From NCBI RefSeq assembly GCF_000364445.2, contig NZ_CP043538.1:846501-910500 (forward strand): DNA of 64,000 nucleotides, in the 5' to 3' direction. The notes under the pieces were generated by a model that searched no databases, was not told the origin of the DNA, and saw only the letters and a list, made by a program, of their open reading frames with translations. Positions 1-64,000 of this stretch are shown here, in pieces. The number at the start of each line of letters is the position of its first letter. Within the stretch, counting starts at the first letter, position 1. Made by a program: the position numbers and the translations under genes. This DNA is from Methylobacterium mesophilicum SR1.6/6 (GTDB lineage: Bacteria > Pseudomonadota > Alphaproteobacteria > Rhizobiales > Beijerinckiaceae).

Positions 1-315
1 GAACGTCCACACCTTGGGATCGGCCGGGTCACTCTCCCACGACGTGGCAAGCCCGGGGACCATCCTGCCCGGCCTGTCGGCGACATCGAGCTCCCAGGCC
101 ACCAGCGGGTCGTACAGGGTCAGGCCCGTGAACTGGTAGCCGCCGGCGCCCCGATCCGGCTGGCCGGTGGTGAGCGGCAGGTCGGTCATGGAGATGCCGT
201 AGGTGAGGCTGCCGGGGACCGCCCCCTGCGCGCGGGCCCGGCCCGCCGCCCCGAACGCGGCCAGGGCGACGCCCCCGGCCACCAGGGATCGGCGTGTAGG
301 CTTGATCGGGTTCAT
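1..315 (-). CDS. Peptide/nickel ABC transporter substrate-binding protein (SBP_bac_5), 3' part outside window
   Basis: The first 105 codons of a reverse-strand gene run off the left edge. The ATG is at 315. Residues 7-12 read T-R-R-S-L-V and are followed by a hydrophobic Ala/Gly/Val stretch ending in A-R-A-Q, so a Tat-type signal peptide is likely and the protein should act in the periplasm. The mature start (L-T-Y-G-I-S, then a G-L-T-L-Y-D-P-L-V segment and L-A-T-S-W-E) is the usual opening of family-5 solute-binding proteins, which deliver oligopeptides, nickel or similar ligands to an ABC permease. The permease genes would lie to the left. Substrate cannot be told from the fragment. Confidence 0.85.
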   Translation of the reverse strand, partial: MNPIKPTRRSLVAGGVALAAFGAAGRARAQGAVPGSLTYGISMTDLPLTTGQPDRGAGGYQFTGLTLYDPLVAWELDVADRPGRMVPGLATSWESDPADPKVWTF

Positions 316-463
316 CGTGTCTCTCGGCTGAAGGCGGATGCGCCGCACGGAACGGCGCACGCCCCTCAGGCGCGCGGCGGCGCCCCCTGAGCCGCGTCTC
401 CATGCTGCATGCAGAATGATGCACGCATCATGCCGAGCCAGACGACGTGTGACCTCGGCGGCG

Positions 464-1526
464 TCACGCCTGCCAGACTTGGCCGGGCCGGAGCGCCAGG
501 AACCGCTCGGGCGCGATCCCGGCTTCTCCCAGCGCCGCCGACAAGGCTTCGGCCGGCCGCTCGATACCCTCGTCGGTGAGCTGGAAAGTACCCCAGTGGT
601 GACCGAGCGCCTGCTCGGCGCCGAGCAGCCCGTAGGCCTCCACGGCCTCGGCGGGATTGACGTGCTGCGCCCGCATGAACCAGCGCGGCTCGTAGGCGCC
701 GATCGGCAGCGTCGCCAGGCGGGGAGGTCCGAAATGGCTCCGGATTGCGCGGAACAGGCCGCCATCACCGAAGCCGGTATCGCCCACGTGGTAGTGCACG
801 CCCCGGGGCGAGGTGATCACGAAGGCGCACCACAGGGCCATGCGCCGGTCGTTGACGCCCCGGGCCGACCAGTGGTTCGCCGGCGCCAAGTGGACCTGCA
901 GCCCCCTCCCCCAGGTCGACCGACTGGCCCCAGTCGCGCGTCTCCACGTGCATCGTGTCGTCATAGCCGCGCAGGATCGCGTCGTTGCCGAGCGGGGCCA
1001 CGATCAAAGGCTGATGCGCCTGCCAGATCCGGGCGAGGCTTGGCCCGTCGAGATGGTCGTAGTGATTGTGGGTGATGAGCACCGCGTCGATGGGCGGCAG
1101 GTCTGCGAAGGCGATGCCCGGCGGGTTGACGCGCTTCGGTCCGGCGAAGCGCACCGGGCTCGCCCGCTTGGCGAAGACCGGATCGATCAAGAGGTTGCGG
1201 CCGGCGACCTGCACGAGATAGCTCGCGTGGCCGATCAGGGTAACCCGTAGGCCCGCAACGCGCTCGGGTGGCCGGTCCGCGGGATAGGGGCTGGGGAAGC
1301 TCTTCGGCCAGGGCTCGCGCTGCCGCTTGGCCTGCCAGCGTAGAACGTCCGGCAGCGACTTGTCGGTCGCCTGATCCGGCAGGAAGAACCGCAGTCCGTC
1401 AAAATGATCGGAGGTCGGCCCGCTGTAATACGGGTTCCTGCCGCGCCGGTGGGCGGCGTAGCCGACACCGCCGAGCGTCATCACCGTGGCCGCGCTGGCG
1501 ACCGTGAGCAGGCTGCGCCGTTTCAT
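464..1526 (-). pseudogene. MBL-fold metallohydrolase (NAPE-PLD/UlaG-like), frameshifted
   Basis: Two reverse-strand reading frames make one protein of about 353 residues if a single base is removed. The first frame starts at ATG 1526 with a signal-anchor-like N-terminus and carries the metal motif H-N-H-Y-D-H at residues 153-158. It leaves frame after V-D-L-G-E-G. The second frame resumes with L-Q-V-H-L-A-P-A-N-H-W-S, then the metal ligand region H-V-G-D-T and a late H-H-W-G, and stops at 464. The join lies in two runs of five G (reverse strand; plus-strand C runs at 902-906 and 908-912), so one extra G explains everything. Such enzymes hydrolyse phosphodiesters or lactones with two zinc ions. 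The domain order is otherwise intact, so the defect is either recent or a homopolymer sequencing error. Confidence 0.82.
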
Positions 1527-1598
1527 GGATCACAGATGGCCGCCGCACCGGAGCGGTCAAGCTCCGCCGGGGCGCGGCCGGGCGCCTCAGGGAAGCTT

Positions 1599-1835
1599 TC
1601 AGTCGACCGCCTCGGCGGCGAGCGAGAGGCGCGCCCGGTAAACCACCTTGCCGACGCCGTCGCGCACGCAGGCGACGTAATCCTGACGCTCGACGTCCGG
1701 CAGCATGTCGCGGGCGATGGCCGACATGATGCGGGTGACCTTGGACCGCGCGGCCGACAGGTCCGGCAGGTCGAAGCCGACCTCATCGCGGATCGGCTGC
1801 GAGCCGTCGTGCAGATCGATGAAGAAGCGGGGCAT
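1599..1835 (-). CDS. DUF6894 family small protein
   Basis: A 78-residue protein starting M-P-R-F-F-I-D-L-H-D-G, followed by an acidic patch and a D-L-P-D-L-S-A-A-R segment. This is the typical shape of the DUF6894 family, which is abundant in Methylobacterium and Bradyrhizobium; its function is unknown. The start at 1835 is chosen because the conserved opening begins there; an upstream in-frame extension is Arg-rich and unlike the family. There is no signal peptide or membrane segment. It stands alone, between the frameshifted MBL gene and the Rieske gene on the same strand. Confidence 0.7.
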   Translation of the reverse strand: MPRFFIDLHDGSQPIRDEVGFDLPDLSAARSKVTRIMSAIARDMLPDVERQDYVACVRDGVGKVVYRARLSLAAEAVD

Positions 1836-2033
1836 CGGCGCGAAGCGTCTCAATGAGAGGTAATGCTTCGTCAGGATTGCTCTATGTATGGTTAATAAGG
1901 TCTTAAGTGCCGGGCGAGATCGGATTTCGCCGCTACTCCTCGGCTCGCGTTTAGACACGTGGGATCGGGATCGCGCCGGGATCCCGCGTCTCATGCGGGT
2001 GGAGGCAGCGCCGCCGCTCTCCCGCGAGCGCCC

Positions 2034-3155
2034 TCAGGAGCGCCAGCGCAGTTCCCGCCGCTCCAGCGGGTTCGCGAACGGCCGCCCGTCACGGGCGGAT
2101 TCCAGCGCCTCGCGCTTCAACCGGAAGTACCATTGCGAGGGCAGGTCGGCCTGACCGAACAGGACCATGGTGGGCTTGCGGTCCAGGCCGGCCTGCGCGT
2201 GCTGGAGCACCTGCTGGTCCTGGGTGAGGAACTGGCGCATCAGCGGCCGCGCAACGGGCTTGAGCAGGTTCAGGGCCGGCATGCTCCAGTAGAGGGCATT
2301 GGTCAGCAGGGTCCGGCTCGGCGTCAACGGGGTCGCGAAGGTGTAGTTCGCCACCCGCTTCTCGCCTGCGCGGATACGCTCAAGCCTCACGCCGGGCAGG
2401 CGGAACTCGATCTCGACCTCGGGCACGCCGCCGAGGAGGCGGTAGACCGGCGAACTCGTCGTGGTGGCGTGGCTCGTCATGACGAAGCCATGGGGCATCG
2501 GCTGGAAGGTTTTCACCTTCTCGCGAAGCTGCTTCGAGGGCCGGAACCACCAGGAATCGTGGACGAAGGCGACGTGCCCCGGATCCACGAGGCTCAGGGT
2601 GGTGAGATCGAAGGACGCCTCGACCACGAGTTCGACCACGAGGGATCCCGCCGGCTCGAAATCCAGCTCCGGCACCGCGGGCACGTCCCCTACGTCGGGT
2701 CCGACATGCGGGTTCACCCAGAGGAACCCGGCGCTCTCGCGGACCGGAAAGCGCTGGACCTGGATGCGGGAGAAATCGGCCGCATCGTGCTCCGAGAGCG
2801 TCGGCACGTCGCGGCAGCGCCCGTCCGTGCCGAAGCGCCAGCCGTGGAACGGGCACATCAGCGCGTCGCCGTCGAACCGCCCCTTCGACAGGGCCATGCC
2901 GCGGTGGGGACAGCGATCGCGCAGCGCGAAGGGGCTGCCGTCCGGAGCGCGCCCCATCACGATCTGCTCGCCGTTCAGCTCGACCGCGCGCAGGCCCGTT
3001 CGGGCGAGTCCGCGGGACTGACCGACACAGTACCACGCGCTCCCGAGCGGCTGGCGCATCGCGTCGGGATCGAGCGCGGCCTCGTCGGCGGGCCGTTGCG
3101 GGTTCGTGAAGGGCGCGTTCAAGGCGGTTCGGGCTGACCTGGGAGCGCCCGTCAT
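2034..3155 (-). CDS. Rieske non-heme iron aromatic ring-hydroxylating oxygenase, alpha subunit type
   Basis: A 373-residue protein. The N-terminal Rieske domain (about residues 35-150) holds the [2Fe-2S] ligands C82-x-H84 and C101-x-x-H104. The C-terminal catalytic domain has the mononuclear iron motif D191-x-x-H194-x-x-x-x-H199. The layout resembles the vanillate/phenoxybenzoate/pheophorbide oxygenase group, which hydroxylates or O-demethylates aromatic rings using electrons from a separate reductase. No reductase or ferredoxin gene is adjacent, so electrons must come from elsewhere. The start at 3155 is preferred over the longer open frame, whose first 89 codons are Arg-rich and would overlap the small gene on the opposite strand. 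The actual substrate is not predictable. Confidence 0.88.
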   Translation of the reverse strand: MTGAPRSARTALNAPFTNPQRPADEAALDPDAMRQPLGSAWYCVGQSRGLARTGLRAVELNGEQIVMGRAPDGSPFALRDRCPHRGMALSKGRFDGDALMCPFHGWRFGTDGRCRDVPTLSEHDAADFSRIQVQRFPVRESAGFLWVNPHVGPDVGDVPAVPELDFEPAGSLVVELVVEASFDLTTLSLVDPGHVAFVHDSWWFRPSKQLREKVKTFQPMPHGFVMTSHATTTSSPVYRLLGGVPEVEIEFRLPGVRLERIRAGEKRVANYTFATPLTPSRTLLTNALYWSMPALNLLKPVARPLMRQFLTQDQQVLQHAQAGLDRKPTMVLFGQADLPSQWYFRLKREALESARDGRPFANPLERRELRWRS

Positions 3156-3267
3156 ACGCCCGGGGACCGGAGCGGGGAAGCGCGGCGCCGGGGAGGACAA
3201 ACGGGCGCAGCCGCGGGGCTTCACAAGGCCGGCGCGGACACCTACCTTCGCCTCACCCGCAACCAAC

Positions 3268-3284
3268 GAAAGGAGGTGATCCAG
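3268..3284 (+). promoter_or_regulatory. Extended Shine-Dalgarno, 17 nt complementary to the 16S rRNA 3' end
   Basis: The sequence GAAAGGAGGTGATCCAG is the exact complement of the expected alphaproteobacterial 16S rRNA tail (CTGGATCACCTCCTTTC). Normal Shine-Dalgarno elements pair over 4-8 nt. The last base is the G of the GTG start codon that follows. Such 16-17-nt elements are the hallmark of the rreB/rreR small mRNAs described in Bradyrhizobium and Rhodobacter, where the over-strong pairing holds the mRNA on 30S subunits and limits translation. Confidence 0.85.
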
Positions 3285-3355
3285 TGTCTCATTGTCATCA
3301 GCCGTGTGTCTCGGCTTCTCGGACCTGGACCGTCGCCTCCGGCGCGTCGCTCTAA
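3284..3355 (+). CDS. Small ORF with extended Shine-Dalgarno (rreB/rreR-like)
   Basis: A 23-codon frame starts with GTG at 3284, directly after the 17-nt anti-16S element, and ends with TAA at 3353-3355. The peptide begins M-S-H-C-H-Q-P-C and is Cys/His-rich at the N-terminus and Ser/Thr-rich after it. GTG start, very short length, extended ribosome-binding site and a terminator about 60 bp downstream all match the rre small-mRNA genes of alphaproteobacteria (14 codons in Bradyrhizobium, 18 in Rhodobacter). In those, regulation at the ribosome rather than the peptide seems to be the point. I infer the same here; peptide homology to known rre products could not be checked. It sits divergently upstream of the Rieske gene. 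Confidence 0.7.
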   Translation: MSHCHQPCVSASRTWTVASGASL

Positions 3356-3413
3356 GACGCGTCAGAGACCCGATCTCGGGACAGTTCCGCCGGACATCAC
3401 GGTTCGGCAATGG

Positions 3414-3446
3414 AAGGGCCACCCTCTCGGGTGGCCCTTCGGCTTT
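3414..3446 (+). terminator. Rho-independent terminator, possibly bidirectional
   Basis: An 11-bp perfect stem (3414-3424 with 3429-3439, four-base loop TCTC) is followed on the plus strand by a short T-containing tail. It ends the extended-SD small mRNA. The convergent coiled-coil gene stops at 3467, so the same hairpin can also serve that gene on the reverse strand. Confidence 0.75.
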
Positions 3447-3466
3447 CTAAAGGATGTGCGGCGCGA

Positions 3467-4093
3467 TCAGCGCTTCTGCATCTGGAACAGGGGCTGGGCC
3501 AGCGCCTCGGTCCGTGCCCGCCACAGATCGCGCTCCTCCCGCAGCGCGTCGCGCTCGCCGGTCAGGCTCAGGGTCTCGGCCCGCAGGGCGTCACGCTCGG
3601 CCGTCGCACGGTCGCGCTCGGCCCGCATCGCCTCGGCCTCGGCCCGGACCCGCTCGCGCTCCAGCTGGAGGTCCTCGCGCGCGGCGCGAACGTCCTCCTG
3701 CTCGGCCCGCAGATCCTCGAGCGAACCGATCTCCTCGCGGATGTGCTCGCGCAGCGACCGGATCTCCTCCGCCAGAATCGCCTGAAGCTCGTCCTGACGC
3801 TCGGCTTCGAGACGCAGCTTCGCCTTCAGCATCAGGTTCTCGGCCATCAGCTCCGAGAGATCCGCGTCCTCGCCCGCCGCCGACGACGGCTGGGCCGGGT
3901 CAACGATGCGCGGCGACCAAGTCGCCTCGCTGGTGCGGGCGACCTTCTCCGACCGTCGCTCCTCGGACCGTCCCTCGCCGCGCACCTCGGCCGGGCTCTG
4001 CGTCTTCATCGCGGCGAGCCAGTCCCGAAGCGGACCGGGCGCAGGGCGATCGCCGGCATCGATCGGCTGTGTGGAGCGGGCGGGTTCCGACAT
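3467..4093 (-). CDS. Coiled-coil protein of unknown function
   Basis: A 208-residue protein without signal peptide or membrane segment. Residues 1-80 are low-complexity and probably disordered. From about residue 80 to 200 it is a nearly uninterrupted Glu/Arg/Leu/Ala heptad pattern, with repeated R-A-E and E-R-D units, so it should form a long dimeric coiled coil. I do not recognise a named family. Its ATG at 4093 is isolated from the ffh operon, which is on the other strand. A structural or scaffold role would be a guess. Confidence 0.75.
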   Translation of the reverse strand: MSEPARSTQPIDAGDRPAPGPLRDWLAAMKTQSPAEVRGEGRSEERRSEKVARTSEATWSPRIVDPAQPSSAAGEDADLSELMAENLMLKAKLRLEAERQDELQAILAEEIRSLREHIREEIGSLEDLRAEQEDVRAAREDLQLERERVRAEAEAMRAERDRATAERDALRAETLSLTGERDALREERDLWRARTEALAQPLFQMQKR

Positions 4094-4392
4094 CGGCGGC
4101 GTCCTGAGCGAATACCCGTCGATGACAATCCGAACATGCTTAACGATCGGTAAAGCCTACGGTGCTGCCTCCCTCGCGGCGCGGCCGTCGTCGGTGTGCG
4201 GGAGCGTAAAAATTGACTTTCCAACCCATCGCGGCTACGCCCCGCCCTCCCGATCCGTAGCAGATCGACCGATGCCAAGCCGACCGGTCCCGTGAGGCCG
4301 GAGGTCAACGCCCGACAGCGCGTCCGCGCCCTCGGGCGCGATGGGCGTTGGGCCGATCCGCCGCGACGGGCCCCGCCGGCCGAGGCAATCGC

Positions 4393-4611
4393 ATGACGCC
4401 AGATCAGCAGACCTTGAACATCGAGGACGCGATCAACGAGAGCTGCCCGTGGTCGGGCAAGCCGATCTCGGCCGATTCGCTGACCCTCTACAACGGCGCC
4501 GTGGTGGGCTTCTGCAACCCGGATTGCCGGGACAAGTTCGCCAAGGCGGTGCGCAGCTTCGAGGCCGCCCTTCAGGCGCGCCGCGTCGAGCGCGCCGGGC
4601 TCGAACAGTAA
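4393..4611 (+). CDS. Small Cys-motif (YHS/TRASH-like) protein upstream of ffh
   Basis: A 72-residue cytosolic protein with C18-P-W-S-G-K-P and C41-N-P-D-C45 separated by a short beta-rich segment that includes L-Y-N-G. This spacing resembles YHS/TRASH-type metal-binding domains; relatives are often mislabelled glutathione S-transferase. The ATG at 4393 is used because the in-frame codons before it are not conserved-looking. It ends 18 bp before ffh and points the same way, so it is probably the first gene of the ffh operon. Metal binding is inferred from the cysteines only. Confidence 0.75.
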   Translation: MTPDQQTLNIEDAINESCPWSGKPISADSLTLYNGAVVGFCNPDCRDKFAKAVRSFEAALQARRVERAGLEQ

Positions 4612-4629
4612 CGGCGGGGCGTCAGGATC

Positions 4630-6207
4630 ATGTTCGAAGGCCTGTCCGACCGCCTCTCCGGCATCCTCTCAGGGCTCACTCGCCGGGGTGCGCTCACCGA
4701 GGCCGACGTCACCGCCGCCATGCGCGAGGTGCGCCGCGCCCTGCTGGAGGCCGACGTCGCCCTGGAGGTGGTCCGCGGCTTCACCGACCGGGTGAAGGAG
4801 AAGGCCGTCGGTGCCGTCGTGCTCAAGTCGGTGACGCCCGGCCAGATGGTCGTGAAGATCGTCAACGACGAGCTGGTGGCGATGCTCGGTACCGACGCCG
4901 AGACCGTCGATCTCAACGCCCCCGCCCCGGTGCCGATCCTGATGGTCGGTCTGCAGGGCTCGGGCAAGACCACCACCACCGCCAAGATCGCCCGGCGCCT
5001 CTCCGAGCGCGAGAAGCGCAAGGTGCTGCTCGCCTCCCTCGACACCCGCCGCCCGGCCGCCATGGAGCAGCTCGCGGTGCTGGCCAAGCAGGTGGGCGTC
5101 GAGAGCCTGCCGATCGTGGCCGGCCAGTCGGCGGTGCAGATCGCCAAGCGCGCCATGGACGCGGCCCGCCTCGGCGGCTTCGACGTGGTGATGCTCGACA
5201 CCGCCGGCCGCACCACGGTGGACGAGGGCCTGATGGCCGAGGCCGCCGATGTGAAGGCCGCGACAAGGCCGCACGAGGTGCTGCTCGTCGCCGACGCGCT
5301 CACCGGCCAGGATGCGGTCAACACCGCCCGCGCCTTCGACGAGCGGCTCGGCGTCACCGGCATCGTGCTGACCCGGATGGACGGCGATTCCCGCGGCGGC
5401 GCGGCGCTCTCCATGCGCGCCGTCACCGGCAAGCCGATCAAGCTCGTCGGCGTCGGCGAGAAGGTCGACGCGCTGGAGGAGTTCCACCCGGCCCGCGTCG
5501 CCAACCGCATCCTCGGCATGGGCGACATCGTCTCGCTGGTCGAGAAGGCCGCCGAGACCATCGACCACGAGCAGGCGCTCCGCACCGCGGAGAAGATGCG
5601 CAAGGGCAAGTTCGACCTGGAGGATCTCTCCATGCAGCTCGCCCAGATGGAGAAGATGGGCGGCATCGGCGGCCTGATGGGCATGCTGCCCGGGATGGGC
5701 CAGATCAAGAAGCAGGTCGAGGGCGCCAACCTCGACGAGAAGATGTTCAAGCGCCAGCGGGCGATCATCTCGTCGATGACCCCGCAGGAGCGGAAGAACC
5801 CCGACCTCCTCAAGAACAGCCGCAAGAAGCGCATCGCGGCGGGCTCGGGCGTCGACGTCTCGGAGATCAACAAGCTCCTGAAGATGCACCGGACCATGGC
5901 CGACATGATGAAGGCGATGGGCCAGGGCAAGCGCGGGATCGGGCAGGCGCTCGGCTCGATGTTCGGGCTCGGCGGCGGCGGGATGGGCGGCGGCATGCCG
6001 GGGGGCATGCCAGGCCTCCCGCCCGGCATGCCGGAGCCGACGCCCGAACAGATCGCGCAGCTCGAGAAGCAGTTCGGCGGCAAGCTGCCGCCGATGCCGC
6101 CGGGCCTGGGCGGCGGGGGCGGGATGCCCAAGCTTCCGGGACTTCCCGGGCTCGGTGGTCCCAGGCTTCCGGGTCTCGGCGGGTTCATGCCGGGGAAGAA
6201 GAAATGA
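4630..6207 (+). CDS. ffh: Signal recognition particle protein Ffh
   Basis: This 525-residue GTPase binds SRP RNA and signal sequences and docks nascent chains to FtsY at the inner membrane. N domain: residues 1-90. G domain: P-loop G-L-Q-G-S-G-K-T at 107-114, then the D-T-A-G-R and T-R-M-D-G-D GTPase motifs. M domain: from about residue 325, with the I-S-S-M-T-P-x-E-R segment and the S-R-K-K-R-I-A-x-G-S-G RNA-binding motif. The C-terminal tail (from about residue 440) is a Gly/Met/Pro-rich extension longer than in E. coli, as in many Hyphomicrobiales. Its stop overlaps the start of the chorismate mutase gene by 4 bp (ATGA). Confidence 0.98.
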   Translation: MFEGLSDRLSGILSGLTRRGALTEADVTAAMREVRRALLEADVALEVVRGFTDRVKEKAVGAVVLKSVTPGQMVVKIVNDELVAMLGTDAETVDLNAPAPVPILMVGLQGSGKTTTTAKIARRLSEREKRKVLLASLDTRRPAAMEQLAVLAKQVGVESLPIVAGQSAVQIAKRAMDAARLGGFDVVMLDTAGRTTVDEGLMAEAADVKAATRPHEVLLVADALTGQDAVNTARAFDERLGVTGIVLTRMDGDSRGGAALSMRAVTGKPIKLVGVGEKVDALEEFHPARVANRILGMGDIVSLVEKAAETIDHEQALRTAEKMRKGKFDLEDLSMQLAQMEKMGGIGGLMGMLPGMGQIKKQVEGANLDEKMFKRQRAIISSMTPQERKNPDLLKNSRKKRIAAGSGVDVSEINKLLKMHRTMADMMKAMGQGKRGIGQALGSMFGLGGGGMGGGMPGGMPGLPPGMPEPTPEQIAQLEKQFGGKLPPMPPGLGGGGGMPKLPGLPGLGGPRLPGLGGFMPGKKK

Positions 6208-6536
6208 GCGTGCTCGCGGCGCAGGCCGTCGATCCCGAACTCGCGCGCCTGCGGGACAGCATCGACAATTTCGATGCGGCGCTGATCCATCTCCTCGCCG
6301 AGCGCTTCCGCTGCACGCAGCGGGTCGGCGAGCTCAAGGCCCGAAAGGGGATCCCCCCTTCCGATCCGGACCGGGAGGCCCGTCAGGTCGCCCGGCTCCG
6401 CAAACTCGCGGTCGAGGCCAAGCTCGACCCCGATTTCGCCGAGAAGTTTCTGGCCTTCGTGGTCAAGGAAGTCATTCGGCATCACCAGTCGATCAAGGCG
6501 GACCACGAGTCCCAGATCGAGCAACAGCGAAAGTAG
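6204..6536 (+). CDS. Chorismate mutase (AroQ type)
   Basis: A 110-residue all-helical AroQ-fold protein converting chorismate to prephenate, the entry to Phe and Tyr synthesis. Visible family features are L-A-R-L-R-x-x-I-D-N-F-D-x-x-L-I-x-L-L-A-E-R-F near the N-terminus, V-G-E-L-K-A-R-K-G in helix 1-2 and a final helix ending V-I-R-H-H-Q. The start codon overlaps the ffh stop (ATGA), so translation is coupled to ffh. rpsP follows 7 bp later. A monofunctional mutase inside an SRP/ribosome operon is a common alphaproteobacterial arrangement. Confidence 0.93.
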
Positions 6537-6543
6537 TCAGACC

Positions 6544-6906
6544 ATGGCCCTCAAGATCCGCCTCACCCGCGGCGGCGCCAAGAAGCGCCCCTACTACCGC
6601 ATCGTCGTCGCCGACGCCCGCGCTCCCCGCGACGGCCGCTTCATCGACAAGGTCGGCGCCTACGACCCGATGAAGGCCAAGGACGATCCGGCCCGCATCG
6701 TGCTCGACAACGAGAAGATCCAGGGCTGGCTCGCCAAGGGTGCGCAGCCGACCGATCGCGTCCTGCGCTTCCTCGACCAGGCCGGCCTCGCCAAGCGCCC
6801 GACCCGCAACAATCCGCAGAAGGCGGAGCCTGGCGAGAAGGCCAAGGAGCGTGCCGCCAAGCGCGCCGAGAAGGCCGCCGCCCCCGCCGAGGACGCCGCC
6901 GCCTAA
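6544..6906 (+). CDS. rpsP: 30S ribosomal protein S16
   Basis: A 120-residue protein. The core ([20 protein letters not shown], residues 1-20, then [11 protein letters not shown]) is the unmistakable S16 signature. Residues 85-120 are a Lys/Ala/Glu-rich tail, longer than in enteric S16. It binds 16S rRNA early in small-subunit assembly. It lies 7 bp after the chorismate mutase gene and 156 bp before rimM, in the conserved rpsP-rimM order. Confidence 0.98.
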
Positions 6907-7062
6907 GGCGCAGCGAAGGTCGATTGCCATGGCGCGCCGCCCCGCAGGTCCTTCCCCCGCGACGGCGGCCGCCGCGGCCGCACGAGTCCGGCCATCGGAG
7001 CGATCGCGCCCGGCGCCGCGACCTCGCCCAGGGCACCGGCCCCGAAGCCGGCCGCTCAGCCC

Positions 7063-7623
7063 GTGCCGCCCGATCCGAACCTCGTCCTCCTGGGCGAGTT
7101 CGGGCGGGCGCACGGGTTGAACGGCGAGATCCGCCTCAAATCCTACACGGGCGATCCGCAGGCGATCGCCAGCTACGGAGCGCTGCTGACCGCGGACGGG
7201 CGCACGCTGACGCTCGCCGACGTGCGCCCCGCGCCGGGTTCCTCACCCGATATGCTGGTCGCCCGGGTGAAAGGCGTCTCCGGCCGCAACGCCGCGGAGG
7301 CGCTGAACCGCGTCGCCGTCTTCGTCCCCCGCGACCGCCTGGCCGCCCCAGAAGACGAGGACGAGGTCTACGCGGCGGACCTGATCGGCGCCACCGCGGT
7401 GGACGCGGCCGGAGCCGTTATCGGGACGATCGTGGCCGTGCCGAATTACGGCGGCGGCGACCTCCTCGAGCTGCGCCCGCCGGGCGGCGGCGCCACTGCC
7501 CTCCTGCCCTTTACCAAGGCGTTCGTGCCGACCCTCGACATGGCCGGGCGCCGCGTCACCGTGGCGGTGCCGGAGGATCTTTTCGCGCCGCCCGGCGAGA
7601 AGCCTGCCGACGATCCGGGCTGA
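7063..7623 (+). CDS. rimM: Ribosome maturation factor RimM
   Basis: A 186-residue protein needed for 16S rRNA processing and 30S head assembly, where it contacts S19. The N-terminal beta-barrel opens [22 protein letters not shown]-barrel follows from about residue 100 (D-L-I-G-A-T-A-V-D, then Y-G-G-G-D-L-L-E). The start is GTG 7063; the open frame extends upstream as an Ala/Pro-rich stretch without another convincing start, so a longer N-terminus cannot be excluded. trmD, the usual next gene, is displaced by two reverse-strand genes. Confidence 0.95.
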
Positions 7624-7624
7624 C

Positions 7625-8416
7625 CTACGGCGCCGCTCCCACCACGACGGTGTGCGCGATGATCAGGGGCTCGGCGCTCATCGCAAGCGGCCCGTCGAAC
7701 GGGCGCTCGTGGAGCGCGATCAGGCCGAGGGTCGTCACCATCGCCAGCGAGAAAGTCGCCAGGACCGTCGCCTGGGCCGCGGCGTGCTCCGTGTGGACCA
7801 GACCCAGGGCCACGAGGGTCAGGGCCGCGAGCACCAGGAGCGTCAGCCACTTGGTCTCGTCGCTGGCGGTCCGGCACAGCGCCAGCCGCTCGCCGCGATC
7901 GGCCCGCAGGGCCATGGCGGCGTTCAGCAGCGCGGCATGGACCGGCGCCCCCGCCTCGGCGGTGATCTTCGGATCGGATACCGTTTCGAGGAGTCGCCGC
8001 AGCCCGGTCCCGGCCTGGGGCGCGTAGCCGCCCTCGCTCATGCGCGGCCATTCCTGCGTGATCACCACGTCGAGATAGGCGGCGAGCGCCTCCCGGATGT
8101 TGCGCATGTCGGAAACTGAGGCGAGGCTGAGGTCATAGACCGCCAGCGCGTTGGCACGCTCGGCCTGAAGCGTCCGGGCCGCCGACCGCTGACGCTCCCA
8201 TGCATCGTTCGCCACGAATCCGGTCAGGAGCGCCAGCAGGGTGGCGATCGCCGTGAAGTAGGTGGGAACCATGCCCGCACCGAGCCGGACCATCAGGGGG
8301 CGCGTCGGGCGCAGGCGGGTCGCCAGCCACAGGAACGCGCTCAGGACTGCGAACGGCACGGCTAGGATGGCGAAGATGGCCCAGAGGGGCTGGTCGAGCC
8401 AGAAACCGAAGAGCAT
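7625..8416 (-). CDS. DUF4239 / bestrophin-like integral membrane protein
   Basis: A 263-residue membrane protein. Two hydrophobic helices lie in the first 75 residues (F-W-L-x-x-P-L-W-A-I-F and the segment ending [12 protein letters not shown]). A soluble middle domain (about 80-185) contains A-W-E-R-Q and R-x-x-R-E-A-L. Two more helices lie near 190-235. The A-N-D-A-W-E-R pattern after the second helix is typical of the DUF4239 family, distantly related to bestrophin channels. It is inserted on the opposite strand between rimM and trmD and ends 1 bp after the rimM stop. Function unknown. Confidence 0.75.
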
Positions 8417-8501
8417 GCGCCGGCCTGCACCGAGAAGGACGAGCCGTGATGCTGCCGGGCGCGGGCTGAGAAACCGTGAAGATCGCGCCCGTGCCGGCGG
8501 C

Positions 8502-9233
8502 TCAGCGCGGCGTCGCGGCGTCGCGGCAGGGTCGGATCGCCGCCGGGCTCGGCCGCTGATCGGGCGCGGGGGCCGCGAACACCGCGAGGTAGGCACCGCC
8601 CTTCAGCGGGTGGAAGCCGGTCTCGCGATAGCCGGCGGCCGTGAGTTCGCAGCGCAGGAGCGCCGGCGGCGTCCCGTGCCGGGACGGGATGTCGTCCGCA
8701 TCGACGATGCCGACCCGACCGCCAGGCCGCATCGACGCCGCGAGATTGTAAAGGAGACCGAAGGGCTGAGTGATCTCGTGGTACATGTGGACGAGGATCG
8801 CGGCGTCCACGCCGGAGGGCGGCAGGCGCGGATCGTGGGGCTCGCCCTGCACGACCGTGACGTTCCCGAGAGCCGCCACGCGCTTTTCGAGAGCCGCCAA
8901 GTACGCCGGGGTCACATCCTCGGCCAGCACCCGGCCACCGGGCCCGACCCGGGGGCTCAGCCGCACAACGTAGTAGCCGCTGCCGGCGCCGATATCCGCC
9001 ACCGTCTCACCGGGCGCGATGGTCATGCCCTTGGCGACGGCCTCGAACTCGCCGGCCCTGTCGCGCTCGGCTTCCGAGGACCAGCGCGGAGCGACGATCT
9101 CGGCGACCGGCCGGTCGGGCTCGGGGAAGGCGCCGGCGGGCGCCCCGGGCGGCGCCAGCGGCCCGGCCGCAAGAACCGGTCCGGCGACGGCGGCGGTGAA
9201 GGCGACGATCAGGCAAGCCAGGGTGCGGGTCAT
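8502..9233 (-). CDS. Exported class I SAM-dependent methyltransferase
   Basis: A 243-residue protein with an N-terminal signal peptide (hydrophobic core, cleavage near V-L-A-A-G) and a Rossmann methyltransferase core: [10 protein letters not shown] motif I, an acidic E-D end of strand 2, and the [11 protein letters not shown] strand-4 region. Exported methyltransferases of this kind are common in alphaproteobacteria, but their substrate and their source of SAM outside the cytosol are unresolved. The ATG at 9233 is favoured by signal-peptide length. It diverges from trmD with a 75-bp gap and is the second gene that splits rimM from trmD. Confidence 0.82.
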
Positions 9234-9308
9234 GGCCGACAACCCGCCGCGGGTCCCATCGGTGCCGACGGCGTTGACCGTGCCGCACCCCGCGCGCGAT
9301 CAAGCGCC

Positions 9309-10058
9309 ATGACACACGCGGACGCGCCCTGGCGGGCCACGATCCTCACCCTTTACCCGGAGATGTTCCCGGGCCCGCTCGGCGTGTCGCTCTCGGGCGA
9401 CGCGCTGACGCGAGGCGACTGGACCCTGGAGGCTCGCAACATCCGCGAGCACGGGCTCGGCCGTCACCGATCGGTTGACGACACGCCGGCCGGCGGCGGT
9501 GCCGGAATGGTGCTGCGCTGCGACGTGCTCGCCGCCGCCATCGACGCGGCGACCGGGGCCGACGACCAGCGCCCGCGGCTCCTGATGTCGCCCCGCGGCC
9601 GCCCCCTCACTCAGGCGCGGGTGCGCGACCTTGCCGGAGGCCCGGGCGCGCTGATCGTCTGCGGGCGCTTCGAGGGGGTCGACGAGCGGGTGATCGAAGG
9701 GCGCAGCCTGGAGGAAGTCTCCATCGGCGACTACGTGCTCTCGGGCGGCGAGATCGCCGCTCTGGTGGTGCTGGACGCCTGCGTTCGCCTGCTGCCCGGC
9801 GTGATGGGCAAAATGGAATCCGGCATCGAGGAGAGTTTCGAGGGCGGGCTCCTCGAATATCCGCATTATACCCGCCCCCGCGACTGGGAGAGTCGGGCGA
9901 TCCCGGATGTCCTCTCCAGCGGCAATCACGCGGCCATCGCCCGCTGGCGGCGTGCGGAGGCCGAACGCATCACCGCCGAGCGTCGCCCGGACCTGCCCGG
10001 CGGAAGCCGCCGCGATCAGGCCGCCTCCAAGTCGATCACCGGGCCGTCCCGGTCGTAA
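9309..10058 (+). CDS. trmD: tRNA (guanine-N1)-methyltransferase TrmD
   Basis: A 249-residue SPOUT enzyme that methylates G37 of tRNAs, preventing +1 frameshifting. Recognisable blocks are the T-L-x-P-E-M-F-P-G start, the [13 protein letters not shown] block (about residues 57-69), the [10 protein letters not shown] cofactor loop and the [14 protein letters not shown] knot region. The dimer-forming C-terminal helices follow. rplS, often next, is not found; a small reverse-strand gene overlaps the last 43 bp. Confidence 0.97.
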
Positions 10059-10195
10059 TCCAGGGGATCGAGGAGCAGCGGCTGGGGCACCGGCCGCCGC
10101 AGGCGGCTCGGGAGCGCGGCGTGGGCCGTTAAGGCCCCAATAACCACAAGCAGAGCGGACCAAACCGCCAATATCGCGACGCTGTGGATAGACAT
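10016..10195 (-). CDS. Small single-pass membrane protein, unknown
   Basis: A 59-residue frame with one hydrophobic helix at residues 5-28 and an acidic [14 protein letters not shown] tail. Its 3' end overlaps trmD by 43 bp in convergent orientation. I do not recognise the family. The hydrophobic/acidic composition and an ATG at a sensible place support it as real, but the overlap is unusual. Confidence 0.5.
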
Positions 10196-10410
10196 CGGCG
10201 TACCTCGAACACAACACGGCACGCCATTAAGGCTAACGCCCCAAGCTTAATCGACTGTTCCGCGCGTCCGAACGGGCTGTCCCGGCCGGGTGCAGGCGCC
10301 GAAGACTGCTGGCCGGACAGGCGCTTGCCAGACGACCGGTTTGGGCGCATGCGCGGGTCCGGGACGCGCCTCCCCGCCGAGGAGCGACCCTCTGCAAGGA
10401 TGGAATCGTC

Positions 10411-11580
10411 ATGACTAGCCGCCCCACGCAGCGCCCGCGCGTGCCCCATTTCTCCTCCGGCCCCTGTGCCAAGCGCCCGGGCTGGAGCCCGGCCGCCCTG
10501 GCCGATGCGGCGCTGGGCCGGTCGCACCGTTCGCCCCTCGGCAAGGCGAAGCTCGGCCGGGCAATCGATCTCACGCGCTCGGTGTTGCAGGTGCCGGCCG
10601 ATTACCGGATCGGCATCGTGCCGGCCTCCGACACGGGCGCCGTCGAGATGGCGATGTGGACGATGCTCGGCCCGAGGCCGGTGGAAGTCGCCGCCTGGGA
10701 AGCGTTCGGCAAGGAGTGGGTCACGGACGCGCTCAAGCAGCTCAAGATCGCCCCGCGGATCCACCAGACGCCCTACGGCGTCCTGCCGGACTTCGCGGCC
10801 ATCGACACGCGGCACAGCGACGTGGTCTTCACCTGGAACGGCACCGCGGCCGGCGTGAAGGTGCCGGACGGCGAGTGGATCGCAGCCGACCGCGAGGGGC
10901 TGACAATCTGCGACGCCACTTCAGCGGCCTTCGCGCAGCCGCTGCCCTGGGACAAGCTCGATGTCGTGACTTTCTCCTGGCAGAAGGTGATGGGCGGCGA
11001 GGCGGCGCACGGCATGCTGATCCTCTCGCCCCGGGCGGTGGAACGGCTTGAGAGCCACACACCAGCCTGGCCCCTGCCGAAGGTCTTTCGCCTGACCAAG
11101 GACGGCAAACTGATCGAGGGCATCTTCAAGGGCGACACGATCAACACGCCGTCGATGCTGGCCGTGGAGGATTACCTCGACACGCTGGACTGGGCCGAGC
11201 GGATCGGCGGGTTGAGGGCTCTCCACGCGCGGGCGGACGCGAATGCGCAGGTGATCTACGACTGGGTGGCGCGCACGCCCTGGATCGCGCCGCTCGCGGT
11301 CGACCCGGCGACCTACTCGAACACCGGCGTCTGCCTCGTGATCGCCGACCCGGACGTGCTGGCCCGGGGCGACGCGGCCGTGGCGGCCTTCGCCGCTCGT
11401 CTCGTCGAGCGCCTCGACCGGGAGGGCGTGGCCCTCGACATCGGCGCCTATCGCGACGCCCCGGCAGGCCTGCGGATCTGGTGCGGCGCCACGGTGGAGA
11501 CGGCCGATCTCGAGGCGCTGACGCCCTGGCTCGACTGGGCCTTCGCGGAGGAGAAGGCGGCGCTGACGCGGGCCGCGTGA
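10411..11580 (+). CDS. serC: Phosphoserine aminotransferase SerC
   Basis: A 389-residue PLP enzyme that makes 3-phosphoserine (serine synthesis) and also 4-phosphohydroxythreonine for pyridoxal phosphate. It matches the alphaproteobacterial SerC subgroup: opening [12 protein letters not shown], the P-A-S-D-T-G-A-V-E substrate segment, and the PLP lysine in S-W-Q-K-V-M-G-G. serA, its usual partner, is not downstream; a terminator and then amtB on the other strand follow. The 188-bp leader from 10223 has GC-rich dyads, but I see no clear terminator/antiterminator. Confidence 0.96.
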
Positions 11581-11669
11581 GCGAAGCGGCATCGTTCCGG
11601 CTGCAGATCGAGGCCGACCGGCTTCGCGAGCGTGGCGAAGCGATGTCGGCCTGACGACGGGGCCGCAAC

Positions 11670-11698
11670 AAAAAACCCCGGCCCACAGGGAGCCAGGG
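11670..11698 (-). terminator. Rho-independent terminator of amtB
   Basis: Read on the reverse strand, CCCTGGC (11698-11692) pairs with GCCGGGG (11682-11676), with one G-U pair, and is followed by six T residues. It lies 47 bp after the amtB stop and fits an intrinsic terminator for the glnK-amtB transcript. Confidence 0.82.
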
Positions 11699-11744
11699 TC
11701 TTCTCATGGGCGGGCGCGGCCCCGCAGGACCGCGCCTTCCCATC

Positions 11745-13244
11745 TCAGTAGTTGTAGGCGCGCTCGCCGTGATCGGCGATGTCGAGGCCCTCGCGCTCCT
11801 CCTCCTGCGTGACACGCAGGCCGATCGTCACGTCGACGAGCTTGTAGAGGATCGCCGAGCCGATGCCCGACCACAGGAGCGTCAGGCCGACCGCCTCGGC
11901 CTGGATGATGAGCTGGCTCATCATGTCGTAGGCGCCGACCGCGAGCTCGCCCGGCTTCGAGGTGTAGTCGGGGATGCCGACGCCGCCGAGGTTCGGGTCA
12001 ACCAGGATGCCGGTCGCCAGCGCACCCAGGATGCCGCCGACGCAGTGGACGCCGAAGACGTCGAGCGAGTCGTCGTAGCCGAGCGCGTTCTTCACCGTCG
12101 AGCACATCACGAAGCAGACCACGCCGGCGACGAGGCCGAGCACGATCGAGCCCATCGGGCCAGCGAAGCCCGAGGCCGGGGTGACGGCCACGAGGCCGGC
12201 GACCGCACCCGACAGCATGCCGAGCAGCGACGGCTTGCCCTTGAGCGCCCACTCGGCGAACAGCCACGCCACCGCGGCGCCGCAGGTCGCCACGAAGGTA
12301 TTGAGCATGGCGAGCGCGGCCGTGCCGTTGGACTCGAGGTTCGAGCCGGCGTTGAAGCCGAACCAGCCGACCCACAGCAGCGAGGCGCCGATCATCGTCA
12401 TGGTCAGGGAGTGGGGGGCAAGGAGGTCGCGGCCGTAGCCGATGCGCTTGCCCATGATCAGGCAGCCGACGAAGCCGGCGATTCCGGCGTTGATGTGCAC
12501 CACGGTGCCGCCGGCGAAGTCGAGGGCGCCCTTCTGGAAAAGGAAGCCGGCATCCTTGTTGACCGCGTCCAGCGCCGCCTGGGCGGTGGCTTTCGAGGCG
12601 TCGTCGGTGGCGGCGGCGAGCGCCTTGGCGGCGTTGCCGACCGCGTCCGGGCCGGCCCAGTACCAGACCATGTGGGCCATCGGGAAGTAGATAACTGTGA
12701 CCCAGAGAATCGTGAACACCACCAGGGCCGAGAACTTCATCCGCTCCGCGAAGGCGCCGACGATCAGCGCCGGGGTGATCATCGCGAACGTCATCTGGAA
12801 GCACAGATACGCGTATTCGGGGATCACGACGCCGTTGGAGAAGGTCGCCACGGTGGAGTTGGCGTCGATGCCCTTCAGGAAGGCCTTCGAGAAGCCGCCT
12901 ACGAAGTCGTTGAGGCCGGCGCCGTTGGTGAAGGCGAGGCTATAGCCGTAGAACACCCAGAGCAGGCCGACGATCGACACGATCGCGAAGACCTGGGTGA
13001 GGACCGAGAGCATGTTCTTGGTGCGCACGAGGCCGCCGTAGAACAGCGCGAGACCCGGCACCGACATCATCAGCACGAGGGCCGAGGAGATCATCATCCA
13101 GGCCGTGTCACCCTTGTTGGGGATCGGGGATGGGGGCGGTGAAGCGGCTTCCGGTGTCGGCGTCTGCGCGAGGGACGGCTCGATCAGGAGGGCGGCGAGA
13201 GCCGCGCCTCCCAAGCCGAGCATGAGGGCATGACGAAGTTTCAT
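11745..13244 (-). CDS. amtB: Ammonium transporter AmtB
   Basis: A 499-residue trimeric ammonium channel. A cleavable signal peptide (residues 1-26, ending L-A-Q) precedes eleven membrane helices. Diagnostic blocks are G-L-A-L-F-Y-G-G-L-V-R-T-K-N near residue 70, the D-F-A-G-G-T-V-V-H-I-N-A-G block with the first pore histidine, W-V-G-W-F-G-F-N-A-G-S, and D-V-F-G-V-H-C-V-G-G-I-L-G with the second pore histidine. A roughly 30-residue cytosolic tail binds GlnK. An insert rich in Ala/Asp between helices (about 205-240) is longer than in E. coli. It follows glnK by 64 bp in one operon. Confidence 0.97.
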   Translation of the reverse strand: MKLRHALMLGLGGAALAALLIEPSLAQTPTPEAASPPPSPIPNKGDTAWMMISSALVLMMSVPGLALFYGGLVRTKNMLSVLTQVFAIVSIVGLLWVFYGYSLAFTNGAGLNDFVGGFSKAFLKGIDANSTVATFSNGVVIPEYAYLCFQMTFAMITPALIVGAFAERMKFSALVVFTILWVTVIYFPMAHMVWYWAGPDAVGNAAKALAAATDDASKATAQAALDAVNKDAGFLFQKGALDFAGGTVVHINAGIAGFVGCLIMGKRIGYGRDLLAPHSLTMTMIGASLLWVGWFGFNAGSNLESNGTAALAMLNTFVATCGAAVAWLFAEWALKGKPSLLGMLSGAVAGLVAVTPASGFAGPMGSIVLGLVAGVVCFVMCSTVKNALGYDDSLDVFGVHCVGGILGALATGILVDPNLGGVGIPDYTSKPGELAVGAYDMMSQLIIQAEAVGLTLLWSGIGSAILYKLVDVTIGLRVTQEEEREGLDIADHGERAYNY

Positions 13245-13308
13245 GGGCACGTGGCTCCCGGTCTTGAATCCGTGTTGGTTCAGGAAGTCTGCGGTCGGCG
13301 GCCGCGGA

Positions 13309-13647
13309 TCAGAGGGCGTCCGCGTCGGTCTCGCCGGTCCGGATGCGCACCGCCTTCTCCAGCGGCATGACGAAGATCTTACCGTCGCCGATCTGGCCGG
13401 TGCGGGCGGCCCCCGCGATGGCATCGATCACGCTCGAGGTCAGGTCGGAGGCGACGGCCACCTCGATCTTCAGCTTGGGCAGGAAGCTCACCGCGTATTC
13501 CGCGCCGCGATAGATCTCGGTGTGGCCCTTCTGGCGCCCGTAGCCCTTCACCTCCGTCACCGTCAGGCCGTGGACGCCGATGCCGGTGAGCGCGTCGCGC
13601 ACCTCCTCGAGCTTGAACGGCTTGATGATGGCCATCACGATTTTCAT
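13309..13647 (-). CDS. glnK: PII nitrogen regulatory protein GlnK
   Basis: A 112-residue PII protein, first gene of glnK-amtB. The T-loop carries the uridylylation target Y51 (E-Y-A-V-S-F-L-P-K context), the B-loop has T-G-x-I-G-D-G-K-I-F-V (about 83-93), and the C-loop signature R-I-R-T-G-E is at the end. PII senses ATP/ADP and 2-oxoglutarate and plugs AmtB when nitrogen is plentiful. A sigma-54 promoter lies about 110 bp upstream, so nitrogen-limitation control by NtrC is expected. Confidence 0.97.
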   Translation of the reverse strand: MKIVMAIIKPFKLEEVRDALTGIGVHGLTVTEVKGYGRQKGHTEIYRGAEYAVSFLPKLKIEVAVASDLTSSVIDAIAGAARTGQIGDGKIFVMPLEKAVRIRTGETDADAL

Positions 13648-13758
13648 GGGCGACGCCCCCTTCGAAATCCCTGGGAACCGTTGCCGTCACCCGATCTGCT
13701 GGACGACCCGGCGCGGGTCGCCTGCAGGCTCGGGATGGCCTGCGGTCGGACGCCGCTA

Positions 13759-13775
13759 TTCAAGGACTGTGCCAA
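13759..13775 (-). promoter_or_regulatory. Sigma-54 promoter for glnK-amtB
   Basis: On the reverse strand TTGGCAC (13775-13769), five bases, then TTGAA (13763-13759) matches the -24/-12 consensus TTGGCAC-N5-TTGCA at all but one position, with the essential GG at -24. Transcription would start near 13748, giving a leader of about 100 nt before the glnK ATG at 13647. Confidence 0.75.
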
Positions 13776-13836
13776 GTAAGCTTGGCGGGGAACTTTTGCG
13801 TCGGGATGACTTTTGCCCACGGATTAGACCGTAGCG

Positions 13837-13930
13837 GCTGCCATCAAGGCAGCAGTTCGCGCTGAAACGCCCAGAAGATGGGCAAAGAGCTAAAAACTAA
13901 GCAGTCGGCGGTGTTGCCCTCTCGCAACAC
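13837..13930. repeat. Two dyads upstream of the sigma-54 promoter (candidate enhancer sites)
   Basis: GCTGCC-atcaa-GGCAGC occupies 13837-13853 and GTGTTGC-N6-GCAACAC occupies 13911-13930, both perfect inverted repeats. They lie about 70 and 145 bp upstream of the -24 element, where NtrC enhancer sites usually sit, but neither is a clean TGCAC-N7-GTGCA. The outer dyad is also placed where a terminator of the preceding tesB gene could be; it lacks an immediate T run. Confidence 0.4.
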
Positions 13931-13947
13931 ACGTTTGGCAAGCGCAG

Positions 13948-14847
13948 TTAATCCTTAGTCGGGCGGATCAGACCCTCCTGCGCGACCGACGCCACGAGGT
14001 TGCCGGCGCGGTCGAAGATCTGGCCCCGGGCGAAGCCGCGGGCCCCGCTCGCGACCGGGCTGTCCTGTGCGTAGAGGAGCCAATCGTCGGTCTTGACCGG
14101 GCGATGGAACCAGAGGGCATGATCCAGGCTCGCAGCCTGAATGGTGGGATCGAACACCGAACGCCGGTGCGGGATCAACGATACGTCGAGCAGGGTCATG
14201 TCGGAGGCATAGGCCAGCACGGCCCGATGCAGTGCGGGATCGTCCGGCAGCGTCGAGGCCGCCCGCAGCCAGACATTGAAGATCGGCTCGGGCGGTCGGC
14301 CGCCCTTGTCCGCCGCGATGTAGCGGTTGAGGTCGACCGGCCGCAGCGCGATCGGGCGGTCGCGGCCGAAATAGGCGGCGATCGCCTCAGGCATGCCGGT
14401 GCCGCCGGCCTGAGCCAGGGCCTTGCCGTCGAGGAGCCCCTCCGGTCCCGCCACCGTCGGCATCGCCGGTTGGTGCGTGAGGCCTACTTCGGACACTTGA
14501 TAAGAGATCGTCGTGGCGAAGATTGCGCGACCGTGCTGGATCGCCTTGACCCGGCGCGTGGTGAAGCTTCGGCCATCCCGGATGCGCTCGACCTCGTAGA
14601 CGATCGGCGTCCGCGGATCGCCCGGGAGCATGAAATAGGCGTGCAGGGAGTGGGCCGGGCGGTCGTCCGGCACGGTCCGGGTCGCGGCGACCAGCGCCTG
14701 AGCCACGACCTGCCCGCCGAAGACGCGCCGCCAGCCGGTCTTCGGATTCTGGCCGCGGAACAGGTCGACCTCGAGGCGCTCAAGGTCGAGAATGGCGATC
14801 AGTTCGGCGACGGCATCCGTCATCGCGTCGGTGTTGGCGTCGGTCAT
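13948..14847 (-). CDS. tesB: Acyl-CoA thioesterase II
   Basis: A 299-residue double-hotdog enzyme that hydrolyses medium- and long-chain acyl-CoA to free acid and CoA. Family marks are F-R-G-Q-N-x-x-x-x-W-R-R-V-F-G-G-Q-V-V-A-Q-A near residue 32, S-L-H-A-Y-F-M-L-P-G-D-P near 67, and the C-terminal S-L-D-H-A-L-W-F-H-R block with the catalytic Asp. The start at 14847 gives M-T-D-A-N; a second Met at residue 9 is possible. It diverges from the UbiH-like gene 99 bp away. Confidence 0.93.
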   Translation of the reverse strand: MTDANTDAMTDAVAELIAILDLERLEVDLFRGQNPKTGWRRVFGGQVVAQALVAATRTVPDDRPAHSLHAYFMLPGDPRTPIVYEVERIRDGRSFTTRRVKAIQHGRAIFATTISYQVSEVGLTHQPAMPTVAGPEGLLDGKALAQAGGTGMPEAIAAYFGRDRPIALRPVDLNRYIAADKGGRPPEPIFNVWLRAASTLPDDPALHRAVLAYASDMTLLDVSLIPHRRSVFDPTIQAASLDHALWFHRPVKTDDWLLYAQDSPVASGARGFARGQIFDRAGNLVASVAQEGLIRPTKD

Positions 14848-14946
14848 GACCCGCGGGGTTTCCGTTCGTTGCCCGCGTGCGACATAGGCGTTTCCGACGA
14901 ACCAATCCACGCGTTCCGCACGCGCGAGTCCAGGAGATCCGCCACG

Positions 14947-16212
14947 ATGACGGCCGAGATGCCCCGACCCGGCAGCCGCAGCCTCCTGATCGCCGGCGGC
15001 GGCCTGCCCAGCCTCGCGCTGGCGCTGGCGCTCAGGCAGGCCCACGGCCCGGCGCTCACGGTGACGGTGATCGATCCGGGCGCCGCCGATCCCGGGCGGC
15101 ACCGCGGCCGCGCCTACGCCCTCGCGACGGGCGGTCGGCGGATGCTCGAGCAGCTCGGCCTCTGGACGCGCGTCGCCCGCGCGGCCGAGCCGATCACCGC
15201 GATGGTGATCAGCGACAGCCGCCTCGCCGATCCGGTGCGGCCCGTCTTCCTGACATTCGGCCAGGAGGACGAGGCGATGCGCGCGGCGAACGAGCCGTTC
15301 GCCCACATGATCGAGGCCGAGCCCCTCGCCGAGGCACTGGCGGAGGCCTGCCGCGCCGCGGGGGTCATCTTCGTCACGGCGGGGGTGGAGCGCGCGGCTT
15401 CCGAGGGCCCGGCGATCCGCGTCGGCTTGACGACGGGCGAGAGCCTGCGGGGCGACCTCCTGGTCGCGGCCGACGGGGCGCGCTCCCGCCTGCGCGAGGC
15501 GGCGCGGATCGGCTGGGTGGGCTGGTCCTACCCGCAGGTCGGGATCGTGGCGACCATCGGCCATGCACGGCCTCACGAGGGGCGGGCCTTCGAACACTTC
15601 CTGCCGGCCGGCCCCTTCGCGATCCTGCCGCTGCGGGACGGCGGCACCCTGGGCCATCGCTCCTCCATCGTCTGGACGGAACGCGCGGGCGACGCCGACG
15701 CCCTGCTTTCCGGAGAGCCCGACGAGATCCTGACCGAGATCGAGCGGCGCTTCACCCTCGATCTCGGGCAACTCGCCCTGGAGCACGGACCGAGCCGGCA
15801 CCCGCTGGCCTTCGGCCTCGCCCGCGCGTTCCGCGCCGAGCGGCTCGCTCTCCTGGGCGATGCCGCCCACGTCATCCACCCGATCGCCGGCCAGGGCCTC
15901 AATCTCGGCCTCGCGGATGCAGCGGCGCTCGCGGACGCGGTGACCGGTGCGCTGCGCCTGGGCCTCGATCCCGGAAGCCCCGATATCCTGCGCGCCTACG
16001 AGCGCGCCCGTCGCTTCGACAGCTTCGCCATGGCGGCGGCCACCGACGGGCTGAACCGCCTGTTCTCGAACGACGCCCTGCCGCTGCGGCTCGCCCGCGA
16101 CCTGGGTCTCGGGATCGTTGATCGGCTGCCCGGCCTGAAGCGCTTCTTCATCGGCGAGGCTGCGGCCTCGCGCGGGTCAAGGCCCCGACTGATGCGGGGC
16201 GAGGCCCTCTAG
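14947..16212 (+). CDS. UbiH/UbiF/COQ6-family FAD-dependent monooxygenase
   Basis: A 421-residue flavoprotein hydroxylase of ubiquinone-ring biosynthesis. It shows the FAD dinucleotide fold near the N-terminus (I-A-G-G-G-L-P-S-L-A-L-A-L-A-L), the D-G-A-R-S motif at about residue 178 and the second FAD motif G-D-A-A-H-V-I-H-P-I-A-G-Q-G-L-N-L-G at about 307-324, all diagnostic. Alphaproteobacteria vary in which positions each hydroxylase modifies, so the exact ring carbon cannot be assigned. An N-terminal leader of about 12 residues precedes the fold. Confidence 0.92.
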   Translation: MTAEMPRPGSRSLLIAGGGLPSLALALALRQAHGPALTVTVIDPGAADPGRHRGRAYALATGGRRMLEQLGLWTRVARAAEPITAMVISDSRLADPVRPVFLTFGQEDEAMRAANEPFAHMIEAEPLAEALAEACRAAGVIFVTAGVERAASEGPAIRVGLTTGESLRGDLLVAADGARSRLREAARIGWVGWSYPQVGIVATIGHARPHEGRAFEHFLPAGPFAILPLRDGGTLGHRSSIVWTERAGDADALLSGEPDEILTEIERRFTLDLGQLALEHGPSRHPLAFGLARAFRAERLALLGDAAHVIHPIAGQGLNLGLADAAALADAVTGALRLGLDPGSPDILRAYERARRFDSFAMAAATDGLNRLFSNDALPLRLARDLGLGIVDRLPGLKRFFIGEAAASRGSRPRLMRGEAL

Positions 16213-16358
16213 GGTATCGCCACGTCGCCCGCCCCCACGCCCATCACCGGGAAAGCGAACGCGGACCTGTTGCGGCAACTCGAAACCGTCAGAGCAGGAA
16301 GGATCTGCCGGCGGTCGCTCCAGCCTCTCAGGGCGAACGCGAAAGACGGCCGGTCCGA

Positions 16359-17459
16359 TTAAGGGAGACGTCGCGACGACTGGGTCTTGGATATGAAGTC
16401 GGCCATTTCCTTGAGGAATCGATCCGATCCAAATTCGGATGCTCGCTGAACGATCCGCTCGACGCTGAAGGGAATCTCGCCGCAGCGACGAACGGCATCG
16501 ATCAGGGCATCGACGGATTGCTCGTGGAAGAAGGTGCCCGTCACGCCGTCGACGACCGTCTCAGTCGCACCGCCCTTGCCGAACGCGATCACCGGACGTC
16601 CGCTGGCCATAGCCTCGACGGGAACGATCCCGAAATCCTCTTCACCGGGGAAGATCAGCGCCCGGCATCGGGCGTAATGGTGCTTCAGGACATGGAATGG
16701 CTGAGGACCGAGGAGCTTGACCTGCGGCCCCGCAATGCTCTTCAGCTCCGACAGCATCTCCCCGCCGCCGATGACGACAAGCGGTTTCTGCAATCTATTG
16801 AACGCCTCGATCGCGAGCTCCGGGCGCTTGTATCGAACAAGTTCGCCCACCATGAGATGGTAATCTTCGAGCATGTGCGGCGGCACGACCTCGAAGGCCG
16901 CCGTATCCACCGGCGGGTGAATGACCGTCGCCTGACGATTGTAATACGTCTCAATCCGTCTCGCGACCGTGGACGAGTTCGCGACGAACGCGTGCACGCG
17001 GCTTGCCGACACGGCATCCCAATTGCGCATGTAATGCGCGGCGGGCGGCATCAGCCAGCGTGTCAGCAGGCCGGCACGCTCCCGATAATCGTGGTACATG
17101 TTCCAGATGTACCGCATCGGGGAATGACAGTAACAAATATGCAGTGCGTCAGACGGTGATATGATCCCTTTGGCCGGGCCCGATTCACTCGAAATAATTA
17201 AATCGTACCCTCTCAGATCGATCTGCTCCAGCGCAATCGGCATGAGCGGCAAATAGGATTTATACTTTTTTGTCGCGATTGGCAGGCGACCGACGAACGA
17301 GGTCTTGATCTGATGCGCCTTGATCGCTTCAGAAGTCGCTTCCGGATCATAGACATGCGTGAAAATATCTGCGGTCGGAAAAAGCCTGCACAGCGACTCG
17401 ATTACCTTTTCCCCACCCCGCATTCCAACCAGCCAATAATGGATAATGGCCACTTTCAT
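16359..17459 (-). CDS. GT4-family glycosyltransferase (WbaZ-like mannosyltransferase)
   Basis: A 366-residue GT-B enzyme. The N-terminus reads V-A-I-I-H-Y-W-L-V-G-M-R-G-G-E-K-V-I-E; the C-Y-C-H-S-P-M-R-Y-I-W block near residue 112 is typical of WbaZ-like mannosyltransferases; the E-x7-E nucleotide-sugar motif reads E-D-F-G-I-V-P-V-E-A-M-A-S-G-R-P-V. It probably builds a surface polysaccharide. Codon use is visibly less GC-rich than in the core genes and the gene borders an AT-rich gap, which suggests horizontal acquisition. No other polysaccharide gene is adjacent. Start at ATG 17459. Confidence 0.9.
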   Translation of the reverse strand: MKVAIIHYWLVGMRGGEKVIESLCRLFPTADIFTHVYDPEATSEAIKAHQIKTSFVGRLPIATKKYKSYLPLMPIALEQIDLRGYDLIISSESGPAKGIISPSDALHICYCHSPMRYIWNMYHDYRERAGLLTRWLMPPAAHYMRNWDAVSASRVHAFVANSSTVARRIETYYNRQATVIHPPVDTAAFEVVPPHMLEDYHLMVGELVRYKRPELAIEAFNRLQKPLVVIGGGEMLSELKSIAGPQVKLLGPQPFHVLKHHYARCRALIFPGEEDFGIVPVEAMASGRPVIAFGKGGATETVVDGVTGTFFHEQSVDALIDAVRRCGEIPFSVERIVQRASEFGSDRFLKEMADFISKTQSSRRLP

Positions 17460-18219
17460 AAGGTGACGTCCTGTCCCGCTCTGCAATCCGTCACTTACAT
17501 CACCGCATGCCCGTAAGTCGACCTCGGATGCGTCTGCTTTCCCACTTCAAGAAGATAAGGTTGTCGAGACTGTCGTGAACTCTTAGGATCTAGTCAAATA
17601 AATTAATGATCATGACTATTTTTACATGCTGTACGTCAGACACAATCATTGAAAAGAGCTTGATATACTTTGTAGATTAATATCACCCGTTACTCAAGCA
17701 AGCGCCCTGATGTGGCAGAGCCCTTGTTCGCGATCGATATCGCAATTTTCTCGGCGAAATCAGAAAACTATTCTGAACGATCGTATTCTTGATTGATATG
17801 AGAGAAATCAGCATGTACAGCAACGATCAAACAGTTCATCCGAGGCCGGGGACAAGGGTCGCCGCCAGATTGAGGCATACCAGCTCATCGAAACGCGCAT
17901 CGATGCGAAACGGAGTCCGCATGTATATCGCGGCCAGATCGGCGGGTGGGTGCCCTGAGCTTGACATCGCGAGCCTCGCATCAGCGGCAACGCGCCAGCT
18001 CCAACGTCACCGTCGTCCCGCGCCCGCACCGCCGCGCACCCGGCCTTGACGGCTCGTGCCCGGCCGATCCCACGCGTCGTCGAGCCGGACAGGCCGGCTC
18101 AGGCGCTCGGCCGGCTGGCCATAAGCTGAGCGGAACGGCCGGCAATCACCGGCAAGCCGCTTGTCGGCTGCCGAGCGGCAGTGGTGATCAGCTCTGGCGT
18201 ATGGGTGACGGCCTCGGGT
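17460..18219. other. AT-rich gene-free stretch
   Basis: Between the glycosyltransferase and the etfA remnant there is about 760 bp without a frame I can support. The part at roughly 17540-17810 is strikingly AT-rich for this genome; the remainder returns to high GC. Short frames on both strands have no recognisable motifs. It looks like a decayed or acquired segment, perhaps a regulatory region of the glycosyltransferase. Confidence 0.6.
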
Positions 18220-18360
18220 TCAGGCTCGGCTGCGGGCGATCTCGGCCTGGAGTTCTGGGACGACCTGGAAGAGGTCGCCGACGAGGCCGTAATCGGCCAC
18301 CTGGAAGATCGGCGCGTCCTCGTCCTTGTTGATGGCGACGATCACCTTCGAGTCCTTCAT
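18220..18360 (-). pseudogene. etfA remnant (electron transfer flavoprotein alpha, C-terminal 46 codons)
   Basis: Reverse-strand codons from 18360 to the stop at 18220-18222 read [19 protein letters not shown] then [18 protein letters not shown]. This is the well-known FAD-binding C-terminus of EtfA, normally preceded by about 265 further residues. Upstream of 18360 the similarity stops at once and a forward-strand permease tail begins, so only the 3' end survives. It cannot make a working flavoprotein. Confidence 0.85.
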
Positions 18361-18498
18361 GCCTACTACGCCGCCTGCGCCATCAGCCGCATCCACCCCG
18401 ACGCCGGCATGCGCCCCATCGTCGGCTACATCCTCGCCCTGCTGGTCGGACTGCTCGTCATCATCCTCGTCCCCTGGTTCTCCATCGGCTTCCTGTGA
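18361..18498 (+). pseudogene. TRAP transporter large permease (DctM) remnant, C-terminal 45 codons
   Basis: From the breakpoint at 18361 an in-frame tail reads [11 protein letters not shown], later [23 protein letters not shown], and stops at 18496-18498. A polar segment followed by one last hydrophobic helix and a V-P-W-F-S end is how DctM permeases finish. The frame starts exactly where the etfA remnant ends. Both pieces lack their 5' ends, as expected if one deletion removed the facing 5' halves of two divergent genes. Confidence 0.65.
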
Positions 18499-18526
18499 AG
18501 CCGTCCGACCGGGGGAGTGGGCGCGG

Positions 18527-18646
18527 TCAGATCATGCCGGCGCCGCCGGTGCGCACGATCCGCGCGCGCTGCTCGGCATAGCGTTCGGCCGCGGCGCGCC
18601 GCACCGCACCCTCAAGACGGCTGACGAGGTTCGCGAGGGTGGTCAT
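18527..18646 (-). CDS. Possible small protein, unknown
   Basis: A 39-codon frame starting [22 protein letters not shown], amphipathic and Arg/Ala-rich, with no good ribosome-binding site. Composition is protein-like but the length is too short to be sure. Confidence 0.3.
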
Positions 18647-18820
18647 CGTGCCCGATCCCGGTCCTGACCGGGCAGGGCGCCCGGTTTGCTGCGCCGCAAT
18701 ATGCGCGAGGCTCCGGGGACCTGTCAGGGGCTGTATCTCTGAGCTGTCATGCAGCGCGATCATGAGGTGCGCAGAGGGATATGAACCCGTATTCCGCACG
18801 CGGTGCCGATCTCGCCACCG

Positions 18821-18913
18821 CCGTCTTTGCGAGCGCAGCGAAGCAATCCAGCGGCGCCACGTTCTGCGAAGTCGCGCGGCCCTGGGTTGCTTCGCGGCGC
18901 TCGCAAAGACGGG
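18821..18913. repeat. Palindromic intergenic repeat element
   Basis: CGTCTTTGCGAGCG (18822-18835) is the exact reverse complement of 18898-18911, and the inner arms GCGAAGCAATCCAG and CTGGGTTGCTTCGC also pair. This cgtctttgcgag...gaagcaatccag type is a familiar dispersed palindromic unit in Bradyrhizobium and Methylobacterium genomes. It sits downstream of the acyl-CoA synthetase gene. Confidence 0.8.
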
Positions 18914-18944
18914 GGCGCATCAACCAAGCGGATCGCCGGAAGCC

Positions 18945-20546
18945 TTATCGGGCTTGCGGCCTCGCCTGTCCGTCGAGGGGCAGGTCGCCCCGCGCCTCGA
19001 GTTCCTCGCGGATCGCGCGCTTGGTCACCTTGCCGTAGCCGGATTTCGGCAGCGCCTCCCAGAAGAACACCCGTCTCGGAAGCTTGTAGCGGGCGATGGC
19101 GGCGGACAGCCACGCGATCAGCTCCGCCTCCGCCACCGACGCTCCGGCCCGAAGGACGCAGACCGCCACGCCGACCTCGCCCCAGGCGGGGTCCGGCACC
19201 CCGAGGATCGCCGCCTCGGTGATCGCCGGGTGCGTGAGGAGCTTTTCCTCGATCTCGCGCGGGTACACGTTGGAGCCGCCGGAGATGTACATGTCCGAGG
19301 CGCGGCCGGTGATGAACAGGAAACCCTCCGCGTCGCAATGGCCGAGATCGCCTGTCCGGAACCAGCCGTCGCGGAACGCCGCCGCGTTGGCTTCCGGCTT
19401 GTCATAGTAGCCCGCGAACACCGCCGGGCCGCAGACGCAGATCTCGCCGGTTTCCCCCGCCGGGAGCTCGCGCCCCGCCGCATCCTGGATCTGGACCTGC
19501 ATGCCGGTGCGCTCGATCCCGCAGGTGCCGACCTTCACGCCCGGCCCGTCCTCGGCCGCGTGCAGGCGCGGCGGCAGCACGGTGATGTTGCCGGTGACCT
19601 CGCCGAGCCCGAAATACTGGACCAGCACCGGGCCCAGCACCCGCAGGGCGTGCTGCTGGTCCGCCCGGTACATGGGCGCGCCCGCGTAGATCACGTGCCG
19701 CAGGCTGGAATGGTCGTGCGCCGCCACCGCCGGATGCTCGGTCAGCAGCTTCACGATGGTCGGCACGGTGAACAGGTTGGTGATCCGCCAGCGCTCCACG
19801 AGGGCCCAGGCCTCCTCGGGGTTCAGCCGCTCGCCCTCGGTCAGCACCGTCTTCGCGCCGGCCGCGACCTGCGCGAGCTGATGGATGCCGGCCCCGTGCG
19901 AGAGCGGCGCCACCACCAGCGAGGCGTCGGCCTCGGTGGTGCCCGGCATCAGGTCGCAGAGGTGGTTGGTGATCACGAAGGCCATCTGGCCGTGGGTGAG
20001 GACCGCCGCCTTCGGCCGCCCGGTCGTGCCCGAGGTGAAGAAGAACCAGCACGGGTCGTCGTGCGCGACGTCGGCGGTGGGCGCGGCCTGGCCCAGATGG
20101 TCGGCGACGAGGCCGTCGTAATCGGCCCCGAAGGCGTGGTCTGTCCCGGAGGCTTGGCCGCCGATCTCGACCACGACCCGGAGATCCGGGCAGGCAGCGC
20201 AGATCGCGGCGGCGTGATCCGGGAATCCGGCCCCGCAAATCAGAGCGGTGGCACCGCTGGCGCCGGCGAGATAGGCGACTTCGGGGGGCGTCTGCCGGAA
20301 GTTGGCCGGCACCCAGACGGCGCCGAGCCGGAAGCAGACGAACATCGACTCGAACAGCGGGTTGCCGTTGCGCGCCTGGACCAGCACGCGGTCGCCCTTC
20401 GTCACGCCGCGGGCCGCGAGGGCCGCCGCCATGGCGTCGACCCGGGCGTCGAGCTCCGCCCAGGTCCAGGTGCGGGAGCCCCAGGCGAGACCCACCGAAG
20501 CCGGGAGGCGGCGCGCGGACCGGCGCAGGAAATGCGCGAGGTTCAT
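18945..20546 (-). CDS. AMP-dependent acyl-CoA synthetase / ligase
   Basis: A 533-residue ANL-superfamily enzyme that activates a carboxylic acid as acyl-AMP and transfers it to CoA. The AMP loop F-F-F-T-S-G-T-T-G-R-P-K is near residue 165; Y-F-G-L-G-E-V-T-G is motif A4/A5; G-W-F-R-T-G-D-L-G is motif A7; the C-terminal catalytic lysine sits in L-P-K-S-G-Y-G-K-V-T-K. The substrate class (fatty or aryl acid) cannot be read from sequence. ATG 20546 is chosen because M-N-L-A-H-F-L-R-R-S-A is the usual opening. It lies 53 bp behind an orphan TRAP binding-protein gene, suggesting joint uptake and activation of one acid. Confidence 0.93.
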   Translation of the reverse strand: MNLAHFLRRSARRLPASVGLAWGSRTWTWAELDARVDAMAAALAARGVTKGDRVLVQARNGNPLFESMFVCFRLGAVWVPANFRQTPPEVAYLAGASGATALICGAGFPDHAAAICAACPDLRVVVEIGGQASGTDHAFGADYDGLVADHLGQAAPTADVAHDDPCWFFFTSGTTGRPKAAVLTHGQMAFVITNHLCDLMPGTTEADASLVVAPLSHGAGIHQLAQVAAGAKTVLTEGERLNPEEAWALVERWRITNLFTVPTIVKLLTEHPAVAAHDHSSLRHVIYAGAPMYRADQQHALRVLGPVLVQYFGLGEVTGNITVLPPRLHAAEDGPGVKVGTCGIERTGMQVQIQDAAGRELPAGETGEICVCGPAVFAGYYDKPEANAAAFRDGWFRTGDLGHCDAEGFLFITGRASDMYISGGSNVYPREIEEKLLTHPAITEAAILGVPDPAWGEVGVAVCVLRAGASVAEAELIAWLSAAIARYKLPRRVFFWEALPKSGYGKVTKRAIREELEARGDLPLDGQARPQAR

Positions 20547-20599
20547 CACCCGCCGGGAGCACGGCGCGACCCCGCCGCGCGGCGCCCCCGCGGCACCCA

Positions 20600-21634
20600 T
20601 CAGGTCAGCTTCCCGCAGGCCTTCTCGAGCAGCGACCAGCCCTCGTCGCCGTAGCGGCCCTTCCACTCGGCGTAGAAGCCGGCCTTGCGCAGCTTGTCGC
20701 GGAAGGGCTCGGGATCGGGCTTGTTGAACACCATGCCGTTCTTCGTGAGATCGGCCTGGAGGTTGGCGTTGAGCTGGGCGACGTCGGCCCGCTCCTTCAG
20801 CCCGGCGGCGTTGATGTGGCGGGCCACCATGTCGCGCAGGTCGGGCGGAAGCCGCTCCCAGGCGCGCCGGTTCGCCAGGAACCAGTAGCCGTCCCACATG
20901 TGGTTGGTCAGCGAGCAGTACTTCTGCACCTCGTAGAACTTGGTCGTGGCGATCACCGCGAGCGGGTTCTCCTGGCCCTCGACGATCTTGGTCTGCAGGG
21001 CCGAGTAGGTCTCGTTCAGGTTGATCGAGGCCGGCGCCGCGTCGAAGGCCTTGAACATCGAGGTCCAGAGGGGCGAGACCGGCACGCGGATCCTAAAACC
21101 CTTGAAGTCGTCGGGCGTGGCGATCGGCCGGGTCGACGAGGTGGTCTGGCGGTAGCCGTTGTCCCAGATCTTCTCCATGGCGACGAGGCCGGCCTTGGCG
21201 ATTTGCTGGCGGACCCAGGCGCCGAGCTCGCCGTCCATGGCCGGCCAGACGGCCTCGTAGTTCGGGAAGGCGTAGCCGATGCCGTTGATCGAGGCGTTGG
21301 GCACCAGCGTCGACAGGATCAGCGGCGACATCGTGAAGAACTCGACGCTGCCCGAGCGCAGCTGGCTCAGCGTGTCGGTGTCGGAGCCGAGTTGGCTCGT
21401 CGGGAAGATCTTGAGGTCGAACCGGCCGCCGCTCTCCGTGCGCAGGGCCTCGGCCATCTCGCGGGCGCGGATGTTCATCGGGTGCGTGTCGGGCAGGTTG
21501 TTGGCGTACTTGTAGGTGAAGTCCGCCCGCTGCGCCCGCGCCACGTGCGGCGCCGCCACCGTGCCGGCGAGGAGAGCCGTTGAGCCCGTCGCCAGGAAGT
21601 GCCGGCGGGACAGGGGATAGCGGAACAGCGACAT
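20600..21634 (-). CDS. TRAP transporter substrate-binding protein (DctP family), orphan
   Basis: A 344-residue periplasmic protein. It has a Tat-like signal (S-R-R-H-F-L-A-T-G, cleavage after A-R-A-Q) and the DctP features L-P-D-T-H-P-M-N-I-R-A, G-G-R-F-D-L-K-I-F-P, the R-I-R-V-P ligand-arginine segment and V-E-G-Q-E-N-P. It should bind an organic acid for a DctQM permease, but no dctQ or dctM is adjacent. The only permease sequence nearby is the 45-codon remnant at 18361. It precedes the acyl-CoA synthetase gene in the same direction. Confidence 0.92.
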   Translation of the reverse strand: MSLFRYPLSRRHFLATGSTALLAGTVAAPHVARAQRADFTYKYANNLPDTHPMNIRAREMAEALRTESGGRFDLKIFPTSQLGSDTDTLSQLRSGSVEFFTMSPLILSTLVPNASINGIGYAFPNYEAVWPAMDGELGAWVRQQIAKAGLVAMEKIWDNGYRQTTSSTRPIATPDDFKGFRIRVPVSPLWTSMFKAFDAAPASINLNETYSALQTKIVEGQENPLAVIATTKFYEVQKYCSLTNHMWDGYWFLANRRAWERLPPDLRDMVARHINAAGLKERADVAQLNANLQADLTKNGMVFNKPDPEPFRDKLRKAGFYAEWKGRYGDEGWSLLEKACGKLT

Positions 21635-21816
21635 GGCGGCCCTCTCGAAGCGGGCGCGCGGGCCCGGCGTTTCCTTCGGTCCGCGTCGTTGGCGCGCGGA
21701 CTCGATCTGACGCCTACCGCCTCTCACCGCGGGCCCGTCGCCGTCAACGTCCGGCCCGGGCTCACGCTATCGGATCAAGGGGTTTTCGTAACGGGCGGTG
21801 CGCTCTGCTGAGGTGC

Positions 21817-23301
21817 TCACGGCATGACGGGCGGGTGGTAGGTCAGCGTGAACGCCAATGCCCAGAGCAGGAACAGCACCAGCGGCAGGTGGACGATCAG
21901 CTGCAGGAAGCTGAACCCGACGATGTCGCGCGCCTTGAGGCCGAGGATGCCAACCAGCGGCAGCATCCAGAACGGGTTGATCAGGTTCGGCAGCGCCTCG
22001 GCGGCGTTGTAGATCATCACCGCCCAGCCGAGATGGACCTTCAGTTCGTTCGCCGCCTGCAGCACGTAGGGTGCCTCGAGCAGCCACTTGCCGCCGCCCG
22101 AGGGCACGAAGAAGCCCAGGATCGCCGAGTACACGCCCATGGTCAGCGGGAAGGTGCCGGTGGTGTTGAGGCTGACGAAGGCGTGGGTGATCGCATCCGA
22201 CACCGACGTGCCGGCGGCGTTCTTGGGCACCGTCAGCATGCCGCTGATCGCCGCGTAGAGCGGGTACTGGATCAGGATGCCGGCGGTGGCCGGCACCGAC
22301 TTCGCCACCGCCCCGAGGAAGCGCTTGGGCCGCCAGTGCAGCAGGAGGCCGAGCGTCAGGAACAGCAGGTTGTAGGTGTTGAGGTTCGAGATCGCCACGA
22401 TCCAGGATTGGCGGGCGAATTCCTGCACGATCCAGCCGCCGGCGATCAGCACGAGCAGGATCGTCAGGATCGGCGAATGCTCCAGCCACTCGCCGGGCTG
22501 GCGCGCGGGCGGGATGTCGTTGGTCTCGCGGGTGACATCGACGCCGAGCGTCTCGGCGGTGACGGCGGTCTCGCGGCGGGGCGCGGAGGCATACGCGATG
22601 GCGATGGAGACCACGAACAGGATCAAGGCGATCAGCATCGACTGCCAGAGGAAGATCGTCTCGCTGAACGGGATCACCCCGGAGATGGCGAGCAGGGTCT
22701 TCGTGAGACTCGCGGGGTTCGCCTGGAGCTGCGCCGCCGAGGACGAGAGGCCGAGCGCCCAGGTGGCGCCGAGCCCGAGATAGGCCGCCGCCCCCGCGGC
22801 CCTGTAGTCCATCTTCAGGTCGGCGCGGCGGGCCAGCGCGCGCACGAGCAGGCCGCCGAAGATCAGGCTGAGCCCCCAGCTGAGGAAGGACGAAATCATG
22901 GTGGCGCCGGCCACGAAGCCGACGGCGCCGCGCCCGGTCTTCGGGACTTGGGCCATGCGCTCGATCAGCGCCTGAACGGGCGGCGACACCGCCACGACGT
23001 AGCCGCCGATGGTGACGAAGGCCATCTGCATGGTGAAGGGGATCAGGCTCCAGAATCCGTCCCCGAAGCTTTTGGCGACGGCGGCCGCCGGCGCGCCGTT
23101 GGCCAGCGCACCCAGCGCCACGATCACCACCGCGATGGCCACGAAGATGAAGGCGTCCGGGAACCAGCGCTCCGCCCAGTTGGTGAAGCGTATCCCGAGC
23201 CGCTCCAGGGCCCCGCCAGCCTGGGCCGCGCCCGGACCGGCGGGGGGCGCGCCTGTGCCACGGCGCGCGCCACGGGTCGCGTCAGCAGATCCAAGCGCCA
23301 T
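21817..23301 (-). CDS. Short-chain fatty acid transporter (AtoE family)
   Basis: A 494-residue integral membrane protein with about twelve helices. Typical AtoE segments are F-P-D-A-F-I-F-V-A-I near residue 45, G-G-Y-V-V-A-V-S-P-P-V, and V-P-S-G-G-G-K-W near residue 420. The family imports acetoacetate and short fatty acids. Positioned just upstream of the DctP and acyl-CoA synthetase genes on the same strand, it fits an acid uptake and activation group. The start at 23301 is an ATG; a longer frame upstream is Pro/Arg-rich. Confidence 0.88.
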   Translation of the reverse strand: MALGSADATRGARRGTGAPPAGPGAAQAGGALERLGIRFTNWAERWFPDAFIFVAIAVVIVALGALANGAPAAAVAKSFGDGFWSLIPFTMQMAFVTIGGYVVAVSPPVQALIERMAQVPKTGRGAVGFVAGATMISSFLSWGLSLIFGGLLVRALARRADLKMDYRAAGAAAYLGLGATWALGLSSSAAQLQANPASLTKTLLAISGVIPFSETIFLWQSMLIALILFVVSIAIAYASAPRRETAVTAETLGVDVTRETNDIPPARQPGEWLEHSPILTILLVLIAGGWIVQEFARQSWIVAISNLNTYNLLFLTLGLLLHWRPKRFLGAVAKSVPATAGILIQYPLYAAISGMLTVPKNAAGTSVSDAITHAFVSLNTTGTFPLTMGVYSAILGFFVPSGGGKWLLEAPYVLQAANELKVHLGWAVMIYNAAEALPNLINPFWMLPLVGILGLKARDIVGFSFLQLIVHLPLVLFLLWALAFTLTYHPPVMP

Positions 23302-23434
23302 CGAGATCCTCCCCGGCCAGCTCTCCCGACCGGCTGGGGGGCAGGATGGCGCGGGAAGACGCGAACTCAAGGCGTGGGACTGTCACAGCGCGATGAAATC
23401 GTGACCGGCCGCGCCGTCGCTCGGCGACCCGGGC

Positions 23435-23710
23435 TCAGAGCCGGCCCGGCACCGCCTCGCGCAGGACCCGCTCGGCGGCGGCATCCTCGATCTTGTTGAT
23501 CAACCGGCTCGCCTCGTGCTCGTCGCGGAGCGTCTTGGCGAGGGTGAAGGTCGTGCCCGTGAGGAAGATCGCCGCCATGGCGAGGTAGCCCTTGATCCAG
23601 ATGTCGGCGGGCAGGAAGAAGATCCCCATCGTCAGCATCGCGGCCGCGGCGGCGAAGCTGACCAGCGTGAAGGTCTTCCAGGCGGCGGTGTGCGGCATCT
23701 GCGGTGTCAT
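23435..23710 (-). CDS. YiaA/YiaB two-helix inner membrane protein
   Basis: A 91-residue protein with two hydrophobic helices and the YiaAB domain signature F-F-L-P-A-D-I-W-I-K-G-Y-L-A-M, ending T-L-A-K-T-L-R-D-E-H-E-A. The family has no assigned biochemical role. It follows the PspA-like gene by 44 bp on the same strand, so both probably respond together to membrane stress under the TetR regulator on the other side. Confidence 0.85.
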   Translation of the reverse strand: MTPQMPHTAAWKTFTLVSFAAAAAMLTMGIFFLPADIWIKGYLAMAAIFLTGTTFTLAKTLRDEHEASRLINKIEDAAAERVLREAVPGRL

Positions 23711-23754
23711 CGTGCATGCTCCTGTGGGTGAAGGCGGGTGTAAGGGCAGGGTGG

Positions 23755-24432
23755 TCAGGCCCCGGCCCGGAGGCGGTCGAGCACCGCCCGCGGGTCCGTG
23801 CGGCGTCGGCCGTAGCCGGCCGCGTCGAGGTCGGCCTCGATCCCGGCCGTCGCGGCGGTCTCCAGATCCGCCAGGGCCTCGGCGACGTCCGCCTCGGCGG
23901 CCTGCCGCGTGCGCAGGCGCGCCAGTGTCCGCTCGGCCTCGCCGAGGGCGCCGGCCGAGAGCGTCGTGACCCGGCGGCCCTCGAGCCCGGCCCGCCGCAT
24001 CGCCTCGGTGGTGCGGGCGGTCTGGAGGCCGCGGTCCAGGTCGCGCAGACGCTCGGCGCCCTGCGCGACGAGGCGCTTCAGCCGCTCGGTCTCGGCGGCG
24101 AAGCGGTCGGCGGCGTCCTGCCGGTCGGCCCGCTCGTCCTCGAGGGCCGCGATCAAGGTCGCCGCCTCGGTCCCGAGGTCGTCGCGCCCGTCGGCGAGGG
24201 CCCGGCGCGCCCCGTCCGACAGGGTCTCGATGCGCCCGGTGATGGCGTCGAGCGCCCGCGCCTCGGCGGCGTGGTAGGCGAGCGCCACGGCGAGTTCCCG
24301 CCGGGCGGTCGCCAGCGCCCCCGCGGCGTCGCGGATCTGCTGGCGCAGGATCGTCACAGCGTTGGCGTCGTGGATCGCCTGGGCGTTGTCGGCGATGGCG
24401 CCGCGCATCAGGATGGAGAGGGTTCGCATCAC
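23755..24432 (-). CDS. PspA/IM30 family protein
   Basis: A 225-residue, almost wholly helical Ala/Arg/Glu-rich protein starting M-M-R-T-L-S-I-L-M-R-G-A. N-terminal amphipathic helix plus long coiled coil is the PspA/IM30 (ESCRT-III-like) layout; such proteins polymerise on damaged inner membrane. The sequence is divergent from E. coli PspA and no pspBC-type genes are present; the partner here is YiaA. It diverges from the TetR gene at 24534, with two palindromic operators between or at the starts. Confidence 0.75.
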   Translation of the reverse strand: MMRTLSILMRGAIADNAQAIHDANAVTILRQQIRDAAGALATARRELAVALAYHAAEARALDAITGRIETLSDGARRALADGRDDLGTEAATLIAALEDERADRQDAADRFAAETERLKRLVAQGAERLRDLDRGLQTARTTEAMRRAGLEGRRVTTLSAGALGEAERTLARLRTRQAAEADVAEALADLETAATAGIEADLDAAGYGRRRTDPRAVLDRLRAGA

Positions 24433-24476
24433 GGCTCACCTCGCGGAACGGCGCCCCGGACCGTGTCCAGGTTTAA

Positions 24477-24491
24477 TTGAACGTCGTTCAA
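24477..24491. promoter_or_regulatory. TetR operator 1
   Basis: TTGAACGTCGTTCAA is a perfect 7-1-7 palindrome, 45 bp upstream of the pspA start and 43 bp upstream of the tetR ATG. It shares TGAAC-N3-GTTCA with the second palindrome, as expected for a repressor acting on both divergent genes. Confidence 0.7.
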
Positions 24492-24533
24492 AAAACAGCT
24501 AATCACGGGCCTGCAGCATCCGCAAGGCATAAA

Positions 24534-25160
24534 ATGAACATTGTTCAGAAAAAAGAGCGCGGTCGTCCGCGGAAGGGGCAGACCGACCGGGCAGCGGATC
24601 GCCAAGCGCTCATCGATGCGGCTGTGGCGATCCTGGACGCGGGCGGCGCGGCGGCGCTGACGGCCCGCAGCGTCGCCGAGCGGGCCGGCACGGCGGTCGG
24701 CTCGGTCTACACGCAGTTCGAGAGCCTCGAACTGCTGCGGCTGGAGGCCAACGCGGTCACGATGCACCGTCTCCGGGACACGCTCGCGGCCGCGCTGGCC
24801 GCCTGCCCGGCCGGCGGAACGGAGGACCGGCTCCTGTGCCTAGCCGACGCGTATCTCGCCTTCGCGGCCGCCAACCATGCCGCCTGGGCGGCGGTCTTCG
24901 AGCGGCGGACGGTGGCGGCGCCGGAGGCCGTGCAGGCGGATATCGCGGCCCTGTTCGGGATCCTGGAGGACGTCCTGCGCGACGGCGGCCGGCTCGCCGA
25001 GGCCGAGATCCCCGTGATGGCCCGGGCGCTGTGGTCGAGCGTCCACGGCATGGCCTACCTCGCCGATCTCGGGAGCCTCGGGCCCATCGCCATGGACGAC
25101 GTGCGCCCGATGATCGACGCCCTGGTGCGCGCCGCGGTGCGAGGGTTTTCCGGAGGGTGA
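24534..25160 (+). CDS. TetR/AcrR family transcriptional regulator
   Basis: A 208-residue repressor. The N-terminal HTH (A-L-T-A-R-S-V-A-E-R-A-G-T-A-V-G-S-V-Y-T, about residues 41-60, then Q-F) follows a basic R-G-R-P-R-K arm; the C-terminal domain contains W-S-S-V-H-G-M-A-Y, which marks the WHG-type ligand domain. An upstream TTG at 24477 stays in frame and would add 19 residues beginning M-N-V-V-Q-K, almost the same as the M-N-I-V-Q-K at 24534, because both encode the operator palindrome. The ATG is preferred. Likely controls itself and the divergent pspA-yiaA pair. Confidence 0.9.
   Translation: MNIVQKKERGRPRKGQTDRAADRQALIDAAVAILDAGGAAALTARSVAERAGTAVGSVYTQFESLELLRLEANAVTMHRLRDTLAAALAACPAGGTEDRLLCLADAYLAFAAANHAAWAAVFERRTVAAPEAVQADIAALFGILEDVLRDGGRLAEAEIPVMARALWSSVHGMAYLADLGSLGPIAMDDVRPMIDALVRAAVRGFSGG
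24535..24547. promoter_or_regulatory. TetR operator 2 overlapping the start codon
   Basis: TGAACATTGTTCA, a perfect 6-1-6 palindrome, begins at the second base of the tetR start codon. Binding here would block translation-start-proximal transcription of the regulator itself. Confidence 0.65.
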
Positions 25161-25543
25161 GGGATCGGGCGCGACCTGTGGCGACCGGTGAGGGTTACCG
25201 AACGCACACATCTTCCCTCGGGACGAGGAGAATGAGCGGGATGCGCGCGTCTCCCTCCCCCCTCTGCGGGGAGGGAGACGCGGAAACGATCGCTCTCGTT
25301 CTCGAACGGAGATGTGTGAACATCGTCGCCCCAAGGACACCCAGCCCGCCGTTCCGGGGCGTCGCAGGCGAGCCCGGAACAGCGGTGTCGAGTCGTGCAA
25401 TCCGGCGCAGACCGTTCCCGCGCGCAGCTGCACCCTGTCCGGAGCGTGAGGTTTCTTCACACGGCGCGTGAGACATCGAGAATTGTCCGGTTCCGGGCCC
25501 GGGAATAGGTTCGGCCGGGCTTCGGGACAGGCGGGGAGGCAGC
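25161..25543. repeat. Gene-free stretch with mosaic palindromic repeat
   Basis: A 13-bp perfect stem (GCGTCTCCCTCCC at 25247-25259 with 25269-25281) and a second dyad (GTTCCGGGG with CCCGGAAC, about 25354-25381) fill most of this gap. Positions 25307-25326 match the reverse complement of 33611-33630 at 18 of 20 bases, so this is one copy of a dispersed element. No protein frame can be supported. Confidence 0.7.
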
Positions 25544-25963
25544 GTGGGCGACAGGACCATCCGGACCGGCCAGTGTCATTGCGGCGCCGTGCGCTTCGAA
25601 GCGACCCTCAGCGATGGGTTCGACTCGATCCGCCGCTGCACCTGCTCCTACTGCCGGATGCGCGGCGCCGTCGTCGCCATGGCGGAGATGGGCGGGATCA
25701 CCATCCTGCAGGGCGCGGAGGCGCTGACGCGCTACCGCTTCCACACCGGGTCAGCGGAGCACTTCTTCTGCGCCCGTTGCGGGATCTACACCCATCATCA
25801 GCGGCGGTCCGACCGGAACCTCTACGCCGTCAACGTGGCGTGCCTCGACGGGGTGAGCCCCTTCGACTTTCCAGAGGTGCCGGTCATGGACGGCGTCAAC
25901 CACACGAACGATACCGGCCGGCCGACGCGCCGCGCCGGCACGCTCCGCTTTGTCTGCGAATAG
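25544..25963 (+). CDS. GFA/CENP-V family zinc protein
   Basis: A 139-residue Mss4-fold protein with zinc cysteines C11-x-C13, C32-x-C34-x-x-C37 and C76-x-x-C79, followed by G-I-Y-T-H-H. This is the family named after glutathione-dependent formaldehyde-activating enzyme; most members, including those in methylotrophs, have no proven activity. Start is GTG 25544, taken because the family starts just before the C-H-C-G-A-V-R-F motif. It converges with the chemoreceptor gene, ends 18 bp apart. Confidence 0.88.
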   Translation: MGDRTIRTGQCHCGAVRFEATLSDGFDSIRRCTCSYCRMRGAVVAMAEMGGITILQGAEALTRYRFHTGSAEHFFCARCGIYTHHQRRSDRNLYAVNVACLDGVSPFDFPEVPVMDGVNHTNDTGRPTRRAGTLRFVCE

Positions 25964-25981
25964 GTCCGCGACGAGTGAGGC

Positions 25982-27658
25982 TCAGGCCGCCTTCACCTGC
26001 GCCAGGAACGCCTTGACCGCCTGATCGAGCTCTTCCGATCCGTGAGCGAGACCGCGCGCGGCCGTGAGCACCTGCGCGGAGGCCGCCCCGGCCTCGTCGG
26101 CCCCGCGGCGCAGGTCGACGACGTTCGCCGACACGCCCCGTGTCCCGGTGGCGGCGCTCGCCACCCCGCGCACGATCTCGTGGATCGCCGCGTTCTGCTC
26201 TTCCATGGCGGCCGCGACCCCGACCGCGATGGCGCGCATCTCCTCGATGGTCCGGCCGACCTCGCCGATCGCCGACACCGCCTCCCGGGTCTCGCCCTGG
26301 ATCCGCCCGATCTGGCCAGAGATCTCCTCGGTGGCCCTGGCGGTCTGCTCGGCCAGCGCCTTCACCTCGGAGGCCACCACCGCGAAGCCGCGGCCGGCCG
26401 CGCCCGCGCGGGCCGCCTCGATGGTGGCATTGAGGGCGAGCAGGTTGGTCTGGCCGGCGATGGAGGCGATCAGCCCGACCACGTCGCCGATCTTGTCGGT
26501 GCCGGCGGCGAGCGCCCGCACGGTCGCCTCGCCCTGGCGGGTGCTGGCGGCGGCCCGGCCGGCGATCTCCGAGGTGCGCTGCACCTGCCCGGCGATCTCC
26601 TGGACCGAGGCCGACATCTCCTCGGTGGCCGCCGCGGCGGTCTCGACATCCGCCGAGGTTCCGGCCGCCTGCGCGGCGACCGCGCCGGAGCGCTCGGTGG
26701 TGCGCGCGGCGGTGTCGGTGAGCGCCCGCGCCGTGTCCTCGAGCTCAGAGGCCGCCGCCGCGAGCCCGCGGCTGAGATCGGCCGCCCGCGTCTCGAAGGC
26801 CCGGGTCAGGCGGTCCAGGGCCTGCGCCCGGCGGGCGCTCCCCTCGGCGTCGGTGGCGGCGCGGGTATCGGTCTCGGCCTTGGCGATGAGCGCGTCCTTG
26901 AACACCTGCACGGCGCCCGCCATCGCGCCGATCTCGTCGGTGCGCTCCCGCGCCGGCACGGGAGCGCCGGTCTCGCCCGCCGCGAGGCGGTGCATGGCCC
27001 GGTTCAGCGCCAGGAGCGGCTGCGTCACGCGCCGGCCGATCAGCGCCGCCAGCAGGCCGATCAGCGCCACGACCACGAGCATCCCGGCCGCGGCCTTCCA
27101 GGCCGCCCCCCACAGGATCGCCGCGGTGTCGTCGGCGTAGATGCCGGTGCCGATCACCCAGCCCCAGGGCGCGAAGCCGCGCACGTAGGAGAGCTTCGGC
27201 ACGGGGGCGTCGGCGCCGGGCTTGGGCCAGTAATAATCGACGAAGCCCTGGCCCTGCCGCTTCACGGTCTCGACGAAGTCGACGAACAGCCGCTTGCCGG
27301 TCGGGTCCTGCACGGCGGCGAGGTCCTTCCCTTCCAGCTCGGGCTTCATCGGATGGGCCACCATGCGGGGCTGCATGTCGTTGACCCAGAAATACTCCTG
27401 GCTGTCGTAGCGAAGATTCTTCAGGGCCCGGATCGCCGCGCCCTGGGCGTCCGCCCGGGACAGGCGACCGGCCCGCTCCTCGCCCTCGAAATAGGCCGCG
27501 ACCCCGTAGGCCACGTCGGTGAGATTGCGGGTCTTGGCCATGCGGTCCTGCTCGACCTGCGCCTTCAGGCTGAACAGCCCGACGCCCGAGACCGCGACGA
27601 TGCCGACCAGCGCGGCAGCCGTGATGGTGTGGAGCTTCGCCCCGATGCCGATCCTCAC
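25982..27658 (-). CDS. Methyl-accepting chemotaxis protein with Cache sensor
   Basis: A 558-residue chemoreceptor. TM1 (about 8-30), a periplasmic single-Cache domain (about 35-180, with [11 protein letters not shown] and F-V-D-Y-Y-W-P-K), TM2 (about 186-208), HAMP, and a cytosolic signalling domain with the hairpin tip [18 protein letters not shown]. The P-K-x-G family of Cache sensors often detects small carboxylates. No che genes are near, so it feeds a distant chemotaxis cluster. Start is GTG 27658. Confidence 0.95.
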
Positions 27659-27823
27659 CCGCGCCCCCGCGATAATGAATACACTTTGCGGAATATTGCA
27701 GCGTCTGCGTTAGCGGACCGTGAAGGTAGGCCTTGCGCGCACCGGCTGGAGCCTGTCCACTCCCGGTCCAACGAAAGCCCGGGCTCCTGCAGAGGACACC
27801 GCCGGGCCACAGGGAGAAGCGTC

Positions 27824-28864
27824 ATGGTGCGTACGTCGCGGACGGGCTCGTTGCTGCCGGGCCGCCGCCGGCTCCTGCGGGCGGGACCGGCCCTCCTGCT
27901 GGCCGGGCTGGTATTCGCCATCCCCGCGCGGGCCGACGACGCCAAGGTCCGGATCAGCCGGCAGCCGGGTTTCGTCTACCTGCCCGCCGTGCTGGCCGAG
28001 CAGCACAAGCTGATCGAGAAGCACGCCAAGGCGGCGGGCCTCGGGGACGTCACGGTGGAGTGGGTCAACCTGACGAGCGGCGCGGCTGGCAACGACGCGC
28101 TGCTCTCGGGCAACATCGACATCGTCGACAGTGGCTCCACCAACATGCTGCTGCTGAACGACCGCACCAAGGGCGACGTGAAGGGCCTGTGCGGGGTCGG
28201 CTCGACGCCGATGCTGCTGCTCACCCGCAACCCGGACGTGAAGGAACTCAAGGACTTCTCGTCCAAGGACAAGATCGCGCTGCCCTCCGTGAAGGTCTCC
28301 TCGCAGGCGGTGCTGCTCCAGATCGCCGCCAAGAAGGCCTTCGGCCCCGAGAACGCCACCAAGCTCGACCCGCTCACAGTCCAGCTCGGCCACCCGGACG
28401 CGGTGGCGGCGCTCGCGAGCCCGCACAACGAGGTCAACAGCCACTTCTCGCTGCCGCCGTTCCAGCAGCGCGAGCTGCAGGATCCGGCGATCCACAAGGT
28501 GCTGAACTCCTATGAACTCGTCGGCGAGCCGGTGAGCAACGCGATCTTCTACGCCCGGACCGGCTGGTTCAACCGCAACCCCAAGCTCGCCGCCGCCATT
28601 GTGGCCGCCATCGACGAGGCCAATGGCGAGATCGCCAAGGATCCGCTGAAAGCCGCCAAGGACTACGTGGCGGCCACCAACGAGAAGACCCCGCCCGAGA
28701 CGCTCGTCGAGATCATGAAGGAGCCCGGGACGAACTTCTCCACGACCCCCTACGGCATCATGCTCCAGGCCCGGCACTTCTACGCCATGAAAACCATCAA
28801 GGCCGAGCCCAAGGATTGGAAGGACACGTTCTTCCCGATCGTCCACGGGCTGCCGGGGAAGTAG
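27824..28864 (+). CDS. NitT/TauT-family ABC substrate-binding protein, orphan
   Basis: A 346-residue periplasmic protein with a twin-arginine-containing signal (R-R-R-L-L-R-A-G, cleavage after A-R-A-D). The mature part has the SsuA/TauA-like features Y-L-P-A-V-L-A-E, L-L-S-G-N-I-D-I-V-D-S-G and N-S-H-F-S-L-P-P-F. These bind nitrate, sulfonates or related small anions. Neither permease nor ATPase gene is adjacent; the next gene is a convergent efflux pump. Substrate unknown. Confidence 0.88.
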   Translation: MVRTSRTGSLLPGRRRLLRAGPALLLAGLVFAIPARADDAKVRISRQPGFVYLPAVLAEQHKLIEKHAKAAGLGDVTVEWVNLTSGAAGNDALLSGNIDIVDSGSTNMLLLNDRTKGDVKGLCGVGSTPMLLLTRNPDVKELKDFSSKDKIALPSVKVSSQAVLLQIAAKKAFGPENATKLDPLTVQLGHPDAVAALASPHNEVNSHFSLPPFQQRELQDPAIHKVLNSYELVGEPVSNAIFYARTGWFNRNPKLAAAIVAAIDEANGEIAKDPLKAAKDYVAATNEKTPPETLVEIMKEPGTNFSTTPYGIMLQARHFYAMKTIKAEPKDWKDTFFPIVHGLPGK

Positions 28865-28876
28865 GCCCCCGCCCGG

Positions 28877-30460
28877 TCAGTGCGCCTCCACGGGCCCGGC
28901 GGCGCGCTGCGGCTTCTTGAGGATGGCCACCACGGCGAGGCTCGCCACGAGGCTCACCCCCACCAGCCAGAACCCGTCCGCGTAGGCCATGACGTAGGCC
29001 TCGCGGCGGACCTGCGCAGCGAGCTGGCCCAGCGCGACGCCCTTGGCGGCGAGCGGATCCGCGATGCGGGCATGCAGGCCGGCGGCCATGGTGGCGAGCC
29101 GGTCCTGGGTGCGGGTGGCGTTGACGGTGATCGCCTCGGCCAGCATCGAGAAGTGGAAGTGCTCCCGCCGGTCGATCATGGTCGACAGCATGGCGATGCC
29201 GATCGAGCCGCCGAGGTTGCGCATCATGTTCGACAGCGCCGAGGCGTCGGCGGTGTCGCGCGGCGCGAGGCCGGCCGTGGAGAGCTGCGAGAGCGGGATC
29301 GTGAACAGCGGCTGCCCGATGGCCCGCATGAGCTGCGGCAGGATCAGCTGATCGGCGCCGACATCGTGGGTCAGGCCCACGTTGATCCAGCAGCTCGCGA
29401 TGAAGAAGAGGGTCCCGGTCACCACGAGCAGCCGGGCGTCGACGGCGCGCATGAGCAGGGGCATCATCGGGAACAGGACCAGCTGCGGCAGGCCCGACCA
29501 CATCACCACGGTGCCGATCTGCTCGGCGTTGTAGCCCTGGATCTGCGCGCAGTAGACCGGGATGATGTAGATCGATCCGAACGACACCGCGCCCAGCACG
29601 GTCATCAGCACGCAGGCGCCCCCGACCGAGCGGTTGGCCAGAACCCGCAGGTTGATGAAGGGCTTGGAAGCCGTCAGCTCGCGCACGATGAAGCCGGTGA
29701 TGCCCGCCGCGGCGAGCCAGCTCGCCTGAACGATCACGGGCGAGCCGAACCAGTCCTTGCGCTGCCCCTCCTCCAGCACGAAGGTCAGCGCCGGCAGGCC
29801 GGTCGCCATCAGGCCGATGCCGATCCAGTCGCCCTTGAGCAGCTCGGCCCAGCGCGCGGGGGCCTTCTCGAAGGCGCCGAGCTGGATCGCGGCCGCGATC
29901 GGACCGAAGATCAGGTTCAGGTAGAAGATGTAGTGCCAGGACAGGTTGTCGGTGAGCCAGCCGCCCACCGTCGGGCCGATGGCCGGCGCGAAGGTCGCGG
30001 TCAGCCCGAACAGGGCGATGCCGACCGCCTGCTGGCTCTTGGGCAGCCGCGTCCGCACGATCACGATCGCGGTGGGGATCAGGACGCCGCCGGTGAAGCC
30101 CTGGCCGGCCCGGAACAGGATCATCTGGCTTAACGACGTCGAGAGCGCGCAGGCCAGCGAGAAGGCGGTGAACAGCATCGTGTTCACCGCGAGGTAGCGG
30201 CGCAGGCCGACCACCGAGGACAGCCAGCCGGTGAGCGGAATCACGATGATCTCGGCCATCAGGTAGGCGGTGGAGATCCAGCTCCCCTCCTCGGTGGAGG
30301 CGCCGAGCGCCCCCTGGATGTCGGCGAGCGAGGCGTTGGTGATCTGGATGTCGAGGATCGCCGTGAAGGCGCCGAGGATCGCGCCGAACACGGCGAGCCA
30401 GTCCCGGGCGCTCGCCTTCGCGTCGGGCACGGGCATGCCCACGGCCGGAACGGCACTCAT
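28877..30460 (-). CDS. DHA2-family MFS drug efflux permease (EmrB/QacA type)
   Basis: A 527-residue, 14-helix proton antiporter. Marks are L-D-I-Q-I-T-N-A-S-L-A-D-I-Q-G near residue 40, the R-A-G-Q-G-F-T-G-G-V-L-I-P motif C-type block near 110-125, and the G-P-T-V-G-G-W-L-T motif. Its ATG overlaps the stop of the adaptor gene by 4 bp, so the two are translated together as an inner-membrane pump that needs an outer-membrane channel encoded elsewhere. The TetR gene at 31737 is the probable regulator. Confidence 0.95.
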   Translation of the reverse strand: MSAVPAVGMPVPDAKASARDWLAVFGAILGAFTAILDIQITNASLADIQGALGASTEEGSWISTAYLMAEIIVIPLTGWLSSVVGLRRYLAVNTMLFTAFSLACALSTSLSQMILFRAGQGFTGGVLIPTAIVIVRTRLPKSQQAVGIALFGLTATFAPAIGPTVGGWLTDNLSWHYIFYLNLIFGPIAAAIQLGAFEKAPARWAELLKGDWIGIGLMATGLPALTFVLEEGQRKDWFGSPVIVQASWLAAAGITGFIVRELTASKPFINLRVLANRSVGGACVLMTVLGAVSFGSIYIIPVYCAQIQGYNAEQIGTVVMWSGLPQLVLFPMMPLLMRAVDARLLVVTGTLFFIASCWINVGLTHDVGADQLILPQLMRAIGQPLFTIPLSQLSTAGLAPRDTADASALSNMMRNLGGSIGIAMLSTMIDRREHFHFSMLAEAITVNATRTQDRLATMAAGLHARIADPLAAKGVALGQLAAQVRREAYVMAYADGFWLVGVSLVASLAVVAILKKPQRAAGPVEAH

Positions 30461-31659
30461 CGCGGCAGGGCCTCGCTGACGAGGGCCGTCGGGGCGGGCT
30501 TGGGCCTTGCGGGGCTGACCGCCTCCACCGGGTCGGCGGTGTGGACGGTCGCCTCCACCGAGAGGCCGGGACGCAGGCGGGCGACCAGCGGATCCGCCGG
30601 GTCGAGGGCGACGCGCACGGGCACGCGCTGCACCACCTTGGTGAAGTTGCCGGTGGCATTCTCGGGGGGCAACAGGGCGAACTGGGAGCCCGTGCCCGGG
30701 GAGAAGCTCTCGATCCGGCCCTCGAACGCATGGTCGCCGAAGGCGTCCACCGTGAAGGTGACCCGCTGGCCCTCGACCATGTGCCCGGTCTGGGTCTCCT
30801 TGAAGTTCGCCACGAGGTAGATGTCGCGCCCCATGGGAACCAGGGTCAGGAGCCCGGTGCCGGGGGAGACCACCTGCCCGATCCGCAGCGCCCGGTCGCC
30901 GGCCACGCCGTCGATCGGGGCCACGATGGTGGTGTAGCTGAGGTCGAGCTTGACCCCTTCGACCTTGGCCTGTGCGCCCTCGAGGCTCGCCCGGGTGCTC
31001 GCTTCGAGCGCCTTCAGGCTGTCGATCTGCTTCTGCGCGGCGTCGAGCGAGGCGGCGGCCTTGTCGCGGGCGGCGTGGCGCTGGCGCAGGTCGGCATCCG
31101 CCTGCTGCTGGCGCTGCACCGTGCCGGAGCCGGTCTGCAGCAGGTTCTGGTAGCGCGTGTATTCCTGCTGCGAGAAGGTGAGTGCGGCCTCGGCATTGGC
31201 GAGGTCGGCCTTCGACGAGGCGACCTGCGCCTGCTGCTGGATGATGGCCGAGGCGACGCCGAGCACCTGCGCCTTGTCCTTCTCGACCTCGGCCTCGGCC
31301 TGCTTGAGCTGGACCCGGTAGGACCGGTCGTCGAGGCGCGCGATGACGTCGCCGGCCTTCACCGACTGGTTGTCGCCAACCCGCACGTCCGCGACGATCC
31401 CGGCGATGCGCGGCGCCACCGTGACCTTGTCGGATTGCAGGTAGGCGTCGTCGGTGGTCTCGAGGAAGCGCCCGATGGTCCACCAGTGCCAGCCGTAGGT
31501 CCCGGCACCGCCCAGCGCGAGCAGGCCCACCAGCGGCAGGACGACCCGCGCCCGGCCGCGGCGCGGCTTCGCTGCGGTTGCGGGCGGCGCGACAGGGATC
31601 GCCGCGCCGCCGGCAACCGGCTCGGCGCTCTTGAAGCTGTCGCTGCGACGTGCGTCCAT
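30457..31659 (-). CDS. HlyD/EmrA-family membrane fusion protein
   Basis: A 400-residue periplasmic adaptor. One N-terminal transmembrane helix (about 38-56), a biotinyl-lipoyl half (T-D-D-A-Y-L-Q-S-D, V-A-P-R-I-A-G-I-V), a long coiled-coil hairpin (about 125-240), then the second lipoyl half and beta-barrel (T-T-I-V-A-P-I-D-G-V-A-G). First gene of the pair, overlapping emrB by 4 bp. Its start is 17 bp from a near-perfect TetR operator. Confidence 0.95.
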   Translation of the reverse strand: MDARRSDSFKSAEPVAGGAAIPVAPPATAAKPRRGRARVVLPLVGLLALGGAGTYGWHWWTIGRFLETTDDAYLQSDKVTVAPRIAGIVADVRVGDNQSVKAGDVIARLDDRSYRVQLKQAEAEVEKDKAQVLGVASAIIQQQAQVASSKADLANAEAALTFSQQEYTRYQNLLQTGSGTVQRQQQADADLRQRHAARDKAAASLDAAQKQIDSLKALEASTRASLEGAQAKVEGVKLDLSYTTIVAPIDGVAGDRALRIGQVVSPGTGLLTLVPMGRDIYLVANFKETQTGHMVEGQRVTFTVDAFGDHAFEGRIESFSPGTGSQFALLPPENATGNFTKVVQRVPVRVALDPADPLVARLRPGLSVEATVHTADPVEAVSPARPKPAPTALVSEALPR

Positions 31660-31676
31660 GGGGTCTGGCCAGAATT

Positions 31677-31697
31677 AAAACGGTACGGTATCGTTTT
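31677..31697. promoter_or_regulatory. TetR operator between emrA-like and tetR genes
   Basis: A 21-bp near-perfect palindrome with half-sites AAAACGGTAC and GTATCGTTTT; only one base pair departs from symmetry. It lies 17 bp before the adaptor gene start and 39 bp before tetR, so one repressor can silence both. Confidence 0.8.
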
Positions 31698-31736
31698 GAT
31701 AATACGAAGGGTGCCGGTCTGCAAGGAGGATCGCGG

Positions 31737-32423
31737 GTGACGGCGACGGAGATCGAGCGGGCGGAAGCCGGACCGCGGCGGGGCGGGCGGCCCACGCGCG
31801 CGGAGGCGGCCCGCCGCGAGGCGCACCTGATCGCCGTGGCGACCACGCTGTTCATGGAGCGCGGCTTCGACGCCACCTCCATCGACGCGGTGGCCGAGGC
31901 TGCCGGGATGAGCAAGCCGACGGTCTACGCCCGCTACCGCGACAAGCGGGCCCTGTTCGAGGCGGTCCTGCGCGAGCGGATCGCCGCGTGGCTGGCGCCC
32001 CTCGCCGCCGCCGCGGAGGCGCAGGCGGCCCGGGCCGGAACCGATGACGGGACGGACGACGTCGAGGCGGCCCTGCACGACCTGAGCCGCACCCTGCTGG
32101 CCCACGGGCAGACGCCGGGGGCGGCGATGCTCAAGCGCAACCTCGTGGCCCAGGCGCTGCAGTTCCCGGAGCTCGCCCGCCTCGCCCACGAGGAGGGCTG
32201 GCTGCGGGGCGTGCGCGCCGTGGCGCAGATCATCGACATCTTCGCCCGGCGCGGGCGGATCGCGGTGGCCGATCCCGAGATCGCCGCCGACCTGTTCCTC
32301 AGCCTCGTCCTCGGCCGGTCCTCCCAGGCGACCCTGTACGGCATCGCCACCGACCCGGAGATGCAGGAGCGGCGCCGGCAGGCGGCGGTGCGGCTGTTCC
32401 TCGATGGAGTGCGGCCGCGCTGA
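31737..32423 (+). CDS. TetR/AcrR family regulator of the efflux pair
   Basis: A 228-residue regulator. The HTH is in S-I-D-A-V-A-E-A-A-G-M-S-K-P-T-V-Y-A-R-Y (about residues 46-65) after a basic G-G-R-P-T-R arm; the C-terminal domain resembles AefR/TetR_C_14 types. GTG 31737 is chosen because AAGGAGGA lies 7 bp upstream. It is divergent from the EmrAB-like pair with a shared operator, hence a likely local repressor relieved by the pump substrate. Confidence 0.92.
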   Translation: MTATEIERAEAGPRRGGRPTRAEAARREAHLIAVATTLFMERGFDATSIDAVAEAAGMSKPTVYARYRDKRALFEAVLRERIAAWLAPLAAAAEAQAARAGTDDGTDDVEAALHDLSRTLLAHGQTPGAAMLKRNLVAQALQFPELARLAHEEGWLRGVRAVAQIIDIFARRGRIAVADPEIAADLFLSLVLGRSSQATLYGIATDPEMQERRRQAAVRLFLDGVRPR

Positions 32424-32438
32424 CGGGCGACCGGAACG

Positions 32439-32467
32439 TTGTTGGCGCGCTCGGGGCGCGCTACATT
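32439..32467 (+). promoter_or_regulatory. Sigma-70-type promoter of the structured RNA candidate
   Basis: TTGTTG (32439-32444), a 17-bp spacer, then TACATT (32462-32467). The predicted start is about 32472-32475, which coincides with the 5' arm of the RNA closing stem. Confidence 0.55.
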
Positions 32468-32471
32468 CGGG

Positions 32472-32631
32472 AGTGGGATCGGCGGCAGCCACCGCCGATC
32501 CCTGGCAATTACCCGTTAGGGTTTAGCCAACTCAAGAACACCGGGTGGATGGCGAGTCGGAGGTGCACGCTCCACTCGCCATTTCCGTTTCTTGAGACTG
32601 CCAGAGAGAAGACCATCTCTCCACACTCCCG
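32472..32631 (+). ncRNA. Structured non-coding RNA candidate, possibly 6S RNA
   Basis: About 160 nt fold into one closed structure. The ends pair (CGGGAGTG 32468-32475 with 32624-32631). Inside are a 10-bp hairpin (32476-32485 with 32492-32501), a CTGGCA/TGCCAG helix (32502-32507 with 32599-32604) that encloses CTCAAGAA/TTCTTGAG (32531-32538 with 32589-32596), then a 9-bp helix (32549-32557 with 32574-32582) capped by GGAG/CTCC. No protein frame fits. A promoter sits directly upstream. Length, single closing stem, long upper arm and a small 3'-side hairpin recall 6S RNA, the RNA-polymerase decoy; I cannot align it to the family, so the identity is tentative while an RNA gene is well supported. 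trcR begins 238 bp later. Confidence 0.6.
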
Positions 32632-32869
32632 GCCGCGTGCGGCCTTCGCGGGTGAGTCGGTCAGGCTCACGGCATGAAGCTTAGCCGTATCTCCGCGACC
32701 TGAAGAATCCGCCTCCGGCGCCCCGAACCCGCGATTGCGCCCCTCCCGGCCCCGGCCTATATACGGACATCCCCATTCAACAGCGTGAGACGGGACATCC
32801 GGATCCACCATCCGGAGCCCGCGGCCCGATGCCCGGCCCCCGTCCCGCCAGGCCGGAGCACGAGAAGAC

Positions 32870-33580
32870 ATGTCCCAGGGTCCGCTGATGCCCAAGGCGA
32901 CCGCCGTGTGGCTGGTCGAGAACACCTCGCTGGCCTTCGAGCAGATCGCCGATTTCTGCAAGCTGCACCCGCTCGAGGTGAAGGGCATCGCCGACGGCGA
33001 GGTCGCGGCCGGCATCAAGGGGCTCGACCCGGTCTCCACCGGCCAGCTCACCCGCGACGAGATCGAGAAGGCCCAGAAGGCGCCGCACTACAGGCTGAAG
33101 CCCGCCGTCTCGAAGGTGAAGCTGCCGGAGGTGAAGCGCACCACCAAGGGGCCGCGCTACACCCCGCTGTCGCGCCGCCAGGACCGGCCGAACGCCATCC
33201 TCTGGCTGCTGCGCAACCACCCGGAGCTGAAGGACTCGCAGATCATCCGGCTGGTCGGCACCACCAAGTCGACGATCCAGCAGATCCGCGAGCGCACCCA
33301 CTGGAACTCGGGCTCGCTGCAGCCGATGGACCCGGTGACCCTGGGCCTCACCACCCAGATCAACCTCGACTTCGAGGTCCAGCGCGCGGCAGCCGACCGC
33401 CCGGCGGCGGTGGCGGCCGAGTCCGGCGCCTCGCTGCTGCCGACCGAGGTTTCCACGGCCCGCGACGAGCACGACCGCGAGCCCGAGGAGGAGCACGGCG
33501 GCCGCGAGGAGCGGCTCGACGCCGATTCGGTCTTCGCCAAGCTCAAGGGCCGGCACCAGGACGAGGACGACGAGGAGTAG
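32870..33580 (+). CDS. trcR: TrcR-type DUF1013 cell-cycle transcriptional regulator
   Basis: A 236-residue protein strongly conserved in alphaproteobacteria. The block K-A-T-A-V-W-L-V-E-N-T-S-L-A-F-E-Q-I-A-D-F and the later A-I-L-W-L-L-R-N-H-P-E-L-K-D-S-Q-I, then G-T-T-K-S-T-I-Q-Q-I-R, are DUF1013 signatures; the second is helix-turn-helix-like. In Caulobacter the family member TrcR is a cell-cycle regulator associated with RNA polymerase. The C-terminal 60 residues are acidic. The ATG at 32870 starts the conserved part; a second Met is at residue 7. Confidence 0.92.
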   Translation: MSQGPLMPKATAVWLVENTSLAFEQIADFCKLHPLEVKGIADGEVAAGIKGLDPVSTGQLTRDEIEKAQKAPHYRLKPAVSKVKLPEVKRTTKGPRYTPLSRRQDRPNAILWLLRNHPELKDSQIIRLVGTTKSTIQQIRERTHWNSGSLQPMDPVTLGLTTQINLDFEVQRAAADRPAAVAAESGASLLPTEVSTARDEHDREPEEEHGGREERLDADSVFAKLKGRHQDEDDEE

Positions 33581-33608
33581 CGCAGCGCGCAGCCCTCTCC
33601 TGTTCGGG

Positions 33609-33785
33609 CTACGATGTTCACAGATCTGCGCCGACGCGCGCTCCTCCCCTGGCGATCCCGGGCTTGCCCGGGATCGCTCGAGCGTGCGGGGAGGGGTTGG
33701 AGCTGAGGTTGGTGCAGGTTCGAGCGCGCTGGTGCCTTCCGCACCACCCCCACGCCTGGCCCCTCCCCGCAAGGGGGAGGGGAAA
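33609..33785. repeat. Mosaic palindromic repeat, second copy
   Basis: Contains the 33611-33630 motif shared with the element at 25307-25326, a 12-bp stem GCGATCCCGGGC (33652-33663 with 33666-33677) and a 9-bp stem CCCCTCCCC (33760-33768 with 33774-33782). The whole 33581-33888 gap is non-coding between trcR and the broken MFS gene. Confidence 0.7.
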
Positions 33786-33888
33786 AGCGCTCTTTTTCCG
33801 GAGCGCCGGTGTCTGACTCAGAAGTGTGGATCCCGTAGCCTGTTCGGGAAAGGGACCGGCCGGCATGCCGGAGCGCAGGACCCCGGCC

Positions 33889-35238
33889 CTACACCGGTAA
33901 GGGGCGGCCCGTCGTCTCCGGCATGAACCACGGCACCACGAGGCCGATCAGGTAGACGCTCGACAGGGTCAGCGCCGCGGCGGCCACGCCGCCGAAGGAG
34001 GTGACGATCTGTCCGGCGACGATCGGGAAGATCCAGGCGATCAGCCGGGCGCCGTTGAACACGAAGCTCGCCGCCGTCGCCCGGACCGCCGGGGTGAACA
34101 GCTCCACGAGGTAGATCGCCATCCACGAGAAGGCGAAGCCCAGGGTGAAGAACCCGTTCAGGAAAGCGAGCCCCATGAACGGCACCAGCCCGCCGGTCCA
34201 GAGGTAGCAGGCGAGCGACGTGGCGATGCAGCCGATATAGGTGACGAGCAGGAAGCTCCGCCGTCCGAGGGCATCCGCCACGAATCCCGAGATCACATAG
34301 GCGCTGATCGCCCCGAGATTGTAGATGATGCCCATGCGCGGCCCCCAGACGTTGGCCGGCTCGCCCGCGGCCTTGGCCAGCCCCTCCGTGTAGGCCGGCA
34401 GCCAGGACGAGACCGCCCACCAGCCCACCGTGGTGGCGAAGGACATCGCGGTGGCGAGCAGCACCCGCCGCCGGCTCTCCGGCTCGCGGAAGATCTCCGC
34501 CAGGGTGAAGGGGCGCTGCGGGGCCCGCGGGGCGTGACCGGCATCCTCCGCGGTGGCGGCCCAGCGCTGTTCCTTCAGCGCCTGCATCCACTGCTCGGAT
34601 TCCTCCAGCGCCCGCCGCAGGTAGAGGCAGACGAAGGCCGGCAGGGCACCGAGCGCGAACATGATGCGCCAGGACTGGTCGCCCATCGGGTTGGTGGCCG
34701 CCAGCACCGCCCACACGATGGCGGCGAGCACGGCGCCGCCGCCGAAGCCCGATTGCAGGAAGCCGCAGCCCTTGGGCCGCGCCCGGTTCGGCCAGGTCTC
34801 GGCCACCAGCGCGATGCCGGTGGACCACTCCGAGCCGATGGCGAGGCCGGTGATGAACCGCAGGAGCGCGAGCTGCGTGAAGCTCCCCGCGAAGGCGGTC
34901 AGTCCCGTGAAGACCGCGTAGCCCAGGATCGAGAGCATCATCATGCGCTTGCGGCCGATGTAGTCGGCCGCGATCCCGCCGAGCAGGCCGCCGAGGCCCT
35001 AGCCGAGCAGCGTGATGCCGATGGCGGCGCCGACGTAGAAGGCGGGCGCCTGGGCCTGCTCGGGGGTGAGGATGGTGTTGAGCGCCGGGCGGAGCGCGTA
35101 GACGAGCGCCACCGCCTCGTAGCCGTCGAAGATCCAGCCGAGATAGCTGCCCCAGAGGATCCGCCAGTGGCGCGGGGTGAGCCCCGCGTACCAGGGCGCG
35201 GACGCGTCCTCGTGCAGCACCGCGTCGCCCGAACTCAT
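33889..35238 (-). pseudogene. MFS transporter interrupted by an in-frame amber codon
   Basis: One reverse-strand frame of 450 codons encodes a complete 12-helix MFS carrier of the aromatic acid/sialate:H+ symporter kind (Y-L-G-W-I-F-D-G-Y-E near the start; R-F-I-T-G-L-A-I-G-S-E-W; W-A-V-S-S-W-L-P-A-Y). A TAG at 34999-35001 cuts it after residue 79, within T-L-L-G-stop-G-L-G-G-L-L-G-G. Relatives usually have Trp here, so TGG to TAG is the simplest explanation. The stretch downstream is free of other damage; a restart at M98-M100 would lack the first helices. Either a recent inactivation or, less likely, a read-through codon. Confidence 0.85.
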
Positions 35239-35362
35239 GCCATCCTCCTCCCTGGCGCCGGGACGGGACGCGGTCCCGCTTCCCGGCCGGAACCGTACCA
35301 CAACCTGCATCCCGGATTGAGCAGCGGGTCCGGCCTGCGCGGCGCCCGGGACCGCCGGCCCG

Positions 35363-36283
35363 TCAGGGCGTGTAACCCAGAAAATCGGCCACCGCCTTCG
35401 AGAATTCCGGGGTCCGCAGGTAGCCGTACGACTTGTGCCGGTTCTCCGCGCCGTCCGGGCGCCGGTAGGCGTTGATCACCGGGACATCCCGCACCCGCAC
35501 GCCGGCGGCGTTCGGCGCGTAGAGTTCCGCGAGGTCGTCGCCCACCGTGGCGATGTCCTGGCGGTCCATCAGGTTGGTCCAGGCGGTCAGCGCGGCCGGC
35601 ACCCGGAGGTCGCCGTGCTCGGCGGCGAGCTTCAGCTTGAGCTCGGCAAGCCCCAGAGGCGAGCCGAGGGTGACCAAGTCGCAGCGGGGCAGGGGCGTCC
35701 CGTCCGCCTCGGCGGCGCGCAGCACGTCGTAGGCGATCAGGCCACCCATCGAGTGCGCGGCGATCAGGACGGTGTCCTCCGCGGCCTCGACCAGCGCGAC
35801 GCGCAGGCGCTCCCGGGCGGCGTCCCGGAACGCCGCGTCCTCGTAGTAGCCCCAGAGATCGTCGAGGCGGTACTCCAGGATCAGGTCGTCCACCGGGGTC
35901 AGGCCGGCGGCCTCCTGGAGGTGCGCGAGACCCCGGTAGATCCGATCCTTGAGGGTCGGCTCGGCGGCGGCGGGCTGGCCCGCCGGGGAGGGGAACGGTC
36001 CGAGACCGTGATCGGGAGCGTAGGGCTCGCGGTTGCTGTCGCCGGAGAGCGGCTGCGGGTAGCGCAGGTCCGCCCAGTAGACGAACGCGAACGGAAGGTC
36101 GGCGGCGGTCAGCTGGAACCCGCCATTGCGGTCCAGACCTTCACGGATCGCCGCGTTCCACCAGGCGGCCTTCTCGTCGCGCGGCGGCTTGTTGGCGAGC
36201 CCGTGGATGCCGATGATGCGCGCCCGACCCAGTGTCCGCTCCCAGACCCAGAAACGATTGGCTGGACCAGATAGGGCAGCCAC
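35363..36283 (-). CDS. Alpha/beta hydrolase-like serine esterase, unknown substrate
   Basis: A protein of up to 306 residues. After R-I-I-G-I-H-G-L-A-N-K-P-P it has the nucleophile elbow A-H-S-M-G-G-L-I-A-Y-D, and a final H in the N-R-H-K-S-Y region could complete a Ser-Asp-His triad. No signal peptide. The start is uncertain: GTG 36283 is used, but the conserved part begins about residue 20 and another GTG at 36244 is possible. Isolated between an MFS pseudogene and a repeat element. Confidence 0.72.
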   Translation of the reverse strand: MAALSGPANRFWVWERTLGRARIIGIHGLANKPPRDEKAAWWNAAIREGLDRNGGFQLTAADLPFAFVYWADLRYPQPLSGDSNREPYAPDHGLGPFPSPAGQPAAAEPTLKDRIYRGLAHLQEAAGLTPVDDLILEYRLDDLWGYYEDAAFRDAARERLRVALVEAAEDTVLIAAHSMGGLIAYDVLRAAEADGTPLPRCDLVTLGSPLGLAELKLKLAAEHGDLRVPAALTAWTNLMDRQDIATVGDDLAELYAPNAAGVRVRDVPVINAYRRPDGAENRHKSYGYLRTPEFSKAVADFLGYTP

Positions 36284-36401
36284 GCGCGGACGGGACTGCG
36301 GCTAAGTTTCCGGGCGAATACCGATCCGGCGTGCCAGAGCCGGCCCCGATCGGGTTGCGCCTGGACGGAGACCCCTTTCGGCACCGGCCGCCCCACCCAG
36401 T

Positions 36402-36516
36402 CCCCTCATCCTGAGGTGCTGCGCAGCAGCCTCGAAGGAGAGATCCAGGGCTCGCGCGCTGGCGGGAGGGCTCCTTCGAGGCCCTCGCTGCGCTCCGGCC
36501 CCTCAGGATGAGGGGG
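36402..36516. repeat. Long inverted repeat element (CTCATCCTGAGG type)
   Basis: CCCCTCATCCTGAGG (from 36403) pairs with CCTCAGGATGAGGGG (ending 36515), and inner arms GCCTCGAAGGAG and CTCCTTCGAGGC also pair. Elements of this type are scattered through many alphaproteobacterial genomes. It sits downstream of prs and could act as its terminator. Confidence 0.8.
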
Positions 36517-36575
36517 CTCGGTGGGGTGACCGGGGTCCAAGACGCGGTGTGCCGGCCCCGGCGCCCCGGAGGCCG

Positions 36576-37520
36576 CTAGTCGAACAGGCTGGAGACGCTG
36601 GACTCGGTCGCCGTCCGGCCGATCGCCTCGCCGAGCAGCGGCGCGATCGTCGCCACCCGGATGTTGCGGGCGAGCTTGACGGCCTGCGTCGGCTGGATGG
36701 AGTCGGTGATCACCAGCTCCTTCATCCGCGAGGCGGCGATGCGGGAGACCGCGCCGCCCGAGAGCACCCCGTGGGTGATGTAGGCCGAGACGTCCTTGGC
36801 GCCGGCATTGAGCAGGGCCTCGGCGGCGTTGACCAGGGTGCCGCCCGAATCGACGATGTCGTCCACGAGGATGCAGGAGCGGCCCTCGACCTCGCCGATG
36901 ATGTTCATCACCTCGGACTCGCCCGGGCGCTCCCGGCGCTTGTCGACGATGGCCAGCGGGCAGTCGATCCGCTTGGCGATGGCGCGGGCGCGGACCACGC
37001 CGCCGACGTCCGGCGAGACCACCATCCGGTCGGCGGTCGGCAGCCGCTCCTTGATGTCGCGCACCATCACGGGGGCGGCGAACAGGTTGTCGGTGGGGAT
37101 GTCGAAGAAGCCTTGGATCTGGCCGGCATGGAGGTCGAGGGTCAGGACGCGGTCGGCGCCGGCCTCGGTGATCAGGTTCGCCACCAGCTTGGCGGAGATC
37201 GGGGTGCGGCCCGAGGTGCGCCGGTCCTGCCTGGCATAGCCGAAATACGGGATCACCGCCGTGATGCGCCGGGCCGAGGACCGGCGCGCGGCGTCGATCA
37301 TGATCAGCAGTTCCATCAGGTGGTCGTTGGCCGGGAACGACGTCGACTGGACGATGAACACGTCCTCGCCGCGCACGTTCTCCTGCAGCTCGACGAAGAT
37401 CTCCATATCGGCGAAGCGCCGGACCATGCACTTGGCGAGCGGCAGCTCGAGATAGGCCGCGATCGCCTCGGCCAGGGGCCGGCTGGCATTCCCGGCGATG
37501 ATCTTGATCGAGGATTTCAT
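36576..37520 (-). CDS. prs: Ribose-phosphate pyrophosphokinase
   Basis: A 314-residue enzyme making PRPP from ribose 5-phosphate and ATP for purines, pyrimidines, His, Trp and NAD. Key parts: the [12 protein letters not shown] metal/ATP segment at about residue 128, the flexible loop after V-V-S-P-D-V-G-G, and the PRPP-binding [10 protein letters not shown] at about 220. Start at 37520 gives [12 protein letters not shown]. Monocistronic by appearance, with a repeat element after it. Confidence 0.97.
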
Positions 37521-37686
37521 GGGCGGCCGCTCACTCGCGGCCGGGCTGCCCGCCGCGCTCCGATGACCGGTCCCGTCACGGGCCGGAACGATGCGATGAC
37601 GGGCGAGGCTCTTAGCAGCGGGCATGAAGTGTCACAATGCCTTCACGCAGGCTCTCCGCAGAAGCGTGGCGCAGGGCTCGCGGCGC

Positions 37687-37923
37687 TCAGGGAACCTGCG
37701 GCTCCAGCAGCCGGTGCAGGTGGACCACGAAGTAGCGGGTCTGCGCGCTGTCGACGGTGGCCTGGGCCTTGGCCCGCCACGCGGCCTGCGCGGAGGCGTA
37801 GTCCGGGTAGATGCCGACGATGTCGAGGTTCTTGATGTCCCGGAAGCGGACGCCGTCGAGATCCTGCAATTCGCCGCCGAAGACCAGGTGCAGCTTCTGG
37901 TCGCTGTCGATCGCCGTCGCCAT
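37687..37923 (-). CDS. DUF4170 family protein
   Basis: A 78-residue protein, L-H-L-V-F-G-G-E-L then I-V-G-I-Y-P-D-Y-A-S-A-Q-A-A-W-R-A-K-A-Q and R-Y-F-V-V-H-L-H-R-L-L. This is the DUF4170 pattern, near-universal in alphaproteobacteria and without known function. Cytosolic. It precedes prs on the same strand with a 166-bp gap. Confidence 0.85.
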   Translation of the reverse strand: MATAIDSDQKLHLVFGGELQDLDGVRFRDIKNLDIVGIYPDYASAQAAWRAKAQATVDSAQTRYFVVHLHRLLEPQVP

Positions 37924-38135
37924 GGCTGAATCCTCCGCTCTCGCTCGCCGCGCTCAACCGGGGGCTCGCAAATGGCGGCCCGCCGGTCAAGCCTGAACCG
38001 CCGCGGCCCGGACTTGCCGCGTGCGTGGCCCCATCGTGGCCCGAAGCGCGGATCCTTGCGCGGATCTCTGCGCGGATCTCCGCGCGGCTTGGCGGCGGGG
38101 CGAAACCCTGGACGCGCCGTGGTAGGAAGCGGCGC

Positions 38136-38558
38136 ATGACAGGAAGGCTTCTCCCCATCGCGGCCCTGACGCTCGCCCTCGCCGCGGTGCCGGCTCTGGG
38201 GCAGCAAGCGGGCCGGGCGCCGAGCCGGACCGCACCCGACAAGGTCGCTCCGGACAAGGGCAGTCCGGACAAGGGCGCTCCGGACCGGCGCGGCGGCCCG
38301 CCGGTGATCGGCTGCCCGTCGCTGGCGAACTACCGGATGCTGATGCGCGACGGGGTGCAGGCGGCCGCCGCCCAGCTGGCCGATCCCAAGGCGGACCATC
38401 TCGGCTGCGCCACGCTGTCCCGCACGGAGATCACCGGCATCGCCGATCACGTCTTGCTGGGCGGCCAGAGCTACGACTGCGCCGGCATCCGCGGCACCAC
38501 GGCCTGCCACTGGATCGAGGCCGGGGCATCCGGCCGTCCCGGACCCGCCGGCCGCTGA
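38136..38558 (+). CDS. Secreted protein with tandem A-P-D-K repeats, unknown
   Basis: A 140-residue protein with a clear Sec signal (residues 1-22, A-L-G-Q). Then comes a four-fold imperfect repeat of about 15 bp encoding A-P-D-K-V/G-x-P-D-K, and a C-terminal domain with G-C-P-S-L-A-N-Y-R and two further cysteines (L-G-C-A, Y-D-C-A, T-A-C-H), likely disulfide-bonded. Not a family I recognise. It converges with the next gene. Confidence 0.72.
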   Translation: MTGRLLPIAALTLALAAVPALGQQAGRAPSRTAPDKVAPDKGSPDKGAPDRRGGPPVIGCPSLANYRMLMRDGVQAAAAQLADPKADHLGCATLSRTEITGIADHVLLGGQSYDCAGIRGTTACHWIEAGASGRPGPAGR

Positions 38559-38571
38559 CGGCCGGCCCGCT

Positions 38572-38901
38572 TCAGCGCAGGTAGCCGCCGGCGCGCAGGT
38601 CCCGTTCCACGGCCTCGTGGACGGCCTGGAGGGGATTGTCGTTCGTGGCGGCCGGCGCCTGCAGCGGCGGCATCGGGGCGATTTTCGTGTCGAGCCCCGG
38701 CAGGATGGTCGGTCCGGTCTCCGTCGCGGCACGCGGGAACCGGCGCGCGGCCAGCGTCCGCAGGGCTGCGCGGGCGCCGGACGGGATGAGTGTGGCGAGC
38801 CGGTCCAGCATGGCCGGCGTCGGTGCTTGCCTCGATGCCTGCCTCGGCGCTTGACCGGCGGCCGGCGGAGGCGAGACGTGGGCGTCGGGACGGTTTTTCA
38901 C
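38572..38901 (-). CDS. Hypothetical protein behind an EcfG-type promoter
   Basis: A 109-residue Pro/Ala/Arg-rich protein ending N-D-N-P-L-Q-A-V-H-E-A-V-E-R-D-L-R-A-G-G. GTG 38901 is used because a promoter at 38933-38957 would start transcription near 38926, which rules out the more upstream TTG 38976. No domain recognised. Confidence 0.55.
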   Translation of the reverse strand: MKNRPDAHVSPPPAAGQAPRQASRQAPTPAMLDRLATLIPSGARAALRTLAARRFPRAATETGPTILPGLDTKIAPMPPLQAPAATNDNPLQAVHEAVERDLRAGGYLR

Positions 38902-38932
38902 GGGATCACCAGCGGAACGACCGAATACGGGA

Positions 38933-38957
38933 AACGAGGCAAGAAACCTACCGTTCC
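38933..38957 (-). promoter_or_regulatory. Putative EcfG (general stress) promoter
   Basis: Reverse-strand GGAAC (38957-38953), 16 bp, CGTT (38936-38933): an exact match to the alphaproteobacterial EcfG consensus GGAAC-N16/17-CGTT, 32 bp before the GTG of the hypothetical gene. Confidence 0.6.
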
Positions 38958-39275
38958 GATGGCCTAGTATTGCCAATTTCCCAGATATTGTCGCCCAGGT
39001 GGCGCATTGAATTGTTCGATCGGTTCAGAGCGTATGAAGATGGACCGCGGCTTCTCGCCTGACGGGATCGCATTCGTCCCGTTCGCGCAGCGCTCCGGCA
39101 GATCACGCGGCCGTCATCCGCAACGCTTCGGCACGGCTTCGGACAGCCGTCGTCGCGCGGGACGCGTCGGATCGCCGCCCCGCCCGCGCGGCCGTGTGGA
39201 GGATCCGCGCCGTTGCGGCCTGCACCGACGAACGCGGCCCGGCCGGCACCAGCCGCCGCATCGGCGCGATCCGGT
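38958..39275. other. Gene-free stretch
   Basis: No frame with protein-like features between the hypothetical gene and the FAH-family gene. I see no strong dyad here. Confidence 0.5.
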
Positions 39276-40322
39276 TCAGGCGTGAACGGGCTGGATCACG
39301 TTGCGCAGGGTCCCCAGCCCGACGATCTCCGACTCCATGACGTCGCCGGGCTTGAGGAATTCCGGCGGCTTGCGCGCGTTGCCGACGCCGGGGGGCGTGC
39401 CGGTGGCGATGATGTCGCCCGGCACGAGGGTGAGGCCGTGCGACAGCTCGGCGATGATGCGGGCCACCTTGAAGTACATCTGCTGCGTCGAGGCGTCCTG
39501 CTTCACCACGCCGTTCACCCGCGTGATCAGATGGAGGTTGGCGGGATCGAGGTCGGAGGCCGGGACGATCCAGGGGCCGATCGGGCCGTGACCGTCGAGG
39601 CTCTTGCCCTTGAACCACTGACCCCCATGGAGCTTGATCTGCATGTCGCGGGCGGTGGTGTCGTTGAGGACGCTGTAGCCGAACACGTGGCCCATCGCGT
39701 CGGCTTCCGGGATGTTGCGGCCGCCCGTGCCGATGATCACGGCGAGTTCCACCTCCCAGTCGATCGCGGTCGAGACCTCCGGATCGAAGGGAATCGGGTC
39801 GTAGGGACCGTTCACCGTGTTGACGCCCTTGGTGAAGAACACCGGATGAGCCGGGTACTCGGCGTTCGTGCCGCGCGCGGCCTGCCCCTCGGCGAAGTGC
39901 TCCAGGTAGTTCCAGCCGACCGCGTAGATGTTGCGCGTCGGCGTCGGGATCGGCGCGAGGAGCCGGACGGTCTCCACCGACGGCCCGTCGCCCGCCGCGG
40001 CGGCGCGGCGGACGGCGTCGAGCGCCGCGGGGCCGGCCTCGATCAGCGACACCATCCGGGCCGGGTCGAAGCCGGGCAGGGCGGCGCGCGACAGGTCGAC
40101 GACGCGCCCGTCCGCGCGCACGGCGCCGAGGCGAGGGGCGGCGCCCGCGTCGGGCAGGAAGGTGACGAGGCGCAGGGCCTCGCCGCCCGCGGGCGGGATC
40201 GGGCGGCCCGGACCGGCGCTGGGGGTCTGCGCGTCGGGCGTCAGGGCGGCGGCCGGCGTCGCCAGCGCACCGGCCGCCGTCACGGCCGCGGAGAGGTGCA
40301 GGAAATCGCGCCGGGTGCTCAT
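39276..40322 (-). CDS. Fumarylacetoacetate hydrolase family protein, exported
   Basis: A 348-residue protein. A Tat signal (S-T-R-R-D-F-L-H-L-S, residues 2-11) precedes the FAH domain with N-Y-L-E-H-F, the metal ligands in the W-E-V-E-L-A-V-I-I-G segment and G-Y-S-V-L-N-D-T-T-A-R-D, then T-G-T-P-P-G-V-G. Such enzymes cleave or decarboxylate 2-oxo acids such as acylpyruvates; a Tat-exported version is unusual. It diverges from a complete TRAP operon at 40592, so an extracellular dicarboxylate or oxo-acid may be the shared theme. Confidence 0.9.
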   Translation of the reverse strand: MSTRRDFLHLSAAVTAAGALATPAAALTPDAQTPSAGPGRPIPPAGGEALRLVTFLPDAGAAPRLGAVRADGRVVDLSRAALPGFDPARMVSLIEAGPAALDAVRRAAAAGDGPSVETVRLLAPIPTPTRNIYAVGWNYLEHFAEGQAARGTNAEYPAHPVFFTKGVNTVNGPYDPIPFDPEVSTAIDWEVELAVIIGTGGRNIPEADAMGHVFGYSVLNDTTARDMQIKLHGGQWFKGKSLDGHGPIGPWIVPASDLDPANLHLITRVNGVVKQDASTQQMYFKVARIIAELSHGLTLVPGDIIATGTPPGVGNARKPPEFLKPGDVMESEIVGLGTLRNVIQPVHA

Positions 40323-40591
40323 GGGTCGTCCTCCTCCGCGCCCGCCGCTCGCCGGGGCAGTGCGCGCGGGGAGCTTCGAATACGTGCATTCAAAATGCAA
40401 TCCCGGGACGCGACCCTTGCCGGGTGCGTGTCAGCGCATGCCGCGTCCCGTCGTGGCCGGACCGCCGGACCGGAGGAACGGTCCGATCCGTCAGGGAGCT
40501 TGCCGCTTTCCGGCTTGTCGCATCGGCGGCCGCCTGTAAGCCTATCCAAAATACGATTCGCGCGAGCGCCGGATCGACCTGGGAGGATGCC

Positions 40592-41608
40592 ATGAAGATC
40601 CCGTTGCTCGGCACGCTCGCCTGCGCGCTCGCGCTCGCGACCCCGGCTGCCGCGGCTCCGGCCGCCGCGCAGGCGCCGATCGTCATCAAGTTCAGCCACG
40701 TCACCACCACGGACACGCCGAAGGGCCAGGGCGCCGAGCGCTTCAAGCAGCTCGCCGAAGAGCGCACGAAGGGCGCCGTGAAGGTCGAGATCTACCCGAA
40801 CAGCACGCTCTACAAGGACAAGGAGGAGGTGGAGATGCTCCAGCTCGGCGCCGTGCAGATGCTGGCGCCGTCCACCAGCAAGTTCGGCCCCCTCGGCGTC
40901 AAGGAGTACGAGGCCTTCGACCTGCCCTACATCTTCCCCAACGAGCAGGTGCTGCGCCGCGTCCAGGACGGGCCGATCGGGCAGGGATTGTTCAAGAAGC
41001 TGGAATCCAAGGGCATCACGGGCCTCGGCTACTGGGACAACGGCTTCAAGATCCTCACGTCCAACAAGCCGATGCACGCGCCGGAGGACATGCGGGGCCT
41101 GAAGTTCCGCATCCAGTCCTCGAAGGTGCTGGAGGCCCAGTTCAAGCAGCTCGGCGCGCTGCCCCAGGTGCTGGCCTTCTCGGAGCTGTACCAGGCGCTC
41201 CAGACCGGCGTGGTCGACGGGCAGGAGAACCCGCCCTCGAACGTCACCACGCAGAAGCTCAACGAGGTGCAGAAGCACGCCTCGCTGACCTATCACGGCT
41301 ACGTCGGCTACGCGGTGATCGTGAACAAGGGCTTCTGGGACGGCCTGCCCGCCGACATCCGCACCACGCTGGAGGGTGCCATGAAGGAGGCGACCGCCTA
41401 CGAGCACGAGATCGCCGACAAGCAGAACGCGCAGGCGCTCGCCGACATCCGCGCCACCGGCAAGACCGAGGTCTACACGCCGACCGAGGCCGAGAACGCC
41501 GCGTGGCGCAAGGCGCTCGCGCCGGTCCAGCGCGAGATGGCCGCCCGCGTCGGCAAGGATCTGGTCGCCGCCCTCAACAAGGAAGCCGAAGGCGCGCCGA
41601 ACAACTGA
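40592..41608 (+). CDS. TRAP transporter substrate-binding protein DctP
   Basis: A 338-residue periplasmic binding protein with a Sec signal (cleavage near A-A-A-A-P). The block K-F-S-H-V-T-T-T-D-T-P-K-G-Q-G-A, the ligand-arginine segment L-K-F-R-I-Q-S-S-K and V-V-D-G-Q-E-N-P-P-S-N are DctP signatures, typical of C4-dicarboxylate and related acid binders. First gene of dctPQM; 19 bp to dctQ. Confidence 0.95.
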   Translation: MKIPLLGTLACALALATPAAAAPAAAQAPIVIKFSHVTTTDTPKGQGAERFKQLAEERTKGAVKVEIYPNSTLYKDKEEVEMLQLGAVQMLAPSTSKFGPLGVKEYEAFDLPYIFPNEQVLRRVQDGPIGQGLFKKLESKGITGLGYWDNGFKILTSNKPMHAPEDMRGLKFRIQSSKVLEAQFKQLGALPQVLAFSELYQALQTGVVDGQENPPSNVTTQKLNEVQKHASLTYHGYVGYAVIVNKGFWDGLPADIRTTLEGAMKEATAYEHEIADKQNAQALADIRATGKTEVYTPTEAENAAWRKALAPVQREMAARVGKDLVAALNKEAEGAPNN

Positions 41609-41627
41609 TCCGATTCCGCGCCCGGCC

Positions 41628-42215
41628 ATGCTGCTGAAGATCCTCGACCGGCTCGAAGAGGTGCTGATCGGCACGCTGATGGCGGCCGCCACCGTGATCA
41701 CCTTCGCCACGGTGGTGCACCGGTTCCTCTCCGGCATCCCCACCCTGCAGGACTACACGGACCGGATCGACTTCGGCTGGTCCCAGGAACTGTGCATCTA
41801 CATGTTCATCTGGGTCGCCAAGTTCGGCGCGGCCTACGGCGTGCGCACCGGCATCCATGTCGGCGTCGACGTGCTGGTCAACCGGCTGCCGCCCGGGGCG
41901 CGCCGGGCCATGGTGCTGCTCAGCCTCGCGGCCGGCGCCCTGTTCACCGGCATCGTGGGCACGCTCGGCGCGAGCTTCGTCTGGCGCATCGGCCACACCG
42001 ACCAGACCACGCCCGACATGGAGATCCCGGTCTGGATCGTCTACCTCGCGATCCCGCTCGGCTCCTACCTGATGTGCTTCCGCTTCCTGCAGGTCGCCTG
42101 GACCTTCCTGCGGACCGGCCACCTGCCGGCCCGCGACCACGCCCATGTCGACGGGGTCCCGACGGTCGAGGGCGTCGACCCGATCCAGCTCGGCCGCGAG
42201 GGAGGCCCGGCATGA
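41628..42215 (+). CDS. TRAP transporter small permease DctQ
   Basis: A 195-residue membrane protein with four helices and the small-permease pattern W-S-Q-E-L-C-I-Y-M-F-I-W-V-A-K-F-G-A-A, V-R-T-G-I-H-V-G-V-D. It scaffolds DctM. Its stop TGA lies in an ATGA that starts a five-codon frame leading into dctM. Confidence 0.93.
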   Translation: MLLKILDRLEEVLIGTLMAAATVITFATVVHRFLSGIPTLQDYTDRIDFGWSQELCIYMFIWVAKFGAAYGVRTGIHVGVDVLVNRLPPGARRAMVLLSLAAGALFTGIVGTLGASFVWRIGHTDQTTPDMEIPVWIVYLAIPLGSYLMCFRFLQVAWTFLRTGHLPARDHAHVDGVPTVEGVDPIQLGREGGPA

Positions 42216-42225
42216 GTGGCCCAGC

Positions 42226-43509
42226 ATGAGCGGCCTGATCATCTTCGGGCTGCTGATCGCCCTGATGCTCACCGGCATGCCGATCTCGATCGCGCTCGGC
42301 CTGACGGTGCTGACCTTCCTGTTCACCCTGACGCAGGTGCCGATCGAGAGCGTGGCGCTCAAGCTGTTCACCGGGATCGAGAACTTCTCGATCATGGCGA
42401 TCCCGTTCTTCATCCTGGCCGGCAACTTCCTGGCCCATGGCGGCGTGGCCCGGCGGATGATCGCGTTCACGACCTCCCTGGTCGGGCACTGGCCCGGCGG
42501 CCTGGGACTCGCGGGCGTGGTCGCCTGCGCGCTGTTCGCCGCCGTGTCGGGATCGAGCGTGGCGACCGTGGTGGCGATCGGCTCGATCATCCTGCCGGCC
42601 ATGGTGGCGGAGGGCTACCCGAAGCGCTTCGGCGCCGGGATCATCACCACCTCGGGGGCGCTGGGCATCCTGGTGCCGCCCTCGATCATCCTGGTGCTCT
42701 ACGGGGTCTCGACGAATTCCTCGATCGGCAACCTGTTCCTGGCCGGTGTGATGCCCGGCCTCGTCCTGTCGTTCATGCTCGGCGCCGTGACCTTCGTGAT
42801 CGCCAAGCGCCGCGGCTACCCGCGCCTGCCGAAGGCCAGCTGGGGCGCGCGGCTGCGGGCGTTCCGCGAGAGCGTCTGGGGCCTGTTCCTGGTGGTGATG
42901 GTGATCGGCGGCATCTATGCCGGGATTTTCACGCCGACCGAGGCGGCCGCCACGGCCGCGGTCTACGCCTTCGTGATCGCGGTGTTCGTCTACCGCGACC
43001 TGAAGCTCTCCGACGTGCCCCGCGTGCTGCTCGCCTCGGCCAACATGAGCGCGATGCTGCTCTACATCATCACCAACGCGGTGCTGTTCTCCTTCCTGAT
43101 GACCTCGGAGAACATCCCCCAGACGATGGCGGCGTGGCTGATCGCCATGAACTTCAGCCCGCTGGTCTTCCTGCTGGTGGTCAACATCATCCTGCTGATC
43201 GCCGGCAACGTGATGGAGCCGTCCTCGATCCTGCTGATCATGGCGCCGATCCTGTTCCCGATCGCCGTCAAGCTCGGGATCGACCCGATCCATTTCGGGA
43301 TCATCATGGCGGTGAACATGGAGGTCGGCCTCTGCCACCCGCCGGTGGGGCTCAACCTCTACGTGGCGAGCGGCATCGCCCATATGGGCATCTCGGAGCT
43401 CACGGTGGCGGTGCTGCCCTGGCTCCTGACGATGCTGGGCTTCCTGGTCCTCGTGACCTACTGGCCCGCCCTGTCCCTGTGGCTCCCCCGGGCCCTCGGG
43501 GCGATGTGA
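42226..43509 (+). CDS. TRAP transporter large permease DctM
   Basis: A 427-residue permease with about twelve helices. Family blocks: L-A-G-N-F-L-A-H-G-G near residue 60, F-A-A-V-S-G-S-S-V-A-T-V near 105, G-A-L-G-I-L-V-P-P-S near 145, and G-V-M-P-G-L. It is the sodium-coupled transport subunit for the acid bound by DctP. Start at ATG 42226, within the duplicated junction after dctQ. Confidence 0.96.
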   Translation: MSGLIIFGLLIALMLTGMPISIALGLTVLTFLFTLTQVPIESVALKLFTGIENFSIMAIPFFILAGNFLAHGGVARRMIAFTTSLVGHWPGGLGLAGVVACALFAAVSGSSVATVVAIGSIILPAMVAEGYPKRFGAGIITTSGALGILVPPSIILVLYGVSTNSSIGNLFLAGVMPGLVLSFMLGAVTFVIAKRRGYPRLPKASWGARLRAFRESVWGLFLVVMVIGGIYAGIFTPTEAAATAAVYAFVIAVFVYRDLKLSDVPRVLLASANMSAMLLYIITNAVLFSFLMTSENIPQTMAAWLIAMNFSPLVFLLVVNIILLIAGNVMEPSSILLIMAPILFPIAVKLGIDPIHFGIIMAVNMEVGLCHPPVGLNLYVASGIAHMGISELTVAVLPWLLTMLGFLVLVTYWPALSLWLPRALGAM

Positions 43510-43576
43510 GATTCGGTCGCCTCCTGAGTTCGCCGGCCACGGGCGGCTAAGGCGGACCCGGCAGACGGCAGTCCGG

Positions 43577-44455
43577 CTACTGCGCTTCCGCTGCCACCCG
43601 CACGGCGGCGACGAAGGTCGCGATGAGCGGTTCCGTCGTCTTGGTCCACAGCGCGTGGACGTCGGCCTGGATCCGCGGTCCGCGAACAGGTCGGTACACG
43701 ACCTCCGCATGGGCGAGCCGCGCCACGGATTCGGGGATGATGGCGATGCCGAGCCCCGCCGCGACCAAGCTCGTCAGGGAGGCGGCCTCGACCACCTGAT
43801 AGGTGATCTTCGGCTCGAACCCGGCTTCGACGCAGCATTGCCAGAGATGCTTGGCGAAGAGGGAATCCACCAGCCGGAAGAAGACGAACGTCTCCTCGGC
43901 GAGGTCGGACAGGGTGACCGGCCCGTCCGCGAGACGATGCCCCCGCGGGAGCACGATGCTGACACTCTCCCGCCAAGCCAGCGCGCTGACCAGCGCGCTG
44001 TCCTGGGGCGGGCAGCGCAGCAGGCTCACGTCGGTCTGACCGGCCTTCAGCATCGCGATCTGCCGGTCCGGCGCCATCTCGTGGAGACGCAAGTCGACAT
44101 CCGGATTGCCCCGCGAGAAGTCCCGGATCGCCCGACCGAGGGGTCCGGCGAGCATCGAGCCCGTCAGGCCCACATTGATGATGCCCGCCGTGCCGGAGCC
44201 GATGGCGCGCGCGCGGCCGACGGCCTCCCCCGCCTTCTCCAGGATGGCGATCACCTGGGCGTGGAAATCGACACCCGCCTTCGTCAGGGCGACCCGGCGG
44301 GTGGTGCGCTCGAAGAGCGGCGTGCCGACCTCGGCCTCGAGGTCGCGGATCTGCTGGCTGAGCGGCGGCTGCGCGACGCCCAGGCTCTCGGCAGCGGCCG
44401 TGAAGCTGAGATGCTTCGCGACGGCCGCGAAGTAGCGCAGGTGCCGGAGTTCCAT
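43577..44455 (-). CDS. LysR-family transcriptional regulator
   Basis: A 292-residue regulator with an N-terminal winged helix (L-R-Y-F-A-A-V-A-K-H-L-S-F-T-A-A-A-E-S-L, then P-L-S-Q-Q-I) and a C-terminal effector domain in the BenM/CatM style (R-C-P-P-Q-D-S-A-L). It is divergent from dctA across a relatively AT-rich 157-bp gap carrying a TTTCAT...ATGAAA dyad near 44463-44496, so it likely controls dctA and itself in response to an acid ligand. Confidence 0.93.
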   Translation of the reverse strand: MELRHLRYFAAVAKHLSFTAAAESLGVAQPPLSQQIRDLEAEVGTPLFERTTRRVALTKAGVDFHAQVIAILEKAGEAVGRARAIGSGTAGIINVGLTGSMLAGPLGRAIRDFSRGNPDVDLRLHEMAPDRQIAMLKAGQTDVSLLRCPPQDSALVSALAWRESVSIVLPRGHRLADGPVTLSDLAEETFVFFRLVDSLFAKHLWQCCVEAGFEPKITYQVVEAASLTSLVAAGLGIAIIPESVARLAHAEVVYRPVRGPRIQADVHALWTKTTEPLIATFVAAVRVAAEAQ

Positions 44456-44612
44456 ATGACCATTTCATACCACCACAGTCTGAATAGCAATGAAAAGAAT
44501 ATTTGACGTCTCAATTTTCCAGCACGATTGTGCCGAACGCGTCCGTTCGATCCCGCTGCGTTGCACAATGACGCCGCCCAGGACGCCGCCGTGAAACCCA
44601 GGAGAAGGTCCG

Positions 44613-45923
44613 ATGAAGCGCTTCGTCTCGTCGCTGTTCGGGCAGGTGGTTGCCGCCCTGGTCCTCGGGATCGTCATCGGCATGGTCTGGCCCGGCTTCG
44701 CGGTGGCCCTCAAGCCGCTGGGCGACGCCTTCATCAAGCTCATCAAGATGGCGATCGCGCCGCTCGTCTTCGGCGTCGTCGTGCATGGGATCGTCGGAGC
44801 CGGTGACCTTCGGAAGGTCGGCCGCGTCGGCCTGAAGTCGCTGATCTACTTCGAGGCCGTGACGACCCTCGCCCTCGTGCTGGGTCTCGTCCTCGCCTAT
44901 GTCTTCGCCCCCGGCCACGGCATGAACGTCGACGTCGCGTCCCTCGATGCCAAGGCGATCGCCGGCTACACCGACCGCGTCGGGCAAGTCACCGGGACGG
45001 TCGACTTCCTGATGAAGCTCGTGCCGACAACCTTCGTCGATGCCTTCGCCAAGGGTGACATCCTTCAGGTCCTCATCCTCGCGATCCTGTTCGGATCCGG
45101 CCTCTCCCTACTCGGCGAGCGCGGCAAGCCGCTGGCCGAGAGCCTGGAGCGCATCACCGAAGTCCTGTTCCGGATCATCGGCTTCATCGTGAAGCTCGCG
45201 CCGCTCGGTGTGCTCGGCGCGGTGGCGTTCACGGTCGGCAAGTACGGCGTCGGCTCGCTGAAGCAGCTCGGCATGCTGGTCGCGCTGTTCTACGCGGGCG
45301 TCGCCTTCTTCGTCCTCGTGGTGCTCGGCGGCATCATGCGGCTCGCGGGCTTCAGCATCCTGAAGTTCCTGGCCTATCTCCGCGAGGAGCTGACGGTAGT
45401 GGCGGGCACGGCCTCCTCGGACAGCGTGCTGCCGCAGGTGATGCGCAAGCTGGAGCGCCTCGGCATCAAGGATTCGACCGTCGGCCTCGTGATCCCGACC
45501 GGCTACTCCTTCAACCTCGACGCCTTCTCGCTCTACCTGACCCTCGCCACGGTCTTCATCGCGCAGGCGACCAACACCGACCTCTCCTTCGGCCACCTGA
45601 TGCTGATCCTCGGCATCGCGCTCCTGACATCGAAGGGCGCCCATGGCGTGCCGGGCTCCGCGATCGTCGTCCTCGCCGCGACGCTGTCGGCGGTGCCGGA
45701 GATCCCGGTGATCGGGCTGGTGCTGGTCCTGTCGATCGATTGGTTCGTCGGCATCGCCCGGGCGCTGGGCAACCTGATCGGCAATTGCGTGGCGACGGTG
45801 GTGATCGCCGCCTGGGAGGGCGACATCGATCGGGCCCAGGCCCACCGGGTGCTCAACCGCGAGACGACGACCGACAGTGTCGAGATCCTCGAAGCGCCGG
45901 TCGCGGAACCCCGCATCGCCTGA
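44613..45923 (+). CDS. Dicarboxylate/cation symporter (DctA family)
   Basis: A 436-residue DAACS-family transporter. Conserved parts: I-K-M-A-I-A-P-L-V-F near residue 45, G-T-A-S-S-D-S-V-L-P-Q-V-M in the re-entrant loop near 270, and P-T-G-Y-S-F-N-L-D-A near 295, which bind substrate and cation. It imports C4-dicarboxylates or related acids with Na+/H+. The bicupin gene follows after 28 bp in the same operon, which hints at ureide or purine breakdown as the physiological context. Confidence 0.94.
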   Translation: MKRFVSSLFGQVVAALVLGIVIGMVWPGFAVALKPLGDAFIKLIKMAIAPLVFGVVVHGIVGAGDLRKVGRVGLKSLIYFEAVTTLALVLGLVLAYVFAPGHGMNVDVASLDAKAIAGYTDRVGQVTGTVDFLMKLVPTTFVDAFAKGDILQVLILAILFGSGLSLLGERGKPLAESLERITEVLFRIIGFIVKLAPLGVLGAVAFTVGKYGVGSLKQLGMLVALFYAGVAFFVLVVLGGIMRLAGFSILKFLAYLREELTVVAGTASSDSVLPQVMRKLERLGIKDSTVGLVIPTGYSFNLDAFSLYLTLATVFIAQATNTDLSFGHLMLILGIALLTSKGAHGVPGSAIVVLAATLSAVPEIPVIGLVLVLSIDWFVGIARALGNLIGNCVATVVIAAWEGDIDRAQAHRVLNRETTTDSVEILEAPVAEPRIA

Positions 45924-45951
45924 CGCGCCCGAGCCAACCTGGGAGACGCCG

Positions 45952-46788
45952 ATGACCGCGCCGCGCTACAACCCCGCCTGCGGGGGCCTTCCGCCGCAGA
46001 CCGCCCTGATGACCGGCCGGGCCGTGTTCACCGAGGCCTACGCGGTCATCCCGAAGGGCGTGATGAGCGACATCGTCACCAGCGTCCTGCCGTTCTGGAC
46101 CGGTACGCGGACCTGGATGCTGTCCCGGCCGCTCTCGGGCTTCTCGGAGACCTTCGCGCAGGCCCTGATGGAGATCGCCCCCGGCGGCGGCAGCGAGCAG
46201 CCCGAGCCGGATCCCGAGGCCGAGGGCGTGCTCTTCGTGGTCGGCGGCCAGCTGCGGCTCGTCCTCGACGGGCGCGCGCACGCCCTGCGGCCCGGCAGCT
46301 ACGCCTACCTCGCCCCCGGGGCGGCCTGGAGCCTGCGCAACGACGGCGGCGAGCCCGCCCGCGTCCACTGGGTCCGCAAGGCCTACGAGCGCGTGCCGGG
46401 CCTCGACGCGCCCCCGTCGTTCCTCGCCCACGAAGCCGACGTCACGCCCGCGGCGATGCCCGGTACGGACGGGGCCTGGGCCACCACCCGCTTCGTCGCC
46501 GCCGACGACGTGCGCCACGACATGCACGTCAACATCGTGACGCTGCGTCCGGGCGCCTCGATCCCGTTCGAGGAGACCCACGTCATGGAGCACGGGCTGT
46601 TCGTGCTGGAGGGCAAGGCGGTCTACCGGCTCAACCGCGACTGGGTCGAGGTCGAGGCCGGCGACTACATGTGGCTGCGCGCCTTCTGCCCCCAGGCCTG
46701 CTACGCCGGCGGACCGGGACCCTTCCGCTACCTCCTCTACAAGGACGTCAACCGCCACGCGGCACTCCGGCCCCGGACGGCCTTCTGA
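45952..46788 (+). CDS. Bicupin, (S)-ureidoglycine aminohydrolase-like
   Basis: A 278-residue double cupin. N-terminal cupin: V-V-G-G-Q-L-R-L-V-L-D near residue 95. C-terminal cupin: metal ligands in S-I-P-F-E-E-T-H-V-M-E-H-G, then V-E-A-G-D-Y-M-W-L-R-A-F-C-P-Q-A-C-Y-A-G-G-P-G near the end, a pattern strongly shared with UGHY/AllE enzymes that release ammonia from (S)-ureidoglycine in ureide catabolism. Co-transcribed with dctA; no other allantoin genes are adjacent, so the assignment rests on sequence alone. Confidence 0.85.
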   Translation: MTAPRYNPACGGLPPQTALMTGRAVFTEAYAVIPKGVMSDIVTSVLPFWTGTRTWMLSRPLSGFSETFAQALMEIAPGGGSEQPEPDPEAEGVLFVVGGQLRLVLDGRAHALRPGSYAYLAPGAAWSLRNDGGEPARVHWVRKAYERVPGLDAPPSFLAHEADVTPAAMPGTDGAWATTRFVAADDVRHDMHVNIVTLRPGASIPFEETHVMEHGLFVLEGKAVYRLNRDWVEVEAGDYMWLRAFCPQACYAGGPGPFRYLLYKDVNRHAALRPRTAF

Positions 46789-46982
46789 GCGGCCGGTCCG
46801 CGTCGGGCGAGATCCGCCACGTGGGGTTGCGCGCCTCGTGGCCCTGTTGCGGAGCGGCGAGGCCGCCGAGGCGCGCCCTGCCGGAACGCCGCCGCCCCCG
46901 TCGCCGCGCGACGCGCGCTGGCACGATCGGCTGACGGCCTGAGAAACCCTGTCCCTGGTCGCGGCCCGGCGGCCCGGCCGGA

Positions 46983-47873
46983 TCAGGCGCCGAGCCGGAA
47001 GGCCGGCTCCAGCAGGCCGCGCGCGCCGACATCGACGAGGATCGTCCGGCCGTGCTCCGGGTCGGCGGCCCGGCCGGCCTCGTCCATGCCCTCGTAGGCG
47101 GACGTGACCAGCAGCCGGTCGAGGGCGCAACCCGCGAAGGTCGGGCAGGTCGGCTGCCGCATCGGCACCGGGACGGTGCGCACCCGCTCGCCCGCGGGGC
47201 TGTAGGCATCGAGGCAGCCGGCGCCGAAGCGCGCCGTCCAGATCAGGCCCTCGGCATCGACGGCGGCGCCGTCGATGCCGCCGTCGCCGCCGCGATGATC
47301 GAAGTGGGTTTCGGGCGGCCCCTTCGGCAGCCCGGTCCTGGGATCCAGCGCCACGCGGCGCAGCACGCCGACCTCGGTATCGACGAAGTAGCCGGTCGCG
47401 CCGTCCGGCGAGAAGCTGATGCCGCTCGGGACCGTCAGGCCGCCGAAGAGGCGGCGCACCCGCGTTCCGGCCACGTGGTAGATCGCGCCGCGCCCCCTGG
47501 CGGCGTCGCGGTCCATCGTGCCGATCCAGAGCGCCCCGCTGGGATGGACGCGGCCGTCATTGGAGCGGTTGCCGAGCATGTCCTCCTCGAGGGGACACAG
47601 CATCCGGATGTCCCCGTCGCGGATCGCCCGGACATAGAGCCCGTCCTCGGCCGAGAGCAGTTGATGCGCGCCGTCGATCGCCGCGATGTCGCTGACCTGG
47701 ATGGGCAGGACGTGGACCAGCGCCTTCTGGGCAGTGCCGACCGGCATCTCGAACAGGCGCGCCTCAAGGATGTCGACCCACCACGCCGTGTTCGTGCGCG
47801 GATCGTAGCTCGGTCCCTCGCCGAGGCGGCAACGGACCTGGCTGAGGATGCGGACGTGCTGCAGACAATCCAA
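46983..47873 (-). CDS. SMP-30/gluconolactonase family protein
   Basis: A 296-residue six-bladed propeller lactonase. Metal-site residues appear as E19 in L-G-E-G-P-S-Y-D, N in N-R-S-N-D-G-R-V, and D in G-G-I-D-G-A-A-V-D. It would open sugar lactones. The start is an unusual TTG 47873 just before the conserved part; no ATG fits. No sugar dehydrogenase is adjacent. Confidence 0.9.
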   Translation of the reverse strand: MDCLQHVRILSQVRCRLGEGPSYDPRTNTAWWVDILEARLFEMPVGTAQKALVHVLPIQVSDIAAIDGAHQLLSAEDGLYVRAIRDGDIRMLCPLEEDMLGNRSNDGRVHPSGALWIGTMDRDAARGRGAIYHVAGTRVRRLFGGLTVPSGISFSPDGATGYFVDTEVGVLRRVALDPRTGLPKGPPETHFDHRGGDGGIDGAAVDAEGLIWTARFGAGCLDAYSPAGERVRTVPVPMRQPTCPTFAGCALDRLLVTSAYEGMDEAGRAADPEHGRTILVDVGARGLLEPAFRLGA

Positions 47874-47927
47874 GAGATCAATCCCGTGCGTTCCGATCGG
47901 TGATCGTGGTGGATCTGCCGCGATGCC

Positions 47928-48179
47928 TCAGCACGCCCTGCAGATGCTGCCGAGGACGGCATCGAGGTCCTTCTGCCGCTGCGTGCGCTTGTCCGGATCG
48001 TGCCGGGGCGCGGCCGCCGCGCCTGGCGGCACCGTCTGCCCCACGGCAGACCGGTAGGGCGCGTTGATCGTCGTCTCGGGCCCGCCCCCCGTGCCCGTAT
48101 AAGGCCCGGCGTGAGCCGCACCCATATACGCGAGCAGAGCCAGAATGACGGGCGGTGAACGGCGGCTCAGGCGGGGCAT
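47928..48179 (-). CDS. Small secreted protein, unknown
   Basis: An 83-residue protein with signal peptide (residues 1-23, A-H-A-G), a Gly/Pro/Thr-rich middle and a C-terminal D-P-D-K-R-T-Q-R-Q-K-D-L-D-A-V-L-G-S-I-C. A strong GGAGGAGG lies 10 bp before the ATG, which fixes the start. Family not recognised. Confidence 0.65.
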   Translation of the reverse strand: MPRLSRRSPPVILALLAYMGAAHAGPYTGTGGGPETTINAPYRSAVGQTVPPGAAAAPRHDPDKRTQRQKDLDAVLGSICRAC

Positions 48180-48671
48180 TTCGAGATCCTCCTCCGATCC
48201 ATTCGCATCCTGTGTGAGCCCTGCAGATCCATGACCTTGAGCATCATCGTCCGGCGGGGCGGCATCGCGGCCGCGCTCAATCAGGACCGGTCTTCGTCGA
48301 TCCTCCGCAAGTCCAATACAGATCATTCGGCTGATCTGTGCTCTCATCGAACGGTGTGAGCCATTATTGTCCTTCGCGACGTGCCGCCGCGCACCCACCG
48401 CCGTGGATTAAAGTTCGGCCCTCGCCCGGCCGCACGCCCCTCAACCCGGAATGAAGCCTCGACGGACCGCGCGGGCAGGAGCGGGGGCAATCGAATGCTG
48501 GCCTGCCGGCGCCGTTCACCTTCGCGACGGCCGCCGACAACCTCGTGCGTCCGCCGGGGCTCATGGCCCCATCCGCCGCTTGGGCGGGCGCCTGCAGGCC
48601 CCGGGCTCGCGGCCGGGCCTCATGAACCGGCCCTGGAGCCGCGCCCGGCGGCCTCGCGATCGGGCGCGATT
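48180..48671. other. Gene-free stretch
   Basis: About 490 bp with short frames of shadow composition only. I see no clear gene, repeat or terminator here. Confidence 0.5.
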
Positions 48672-49847
48672 CTAGACCGCGGCCCGCGAGACGACCCGGG
48701 TCTCGCGGTACCCGCGAAACTCGTAGACCACGCCGGCCCAGATGAGGCTGCGCGAGAGCAGGGTGCTCCAGGCGGAGGCGGCGTGCAGCGCGATCCAGGC
48801 CGGCGCGAGCCAGCGCACGGCGGCATCGGCGTTGCCGCGATAGGCCGCGGCCGCCTCGCCGTCGAACGCCTTGCGGACGATCATCAGGCGGACCGAGGCC
48901 CGCGCCTGACCCAGGAGGAAAGCCAGGACGAGCGCGACCAGGGCGAACCGATCCCCGGACAGCGCCAGCCCGAGGGCGCTCGCGCCCGCGACCAGGAACA
49001 GGGCGGTCATGGCGGCCCCGATCCACCAGACCGCCGGCAGGTACCAGCGGACGAACTTGTACTGGCGACGCCCGAACGCGAACGCGGAGCGGTAGCTGTG
49101 CTCGACCGGCGAGGCGACGATCAGGCTCCGTGGCGTCAGCAGGCGCAGCCGATGCTCGCGCAGGATCCGGCTGAGGTGCACGTCGTCGACGATGGAACCC
49201 CGCCAGCGGTCACGCAGGCCGATCCGCTCGATCGTGGTCCAGCGCAGCGCGCAGGTTCCGCCCCAGACCACGTCGAAGACCCGGACCGCCCCCACCAGGG
49301 AGTTGGTGGCGGCCGCGGCGAGGGCGCTCGGCACGTCGCCGCGCACCGGCAGCAGCCAGCGATGGCCGGTGACCACGTCGATGTCGCCGCGGGTGAGGGG
49401 CTCGACGAGGCGCAGCAGCCAGTCCGGCGCGGGCCGCGTATCGGCGTCGATGAACGCAACGATCTCGTCGCTGCCGTCGAGCCGGTCGAGGACGTGGAGC
49501 AGGTTATGGATCTTCTGGCCCTCGTCCACCGCGAGGCCGGCCACCGCGATCGACAGGGGCGCGCCGGGTCCCGCCGACGCCTGCCGCAGGACCGGGAGCG
49601 CCGCGTCGGTCTCCGCCTCGACCACGGCGACGATGCGGTAGTGCCCGTACTGCTGGGCCCGCAGGCGTGCGACGAAGTCCGCGAGGTGCCGATTGGAGCC
49701 CTTGACCGGCGCGATGACGACGACCCGCGGCTCGCGCGCGAGGTCCACCCGGTTCCCGATGCCGCGCTGGAACTGCCAGGCCATGTACACCGCTCCGGCC
49801 AGCAGCGTGAGCCAGAGTGCGATCAGGCCATGCATGAAGAACGCCAT
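48672..49847 (-). CDS. Membrane glycosyltransferase family 2 (ceramide glucosyltransferase-like)
   Basis: A 391-residue GT2 enzyme. N-terminal helix (residues 5-25), catalytic domain with the D-A-D-T-R DxD-type motif near residue 135, the G-G-T-C-A-L-R segment and D-D-V-H-L-S-R, then R-R-Q-Y-K-F-V-R-W as the Q/RxxRW acceptor motif, and three C-terminal helices. This is the layout of ceramide glucosyltransferase and HpnI-type enzymes that glycosylate lipids at the inner membrane. ATG 49847 gives the hydrophobic start; an earlier in-frame GTG adds 16 polar residues. Confidence 0.88.
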   Translation of the reverse strand: MAFFMHGLIALWLTLLAGAVYMAWQFQRGIGNRVDLAREPRVVVIAPVKGSNRHLADFVARLRAQQYGHYRIVAVVEAETDAALPVLRQASAGPGAPLSIAVAGLAVDEGQKIHNLLHVLDRLDGSDEIVAFIDADTRPAPDWLLRLVEPLTRGDIDVVTGHRWLLPVRGDVPSALAAAATNSLVGAVRVFDVVWGGTCALRWTTIERIGLRDRWRGSIVDDVHLSRILREHRLRLLTPRSLIVASPVEHSYRSAFAFGRRQYKFVRWYLPAVWWIGAAMTALFLVAGASALGLALSGDRFALVALVLAFLLGQARASVRLMIVRKAFDGEAAAAYRGNADAAVRWLAPAWIALHAASAWSTLLSRSLIWAGVVYEFRGYRETRVVSRAAV

Positions 49848-50284
49848 GACGTTGTTGCCCCTCGGCAAGACGGGGCGGCGCGGCGCCCCTCCCATCGCCG
49901 GGTCCGCTTAACGAGAAAATCGGATCCCGTCTTCGCCGACTGCGTCCGATAGGGAGAGTTCCGGCGGCTTAATCAATCTTCCGGCGCCAATGTGCCCGAA
50001 TTGCACCGACGCCGCGCCGAAAGAAACTATCGGGAAGGCCCGCCGAGCCGTGCGGCCGCACGGCCCGGCCGCAGGTCCGCTCGTCCGTGGCGGCGGCTCG
50101 CACGGGGGAGGTCGATCCTCCGGTCGCCGCAGGCTGTCGCGGACGATCGGTCCGGACCCGTCCGCGACCTTGACGCTGCAAGTGCCGCAATCTATTTTTG
50201 ATTGCGCTTGTCCAATATCCGCATACACATGAAGAAGCATTCGCGGATGCGGCAAGGATAGATCGACCGCGGAGATACATATCC
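49848..50284. other. Divergent intergenic region with an 18-bp palindrome
   Basis: No gene found. A perfect 18-bp palindrome (GCCGTGCGG followed by its complement, 50047-50064) lies near the middle; the last 100 bp before the epimerase gene are less GC-rich and probably hold its promoter. Confidence 0.5.
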
Positions 50285-51232
50285 TTGCCATACGGCGACA
50301 CGAAGCGCGTCCTGGTCACCGGCGGGGCAGGATTCATCGGTTCACATCTCTGCGAGCGACTGCTCGCCCAGGGCCACGACGTCCTGTGCGTCGATAATTT
50401 CTTCACGGGGCGGCGGCGGAACATCGCCCACCTGCTCGGCGATCCCCGCTTCGAGGTCCTGCGCCACGACGTGACGTTCCCCCTCTATGTCGAGGTGGAC
50501 GAGATCTACAACCTCGCCTGTCCGGCCTCGCCGATCCACTATCAGCACGATCCCGTCCAGACGACGAAGACGAGCGTCATCGGGGCGATCAACATGCTCG
50601 GTCTCGCGAAGCGGCTGCGCGCGAAGATCTTCCAGGCCTCGACCTCCGAGGTGTACGGCGACCCCGAGGTGCACCCGCAGCCGGAAGCGTACTGGGGACG
50701 CGTCAACCCGATCGGCTTCCGCTCGTGCTACGATGAGGGGAAGCGCTGCGCCGAGACGTTGTTCTTCGATTACCACCGGCAGCACAGGCTGGAGATCAAG
50801 GTCGCGCGCATCTTCAACACCTACGGCCCGCGGATGCACCCGAACGACGGGCGCGTCGTGTCGAACCTCGTCGTCCAGGCGCTGCGGGGCGCGGACATCA
50901 CGCTCTACGGCGACGGGGAGCAGACCCGGTCCTTCTGCTACGTCGACGACCTCGTGGACGGGATCGTCCGACTAATGGGAAGCGGGCCCGAGCTGACGGG
51001 GCCGGTCAACATCGGGAATCCGAGCGAGTTCACGATCCGGCAATTGGCCGATCTGGTGATCGACCTGACCGGCTCGCGCTCCCGCATCGTTCAGCGGCCG
51101 CTCCCCCCCGACGACCCGCGCCAGCGCCGCCCGGACATCACGAAGGCCAGAGCCCTGCTGGGCTGGGAACCCACCGTGTCCGTCCGGGATGGGCTGGAAC
51201 GGACGATCGCCTATTTCCGGGACCTGGGCTGA
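50285..51232 (+). CDS. UDP-glucuronate decarboxylase-like (UXS) SDR epimerase
   Basis: A 315-residue extended short-chain dehydrogenase. NAD fold G-G-A-G-F-I-G-S-H at residues 13-21, active site S-x-E-V-Y-G-D near 121-126 with Y149-x-x-x-K153, and [20 protein letters not shown] near 76-87 is characteristic of UDP-xylose synthases, which turn UDP-glucuronate into UDP-xylose for surface polysaccharides. The start is a TTG at 50285 behind GGAG; another TTG at 50198 would add 29 residues, so the N-terminus is uncertain. Confidence 0.9.
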
Positions 51233-51291
51233 CGGCCGGCGACAGGGGATGGACCGCCGCCCGTGGCGGTGCGGCGGAACGGGGACACAGT

Positions 51292-52182
51292 ATGGATACG
51301 GATGCGGGCCACGGCCGCTACAGGTACAGCGCCCTGCCGGACCGCCCGGTCTTCGACTGGCCGCGGGGAAAGCGGCTCGCCGTCTATATCGGGCTGAACC
51401 TGGAGACCTTCGCGTTCGGCGCGGGCCTGGGCGCGGAGCTGGCGCCGGGGGGCCCGCAGCCGGACGTGCTCAACTACGCGTGGCGGGACTGGGGCAACCG
51501 GGTCGGCGCTTGGCGGATCGCCGCGATGCTGGACGCACTGGCCATGCCGGCGAGCGTGCTCGTCAACAGCAACCTCTACCGGGACTGCCCCGGGCTGATC
51601 GAGGCATTCCGCGCCCGCGGCGACGAGATCGTCGCCCACGGGCGGACCAACGCGGAGCGGCAGGGCACCCTCGACGAGGCCGCGGAGCGGGCGCTGATCG
51701 CTGAGACGACGGCGGCGATCGCCGCGCGGGAGGGACGGCAGCCGGCCGGCTGGCTCGGGCCATGGATCTCGCAGTCGCGGGTGACGCCCGACCTCCTGGC
51801 CGAGGCCGGCTACCGCTATCTGCTCGACTGGGACCACGACGACCAGCCGACCTGGTTCGCGACCCGCGGCGGCGGTCGCATCCTGTCTGTGCCCTATCCG
51901 CAGGAACTCAACGATATCCCCGCCGTCGTGGCCCGCAAGGAGACGGGCCGCCAGTTCGCCGACGCCATCGCGGACGCCTTCGACGAGATGCTGGAGCAGG
52001 CGCAGGCCGCGCCCCTCGTCATGGGAATCGCGCTCCATCCCTACATTGTCGGGCGCCCGCACCGGCTGCGACCCCTGCGCCAGGCGCTGGAGCGCATCGC
52101 GAAGCGCCGGGCCGATATCTGGCTCACGACCGCGGGCGCCGTCGCCGACCACATCGTGGCCCAGACGGCCGAGCCGCGCTGA
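51292..52182 (+). CDS. Polysaccharide deacetylase family protein (PuuE-like)
   Basis: A 296-residue NodB-type barrel. The metal/catalytic area shows V-N-S-N-L-Y-R-D, E-I-V-A-H-G-R-T-N-A-E and, late, L-H-P-Y-I-V-G-R-P-H-R. These last two motifs are found in PuuE/allantoinase-type members, so the substrate may be allantoin or an N-acetyl sugar; the neighbouring UDP-sugar gene 59 bp upstream favours the latter, while the ureidoglycine gene at 46 kb would favour the former. No signal peptide, hence cytosolic. Confidence 0.85.
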   Translation: MDTDAGHGRYRYSALPDRPVFDWPRGKRLAVYIGLNLETFAFGAGLGAELAPGGPQPDVLNYAWRDWGNRVGAWRIAAMLDALAMPASVLVNSNLYRDCPGLIEAFRARGDEIVAHGRTNAERQGTLDEAAERALIAETTAAIAAREGRQPAGWLGPWISQSRVTPDLLAEAGYRYLLDWDHDDQPTWFATRGGGRILSVPYPQELNDIPAVVARKETGRQFADAIADAFDEMLEQAQAAPLVMGIALHPYIVGRPHRLRPLRQALERIAKRRADIWLTTAGAVADHIVAQTAEPR

Positions 52183-52268
52183 CGCAGCGCTTCCAGTGGA
52201 ACAACCCGGCGCTCCTCACCGCACCGTCATGGCGGGGACGGGGACGGGAACCTGGCCGCGCGGCGCCG

Positions 52269-52856
52269 TCAGCACCCCGAGCAGATGGGTCGCGCGGCGT
52301 CCTGCCCCCCCTTCAAGAGGGCGCTCATGGCCGCATCGCGATCGTAGGTCGCCGGAGACCCGGTCGAGGTCAGGGACCGGTCGGCCGCAACCCCCCTGGC
52401 GTTCGACACGGCAGACATCGTCACGGTGTCGGCGCCGGTCATTCGGGTGGACCGCGACGCCAGGATCGACCGTTCCGTCAGATTCTCCGGGTGCAGGGCC
52501 TTCCACGCCATGCGGGTGCGCGTCGACGCATCGAGAACCGCCGAGGGGTTCGAGCCGCCCTGGCCCGTGTCGGCCTCCTGCAGCTTCGGCATGCCGGGGA
52601 TGACGACCGGAGTCAGAACGGGAGGGGCCGAGACGGGGGATGCGGTGACGGGGGATGCGGTGACGGGAGCGGCCAGACCGACGTCACCTTCGGCCGGCCG
52701 TGCCGCCGATCCGGCGCTCTGAACTGCGACGGGCTGAGGGCCGGCCGGTGCCGCCGACGGCAGGGCGCTGTAGGCGGTCGGCCCCATCGGCAGATGTGAA
52801 CATGCGCCCGACGTCAGCAACACCGCCGCGAGAGTTCCGATCCGTTTTAGAGTCAT
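52269..52856 (-). CDS. Exported low-complexity protein, unknown
   Basis: A 195-residue protein with a hydrophobic N-terminus ending T-S-G-A-C-S, perhaps a weak lipobox with Cys19. The region 20-95 is Ala/Pro/Val-rich with V-T-A-S-P repeats; the rest is Ser/Thr/Arg-rich without recognised domain. ATG 52856 is used because the signal starts there. Confidence 0.65.
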   Translation of the reverse strand: MTLKRIGTLAAVLLTSGACSHLPMGPTAYSALPSAAPAGPQPVAVQSAGSAARPAEGDVGLAAPVTASPVTASPVSAPPVLTPVVIPGMPKLQEADTGQGGSNPSAVLDASTRTRMAWKALHPENLTERSILASRSTRMTGADTVTMSAVSNARGVAADRSLTSTGSPATYDRDAAMSALLKGGQDAARPICSGC

Positions 52857-53933
52857 AGCCGCTCTCGTGCCGCGCTCGGCCATTCTAGCCAAGCTTGAGC
52901 TTAGCCATATCAGTCTTCGGCACGCGAAGTCCAATCACTGCCGCCGCCCGCGAGCGGGCATGATTGTGTCTGATCCGTTTCAACAGAGACTGTTGGTGCC
53001 CCGTCGGCGAGAGGCAGGTATCGATCTATCGTCTTGTCGGCGCACGATCGAAATTAATCCAACATGATTTGATCTTAACATTTGAATAAGCGTGGCACAC
53101 GGAAATAAAGAGACAAATATCGCCTCTGATACGGTGATTGGATCAACGATTCCGAGCTTGCGCGCGTCGGGTCGCGCCGCAACGGACGTGAAGCGAGGGG
53201 CTCGGCAGACTCTAACCCGACCCGCACCCGTGCCCGGAGACCTCAATCAAGCGCCTGCGCGACATCGACGGTGTTGCCTGATCAAGCAGATCGGGTCCCG
53301 GCGGCATCGGCGTGCTGTATTTCTTCAAGCCCCACGCCCCTCCCGTCTTGGAAGCCTGAGGGGCCGAGCCGCTGTACCGGCGGGGTGCGCGCGGCGGCGA
53401 TGAGTCCGGAATGGCCGCGGCTGTGTCTTTCCAGAGACAGGCGCGCCGACGTGCTCGGACAGCCCGGCCGGACGTCGGGCTCGGCCTCGCGGGGCGGACC
53501 TGCGGGCGGTACGCGCGCCGTCCGGACAGGCTCCGGCAGCCCCCGAAATATAGCCGGCGCAGAAGCCCGACGTGTCGTACCGCTGATCGACGATGGGGTC
53601 GTATCCGACCCACAGGCGTAGCCTCCGATCTCATCAATGTGCGAGTTGGGCCGATACGCAATGCAGCTTGAGAGGCAGGGGGCCTGCGGCCATTCAGCGA
53701 TCGCCGACAGCGCGGCGGCACTTGCTTTGGGTTCAGGGCGCGGGCCTTCGGAATGGAGATTTGAAATTTAAGTTACGTCTCTCCAAGAGCATACACCCTG
53801 GACCCTACGCATATCATTCCCCTCACAGCACAGTTACAACACGCGCAGTGGTCGCTCAAGGTCTGCGACGCAGCCATGCATGGAGAGGTCGATGACGCGG
53901 CCGGCTCCGCGCAAGCCCGGAGGCACGGATCCA
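52857..53933. other. Gene-poor 1.1-kb stretch, partly AT-rich
   Basis: Positions about 53040-53110 and 53760-53830 are AT-rich. On the reverse strand near 53620-53540 the codons read V-G-Y-D-P-I-V-D-Q-R-Y-D-T-S-G-F-C-A-G-Y-I-S-G-A-A, similar to the Rap1a/Tai immunity-protein core, but the frame then loses the pattern. I call no gene here; a decayed Rap1a/Tai-like gene is possible. Confidence 0.4.
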
Positions 53934-54248
53934 TTACGCAGCTCGGAGCCGGATCTCATCGACAGGTTCGATCCGCGATCGGGTGAACAGGTCGAGGCCG
54001 ACTTTCGGCCCTGCGGCCTTCAGGAGAGTTGCCTCATCGCAGGTTCGAGCGACCTGAAGGCCGAGCTCCTCCAGGCGCGCATGCGCCGCACAGTAGGTGG
54101 CGATCCGAGCCCGGCCATAGACCGGCATATTGGAGAGGAGGCGATCACGCTCTCCGGGGTCCGCTTTGAAGAGGGAGGCGATCAACTCGATCGGAATGGG
54201 GTAGTTCGCCAGGGCTCCCGGATGCGGTCGGTTTCCATCGAGCGCCAT
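53934..54248 (-). CDS. Hypothetical protein
   Basis: A 104-residue cytosolic protein, M-A-L-D-G-N-R-P-H-P-G-A-L then I-P-I-E-L-I-A-S-L-F-K and M-P-V-Y-G-R-A-R-I-A-T-Y-C. Balanced composition and codon use support a real gene; no family recognised. A 9-bp hairpin ends 6 bp upstream of the start codon and hides the Shine-Dalgarno-like GCGAGG. Confidence 0.65.
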   Translation of the reverse strand: MALDGNRPHPGALANYPIPIELIASLFKADPGERDRLLSNMPVYGRARIATYCAAHARLEELGLQVARTCDEATLLKAAGPKVGLDLFTRSRIEPVDEIRLRAA

Positions 54249-54253
54249 GGCTG

Positions 54254-54280
54254 CCTCGCTGCTTCGAAGATGCAGCGAGG
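54254..54280 (-). promoter_or_regulatory. Hairpin covering the ribosome-binding site of the 53934-54248 gene
   Basis: CCTCGCTGC (54254-54262) and GCAGCGAGG (54272-54280) are perfect complements around a nine-base loop containing TTCGAA. In the transcript the arm nearest the ATG sits at the Shine-Dalgarno position. Confidence 0.5.
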
Positions 54281-54466
54281 CTCAGCGATCATGGTTAACG
54301 ATCGGTTGGGATCCGCGATGGCGAAGATCGGTAGCAATGGGACGGGCAGGACGTTGAGCCCGTGGCGCATCCGTGGATCTCCGGCCCGGCGACCGCAACA
54401 CCCAAGGGTGACCGGGATCATCGTGGGCCGAGGCGCGTTCGGACTCGATCGGGCCCGGGAGCGACG

Positions 54467-54688
54467 ATGGAAGCCAGCGATTTGGAGTGCCGCCCGCCCT
54501 TCCGGGTGATGACCTTCCGCGACGACCAGGAGGTGATCTCCGAGGATGTCGAGACCGAGCTTGCCGCTCGGACCCGCTTCGCTTCGGCGATCGACCTGTG
54601 CAAGGCGCGCGACGATGCGCATAGCCACCGGGTCGAGCTGCGAGCCGACGGTGATGTCGTAGCGACGTGGCCGGCGAGCAGGCGGTAG
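54467..54688 (+). CDS. Hypothetical small protein
   Basis: A 73-residue protein, F-R-V-M-T-F-R-D-D-Q-E-V-I then A-I-D-L-C-K-A-R and H-R-V-E-L-R-A-D-G-D-V-V-A-T-W. The alternating strands and D-G-D-V-V-A turn suggest a small beta-rich fold. Its stop is 14 bp before the CinA-like gene, so they may share a transcript. Confidence 0.65.
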   Translation: MEASDLECRPPFRVMTFRDDQEVISEDVETELAARTRFASAIDLCKARDDAHSHRVELRADGDVVATWPASRR

Positions 54689-54702
54689 CAGGGAAGCGCG
54701 CG

Positions 54703-55200
54703 ATGGACGATCTGGTGTCGAAGGCCGACAGGATCGGCGCCATTCTGACCAAGCGAGGCCAGACCATCGCTGTGGCGGAGTCATCTGCCGGCGGCCTGGT
54801 ATCGGCGGCTCTGCTGTCAGTTCCTGGCGCCAGCGCGTACTTCCTCGGCGGCGCCGTGATCTACACGGCGACCGCGCGATCGGCCTTACTCGGCATCGGG
54901 GAGGCGGAGATGGCCGGCCTGCGTTCGGCCTCGGAGACGTACGCAATGCTCCTGGCTCGAACGGTCCGTGAGCGCCACGGCGCGACCTGGGGCATCGCGG
55001 AGACCGGCGCAGCCGGTCCGAGCGGCAATCGCTACGGCGATGCCGCTGGCCATACCTGCATCGCCGTGAGCGGCCCCGGCGAGTGGGTCGCAACGATCGA
55101 AACCGACATGGCCGACCGGCTCACCAACATGCGGACTTTCGCGGTCGGCCTGCTCGATCTGCTCGGCGAAGCGCTGGGTACGAGGTCTTCGATGGCCTGA
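54703..55200 (+). CDS. CinA C-terminal domain protein (PncC-like NMN amidohydrolase)
   Basis: A 165-residue stand-alone CinA-C domain. The active-site motif reads A-E-S-S-A-G-G at residues 25-31 (family usual A-E-S-C-T-G-G, with the first Ser as nucleophile, so that residue is kept), followed by G-A-V-I-Y-T, and G-I-A-E-T-G-A-A-G-P near residue 107. PncC recycles nicotinamide mononucleotide to nicotinate mononucleotide. The divergent second half of the motif leaves room for a different substrate. Confidence 0.85.
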   Translation: MDDLVSKADRIGAILTKRGQTIAVAESSAGGLVSAALLSVPGASAYFLGGAVIYTATARSALLGIGEAEMAGLRSASETYAMLLARTVRERHGATWGIAETGAAGPSGNRYGDAAGHTCIAVSGPGEWVATIETDMADRLTNMRTFAVGLLDLLGEALGTRSSMA

Positions 55201-55240
55201 CGTCCGGTGCCCAGCAGGAGCGGCGGGAGAGCCACCGACA

Positions 55241-55528
55241 CTGATCCACCCCTCGGTTCAAGGCTCGCAGGACACCGTGGTGGTCTTCGGAAGTCGGCGC
55301 CGAGCGGCGGGTGTGCGCCCGTCGACGGCCTCGGTCGGCGACGCCCCCGACAACGCCATGGCCGAGAGCTTCTTCTCGACCCTCGCATGCGAGTTGCTCG
55401 CCCGCCGTCGCTTCCGCTCGCAGGCCGAGGCTCGGATGGCCCGCTTCAGCTGCGTCGAGGGCTTCTACAATCCACTGCGTCGCCACTCGGCGCCCGGATA
55501 CCGCTCACCCACTGCCCATGAGCAGGAA
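55241..55528 (+). pseudogene. IS3-family transposase (OrfB) 3' remnant
   Basis: In one frame, I-H-P-S-V-Q-G-S-Q-D-T-V-V-V-F-G, later G-V-R-P-S, A-P-D-N-A-M-A-E-S-F-F-S-T-L and E-G-F-Y-N-P-L-R-R-H-S-A-P-G-Y-R-S-P. This is the C-terminal third of an rve integrase as in IS3 OrfB. The second catalytic Asp (usual H-S-D-x-G-S-Q-Y) is Val here, while the catalytic Glu in A-E-S-F-F is kept. There is no upstream half and no visible terminal repeat, so it is an inactive fragment. Confidence 0.85.
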
Positions 55529-55698
55529 ACTGCCCCGGAGGCGTCCAAACCAAGCCTGCTCAGCGAAGTCCCCCTCACGGTTCACAAAGGCGGGACAATC
55601 CCAGTCCGAGCGCGCACGCGTCCCGCGGAGCGCCGAATCGCCGAGCACCGCGCCTCGGCGAGGCCGACGCATGAACGTGTGGGCCATCCGCGCCCGGG

Positions 55699-56976
55699 TC
55701 AGGCAGGCTGCAGGCTCGCGGCCGCGCGCTCGCGCCGGCGCGACCGGCGTCCCGGTTCGCAGGTCGCGTCAAGCCAGACGACCAGGGCGAGGGCGATCAG
55801 CGCGGGGGCCCCGAGTGCCAGGAACGAGCCGGTCCAGCCCACCATCGACTGGGCCAGGCCGCCGTACCAGGCCGAGAGCGCGCCGCCGATGCCCTGTACC
55901 GCGTTGACGGTGCCGAGCGCCGTCTGGGTGCGGCCCGAGCCCCAGGTGAGATCCGCCACCACCACAGGCACGGCGACCCCGACGATGCCCGAGGCCACGC
56001 CGTCGAAGATCTCGGCCGCGATAAGCCACACCGGGTCATCGATGAAGGCGGACAGGACCGCCCGCACCGGCAACGCAGCCAGGGCGACCAGCAGGAGCTT
56101 GCGGCGCCCGCGCCTGTCGGCGAGGGAGCCTGCGAAGAGGGCCACCGGGATCATGACCAACTGCGCGACCATGACGTAGCGGGCTGTCCAAGCCGTGGCG
56201 TCGGAGCCAGCCGCCACGAGCTTCTGCCCGAGCAAGGTCAACATGCCGCCGTTGCCGAGGTTGAACAGCGCGAGTGCCACGGCCAGCACCATCAGCTTGC
56301 GATTCGAGAGCACGCTGCGGGAGCTCGCCCGTTCCGGCTTGTCGTCCGGATCGTCCTCCTTCCAGCCGACCGCGCGGCGTCCGTTGTAGCAGTGGCCTGG
56401 GGTTGTCACGCTGGCCGCGATGGCCAGCAAGGCCATGGCACCGAGCACCCAGAAGGCGACGGCGGGCCCGAATGGGACGGAGCCGAAGCTGATGAGGCCC
56501 GCCGCGACGAGGATTCCGAGGTGATTGCAGGCTTGGTTGCGACCCTGCTGCTTCGGGAAGCGGTCCTTGCCGACGATGCCGAGGGTCAATTCGGTGACAG
56601 CAGGGAGAAGGAGCACGCCACCGGCGGCCGCCAGCATCTGGGCGGTGAACACGGCCGGGAAGGATTTGGCCGGCATGACCAGCAGCGTGCCGGCCAGGAT
56701 CGCGGCGCAGGCTGCGGCAATGAGGAGACGAGGCCGTCCAATCCGGTCGACCAGGGCGCCGGCGGGCCCGCTGAGGCACAGCGCGCCGACGCCCACCAGC
56801 GTCGTGACGAACCCGACCCGCGCCGGCGACCATCCCCCTGTCTCGGCGAGCCAGGTTCCCAGGAAGGGACCGAGTCCGCCCTGGATGTCACCGGTGAAGA
56901 CGTTGATCAGGGCAAGGTGGGTGGTGGCGAGCATGCTCTCAGGCCCATGTGCCACGATCCCGCAGAGGACGCGCAT
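55699..56976 (-). CDS. MFS transporter (putative efflux)
   Basis: A 425-residue, 12-helix MFS protein. The loop after helix 2 has A-G-A-L-V-D-R-I-G-R-P-R (motif A), the second half repeats it as S-L-A-D-R-R-G-R-R-K, and G-K-D-R-F-P-K-Q-Q-G-R-N-Q-A lies in between. The type is common in alphaproteobacterial accessory regions; substrate unknown. An alternative start at M15 (56934) removes a polar leader and is plausible. Confidence 0.9.
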   Translation of the reverse strand: MRVLCGIVAHGPESMLATTHLALINVFTGDIQGGLGPFLGTWLAETGGWSPARVGFVTTLVGVGALCLSGPAGALVDRIGRPRLLIAAACAAILAGTLLVMPAKSFPAVFTAQMLAAAGGVLLLPAVTELTLGIVGKDRFPKQQGRNQACNHLGILVAAGLISFGSVPFGPAVAFWVLGAMALLAIAASVTTPGHCYNGRRAVGWKEDDPDDKPERASSRSVLSNRKLMVLAVALALFNLGNGGMLTLLGQKLVAAGSDATAWTARYVMVAQLVMIPVALFAGSLADRRGRRKLLLVALAALPVRAVLSAFIDDPVWLIAAEIFDGVASGIVGVAVPVVVADLTWGSGRTQTALGTVNAVQGIGGALSAWYGGLAQSMVGWTGSFLALGAPALIALALVVWLDATCEPGRRSRRRERAAASLQPA

Positions 56977-57136
56977 CGTAGCCCGCGCTTGATGCGCGAC
57001 GACAGGTCACCAGAGACGCCCGGACAACCTAAACCGTTCCGTGTCGGGCGCGCTGCCCGCGATGTCAGGTAGATTGCTGGCGAGACCGGGGCCGAAAAAG
57101 GTTAACGGCACCGCCAGATCCGGAGCCATACTTCAT

Positions 57137-57162
57137 GGAACCGTTTTCCAGACGATGACGTT
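57137..57162 (+). promoter_or_regulatory. Putative EcfG (general stress) promoter
   Basis: GGAAC (57137-57141), 17 bp, CGTT (57159-57162), matching the EcfG consensus exactly. The next gene starts at TTG 57194, giving a short leader with a GGAG ribosome-binding site. Confidence 0.65.
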
Positions 57163-57193
57163 CTTGGAGCAATCGCTGAACCGGAGACTCAAC

Positions 57194-57448
57194 TTGAAGA
57201 AGATCGCTTTGACCCTTGCTGCCGGTGCCGCTCTTGTGGGCGCCGCCTCGACCGTCCAGGCCCACGAGTGGGGCGGCGGCTATGGCTATGGACCGGGCTA
57301 CGGCCATTCCCGCGTCATCGTGCGGGAGAACCATCGCGACGGCTACCGCGGCGTTGGCTTCCGGCATCGCGACTGGGATCGCCCGGGCGTGCGCGTGATC
57401 GAGCGTCGCGACGGCGGCTACCATCGCCATCACGATTGGGACGACTGA
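57194..57448 (+). CDS. Secreted Gly/His/Arg-rich protein, general-stress candidate
   Basis: An 84-residue protein starting at TTG 57194 (GGAG 7 bp upstream): M-K-K-I-A-L-T-L-A-A-G-A-A-L-V-G-A-A forms a textbook signal, cleaved after V-Q-A. The mature part is rich in Gly/Tyr at first, then His/Arg/Asp (R-H-R-D-W-D, H-R-H-H-D-W-D-D). An ATG at 57155 lies inside the EcfG promoter and would add a non-signal leader, so TTG is preferred. A metal- or polyanion-binding envelope role is a guess. Confidence 0.75.
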   Translation: MKKIALTLAAGAALVGAASTVQAHEWGGGYGYGPGYGHSRVIVRENHRDGYRGVGFRHRDWDRPGVRVIERRDGGYHRHHDWDD

Positions 57449-57475
57449 GCGGCCGATTCCGTTCGGAGAATCTCC

Positions 57476-57510
57476 CGGGGCGCCCTATGGGGCGCCCCGT
57501 CTTCGTTTTT
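57476..57510 (+). terminator. Rho-independent terminator
   Basis: GGGGCGCC (57477-57484) pairs with GGCGCCCC (57491-57498), then GTCTTCGTTTTT. It lies 28 bp after the stop of the secreted stress protein. Confidence 0.85.
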
Positions 57511-57515
57511 GGCCG

Positions 57516-57659
57516 TCAGTCTCCGAGGGCCGTGCGGCTGCAGCCGGCTGCGACCTCGCAGCACGCGGCGTCGAAAGTCTTGTGACATGCGAGATTCGTC
57601 ATGGCCGCCTCGATGGTGGGCCAGCCAAGACCCATGCCTTCACCCATGTTTTCACCCAT
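57516..57659 (-). CDS. Possible small Cys-containing protein with a Met-Gly repeat
   Basis: A 47-residue frame, M-G-E-N-M-G-E-G-M-G-L-G-W, then T-N-L-A-C-H-K-T-F-D-A-A-C-C-E-V-A-A-G-C. The N-terminal part comes from a 15-bp tandem DNA repeat (about 57630-57668) and could be coincidental. No good ribosome-binding site. The rest of 57660-58016 shows no gene. Confidence 0.25.
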   Translation of the reverse strand: MGENMGEGMGLGWPTIEAAMTNLACHKTFDAACCEVAAGCSRTALGD

Positions 57660-58016
57660 GCCTTCACAGGATCGCCACTGATTGGGTGTCGGCCCAGGCA
57701 GACAGGCCGCAGGCACGGTGCGGAGGGCGGGGAAGTGGCTGATTGCCCAGCTTGACGACCGTGGCGACCCGCCAGAACAGCGAAAAAGATCGAAGGGCAC
57801 GGCAACTCGGAACGTCGTCCGCGTGCTGCCTTGGCCCGCGTGATCAATGAACACCGCGCACCGATGCCCGGAGGCGACCCTCGGCTGAAAACGCCCGCGC
57901 CGACCGTGTCGCAGTTTTGCTGTACGGCGCTGGATCGGTTTGGCTGCCGGGGACGTTAGAGGGCCCATGCACCGGTCCGACTAAGGCCGCCTGCATTGGC
58001 TGGGGACCACCCTGAG

Positions 58017-58241
58017 ATGCCTCACAATCAGTTCCGGGTGACGCTGGAAACCCGCGATGGCCGACGCGTCCTCACCGCGGCAGCGGAGCGCGAGGCCGCC
58101 CTGATGGCCGAGTCCGTCTTGCGCCGCTACGAAGGTGAGCCTTTCACAGTCGGCTTCTGCGTCGATTGCGAGGATCGCGAAGCGAGCCGCCGCATCGCCT
58201 TCTACCTGACGGATTTGGTTCTCGAACTCGATCTTGCCTGA
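58017..58241 (+). CDS. Hypothetical small protein
   Basis: A 74-residue protein: M-P-H-N-Q-F-R-V-T-L-E-T-R-D-G-R-R-V-L-T-A-A-A, then Y-E-G-E-P-F-T-V-G-F-C-V-D-C-E-D-R-E-A-S-R. Protein-like composition, no family recognised. An upstream TTG would add seven residues. Confidence 0.65.
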   Translation: MPHNQFRVTLETRDGRRVLTAAAEREAALMAESVLRRYEGEPFTVGFCVDCEDREASRRIAFYLTDLVLELDLA

Positions 58242-58521
58242 AGCAAGCCTCGAGAAGCAGGGCGAAGATCACCGCGGGATATTCGCTGCGCTCTCGGCCC
58301 TTCGACATCCTCTCGTTCGCGCGGGCAACCGAAGCGCCGGAGGGCGACGTTCCGCCCCCGACAACCGGGCCTGGACGGACCGCGCGCCGGACGGGGCGTT
58401 CGTGTGGGCAGCACTCCGCTGACCGGGCTTGATGACCCCGCCGCCGGCCGCTCCGACCCAGCGCGGGATGGCGTCCGCGATCTCGTCGGCGGCCGGGCCT
58501 ATGAAGATGACGTTGCGCGTC

Positions 58522-59196
58522 CTAGGCGAGTTCCGCGACGAGCAGGGCTCGGGCGCGGCTCACCCGACTCTTCACTGTGCCGGTCTGGCAACCCATCACC
58601 TCGGCGGCGGCCTCATACGTGAGGCCTTGTGCACCCACGAGCAGCAGGGCCTCGCGCTGAAGCTCAGGCAGCTTGCCGATATGGGACCAGACCGTGTGCA
58701 GGTCGGAACCGTGCTCTTGGGCGGCCGGAGCGGTAAGCTGCGCCGCAGCAGCGCCGTCCACATCCTCGATCTCGCGCTTCCGCTTGCGGCATTCGGAATA
58801 GAACTGGTTGCGCAGGATGGTGCAGAGCCACGCCTTCAGGTTCGAGCCTGGGGTGAACAGTTCCTGGCGAGCCCAGGCCCGCAGGACGGTCTCCTGCACC
58901 AAGTCGTCGGCGCGCGAGGCGTCGGCGATGAGCGACAGAGCGAACGCGCGAAGTCCAGGAAGCGCCTCGGTCAGCTCTGCGCGAAAAGCCAAGGCTCTCT
59001 CGCGGCTTTGCCCATCCAGAACGGCGTCAAGCTGCGCGACGAGATCGAGCAGGCGCTGCGGCGTTTGCGGCCTCGCCAGCGCTTCGTAGGCGACGCGCAG
59101 GTGAGCGCCGAGGTGATCCCGCACCCCGGCAGGAAGTGAAGCCGCATCCAGCGGGGCAGGTGGTCTCGGCCGATCAGGCACCGCCCCTTCGCTCAT
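58522..59196 (-). CDS. Fusion of anti-sigma NepR domain to EcfG-type sigma factor
   Basis: A 224-residue protein. Residues 22-60 (G-V-R-D-H-L-G-A-H-L-R-V-A-Y-E-A-L-A-R, then P-Q-T-P-Q-R-L-L-D-L-V-A-Q-L-D) have the NepR pattern L-R-x-x-Y-x-x-[VL]-x-x-P-x-x-x-x-L-L-x-L. Residues 76-142 form sigma region 2 (A-D-D-L-V-Q-E-T-V-L-R-A-W-A, K-A-W-L-C-T-I-L-R-N) and 163-222 region 4 (Q-R-E-A-L-L-L-V-G-A-Q-G-L-T-Y-E-A-A-A, G-C-Q-T-G-T-V-K-S-R), both EcfG/ECF15-like. Normally NepR and EcfG are separate proteins controlled by phospho-PhyR. ATG 59196 starts just before the NepR part; an upstream Met at 59295 would add 33 residues. No phyR or kinase gene is near. Confidence 0.88.
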   Translation of the reverse strand: MSEGAVPDRPRPPAPLDAASLPAGVRDHLGAHLRVAYEALARPQTPQRLLDLVAQLDAVLDGQSRERALAFRAELTEALPGLRAFALSLIADASRADDLVQETVLRAWARQELFTPGSNLKAWLCTILRNQFYSECRKRKREIEDVDGAAAAQLTAPAAQEHGSDLHTVWSHIGKLPELQREALLLVGAQGLTYEAAAEVMGCQTGTVKSRVSRARALLVAELA

Positions 59197-59654
59197 CACC
59201 CTGTCCGTCAAAACATGTCCTCTCGAAGCATCAGCTGTGCTGGCGAACCAAGGTTCACCGCGTGCCCGGCGTGCCGGCGACGCGCGACCGGTCATCCGGC
59301 GAAGGCTTGCCGAAAATGCGCGTCTTCAAGCGTCCACCCTTCGGCATCGGCCCCGCCACCTGACTGTACAGTGAACATCTAACCCCGCAACCGGAGGATC
59401 GTTCTCTGAGCCTTGTGCGTTTGTGGGGGCTCCGTTCGGTGAGCGTCGGGGTCGGTGGGGCGAGCGCAAGCCGTGAGGTTCGCCGCGTCCGGGGAGGCCC
59501 GGGCCTCGGCGCTGCCTTCGGCGCGCCCGTGTGGCCTCAGGCCGTGCAAAACCAAGGGGGAGGGGCCTGAAACGGCGCCGGATCGGAGCGAGGCCACGGA
59601 GCAGGTTCAAGAGGCTCCTGCCGTTGTTCGAAGAGGAGCCGCCAGGCAGCGACA
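59197..59654. other. Gene-free stretch
   Basis: About 460 bp upstream of the fused sigma gene. Frames exist on both strands but are Arg/Pro-rich shadows; no EcfG consensus or other promoter could be assigned with confidence. Confidence 0.45.
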
Positions 59655-59909
59655 ATGCCGCAGAACGTAGTCTACTGGATAGAAGACAGATCGGACGGCT
59701 GTTTCGACGTTATCGTAACGCTCGAGTCCGGCAGGATCTTCAAGCGTTCGGGATGTATCTCACGCGCCGAGGCCGATACCTGGATTGATGGTTTACGGAT
59801 CCTTATGGCCGCGATCGGTGCGCCCGTATCGTCGGCCGACAAAGCGTCGCGGGACGCGTCGCGGTTCGGATCGCAGACGGCACACGATGCCGACCAGACC
59901 ACGCCTTGA
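59655..59909 (+). CDS. Hypothetical small protein
   Basis: An 84-residue protein: N-V-V-Y-W-I-E-D-R-S-D-G-C-F-D-V-I-V-T-L-E-S-G-R-I-F-K-R, then A-D-T-W-I-D-G-L-R-I-L-M-A-A-I-G-A. Beta hairpin followed by a helix; less GC-rich than neighbours. No family recognised. It starts at ATG 59655. Confidence 0.7.
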   Translation: MPQNVVYWIEDRSDGCFDVIVTLESGRIFKRSGCISRAEADTWIDGLRILMAAIGAPVSSADKASRDASRFGSQTAHDADQTTP

Positions 59910-60004
59910 ACAGGCGCCCCGCCTCTGTCCGCTTTCAGAGCCTTCCCATCGACGCGCCCAAGTCTCAGAGGATGAATCAAGTCTCTGAGGATGGATGACG
60001 GGCC

Positions 60005-60331
60005 TTAGGCTTCGTTGTCCGTGCCAGGGTTCGTGGGATCGCCGAACAGGATCTCGTAAGTCATCGGATCGTAGAAGCGCATCACGTTCCGGACGAATTC
60101 CCGGGGCTCGATTTTCAGCGCATCCGCCCAGGCCCGGTAGCGATCCGGAGGGATTCGGCCGCGCCCCGTCTCAAGTTGCGAGATGAATGTATAGTATTCC
60201 GCACCCACGAGGGCGGCGAGCTGTCGTTGTGACAGACCCTGCGCCTCCCGCAATTCCTTCAGATACCGCCCACCTTCGCGACGCAGCTCCAGCACCTCCT
60301 CCGAATCCAGGCGTTGGTAATGCGCATACAC
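60005..60331 (-). CDS. XRE-family helix-turn-helix regulator
   Basis: A 108-residue protein. The Cro/CI HTH spans about residues 20-62 (L-K-E-L-R-E-A-Q-G-L-S-Q-R-Q-L-A-A-L-V-G, then S-Q-L-E-T-G-R-G-R-I). The C-terminal 40 residues (F-V-R-N-V-M-R-F-Y-D-P-M-T-Y) may dimerise. GTG 60331 is chosen; the extra upstream codons look non-conserved. An inverted repeat 42 bp upstream of the start may be its own operator. Confidence 0.8.
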   Translation of the reverse strand: MYAHYQRLDSEEVLELRREGGRYLKELREAQGLSQRQLAALVGAEYYTFISQLETGRGRIPPDRYRAWADALKIEPREFVRNVMRFYDPMTYEILFGDPTNPGTDNEA

Positions 60332-60372
60332 GAGGTTTTGCCTTCCTGCGCGCGATCGCGGCTGCACGCGGT

Positions 60373-60396
60373 GCTATACAGTAAAAACCATATAGC
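60373..60396 (-). promoter_or_regulatory. Inverted repeat in the promoter region of the XRE gene
   Basis: GCTATA (60373-60378) and TATAGC (60391-60396), 12 bp apart, overlapping the likely -10 region on the reverse strand. Suggests autoregulation. The rest of 60397-60693 shows no gene I can support. Confidence 0.45.
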
Positions 60397-60693
60397 TGTG
60401 ACGGCTACGCGCTGTCCAGACACAAGCTGGCGGACTGGGTCGCCCCCGCGACAAGATGCTTGGCAGCCCACTGAATGGCCCTATCATGTCGACCTCAGGG
60501 GCCAGCATGAAGGAGGGTGCCAATGGCCAGACTGCCGTATGGTCTTTCGCATCGGCCGCTCGGACATGTCGACGACCAGACCCTGCGTTCGCGGGCGCGG
60601 ACGTCGGCTCCCGATGGCCTTCGACACGATGATGGCCCGAGGTGGGTTTACCAAGGCCTTTGATGCGCTGGCCGATTGCAGGAAGAAAGCGAT

Positions 60694-62457
60694 ATGGGCG
60701 ATCATTCGCTGCAGTCGACATTGACCACGGGCCTGCGTGCACTCCGGCCCGTCCTGACAACGGCTGTGATCTTTGGATTGTTCATCAATCTTCTGCTCTT
60801 TGTCAGTCCTCTGTATATGCTTCAAATTTACGATCGCGTCATCCCGAGCCGAAGTGAGACGACGCTCGTCGGGATTACGCTGATCGCGGCTGTCGGTCTT
60901 GCCGTTTATGCGACCTTGGACATGTTGCGGTCGCGCCTTCTGGTGCGTGGGGGCGTGATCTTCGACCAGGAGATCGCCGATCCGATCTTCGATGCCGCCC
61001 ATCGCGGCATGCTGATCCGGCCCGGGGCCCGGCACGACACGGCGCTGCGGGATGTGGACATCCTGCGCGAATTCCTGACGGGCGGCGGGATGCTGGCGTT
61101 CTGCGACCTGCCCTGGATTCCGATCTTCCTGCTCGCCTGTTTCGTGCTGCATCCTTGGTTCGGCTGGATGGCGCTGGTGGGGGGCGGCACGATTCTCGGG
61201 CTGACCCTGCTCAACGAGATCGCGACGCGATGGACCCTCGAAGCCGCCAGCCGGGCTTCGCGGGAGGCGGGACAGCAGGCCGCCGCGGTCTTCCGGAACG
61301 GGGAAGTGTTGCAGGCCATGGGCATGCTGGCCTCCCTGCGCGGTCTCTGGCGCCGGCGCCACGATGAGGTCCTGGCCCTTCAGGCCCGTGCGAGCGATCG
61401 CGCCGGCATGATCGTCGCCGTGACGAAGTTCGTCCGCATGCTCCTGCAGACCCTGGTTCTGGGGGCGGGCGCGTACCTCGCCATCCACCGGGAGATTTCC
61501 GCCGGGTCGATGATCGCCGCGTCGATCATCATCGGCCGCACCCTCGCGCCGATCGAGGCTGTCGTGGGCAATTGGAAGGGCTTCACGGCCGCCCGCGCCA
61601 GCTACCGGCGGCTGACGGATCTCATCGATGTCGCCAAGCCGGAGACCCGCCGCCTGATGCTGCCGCGCCCGCAGGGCGCGATCCAGGTCGAGAACATCTC
61701 TGTCGCGGCCCCCGGCTCGACGCAGCCGATCCTCAACGCGGTGAGCTTCCGGCTCGAGCCCGGCAGCCTCGTGGGCATCATCGGACCGAGCGCGGCCGGC
61801 AAATCGACTCTTGTGCGCGCCCTGACCGGGGTCTGGCCCCTGCTCGACGGCACCGTGCGCATCGACGGCTCCGACCTGCGTCACTGGGACAAGCAGGCGC
61901 TCGGCCAGCACGTCGGATACCTGCCTCAGGACGTGGAGCTGTTCGACGGCACGGTGGCGCAGAACATCGCGCGGTTCGCCGACGTGGACGATGCGCGCGT
62001 CATCGAGGTTGCCCGGAGGGCGGGCTGTCACGAGCTGATCCAGTCCCTGCCGGACGGGTACAACACGGTGATCGGGCGGGATGGACAGGGATTGTCCGGC
62101 GGCCAGCGTCAGCGCATCGCGCTGGCCCGCGCCCTCTACGGCGAGCCGAGCTTGGTGGTTCTGGACGAGCCGAATGCGAGTCTCGACCAGCTCGGCGAGG
62201 CTGCGCTGATGCGGGCCTTGGCGGAGCTGAAGCAGTCGGGCACGACGGTGGTGATCGTGACCCACAAGGTGAGCCTGCTGGCGGAGGCCGACCGCGTCCT
62301 GCTCATGAGCGGGGGCACCTTGCAGATCGACGGCACGGCGGAGCAGGTTCTGTCACAGATCACCGGCCCGCGCCCGGTCCCCACCCTAGTGCCGTCCGTC
62401 AGCCCCCAGGCCTCCCAGAGCCGCCGGGATGCCGAGGCACAGCGGAGCGCGGGATAG
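60694..62457 (+). CDS. Type I secretion ABC transporter/permease (PrsD-like)
   Basis: A 587-residue half-transporter. About six helices in residues 20-320 (opening F-I-N-L-L-L-F-V-S-P-L-Y-M-L-Q-I-Y-D-R-V), then an ATPase domain with Walker A G-P-S-A-A-G-K-S-T near residue 370, signature L-S-G-G-Q-R-Q-R-I-A-L-A-R and Walker B L-V-V-L-D-E-P-N. There is no C39 peptidase domain, so substrates are RTX-type proteins with C-terminal signals. ATG 60694 has AGGAAG at a good distance. The HlyD partner follows after 3 bp. The last 30 residues are polar. Confidence 0.95.
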   Translation: MGDHSLQSTLTTGLRALRPVLTTAVIFGLFINLLLFVSPLYMLQIYDRVIPSRSETTLVGITLIAAVGLAVYATLDMLRSRLLVRGGVIFDQEIADPIFDAAHRGMLIRPGARHDTALRDVDILREFLTGGGMLAFCDLPWIPIFLLACFVLHPWFGWMALVGGGTILGLTLLNEIATRWTLEAASRASREAGQQAAAVFRNGEVLQAMGMLASLRGLWRRRHDEVLALQARASDRAGMIVAVTKFVRMLLQTLVLGAGAYLAIHREISAGSMIAASIIIGRTLAPIEAVVGNWKGFTAARASYRRLTDLIDVAKPETRRLMLPRPQGAIQVENISVAAPGSTQPILNAVSFRLEPGSLVGIIGPSAAGKSTLVRALTGVWPLLDGTVRIDGSDLRHWDKQALGQHVGYLPQDVELFDGTVAQNIARFADVDDARVIEVARRAGCHELIQSLPDGYNTVIGRDGQGLSGGQRQRIALARALYGEPSLVVLDEPNASLDQLGEAALMRALAELKQSGTTVVIVTHKVSLLAEADRVLLMSGGTLQIDGTAEQVLSQITGPRPVPTLVPSVSPQASQSRRDAEAQRSAG

Positions 62458-62460
62458 GCG

Positions 62461-63822
62461 ATGACCCACTCGCGAGCCGCGATGCCGAGCCTGTCGCCCC
62501 TGCGGCGAACGCCTGACGTGGAGCGGGCGGGCGGCGGTCCGACCAACTGGCGCGTGTACGCCGTCGCCGGCTACGCCGTCATCGTCGCGACGTTCGGTGT
62601 CGTCGGGAGCTGGGCCGCCACCGCACGCCTCGACCGGGCGGTCATCAGTCCCGGCGTGATCGTCGCGGAAGGCAGCCGCAAGGTGGTGCAGCATCTCGAG
62701 GGCGGCATCGTGCAGGAGGTGCTGGTGCGGGACGGGCAGACCGTCCACGCGGGCGACGTCCTGCTGCGTATCGATCCCGTGCAGTCGCGCGCCAGCAACG
62801 ACCTGCTGCGCGGTCAGCTCGACGCGGCCCTGATCCTTGAGGCGCGGTTGCGCGCCGAGCAGGAACAGGCTTCGGACTTGGTCCTGCCGCCGGAGATCGC
62901 GTCGCGACGAGACGACCGTACCGTCGCCCGCATGATCGACGACCAAGCCAGTCAGCTGTCGGAGCGGCGCGCGTCCTTTCAGGCCCAGCTTGAGCTCATT
63001 CAGGCGCGCGTCACGCAGCTGAAGACGGAAATTTCCGGTCTCGCCGTCGAGAAGGCCTCGGTCGAGCAACAGGTCGCCCTAATCCAGCAGGAGCTGGAAG
63101 GCCTGCGTGGTCTGCGCGAGAAGAACCTCATCCCCCTCTCCCGCGTCCTGATGATGGAACGCGAGCACGCACGCCTCGAGGGTGTGATCGGGCGGTCCGT
63201 GGCAGAAACCGCCAAGGCGCAGAACGGCATCAACGAGGCGGGCCTGCAGGCGGCGCAACTCAAGCAGAAGCTTCAGGAAGCGCTCACGGCACAGCTTCTG
63301 GACACGCGCCAGAAGATCGCCGAACTGCGTGAGAAGCTCATCGTCGCCCAGGATGTTCTCCGGCGGCACGAGGTCCGGGCCTCGCATCAGGGTGTCATCC
63401 AGGGATTGAAGGTCTACACGATCGGGCAGGTGATCCGTTCCGGCGAGCCGCTAATGGAGATCGTCCCGACCAACGACCGGCTCGTGATCAGCGTCCAGTT
63501 CGCGCCGAACGATCTGGAGGCTGTCCATGCCGGCATGCGGGCCGAGGTCAAGTTCCCGGCCTTCCAGACGCGCCGCACGCCGGCCATCTTCGGAAGGCTG
63601 ACCATGGTCTCGCGCGACCGCCTGCTCGATGAGGGGACGAAGCAACCTTATTTCGCCGGCACGGTCGAGATCGACGATCACCATTTGCCGGAGGACGTAC
63701 GGCCCCGTCTCCTGGCGGGCCTGCCCGCCGAGGTCGTCGTATCGGCCGGCGAGCGCACCGCGCTCGACTACCTGGTCGCACCCTTCTTCGAGGCCCTCGG
63801 ACACGGTTTCCATGAACGATAA
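62461..63822 (+). CDS. Type I secretion membrane fusion protein (HlyD/PrsE family)
   Basis: A 453-residue adaptor. One helix at about residues 35-55, then the lipoyl half V-I-V-A-E-G-S-R-K-V-V-Q-H-L-E-G-G-I-V-Q-E, typical of PrsE/AprE, a long coiled coil (about 100-310), the second lipoyl half H-Q-G-V-I-Q-G-L-K-V-Y, and a C-terminal barrel. It links the ABC protein to an outer-membrane TolC, which is not in the window. The likely secreted substrate gene may be to the right. Confidence 0.95.
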   Translation: MTHSRAAMPSLSPLRRTPDVERAGGGPTNWRVYAVAGYAVIVATFGVVGSWAATARLDRAVISPGVIVAEGSRKVVQHLEGGIVQEVLVRDGQTVHAGDVLLRIDPVQSRASNDLLRGQLDAALILEARLRAEQEQASDLVLPPEIASRRDDRTVARMIDDQASQLSERRASFQAQLELIQARVTQLKTEISGLAVEKASVEQQVALIQQELEGLRGLREKNLIPLSRVLMMEREHARLEGVIGRSVAETAKAQNGINEAGLQAAQLKQKLQEALTAQLLDTRQKIAELREKLIVAQDVLRRHEVRASHQGVIQGLKVYTIGQVIRSGEPLMEIVPTNDRLVISVQFAPNDLEAVHAGMRAEVKFPAFQTRRTPAIFGRLTMVSRDRLLDEGTKQPYFAGTVEIDDHHLPEDVRPRLLAGLPAEVVVSAGERTALDYLVAPFFEALGHGFHER

Positions 63823-63860
63823 AGCCCGTTCGTCAGTCCACGTGCGGAAGTGAGGTCCCG

Positions 63861-64000
63861 ATGGGTGCGGTCATCTCCTTCTTCCGGCCCGCATCGACCA
63901 GCCAGGGTGGCTGGTCGCAGCAGGAGCTCGCGGAGTTCTACCGCGTCGAGGCCGCGCTGATCCGGGCCGGCCTGCAGATCGGCAGCGAACAGGGTCTGAG
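63861..64000 (+). CDS. Unknown protein, 5' part only
   Basis: From ATG 63861 an open frame runs to the window end (46 codons): M-G-A-V-I-S-F-F-R-P-A then W-S-Q-Q-E-L-A-E-F-Y-R-V-E-A-A-L-I-R-A-G. It lies 38 bp after the adaptor gene on the same strand, so it may belong to the secretion operon. The fragment has no recognised motif. Confidence 0.6.
   Translation, partial: MGAVISFFRPASTSQGGWSQQELAEFYRVEAALIRAGLQIGSEQGL

Follow-up and report, generated by a model that had tools for sequence, protein, structure and literature searches.

An in-frame NepR-like extension on an EcfG-type sigma factor of Methylobacterium mesophilicum SR1.6/6, with homologs in its genus

Introduction

EcfG (ECF15) sigma factors direct transcription from GGAAC/GTT-type promoters. 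Among the closest known counterparts of the gene analyzed here are the EcfG proteins of Methylorubrum extorquens AM1, whose N-termini are extended by some 55 aa resembling NepR (PMC4814048). The same paper states that this extension had been noted earlier in a 2009 PNAS paper (its reference 4), and suggests an ancient fusion as its source. A two-hybrid analysis with and without the extension has been reported for each of the six AM1 EcfGs, in which NepR was bound only by truncated EcfG1 (strongly) and truncated EcfG5 (weakly), and in vitro NepR was bound only by EcfG1 without the extension (PMC4814048). EcfG1 was detected in vivo at full length and also 14 residues shorter, and a sextuple mutant is complemented by either EcfG1 isoform, each of which also pulls down NepR in vivo (PMC4814048). 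In AM1 the extension thus does not act as a complete block. Whether it gives the sigma factor additional features was stated as an open question in that 2016 paper. In the open-licence literature, a description of the fusion or extension was found only in the accessible part of PMC4814048, and the extension is not described in the accessible passages of PMC3892343, PMC8103513 and PMC8999054.

Here we describe a gene of this kind in a 64,000-nucleotide stretch of the M. mesophilicum SR1.6/6 genome, the whole of which is referred to as the window. An earlier note, made from the letters of this stretch, had known of no characterized example of such a protein, a statement that the AM1 EcfGs, with their NepR-like extension and two-hybrid data, contradict (PMC4814048, as far as accessible). 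The fusion is real, conserved and functional-looking.

Gene Structure and Translation Start

On the minus strand of the window, one open frame (58522..59295) runs from a NepR-like segment through a sigma factor and holds a 224-aa protein starting at ATG 59196, whose residue numbering is used throughout. The fusion gene (58522..59211, minus strand) encodes 229 aa if read from TTG 59211 and 224 aa if read from ATG 59196. Orthologs with 82–89% identity were found in six other genomes among the matches listed from a search of 111 genomes of the genus. The start at window position 59211 is TTG or GTG in all seven genes (the window gene and the six orthologs), and upstream of it stands a Shine-Dalgarno sequence, GAGAGGA (59218..59224, minus strand), which is conserved as GA(G/A)AGGA in 7/7, whereas ATG 59196 is present in three of the seven and missing in four. 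Because of this pattern of conservation, TTG 59211 is preferred as the start, and translation probably begins there and yields a product of 229 aa.

Two other starts were considered and rejected. For a 257-aa reading from ATG 59295, the conserved Shine-Dalgarno sequence belongs to TTG 59211, and identity among the seven sequences drops to 45% at positions -90 to -31 from the TTG. An internal start at the in-frame TTG of residue 69 finds this codon missing in three of the six orthologs. The possibility, raised in the earlier note, that translation starts downstream of residue 62 and leaves the NepR part unmade is thus unsupported, the more so as dN/dS in the NepR part is 0.22. In the pMRAD01 copy, the annotated start lies later, at the GTG of residue 25, and still includes the NepR core.

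Profile Evidence for the Two Halves of the Protein

The sigma part matches Pfam Sigma70_r2 with 54.7 bits (residues 79–141) and Sigma70_r4_2 with 52.3 bits (residues 173–219), both above cut-off. Regions 2 and 4, located by Pfam and by the predicted model, correspond to 58774..58962 and 58540..58680 (minus strand), and both are intact, as had been noted earlier. The closest solved chain by sequence is 5uxx_A, the EcfG chain in the EcfG-NepR complex from Bartonella quintana, which the C-terminus of a profile of 52 fused homologs matches with 214 bits. Judged by its regions 2 and 4, the sigma part is assigned to the EcfG/ECF15 type and is nearest to EcfG.

The earlier placement of a NepR pattern in residues 22–60 held against an independent profile and fell short of the curated one. 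Pfam NepR (PF18557) gave 21.0 bits (E 2.6e-4) over a core of residues 27–58 (59023-59118), and 24.9 bits for the window gene in a genome search, both under the curated cut-off of 25.7, so that the segment is called NepR-like here and not NepR. The independent HMM drew on 30 distinct NepR sequences, each encoded separately at a two-gene locus outside the genus (of 34 such loci, 31 yielded a NepR and three were dropped), and it matched the window protein with 27.5 bits at residues 18–61 (59014..59145, minus strand). This score is beyond chance: when the first 66 residues were shuffled 1000 times, the highest score was 6.3 bits, and the non-fused EcfGs of the source two-gene loci reached at most -0.9 bits. 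With the same HMM, an N-terminal NepR signal above 5 bits was found in 118 of the 120 homologs listed. In addition, the N-terminus of the 52-protein profile gave weak matches to solved NepR chains (2lfw_B, E 4.3e-4; 5uxx_B, 0.039; 4qic_B, 0.055). A single frame and profile matches of both halves therefore bear out the initial description of one polypeptide that joins a NepR-like part to an EcfG sigma factor. Some database entries already name such proteins “NepR family anti-sigma factor.”

Selection and Residue Conservation in the Extension

Nei-Gojobori estimates from the seven sequences gave a dN/dS of 0.71 for the N-terminal tail, 0.22 for the NepR part and 0.46 for the short variable linker (residues 61–70; 58987..59016, minus strand), followed by 0.13 for sigma2, 0.05 for the sigma2-sigma4 link and 0.02 for sigma4. 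Constraint on the NepR part is thus stronger than on the flanking segments but weaker than on the sigma part, which shows, at the level of these sequences, that the NepR-like extension is under purifying selection and has been kept by evolution.

The fused segments retain the hydrophobic pattern of NepR (L29, G30, L33, Y37, P46, L52, and L56). Two aspartates, those of the NepR Y-D and P-D-R-F motifs, are both absent from the window protein, which has E38 and Q47, and D38 and D47 are mostly replaced in 108 fused homologs, 12 of the 120 proteins having been left out as too short upstream or without the motif. These aspartates occur in 77% and 93% of the 30 separate NepRs outside the genus, and in 28/28 and 27/28 presumed separate NepRs of the genus (two of 30 loci were left out for want of a motif match), although the contrast within the genus may be overstated because these 28 are the NepR loci with the best scores, position 47 was partly restricted by the search pattern and a few of them lie in long open frames. 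One paralog in the same genome (L014) retains the second aspartate. We infer that D38 and D47 define NepR function.

Paralogs and Genomic Context

The source genome encodes six EcfGs with a collinear extension (the window gene and L010–L014) and one unfused EcfG with its own nepR, plus further NepR-like segments. With the independent NepR HMM, the five paralogs scored 32.3 (L012), 13.5 (L010), 11.2 (L014), 3.3 (L013) and 1.2 bits (L011), so that four of the six extended EcfGs lie above the shuffle maximum of 6.3. The extension of L011 and L013, whose NepR scores are not told from chance, was assigned by collinear alignment. L012 also passes the Pfam NepR cut-off, with 34.5 bits. PhyR (C1:800214) adjoins the best-scoring nepR (C1:801022) on the opposite strand, and no EcfG was listed at the phyR locus in the EcfG homolog search of the source genome.

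The window gene belongs to a block (window 58515-64000) of a type I secretion ATPase, HlyD, a helix-turn-helix protein, a small ORF and the sigma factor. Plasmids of M. radiotolerans, M. oryzae and Methylobacterium sp. NMS14P carry the same block with about 83–84% identity; it lies near repABC in pMRAD01 and, in the source genome, on a 6.56 Mb single contig. A partial EcfG-like sigma factor (L018, C1:912815-913054) was observed 2.3 kb past the window end; this ORF matches region 2 only (query 70–149), is 48% identical to the window protein and is without a region 4 match.

Origin and Distribution of the Fusion

In relatives outside the genus, nepR is followed by ecfG as consecutive same-frame ORFs, often one stop and a codon or two apart. 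Apparent fusions in Mesorhizobium, Aminobacter, Nitratireductor, Bradyrhizobium and two MAGs were rejected on this ground, with a stop lying between two ORFs; all 17 loci read (Mesorhizobium and others) had this structure, and one (L058) had a second stop. Further loci of this kind were read in addition to these 17. An order survey of 397 genomes gave a similar picture: among the matches listed, at least 30 genomes had a match to both modules that contained a stop (two stops in one of them), and the nine genomes of the genus itself had such a match with no stop. As the searches favor same-frame loci, no share of all operons is given. Two further stop-free matches from the NepR part were listed outside the genus. 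One (G473) is without NepR-like sequence and was rejected as a fusion, and the other (G384) is fused but comes from a contig of just 6.5 kb in a genome that is 85% complete; given the small contig, the incomplete genome and the grouping of this copy with the M. mesophilicum paralog L011, the contig is probably a stray.

Four places on Microvirga plasmids (H7, H12, H13, and H15) include three in-frame fusions (L201–L203; 17.7, 12.9, and 12.0 bits with the independent NepR HMM), of which L203 was not listed by Pfam NepR; at the fourth (L204) the frame breaks, and another Microvirga copy (L074) is a single EcfG. These fusions agree with the wording “Methylobacteriaceae” in the accessible text of PMC4814048. 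In a family survey, L012-type matches (E <= 1e-32) were present in 48 of 397 genomes and two of 43 genera, and no stop was found in them among the matches listed.

A tree of the sigma part alone was computed for 74 of 96 loci, 22 having been dropped where a motif filter did not find the sigma factor. A single branch (one change, SH-aLRT 93) separates the 39 fused from the 35 single EcfGs in this quick tree with several long branches, where fused status was assigned from the locus and by eye and not by score; the window sigma groups with the other fused EcfGs by its sigma sequence alone. One origin of the fused EcfGs is thereby allowed, not proved. The two-gene nepR/ecfG pair of the source genome itself has overlapping ends in different frames, and its sigma factor falls on the single side of the tree. 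From the same-frame nepR-stop-ecfG loci in relatives, we infer that the fusion likely arose when the stop separating nepR from ecfG in a two-gene operon was lost, and that duplication followed.

Candidate Promoter and Palindromic Element Upstream

A candidate sigma-EcfG-type promoter, GAAC-N16-GGTT, is located at 59381..59404 (minus strand), according to the consensus form GAAC-N16,17-C/GGTT (PMC4814048). The pattern is present in 7/7 loci (window and six orthologs) versus 0/30 other ecfG loci tested, where the seven carriers are close relatives sharing longer surrounding sequence and, among the 30 loci without it, a few are nearly identical to one another. The window holds 10 occurrences of GAAC-N16/17-SGTT, with 3.8 expected, and the site at 59381..59404 does not match the stricter GGAAC form; as the pattern is short, the site stays a candidate promoter. 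Next to it, about 150 bp upstream of the TTG, lies a conserved 19-base element, ATGTTCACTGTACAGTCAG, with a CTGTACAG palindrome (59360..59378, minus strand). With up to 3 mismatches allowed, this element occurs once in the genome. A slightly changed version precedes L143 and L145, two more distant fused genes, there without the promoter pattern; the element is a possible operator.

Possible Roles of the Extension

AF2 predicted two helices in the extension, at residues 23–41 and 47–58/59, with P46 between them. The mean pLDDT of these helices, per block of ten, was 76–89 with a deeper alignment and 58–74 in the first model; pTM was 0.43 and 0.48 in the two models, and docking of the NepR helices was seen in neither. 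In the first model, sigma2 and sigma4 are arranged more like the NepR-bound PhyR domain 3t0y (rmsd 9.5 over 122) than like RNAP-bound ECF sigmas (15.5–19), in a comparison where 5uxx was aligned over sigma2 only. The second model was nearer to RNAP-bound sigmas (mostly 11–12) than to inhibited sigmas (about 20–24), among them 5uxx and 3t0y (21–23). Since these arrangements disagree, neither model is taken for or against a lock in cis. NepR was not recovered as a fold match of the AF2 model, in a search for which the aligner warns that the NepR part is barely covered.

We propose, with a probability of roughly one half, that the extension acts in cis and shields its own sigma factor from free NepR. 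The NepR-like helices would represent a degenerate anti-sigma factor that sits on or near the NepR-binding face of its own sigma and keeps free NepR from binding there, so that the sigma factor would be insulated or retuned relative to the NepR-PhyR switch and not permanently shut off. Such an occupied or shielded NepR site fits better than a PhyR sponge, because the AM1 extension prevents NepR binding both in two-hybrid assays and in vitro (PMC4814048). If insulation in cis is true, a genome may keep several stress-sigma copies without all of them obeying one inhibitor.

A built-in PhyR gate, in which the cis NepR silences its own sigma factor until phospho-PhyR pulls it off, appears unlikely. 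It would be consistent with the predicted NepR helices and the preserved hydrophobic pattern, with the PhyR and separate nepR encoded in the genome, and with two AM1 NepR homologs that still bind PhyR while EcfG binding was not seen (PMC4814048); on the other hand, the replacement of D38 and D47 in most of the 108 fused proteins may argue, weakly, against it, and the closed form that it calls for is left unsettled by the AF2 models.

We give still less credence to a sponge or decoy that would soak up PhyR or other EcfG copies and so weaken the response. META2p0735, an AM1 NepR homolog, does bind PhyR, and cells overexpressing it become more sensitive to stress (PMC4814048), but the sigma domains of the fusion are its most constrained parts (dN/dS 0.13 and 0.02), unlike what a pure decoy would show, and the two NepR aspartates are lost. 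Equally slim is the chance of a role in stability or turnover, with the extension as a degron or chaperone-like cap and no partner switching: AM1 EcfG3 is regulated at the protein level (PMC4814048), which would suit this role, but the pattern conserved in the extension is that of NepR. A largely functionless, passive leftover of the ancestral operon, to which the sub-threshold Pfam NepR score and the low scores of L011 and L013 (1.2 and 3.3 bits) might point, is highly improbable in view of the dN/dS of 0.22 and of the N-terminal signal in nearly all (118/120) listed homologs.

Taken together, these results sharpen the question of what the extension does: it is under selection, likely arose by stop loss, has lost two aspartates and perhaps goes with a stress-type promoter in this clade. 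The remaining interest lies in this role and in other NepR fusions, to a kinase and to a receiver.

Other NepR-like Fusions in the Genome

One NepR-like segment (C1:4864699-4864797) ends a PAS-PAS-HisKA-HATPase-REC-REC hybrid kinase (L206:920-3319, plus strand), with a Pfam score of 30.5 bits in the genome search (over the cut-off) and 25.6 in the locus search (just under). Across 111 genomes of the genus, a match reaching the NepR part of this kinase was found in 79, in one frame in 65 and with one stop inside in 14. The kinase-tethered NepR could recruit PhyR. Another segment (C1:589846-589944) precedes a receiver domain in one ORF (L207:2161-2877, plus strand), with 28.0 bits in the genome search (over the cut-off) and 24.9 in the locus search (under). 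It is doubtful that NepR has become a movable docking module in this group of bacteria, which would insulate EcfGs in cis when tethered to sigma factors and bring PhyR to regulators when placed on a kinase or receiver; if so, one switch would be wired by tethered NepR domains.

Comparison with Known Systems

Each half of the fusion has its counterpart in one chain of the Bartonella quintana EcfG-NepR complex (PDB 5uxx), with a weak match for the NepR chain, and sigma2 is 57% identical (rmsd 1.9 over 84). However, the complex consists of two separate chains, and the arrangement of 5uxx is seen in neither AF2 model of the fusion. The two-gene nepR-ecfG operon of other Alphaproteobacteria, such as Mesorhizobium and Bradyrhizobium, shares the gene order and, at the loci that the searches recovered, also the frame, but a stop codon separates the two proteins there.

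Close likeness is also seen to EcfG1–EcfG6 of AM1, where an EcfG with a NepR-like extension of about 55 aa also exists in several copies per genome (PMC4814048). The AM1 copy on the megaplasmid is 58.5% identical. In contrast to the window ortholog with its candidate sigma-EcfG-type promoter, no promoter of this type was found for the AM1 ecfG genes, according to the accessible part of PMC4814048. In both genomes, no ecfG lies at the phyR locus, for AM1 as given in that source and for M. mesophilicum by our own listing. The window gene is thus a member of the already described class of EcfGs with an extension in the Methylobacterium group.
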